From contig JADLHH010000561.1 of the NCBI GenBank assembly GCA_020848855.1, positions 1 to 6,120 on the forward strand: a stretch of 6,120 bases of DNA, given 5' to 3'. This document shows positions 1-6,120 of the stretch, in pieces. This DNA comes from Anaerolineae bacterium (GTDB lineage Bacteria; Chloroflexota; Anaerolineae; Aggregatilineales; Phototrophicaceae). Position numbers and translations under genes: made by a program. The notes under the pieces are model-generated. The model made no database searches. It was not told the DNA's origin and saw only the letters and a program-made list of their open reading frames with translations. Each line of letters begins with the position of its first letter. Within the stretch, counting starts at the first letter, position 1.

Positions 1-546
1 GGCAATAGATGGGGAGTCGTCCAGAAATACGGCAATCGACTCGGCTGTGAGGTCGCGCACCTGCGCGGCTTGAGCTTCGGTCGCACCCCGGCTTTCCGGG
101 CTGCGCCGCGTGCCATGCCCGATGATCGCCACCGCCGCGCTTGCCGGATCAGCGCCGCTCAGCCGCAGCGCATCGGCGACGCGCTGGCGCACCGCCCGCG
201 CCAGATACGGATGCTCGCCCAGCGTCGGCGTGTAGCGCAGCGTTCGCCCACCGCGCCGGGTGACCGCGCCGTCCAGCCCCATTTCCGCCGGGATCACCGT
301 TCGCGTGAAGTAGCCCTGCGCCGTGAACAGCGGCACAATCGTCACGTCGGCGGCTGCCAGCGTGTCGATCACCTGATGGAACGACGGCATCTCCTTCCAG
401 AAGGCAGCCGTCACTTCGTCGGCGACACCAAGCCCGCGCAGCCGGTCGACCTGCTCCCACACCACGCCCGCCGTCTCCGGGCTGATGTGCGAGCCGTGCC
501 CGACCAGCACGACGGCAGTCTCCGGGACTGAGGCATTCCCCGGCAC
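1..546 (-). CDS. cbiX: CbiX-type sirohydrochlorin chelatase, C-terminus beyond window
   Basis: Reading leftwards from GTG at 546-544 gives 182 open codons that run off the window edge; a TGA lies two codons upstream, so the start is tightly bounded. The protein has two CbiX-like halves. The first contains VVLVGHGSH (about residues 12-20, candidate metal ligand His17) and LFTAQGYFTRTVIP (about 73-86). The second begins with VAIIGHGTRRSPES (His144) and reaches FLDDSPS before the edge. CbiX/SirB proteins insert Co2+ or Fe2+ into sirohydrochlorin, giving cobalamin precursor or siroheme. In the first half, the second His often seen in this family (GxHxxxDIP) is replaced by GYFTRTVIP, so only one half may be catalytic. 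With cysH and hemB nearby, a siroheme-directed ferrochelatase (SirB-like) role is plausible, but metal specificity cannot be read from the sequence. Start and stop of the neighbouring sirC-like remnant are 3 nt apart, and no strong Shine-Dalgarno is visible, which suggests former translational coupling. Confidence 0.85.
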   Translation of the reverse strand, partial: MPGNASVPETAVVLVGHGSHISPETAGVVWEQVDRLRGLGVADEVTAAFWKEMPSFHQVIDTLAAADVTIVPLFTAQGYFTRTVIPAEMGLDGAVTRRGGRTLRYTPTLGEHPYLARAVRQRVADALRLSGADPASAAVAIIGHGTRRSPESRGATEAQAAQVRDLTAESIAVFLDDSPSIA

Positions 547-549
547 GAT

Positions 550-762
550 TCACTCGCTTTCGTTGTGCAAATCCGCGACTAATCGGTCGATGATAGCACG
601 CGCCCCGGCTTCGTCACCAGCGCGCAGCAAGTCCAATGCGGGCGAATCGAGGATCGTGCGCCACAGATCGCGGCGCAAATCAGGTGTCCCGATTTTGCGA
701 ATCTGTGGGCGCAGTTCCGCCAGCCAGCCGGCAAGCGTGGCGTAAGGTTGCGCCCGTGCCCG
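550..762 (-). pseudogene. 5'-truncated precorrin-2 dehydrogenase / siroheme synthase N-terminal-domain remnant
   Basis: A frame ending at TGA 552-550 reads as protein-like for about 70 codons. It includes YATLAGWLAELRPQIRKIG, PDLRRDLWRTILDSPALDLL, RAGDEAGARAIIDRL and NESE. The pattern LAELR..I......RR.LW..ILDSP.LDLL..GDE..AR..I resembles the C-terminal helical region of SirC/Met8/CysG-N proteins, which oxidise precorrin-2 to sirohydrochlorin. The NAD-binding Rossmann part (GGG.VA..K) that should precede it is absent. Upstream the frame stays open only to a TGA at 801-799, with no ATG, GTG or TTG before the TTG at 678-676, and the coding character ends near a 9-bp-unit repeat. It lies 3 nt upstream of the chelatase that would use its product, the arrangement expected of an intact sirC-cbiX operon. 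I infer a decayed gene. Alternatives are a sequencing or assembly error, or a different small protein. Confidence 0.55.
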
Positions 763-772
763 TCCTGTTTCT

Positions 773-799
773 CTTGGCGTTCTTGGCGACCTGGCGGTT
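773..799. repeat. Three tandem 9-bp units (CTTGGCGNN-like)
   Basis: Three contiguous 9-mers read CTTGGCGTT (773-781), CTTGGCGAC (782-790) and CTGGCGGTT (791-799). The reverse strand reads in one frame as MNRQVAKNAKRN starting at 802. From memory, very similar 'NRQ.AKNAK' strings from 'cttggcgtccttggcgtcttggcgg'-type sequence recur in intergenic DNA of many unrelated bacteria, so this is more likely a dispersed intergenic repeat than a gene. It sits 11 bp beyond the truncated end of the sirC-like remnant. The interval 803-848 after it shows no gene or clear signal. Confidence 0.6.
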
Positions 800-848
800 C
801 ATGAATTCGCTTTTGCAGTTTGATGCGTTTGCCCTGTACAGAATGTTC

Positions 849-876
849 TTGACGGATTGCAGAAGCAGGTTACACT
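849..876 (+). promoter_or_regulatory. Sigma70-like promoter of the cysH-hemB transcript
   Basis: TTGACG (849-854, five of six matches to TTGACA) is followed by a 16-bp spacer and TACACT (871-876, four of six matches to TATAAT). Transcription would begin about seven bases later, near 883, immediately before the ATG at 884. The first leader ORF would then be leaderless or nearly so. No competing promoter is evident between here and cysH. Confidence 0.6.
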
Positions 877-883
877 GTATCCT

Positions 884-940
884 ATGGCTACGATTTTGAT
901 TCCGGGGTTCGTCTGTTGTTGTATGCTCAACCAACCGTGA
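884..940 (+). CDS. Leader peptide 1 with Cys-Cys-Cys (putative attenuation peptide)
   Basis: This 18-codon ORF from ATG 884 to TGA 938-940 encodes MATILIPGFVCCCMLNQP. Three consecutive TGT Cys codons lie at 914-922. The ATG falls about 8 nt after the -10 box and has no Shine-Dalgarno in front of it, so translation from a leaderless 5' end is the natural reading. An intrinsic terminator follows at 995-1023, and the transcript continues towards cysH, a cysteine-biosynthesis gene. This layout is that of an amino-acid attenuation leader: ribosomes would pause at the Cys codons when charged tRNA-Cys is scarce. Downstream of the Cys codons, AACC copies (929-932 and 933-936) can pair with GGTT copies (945-948 and 955-958), giving switchable structures. 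The peptide itself probably has no function beyond being translated. Expression is not shown by sequence alone. Confidence 0.72.
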   Translation: MATILIPGFVCCCMLNQP

Positions 941-1000
941 GGATGGTTGTCGCCGGTTCGTGCCTGCCCGAATTCTGAAGCCAGATGTGCAGCTAAAACC
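928..1000 (+). promoter_or_regulatory. Alternative-pairing region of attenuator 1
   Basis: A 1:2-type hairpin can form as CAACCA (928-933) with TGGTTG (944-949), or as AACCG (933-937) with CGGTT (954-958). A competing 2:3-type pairing is GGTT (955-958) with AACC (997-1000), continued inwards by U961-A995, G962-U994 and CTGC (964-967) with GCAG (989-992). The second pairing uses the 5' arm of terminator 1 and would prevent it from forming. A ribosome paused at 914-922 would cover the upstream AACC copies and favour the competing pairing. The antiterminator is interrupted by internal mismatches, so it is less convincing than the one in attenuator 2. Confidence 0.45.
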
Positions 1001-1023
1001 CCGGTCACAGCCGGGGTTTTTTT
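995..1023 (+). terminator. Intrinsic terminator 1 (attenuator 1)
   Basis: AAAACCCCGG (995-1004) and CCGGGGTTTT (1011-1020) form a perfect 10-bp stem around the 6-nt loop TCACAG, followed by T through 1023. It lies between leader ORF 1 and leader ORF 2 with no full-size plus-strand gene ending before it. It therefore acts as a leader terminator rather than an end-of-operon terminator. Confidence 0.9.
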
Positions 1024-1039
1024 GTGGGTGAATGCCGAA

Positions 1040-1096
1040 ATGACGATTCGAGTTCTGTGTACGATGTGTTGTCTGGACAAACCTCACGGCGCGTAG
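1040..1096 (+). CDS. Leader peptide 2 with three Cys codons (putative attenuation peptide)
   Basis: This second 18-codon ORF, ATG 1040 to TAG 1094-1096, encodes MTIRVLCTMCCLDKPHGA. TGT codons lie at 1058-1060, 1067-1069 and 1070-1072. A Shine-Dalgarno-like GGGTGA (1026-1031) sits 8 nt before the ATG, unlike leader 1. It begins 17 nt after the end of terminator 1, and terminator 2 follows 26 nt after its stop. Having the same length, the same number of Cys codons and the same downstream logic as leader 1 is hard to attribute to chance. A ribosome stalled at 1067-1072 would cover AACC at 1080-1083. One that reaches the TAG would cover GGTT at 1098-1106 and allow terminator 2 to form. There is no room for a good separate promoter, so it probably acts only on transcripts that passed terminator 1. 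Confidence 0.72.
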   Translation: MTIRVLCTMCCLDKPHGA

Positions 1097-1125
1097 TGGT
1101 TCGGTTGATCATGTCTGTATTAACC
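1080..1125 (+). promoter_or_regulatory. Antiterminator switch of attenuator 2
   Basis: GGTTGAT (1103-1109) can pair with ATTAACC (1119-1125) as a 7-bp hairpin with one G-U wobble and a 9-nt loop. This captures the AACC that starts the 5' arm of terminator 2 (1122-1129), so the two structures exclude each other. The same GGTT (1103-1106), or the copy at 1098-1101, can instead pair with AACC (1080-1083) at the end of leader ORF 2. These are the 1:2, 2:3 and 3:4 relations of a classical attenuator, with the polarity expected for stalling at Cys codons. Confidence 0.6.
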
Positions 1126-1155
1126 CCGGACTGCGAGCGCGCCGGGGTTTTCTTT
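1122..1155 (+). terminator. Intrinsic terminator 2 (attenuator 2), just upstream of cysH
   Basis: AACCCCGG (1122-1129) and CCGGGGTT (1142-1149) make an 8-bp GC-rich stem with a 12-nt loop, followed by TTTTCTTTTTG. It ends only about 15 nt before the cysH start. A full terminator placed directly upstream of a gene's ribosome-binding site, with no plus-strand gene before it, indicates attenuation. Confidence 0.82.
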
Positions 1156-1170
1156 TTGTTTGGAGCGAAG

Positions 1171-1848
1171 ATGCCAGATTACAACCTGCTGAATGCGTTG
1201 CTGGTCTACCCGGAAGATATCCTGCACTGGGCGGTCGAAGCCTACGGCGACCGGCTCGCAGTCGTCACCAGTTTTCAGGGGACGGGAATCGTCACGCTGC
1301 ACATGCTGCACCAGATGGGAGTCACGGTCGACGCGCTGACGCTCGACACCGGGCTGCTGTTCCCCGAAACCTACGACCTGATGGATCGCTTGCAGGATCG
1401 CATTCGGTTCAATCTGGTGAAGGTCAAGCCGGGACTGACGGTCGAGCAGCAGGCGGCACGCTATGGCGATGCGCTGTGGACGCGCGACCCCGACCTGTGC
1501 TGCTCGATGCGCAAGGTTGTGCCGCTTGACCAGGCGCTGGTGGGCTACGACGCCTGGATCGCCGGGCTGCGCCGCGACCAGTCGAAGTCTCGCCGCAGCG
1601 CGCAGGCAATTGCCTGGGATCTGCGCAACGAGAAGGTGAAGATCAACCCGCTGGTGGACTGGACAGAAGACATGGTCTGGACGTACATCCAAGCCTACGA
1701 CCTGCCGTACAACGCGCTGCACGACCGTGGCTATCCGAGCATTGGCTGTTTCCCGTGCACGCAGGCAGCGGCGACATCCGGCGACCCGCGCGCCGGGCGG
1801 TGGGCGAATCACCCTAAGACCGAATGCGGCATCCATGTGCAGGGATAG
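1171..1848 (+). CDS. cysH: Assimilatory adenylyl-sulfate (APS) reductase, phosphoadenylyl-sulfate reductase family
   Basis: This 225-residue cytosolic protein reduces activated sulfate (APS) to sulfite with thioredoxin or a similar donor, in cysteine biosynthesis. Visible motifs are the adenylyl-sulfate-binding SFQGTGIV (about 34-41), LDTGLLFPETYDL (58-70), CC at 110-111 in DLCCSMRK, GLRRDQSKSR (132-141), NPLVDWTEDMVW (159-170), CFPC (193-196) and the catalytic ECGIH near the C-terminus (218-222, Cys219). The CC...CxxC set is the [4Fe-4S] ligand signature of the APS-using branch, so APS rather than PAPS is the likely substrate. The start ATG at 1171 is preceded by GGAG (1162-1165) with 5-nt spacing. 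The frame stays open further upstream to a GTG at 1024, but that would translate through terminator 2, so I reject the longer form. The stop TAG directly abuts hemB. Two Cys-codon attenuators lie upstream. Confidence 0.93.
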   Translation: MPDYNLLNALLVYPEDILHWAVEAYGDRLAVVTSFQGTGIVTLHMLHQMGVTVDALTLDTGLLFPETYDLMDRLQDRIRFNLVKVKPGLTVEQQAARYGDALWTRDPDLCCSMRKVVPLDQALVGYDAWIAGLRRDQSKSRRSAQAIAWDLRNEKVKINPLVDWTEDMVWTYIQAYDLPYNALHDRGYPSIGCFPCTQAAATSGDPRAGRWANHPKTECGIHVQG

Positions 1849-2883
1849 ATGATGAGTCTACAGATCAAGCAGCAAGCCGCCATGACGGCGCGACCACGCC
1901 GCCTGCGCCTGACCAGCAACATGCGGCGGCTGGTGCGCGAAACCAGCCTCAGCCCGGCGGATTTCATCCAGCCGCTGTTCGTGCGCTACGGGCGTGACGA
2001 AAAACGACCGATCGGGGCGATGCCGGGGCAGTTCCAGTGGTCGGCGGATCGCGTTGGGGCGGAAGCGCGCGAGATCGCCGCGCGCGGGATTCCGGCGGTG
2101 ATCCTGTTCGGCATCCCCGAAACCAAAGATGCCTACGGCAGCGAAAACTACGACCCGAACGGCATCATCCCGCAGGCGATTCGCGCCATCAAGGACGCCA
2201 CGCCGGAACTGGTCGTGATTTCCGACATGTGCTTCTGCGAGTACACCGATCACGGGCACTGCGGGGTCGTCAACCACGCCGAAGATGCCGATTACAACCC
2301 GCACCTGCCGGAAGGCTACCTGCTCAACGATGCCACGCTCAACCTGCTCGGCGAAGCGTCGGTCGTTCACGCTGAAGCCGGCGCGGATATGATCGCGCCG
2401 TCGGGCATGATCGACGGGATGGTCGGTGCGATTCGCTCGGCGCTCGACGACACCGGCTTCGGGCACGTCAGCATCATCAGCTACGCGGCGAAGTACGCCA
2501 GCGGGTTCTACGGTCCGTTCCGCGAGGCGGCACACAGCGCGCCGACGTTCGGCGACCGCAGCCAGTACCAGATGGACCCGGCAAACCGGCGCGAGGCGCT
2601 GCACGAAGTCGCGCTCGACGCTGCCGAGGGCGTGGACGCGATTATGATCAAGCCGGCGCTGCCGTACCTCGACGTGCTGAGCGCCGTTCGCCAGCAGATC
2701 GATCTGCCAATCGCGGCGTATCAGGTGAGCGGCGAATATGCCATGCTGCAGGCGGCTGCCGCCAATGGCTGGCTCGACCTGCGGCGCTGCGCGCTCGAAA
2801 GCCTGGTCGGCATCAAACGCGCCGGGGCGGACATGATCGTCAGCTACTTCGCCAAAGAGGCGGCGGGCTGGCTGGCGGAGTGA
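1849..2883 (+). CDS. hemB: Porphobilinogen synthase (delta-aminolevulinic acid dehydratase)
   Basis: This 344-residue cytosolic enzyme condenses two 5-aminolevulinate molecules to porphobilinogen, the common early step to siroheme, heme and B12. Motifs in order are RRLRLTSNMRRLVRE near the N-terminus, FGIPETKDAYGSENYDPNG, the metal site DMCFCEYTDHGHCG with three Cys (C128, C130, C138), APSGMIDGMVGAIR, SYAAKYASGFYGPFREA (Lys215), IMIKPALPYLD (Schiff-base Lys268) and AYQVSGEYAM. The three-Cys form marks the zinc-dependent class. ATG 1849 follows the cysH TAG with no gap; ATG 1852 is equally possible and better spaced (7 nt) from AGGG (1841-1844). An internal ATG at 1882 would give about 333 residues, closer to the usual family length. 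Translational coupling with cysH is likely, which places HemB under the cysH leader. Its last 40 bp overlap the converging URO-D-like gene. Confidence 0.96.
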   Translation: MMSLQIKQQAAMTARPRRLRLTSNMRRLVRETSLSPADFIQPLFVRYGRDEKRPIGAMPGQFQWSADRVGAEAREIAARGIPAVILFGIPETKDAYGSENYDPNGIIPQAIRAIKDATPELVVISDMCFCEYTDHGHCGVVNHAEDADYNPHLPEGYLLNDATLNLLGEASVVHAEAGADMIAPSGMIDGMVGAIRSALDDTGFGHVSIISYAAKYASGFYGPFREAAHSAPTFGDRSQYQMDPANRREALHEVALDAAEGVDAIMIKPALPYLDVLSAVRQQIDLPIAAYQVSGEYAMLQAAAANGWLDLRRCALESLVGIKRAGADMIVSYFAKEAAGWLAE

Positions 2884-3998
2884 GCCTGGTCGTAGCGACA
2901 TTCGTCCTGCGTGACCTGCATCAGCCAGCGCATACGACCGACTCCCGTCCCTGCTGCTAACGACCCGGCGGTGGCGATCACCAGCCTGCCAGTGCTGCCC
3001 GCCGCCCGGAAGTTGCTCATGACCCGTTCGCGGATCACGCCTGCGGACTCGTTGCGGAGCAGGAACGGCGGAATGTGTCCCTTGATCACGGCGTCGGGCA
3101 TTTTCTCGCGGATCAGGGCAATATCAACCTCCGGTCCGTAGTTGACTTCGTTGATCCCCAGTTCGCGCTGCTGGTCGAGGTGGTGTCCCATCGCGCTGTC
3201 CGAATGCTGATAGCGCCGGGCTTCGCCGGGGGCGAGGCAGTCCAGTACGTGGCGCAGCACCGGCACGCAGTATTCGTTGTACAGCGCGCGGTTGAACAGG
3301 GCGCTGTTGTCGTCGGTGATCCACCAGCCGGGCTGCCTGTTGCCGCTGAAGCGGCGCAGCGTCTGGTTGAGTTCGACCATCTTCTGCGCGAGGATGTCCC
3401 GAAAACGACGCATCAGGTCGGGGTAGTCATAAAACCAGTAGAAAGCGGTCGTCGGCTCCAGCACCGCCGTGATGATAGTGGCAGGTCCCCGGCTGCCTTC
3501 GCCGAGCAGCGGCATAGCGTCACCTCTCGATTTGTGGGTTTCCCACTCCTGCAGAAAGGCGTCGGGAAACGCCCATTTGTCCATATCGGCGGCTTCCGCT
3601 TTGTCGAGAATGTGGGCGAATGCGTCGGGATCATCGGTTGCGGGGGTCAGCCAGGGGGTCGCGCCTTCGGTGTATGAGAAGAAACAGGCGAACAGGTTCT
3701 CGATTCGACGCGGCTGGTACTGCCAACTGTCTTCGTCAAAGAACGTCTTGCCGACGTACTGCCGCGTGACCGCGTTCGCGGTTTGGTGCAGATCATCGCG
3801 GTATGCCTTGTCCAGATAGTACTGGACGGTCGATTCGACGTTCAGGAACTCGAACAACCAGTGATCGTCCGGCGAAAATTCCAGCGCGCAGCGCGGCTTA
3901 TCGGGGGTTGGCTGCCAGCAGCGGTCGTTCTCTGCCCAGAATTGGTCGGTGTCGAGATCCGATGTCAGGTCAATAAATTCTTGTTCGATAATCGCCAT
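2844..3998 (-). CDS. Uroporphyrinogen decarboxylase (URO-D) superfamily protein, substrate unknown
   Basis: The 384-residue product MAIIEQEFIDLTSDLD... has the general look of URO-D-fold proteins: ITDDNSALFN and HSDSAMGHHL (His265-Asp267) mid-protein, ELGINEVNYGPEVDIALIREKMP, then VIKGHIPPFLLR and the C-terminal ATAGSLAAGTGVGRMRW (342-358). The family includes HemE, which decarboxylates uroporphyrinogen III to coproporphyrinogen III, and corrinoid methyltransferases of the MtaA/CmuA type. I do not see the HemE N-terminal RQAGR motif, nor the HxC zinc motif of the methyltransferases, so neither function should be assigned. Proximity to hemB and cbiX hints at tetrapyrrole chemistry but is weak evidence. 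ATG at 3998-3996 is preceded by GAGGA (4013-4009) with 10-nt spacing. The last 12 residues (HSASQPAASLAK) lie within the overlap with hemB. A TATAAT box occurs about 65 bp upstream. Confidence 0.82.
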   Translation of the reverse strand: MAIIEQEFIDLTSDLDTDQFWAENDRCWQPTPDKPRCALEFSPDDHWLFEFLNVESTVQYYLDKAYRDDLHQTANAVTRQYVGKTFFDEDSWQYQPRRIENLFACFFSYTEGATPWLTPATDDPDAFAHILDKAEAADMDKWAFPDAFLQEWETHKSRGDAMPLLGEGSRGPATIITAVLEPTTAFYWFYDYPDLMRRFRDILAQKMVELNQTLRRFSGNRQPGWWITDDNSALFNRALYNEYCVPVLRHVLDCLAPGEARRYQHSDSAMGHHLDQQRELGINEVNYGPEVDIALIREKMPDAVIKGHIPPFLLRNESAGVIRERVMSNFRAAGSTGRLVIATAGSLAAGTGVGRMRWLMQVTQDECRYDQAHSASQPAASLAK

Positions 3999-4020
3999 TT
4001 TGTAAGCATCCTCAGAAGCG

Positions 4021-4045
4021 GGCAGTCCGAGTCCAATCGACTGCC
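4021..4045. promoter_or_regulatory. Hairpin in the 5' leader of the URO-D-like gene
   Basis: GGCAGTC (4021-4027) and GACTGCC (4039-4045) form a perfect 7-bp inverted repeat with an 11-nt loop. It lies between the candidate -10 box and the start codon of the minus-strand gene, so it would be transcribed in its 5' leader. There is no T-run, so it is not a terminator. It could be an operator or an RNA structure, and no known family is recognised. Confidence 0.4.
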
Positions 4046-4063
4046 GATTCGCCTTCTACTTCA

Positions 4064-4069
4064 ATTATA
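4064..4069 (-). promoter_or_regulatory. -10 box for the URO-D-like gene
   Basis: The minus strand reads TATAAT, a perfect -10 hexamer, giving a start near 4057 and a leader of about 60 nt. No good -35 is visible at 16-18 bp: TTGGTC (4089-4084) is only 14 bp away. The promoter is therefore probable but may rely on an activator. Confidence 0.45.
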
Positions 4070-4154
4070 TCGAACTTGCGGACGACCAAAGGGCGGGGGC
4101 GCGTCTGTCCGCCAATTCTCCGTTTCTAATTGTCGATGGTCATATCCGAGATGG

Positions 4155-4183
4155 TATTCAAGCCGCGCTGAAACTCCTATAAT
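4155..4183 (+). promoter_or_regulatory. Promoter for the secreted LmbE-like gene
   Basis: TATAAT (4178-4183) is a perfect -10 hexamer. TATTCA (4155-4160), 17 bp upstream, is a weak -35. Transcription would start near 4190, leaving a leader of about 97 nt that carries the palindrome and tandem repeat below. Confidence 0.55.
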
Positions 4184-4204
4184 GGGAATAGCCGCATTTA
4201 CAAA

Positions 4205-4218
4205 TTCCATAAATGGAA
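4205..4218. promoter_or_regulatory. Perfect palindrome, candidate operator
   Basis: TTCCATAAATGGAA has two 6-bp arms around AA. It lies about 15-28 bp downstream of the predicted transcription start, a typical place for a repressor site. The regulator is unknown and no regulator gene is in the window. Confidence 0.4.
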
Positions 4219-4227
4219 CGGCGTCTC

Positions 4228-4255
4228 ATTTCGGGCGTGCTATTTCGGGCGTGCT
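4228..4255. repeat. Perfect tandem duplication of 14 bp
   Basis: ATTTCGGGCGTGCT occurs twice back to back (4228-4241 and 4242-4255) with no mismatch. It is in the 5' leader of the LmbE-like gene, 32 bp before its start codon. It may be a recent slippage duplication or a pair of protein-binding half-sites. Confidence 0.85.
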
Positions 4256-4286
4256 CTTCGTATTGACTAAGGGAAAGGGGATCATT

Positions 4287-6120
4287 TTGTTACGCAGAGA
4301 TAGGTTTAGCCTTTTGCTTGCCGTGCTCGCTATCTTTCTGGGCAGTGTGAGCGTGATGGCGCAGGATGCGCCTGCACCGGTCGCTCCCACCAGCACCGAT
4401 TTGCTCAAGGTGAATATCCTGTTTGTCGGAGCGCACCCGGACGACGACTCGGCTGCCGTTGGCACGCTGGCGCGCTATGGACTCGATCACGGTGCGCAGA
4501 CCGGTGTGATCACGGCGACGCGCGGCGAAGGCGGCGGCAACTCGATTGGGCGTGAGCTGGGACCGTCGCTCGGCATTCTGCGTGAAGCCGAGGAGCGCGC
4601 GGCGCTGTCCATGCTCGGCGTGTCGTCGGTCAACTATCTGAACGAGCAGGATTGGGCATTCACCACCAGCGCGACCGCAGCCGAGCAGTTCTGGGGGCAT
4701 GATGAGCCGCTGGGCAACCTCGTGCGCCTGTTCCGCCTGCTCAAGCCGGATGTGGTGATCACGATGAACCCGTCACCCGGCAGCGGGCACGGGCATCACC
4801 AGTATGTCGCGCGGCTGGCGACCGAAGCGTTCTTCCTCGCTGGCGACCCGACCGCCTTCCCGGAACAGCTCAGCGACGAATTTCTCGATCCCTGGCAGCC
4901 GCTCAAGCTGTATTACGCGCTCAACTACGGCGGCGAAGGGCTGACGGCGAGCCTGCAAGTGCCGGTGGACGAAATCTCGCCCAGTCAGTTCACCAGCTAT
5001 GCTGACCTGAAAGCCAACGCGCTGCGGCTGTACCGCAGCCAGGGCTTCGACAGCTTCTTCACACTCCCCGCGCAGGGGTTCGCCAGCTTCCCCGAAACGT
5101 TCATGCTGGCGGCGAGCGTTCTGCCGGTCACCGACGCGGAAACCGACATCCTCGCCGGAGTCAACACCGGGGTAGCGCGGGCGCCGGCTGGCGTCCAACT
5201 GCTGGTCACGCCGCAGAATTTCTACATGGCGCAGGGCAGCGAACAGCAGATCGACGTGACGTTCCGCAATATGAGCGCCGTTGACCTGACCGGTGTCTCG
5301 CTGAGCCTGAGCGCGCCCGATGGCTGGACGGTCAGCGAGGCGCAGGACGTGGGCGATCTGGCGGCAGGCGGTGAAGCCTCCGCGACGTTCACGGTCAGCG
5401 TTCCGCCGGATGCCGATGTCAGCGCGTTCTCGCGGCTGAGCGGGCGTTTCGACGCGACCGATGCTTCCGGCGACGCGGTTTACGCCGGCAAACCGGCACT
5501 GGTGCAGGTGACTTCTCCCGTTTCGGTCGAGCTTCAGCCGATTCAGGCGGTGCAGATTTATCGTGACTGGGCGAGCAGCATCGGCATGGAAAGCATCGTC
5601 GGGCTGGCATCCACCCAGATCGCGCTGGCGGCGGGCGGCTCTGGCACGATTCCGGTGATCCTCACCAACCGCTCCGATTCCGCTCAGGACGTGACCGTTT
5701 CGGTCAGCGTGAGCGGCGATGCCGTTTCGCTGGATGTGAGCGAACAGACGGTGACCGTTGCCGCCGGCGAATCGCAGACGGTCACCTTTGGGGTCACGGT
5801 TGCCGACGGCGCGGCGCAGAACACGTTCGACGTGACCGCGCAGGCGACCTATGGCGATTATGATCTGAGCAGCGCCGGTACGGTGCAGATCGTGCCGTCG
5901 CTGAGCGTGCCGCGTGTAGCTGCCGCGCCGGAAATTGATGGTGATCTGAGCGAATATGCCGACCTGCCGACCTACGAAATCCCGTATACGTACCTGTGGG
6001 AAGGCGCGACCGACGATGAAGCCGACCTGACCGGTCAGTTCCAGGTCGCCTACGACGACGCATATCTGTACGTCGCTGTTCAGGTCACCGATCAGACGGT
6101 CGTCTCGAACATCGCGCCGA
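4287..6120 (+). CDS. Secreted LmbE/PIG-L family deacetylase with NEW3-like and CBM9-like modules (3' end beyond window)
   Basis: The frame runs 611 codons from TTG 4287 to the window edge. The TTG start is chosen because AAGGGG (4275-4280) lies 6 nt before it and a signal peptide follows at once: MLRRDRF, a hydrophobic stretch about residues 8-23, and a probable cut after VMA (25). The N-terminal domain (about 42-290) is PIG-L/LmbE-like: LFVGAHPDDD (His50, Asp53 as zinc-ligand candidates), TRGEGGGNSIGRELG and GSGHGHHQY (His168, His170, His171). The family removes N-acetyl groups from GlcNAc-type or related sugars. Two beta-rich NEW3-like segments follow (about 303-385 and 440-535, with PQNFYMAQGSEQQIDVTFRN and a similar second copy). 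A CBM9/DOMON-like segment starts near 541 (APEIDGDLSEY...AYDDAYLYVAVQV). A secreted enzyme acting on polysaccharide or cell-surface glycans is likely, with the substrate unknown. The usual AHPDDE is AHPDDD here. The gene appears unrelated to the sulfur/tetrapyrrole genes. Confidence 0.85.
   Translation, partial: MLRRDRFSLLLAVLAIFLGSVSVMAQDAPAPVAPTSTDLLKVNILFVGAHPDDDSAAVGTLARYGLDHGAQTGVITATRGEGGGNSIGRELGPSLGILREAEERAALSMLGVSSVNYLNEQDWAFTTSATAAEQFWGHDEPLGNLVRLFRLLKPDVVITMNPSPGSGHGHHQYVARLATEAFFLAGDPTAFPEQLSDEFLDPWQPLKLYYALNYGGEGLTASLQVPVDEISPSQFTSYADLKANALRLYRSQGFDSFFTLPAQGFASFPETFMLAASVLPVTDAETDILAGVNTGVARAPAGVQLLVTPQNFYMAQGSEQQIDVTFRNMSAVDLTGVSLSLSAPDGWTVSEAQDVGDLAAGGEASATFTVSVPPDADVSAFSRLSGRFDATDASGDAVYAGKPALVQVTSPVSVELQPIQAVQIYRDWASSIGMESIVGLASTQIALAAGGSGTIPVILTNRSDSAQDVTVSVSVSGDAVSLDVSEQTVTVAAGESQTVTFGVTVADGAAQNTFDVTAQATYGDYDLSSAGTVQIVPSLSVPRVAAAPEIDGDLSEYADLPTYEIPYTYLWEGATDDEADLTGQFQVAYDDAYLYVAVQVTDQTVVSNIAP

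Follow-up and report, generated by a model that had tools for sequence, protein, structure and literature searches.

Attenuators of the trp, his and leu type are the textbook kind of ribosome-mediated attenuator. Polycysteine leaderless ORFs were reportedly treated by Canestrari in 2020, and tandem riboswitches are said to be the subject of Welz and Breaker, 2007. One further ribosome-mediated attenuator is that of ilvB1 in M. tuberculosis (PMC13236596). In the Rhodobacterales, uORFC-8-2 lies before cysS and combines two adjacent Cys codons with a terminator, an arrangement for which transcription attenuation has been proposed (PMC8632094). Cys leader peptides occur before cys operons in Mycobacterium and P. 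acnes and before cbs of B. longum (PMC1262725), and the polycysteine ORFs of M. smegmatis are cited as a case of translation attenuation (PMC13236596). Tandem attenuators are known from the mgtCBR leader of Salmonella, which respond to two signals, ATP and proline, and are called a 'singular example' by their authors (PMC3641672). Tandem riboswitches and T-boxes for one ligand comprise two sensors and two expression platforms, and a digital-like response is expected of them (PMC12452182).

The present analysis concerns a 6,120-nt stretch of Anaerolineae DNA (hereafter the window). To judge from its sequence, the region upstream of cysH-hemB very probably carries two ribosome-mediated transcription attenuators in series, both responding to the same signal, charged tRNA-Cys. 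An earlier note on this DNA had also read serial attenuators upstream of cysH-hemB, and that reading as a whole is supported by conservation and covariation. The basis consists of the anatomy of the leader, the conservation of both modules, the placement of the promoter, the covariation and the sulfur genes downstream. Clustered Cys codons, a predicted terminator between ORF and gene on what appears to be one transcript, and a gene of the same pathway, as expected of such attenuators, are all found.

Anatomy and gene setting of the window leader

The earlier note had claimed two complete modules behind a sigma70-like promoter, each consisting of an 18-codon ORF that has three Cys codons and of a terminator after it. 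Script and direct reading locate both modules, and the promoter lies at 849-876. The features are as follows.

1 to 546, minus strand: CbiX-like gene (Pfam), divergent from the cysH operon
849 to 876, plus strand: sigma70-like promoter, TTGACG (849-854), 16 nt, TACACT (871-876); script and direct reading
884 to 940, plus strand: leader ORF 1, MATILIPGFVCCCMLNQP then stop, 18 codons
902 to 909, plus strand: CCGGGGTT within ORF 1, fully complementary to the 5' arm of terminator 1, AACCCCGG
914 to 922, plus strand: the three Cys codons of ORF 1, TGT TGT TGT
928 to 949, plus strand: candidate 1:2 hairpin, CAACC...GGTTG, -9.4 kcal/mol; sequence and folding energy
945 to 956, plus strand: module 1 antiterminator strand (AT5), GGTTGTCGCCGG, just 3' of the ORF 1 stop
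995 to 1023, plus strand: intrinsic terminator 1; own scan and reading
1040 to 1096, plus strand: leader ORF 2, MTIRVLCTMCCLDKPHGA then stop, 18 codons
1058 to 1072, plus strand: Cys codons of ORF 2, TGT ACG ATG TGT TGT, three Cys
1089 to 1109, plus strand: module 2 antiterminator strand (AT5), spanning the ORF 2 stop
1122 to 1157, plus strand: intrinsic terminator 2, AACCCCGG...CCGGGGTTTTCTTTTT; own scan and reading
1171 to 1848, plus strand: cysH (PAPS/APS reductase), ATG at 1171; PF01507, E 3.9e-48
1849 to 2883, plus strand: hemB (delta-aminolevulinate dehydratase), the next gene on the strand; PF00490, E 5e-141
2844 to 3998, minus strand: URO-D family gene, behind hemB; family search

No other promoter-like site occurs between 600 and 1400 of the window (mean 0.3 in shuffles). 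ORF 1 is possibly translated without a leader, because only 7 nt separate the -10 element from its ATG. That no plus-strand protein gene precedes the terminators, as had been asserted, was borne out, the upstream CbiX gene (1-546) being on the minus strand. Both hairpins are GC-rich and each has a U tract; they were called by a separate hairpin scan and reading of the sequence, a consensus terminator scan of 600-1400 having returned 0 sites. Taken as a whole, the fold of 876-1170 does not stand out (z -1.30), 25 of 200 shuffles being equally good.

Tetrapyrrole genes are clustered around the window cysH (CbiX-like, hemB and URO-D family), and hemB itself fits the tetrapyrrole link of cysH operons. 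Farther along the plus strand, a long open frame (about 4290-6120) has a secretion-signal-like start and an AHPDDDSAAVG motif; it is presumably PIG-L/LmbE deacetylase-like.

In the window, the SD-like GGAG that precedes cysH (at 1162) comes 4 nt after the end of the terminator 2 U tract, and actinobacteria are on record with Cys leader ORFs that have no terminators (PMC1262725). Both observations would suit hairpins acting on translation, module 2 hiding the cysH ribosome site rather than ending transcription. This is nevertheless highly unlikely: U tracts follow both hairpins, cysH begins about 150 nt after terminator 1, and across 46 tandem loci the distance from the end of terminator 2 to the first likely cysH start has a median of 41 nt (10th-90th percentile 22-46), so that the ribosome site would seldom be overlapped.

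Conservation of the modules and the genes behind them

The CysH relatives of the window include 'Phototrophicaceae bacterium' (76%) and 'Aggregatilineales bacterium' (63%), the closest being at 86%. Loci were gathered by a class-wide CysH search (80 of 298 genomes, E up to 1e-20) and an order-wide one (85 of 154 genomes, E up to 1e-50), and the cysH places from both were all included apart from a single one in G228, truncated by the end of its contig. Of 176 loci with a CysH match, 96 fell below 50% identity and L016 was a duplicate; removing these gives 79, the window included. At these 79 loci (CysH identity at least 50%) an automatic detector, its thresholds loosened on the same loci, reported two modules at 46, one at 7 and none at 26. 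The same detector found two modules at 0/79 antisense loci, 0/78 downstream regions and 0/1580 dinucleotide shuffles; for one module the corresponding values were 3/79, 0/78 and 20/1580. One module each was missed by the filters, and later seen, in the window and L025 (strict filter for both) and in L124, L131, L146 and L162; the second module of L124, where the detector gave one, was recognised by eye and by covariance model R1. A third 'module' of L121 was judged spurious, as was that of L188, which lies inside a gene.

The earlier note had made its reading depend on conservation in relatives that keep cysH. Of the 73 members of the order whose CysH reaches 50% identity, 50 have tandem modules leading the cysH operon by hand tally: 46 have them immediately upstream of cysH itself, and 4 upstream of a reductase-cysH pair. 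A single module is found in 12 genomes and none in 11, 5 of which were searched in the first flank only. The paired layout, kept in dozens of relatives, suggests that doubled switches run part of the sulfur metabolism of these organisms. In L001 (Chloroflexi Centralia_MAG_208, CysH 63%), the contig closest to the window in the genome collection, there are two modules; their Cys runs are NLCCACCMCC and GACCCMCC, and one terminator stem-loop is found in both.

In 10 genomes cysH is not the first gene and has no modules of its own, the modules standing before the first gene of the set. This gene belongs to the NIR_SIR (nitrite/sulfite reductase) family behind two modules in L183, L184, L185 and L186 and behind one in L180 and L182, where it heads the cysH set; in L176-L179 one module precedes a solute-binding/ABC transporter gene set. 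These assignments are from Pfam for L183, L185, L186, L180, L182 and L176, and from ORF size and position for L184 and L177-L179. The NIR_SIR gene is probably a sulfite reductase, since it adjoins cysH.

A simple search pattern (TGTTGT, then 55-85 nt, a CCCC/GGGG hairpin and a T run) is present in 76 of 154 genomes of the order (reversed pattern 5/154) and in 13 of 400 across the phylum, G001 included (reversed 6/400); a looser pattern gave 10 matches in three genomes against 8 for its reversed control. Outside the order, single Cys modules with other terminators occur at L011/L018, L040, L041, L043, L044 and L061, all among the 96 loci below 50% identity; L167 is doubtful. L040, L041 and L061 share a single cysH leader of another type, with peptides CVCMC, CACMC and CTCKC and a terminator GCCCGTGAAC...GTTCGCGGGC.

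The upstream promoter is also a regular feature. A promoter-like site (at least 9/12) precedes module 1 in 44 of the 46 tandem loci (plain shuffles 9.2%), and 3 of these 46 have one in the space separating the two modules (shuffles 2.8%). Weak Rfam look-alikes of sRNAs, below the gathering score, might suggest two independent short transcripts (small RNAs, or products of a second promoter), with terminator 1 unrelated to cysH. Such an arrangement has very little probability, given the between-module promoter frequency near shuffle level, the location of the upstream CbiX gene on the other strand and the absence of Rfam families reaching the gathering score, in the window as in 10 relatives, apart from one tRNA elsewhere in L256.

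What is conserved is an ORF with in-frame TGT or TGC. Within the Cys runs, in-frame TGN codons are TGT (349), TGC (95) and TGG (0), TGA being absent by the ORF rule. An SD-like site precedes ORF 1 in 12 and ORF 2 in 33 of the 46 loci. The control codons of the leaders prefer TGT, the rarer Cys codon in cysH: counted from run to stop, leaders have 401 TGT vs 130 TGC, and cysH genes 324 TGC vs 92 TGT. This choice of TGT could raise sensitivity. A codon-position test was uninformative, differences being spread across all three positions. Tandem riboswitches and T-boxes are on record (PMC12452182), and a metabolite riboswitch or T-box might take the place of the leader-peptide attenuator; with coding sequence as the conserved feature and no Rfam match at gathering score, this is hardly credible.

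The genes behind the modules accord with the leader-peptide reading. The fit between the Cys codons and the regulated gene, put forward in the earlier note, holds in that downstream genes serve the cysteine/sulfur pathway (Pfam, window and relatives). Behind cysH in tandem loci, Pfam assigns NAD_binding_7 (L128, L160, L102, L112), CbiX (L128, L160) and tetrapyrrole methylase (L141, L160), which are siroheme-type genes; the exceptions are L115, with TauE, and L103, where no family was assigned. Siroheme is the cofactor of sulfite reductase.

Twenty further places, chosen for a Cys-rich look or an R1 match and hence not a rate, yielded a module in 19, paired in five (L256, L257, L265, L271, L273). 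Pfam was applied to 20 proteins from 17 of these loci (L264, L268 and L274 left out). NIR_SIR reductases lie behind tandem modules in L256, L257 and L265 and behind single ones in L260 and L262. A PF13531 solute-binding protein follows the tandem modules of L271 and is also found behind a module in L270, and NAD_binding_7, as in siroheme genes, follows the tandem modules of L273. Rhodanese genes stand behind single Cys modules in L258, L259, L267, L269, L272 and L275, with the sulfur transporter PF04143 next in L258 and L259; sulfur uptake is possibly under the same control at these loci. DUF1684 lies behind the module in L261. DUF4395 follows a Cys module in L263 and L264 has an ORF of equal size, a possible unnamed sulfur gene. 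The response regulator about 400 nt from the module in L266 is probably unrelated to it.

When a covariance model was made from the second modules alone, it recovered 41 of the 46 first modules with E no higher than 1 and 29 with E no higher than 0.05, that of the window at 0.0011. The modules are therefore related, most simply by duplication. In a CysH tree made by a quick method, the tandem state appears in several clades with 15 changes; the backbone is poorly resolved and the placement of the window unsure, so no claim is made on how often pairs arose.

Alternative structures and ribosome position

In the proposed mechanism, the Cys-run ORF of each module would be translated with RNA polymerase just ahead. 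When charged tRNA-Cys is short, the ribosome would stall in the Cys run, AT5 would bind the terminator's 5' arm and loop, and the polymerase would pass. When it is plentiful, the ribosome would reach the stop region and cover part of AT5, allowing the terminator to form. Transcription of cysH would require passage through both modules. Translation, stalling and termination are here deduced from the sequence features.

The AACC/GGTT alternative pairings of the earlier note are present; they make up only part of the alternative structure, the antiterminators being longer. In window module 1, GGTTGTCGCCGG (945-956) forms 11 of 12 pairs, G-U included, with CCGGTCACAGCC (1001-1012), a part of the terminator 5' arm and loop. 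At -16.2 kcal/mol this antiterminator rivals the terminator (-17.1). The candidate hairpin at 928-949 could hide its AT5. In module 2, AT5 (about 1089-1109) pairs with 1119-1140 at -21.0 kcal/mol. Antiterminator and terminator are thus predicted to be mutually exclusive. Across the tandem loci, the best partner of the terminator 5' arm and loop starts 12-26 nt past the Cys run in 42/46 first and 43/46 second modules. AT5 starts at a median of 18 nt past the run in first and second modules alike, and its end falls at a median of -1 and -1.5 nt from the ORF stop in modules 1 and 2, with wide spread.

Covariation was assessed in alignments of 46 first and 46 second modules, with pairs drawn from one row (L128) and the window row out of register at module 1 AT5 in alignment A1; many rows are close kin, and the shuffles keep kinship. 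Compensatory changes, which the earlier note had asked for in both terminators and both antiterminators, were found as two-sided changes in all four structures. For the module 2 antiterminator, 86.6% of cells are paired, 10 of 13 pairs have two-sided changes, and the 37 two-sided cells compare with 6.0 in shuffles; 0/500 shuffles reached the observed value on any of the five measures. The module 1 antiterminator has 73.5% of cells paired and 29 two-sided cells vs 13.9 in shuffles (0/500), its numbers of pairs and of pair types with changes being reached by 67 and 258 of 500 shuffles. Terminators 1 and 2 have 83.7% and 86.3% of cells paired and 22 and 26 two-sided cells vs 8.0 and 10.7 in shuffles (0/500 each); here shuffles reached the pair counts in 107 and 319 cases of 500, and the types in 83 and 498. 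When partners were slid, percent paired, changed cells and covariation score dropped in all four structures, pair or type counts not always being lowered. Individual examples include GTTATCCG/CGGATAA in many second modules vs GTAGTCCG/CGGACTAC in L104 and L106. In L122, A to G in AT5 goes together with T to C in the terminator loop, a change that keeps the antiterminator only.

Folding was modelled with a ribosome masking the A-site codon together with 16 nt on its 5' side and 12 nt on its 3' side, the remaining RNA being free. On nascent RNA, the 5' arm of the terminator was bound upstream with a median of 0.74 for a ribosome at the last Cys codon and 0.49 at the stop in module 1, and 0.79 and 0.68 in module 2. 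Binding was greater in the stalled state (by 0.1) in 35/46 first and 28/46 second modules and changed in the opposite direction (by 0.1) in 3/46 and 7/46, window module 1 included. Masked folding agrees with the expected switch in most modules, not all. An earlier model in which only RNA ahead of the ribosome folds had given 43/46 and 44/46 in favour, none reversed, and equal values (0.55) for both ribosome states in window module 1; it excluded AT5 by construction in many stop states, and the masked model gives the fairer figure. On the complete leader, the masked model favours the terminator in either ribosome state in most modules, with a median probability of 0.97 throughout; the value is lower when stalled in 6 and 10 of 46 and higher in 9 and 4. 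With the terminator favoured at equilibrium in both states, the switch would have to be kinetic.

The two window modules differ in this model. In module 2, the 5' arm was bound at 0.73 stalled and 0.54 at the stop, and terminator probability was 0.00 stalled and 0.94 at the stop; in the earlier model the terminator was also open (0.00) without any ribosome. In module 1 binding was 0.05 stalled and 0.86 at the stop, against the expected switch, probably because CCGGGGTT (902-909) is free with the ribosome at the stop. This segment lies 5' of the Cys run, and it may give module 1 a different or additional behaviour.

The contrary folding of module 1 is among the observations that would suit a single working switch, the other module being a decaying duplicate or a plain expression-lowering terminator. 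Single modules also occur in 12 of the 73 genomes, among them L127 (G382), with one module behind a TTGACA promoter at cysH. L107 (G340) has one Cys ORF and then two back-to-back intrinsic terminators, about 60-95 nt before the extrapolated cysH start; it is perhaps a tandem pair with the second ORF lost. Such a division of roles is unlikely, as Cys runs, terminators and covarying antiterminators are kept in both modules over 46 loci and tandem pairs also precede other genes. Two working attenuators in series remain the preferred reading.

Significance and comparison with known systems

The earlier note expected two terminators in series to give tighter or graded control. The serial layout would be predicted to lower the basal level and steepen the response, because read-through multiplies. 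On balance, the evidence leans towards an order that runs much of its sulfur assimilation, comprising uptake, PAPS reduction, sulfite reduction and siroheme, by Cys-tRNA attenuators doubled at key reductive steps, which would act as cooperative, low-leak switches and form the first same-signal tandem, a conserved pair. A conserved, natural, doubled ribosome-read switch would allow the gain from serial attenuators (in leak, steepness or both) to be tested, a cultured relative with a single module providing a natural comparison. Phototrophicus methaneseepsis ZRK33 assimilates sulfate and has transcriptome reads deposited as PRJNA1012367 (PMC11005417). The modules also provide a sequence-based prediction of sulfur-assimilation control in a poorly studied phylum.

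The matches listed from the open-licence literature contain, as a weak negative, no account of leader-peptide attenuation in Chloroflexi or of a series of two leader-peptide attenuators that respond to the same signal. As in trp/his/leu-type attenuators, a short ORF with regulatory codons is followed by an antiterminator, an intrinsic terminator and a biosynthetic gene; the window differs in that the unit is doubled, carries Cys codons and is found in Chloroflexota. It shares with uORFC-8-2 the succession of a Cys-codon uORF and a terminator. By its description, uORFC-8-2 stands apart as a single module before a cysteinyl-tRNA synthetase gene in alphaproteobacteria, whereas the window concerns cysH and sulfur genes in Chloroflexota. 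Cys-codon runs before sulfur genes, and possibly a leaderless ORF 1, recall the mycobacterial Cys leaders. However, the mycobacterial and actinobacterial leaders are described with a single ORF and no obvious terminators, and in the window a terminator follows both ORFs.

The closest parallels for the doubling itself come from other kinds of leader. Like mgtCBR, the window has two uORF-based attenuators within one leader, but here each module has a Cys run and a terminator of its own, and the pair does not answer two different signals. Tandem riboswitches and T-boxes similarly present two complete sensors for one signal, these being RNA sensors there and translated leaders here. The working principle is that of the classic amino-acid attenuator, and the same-signal tandem doubling would be the new element.
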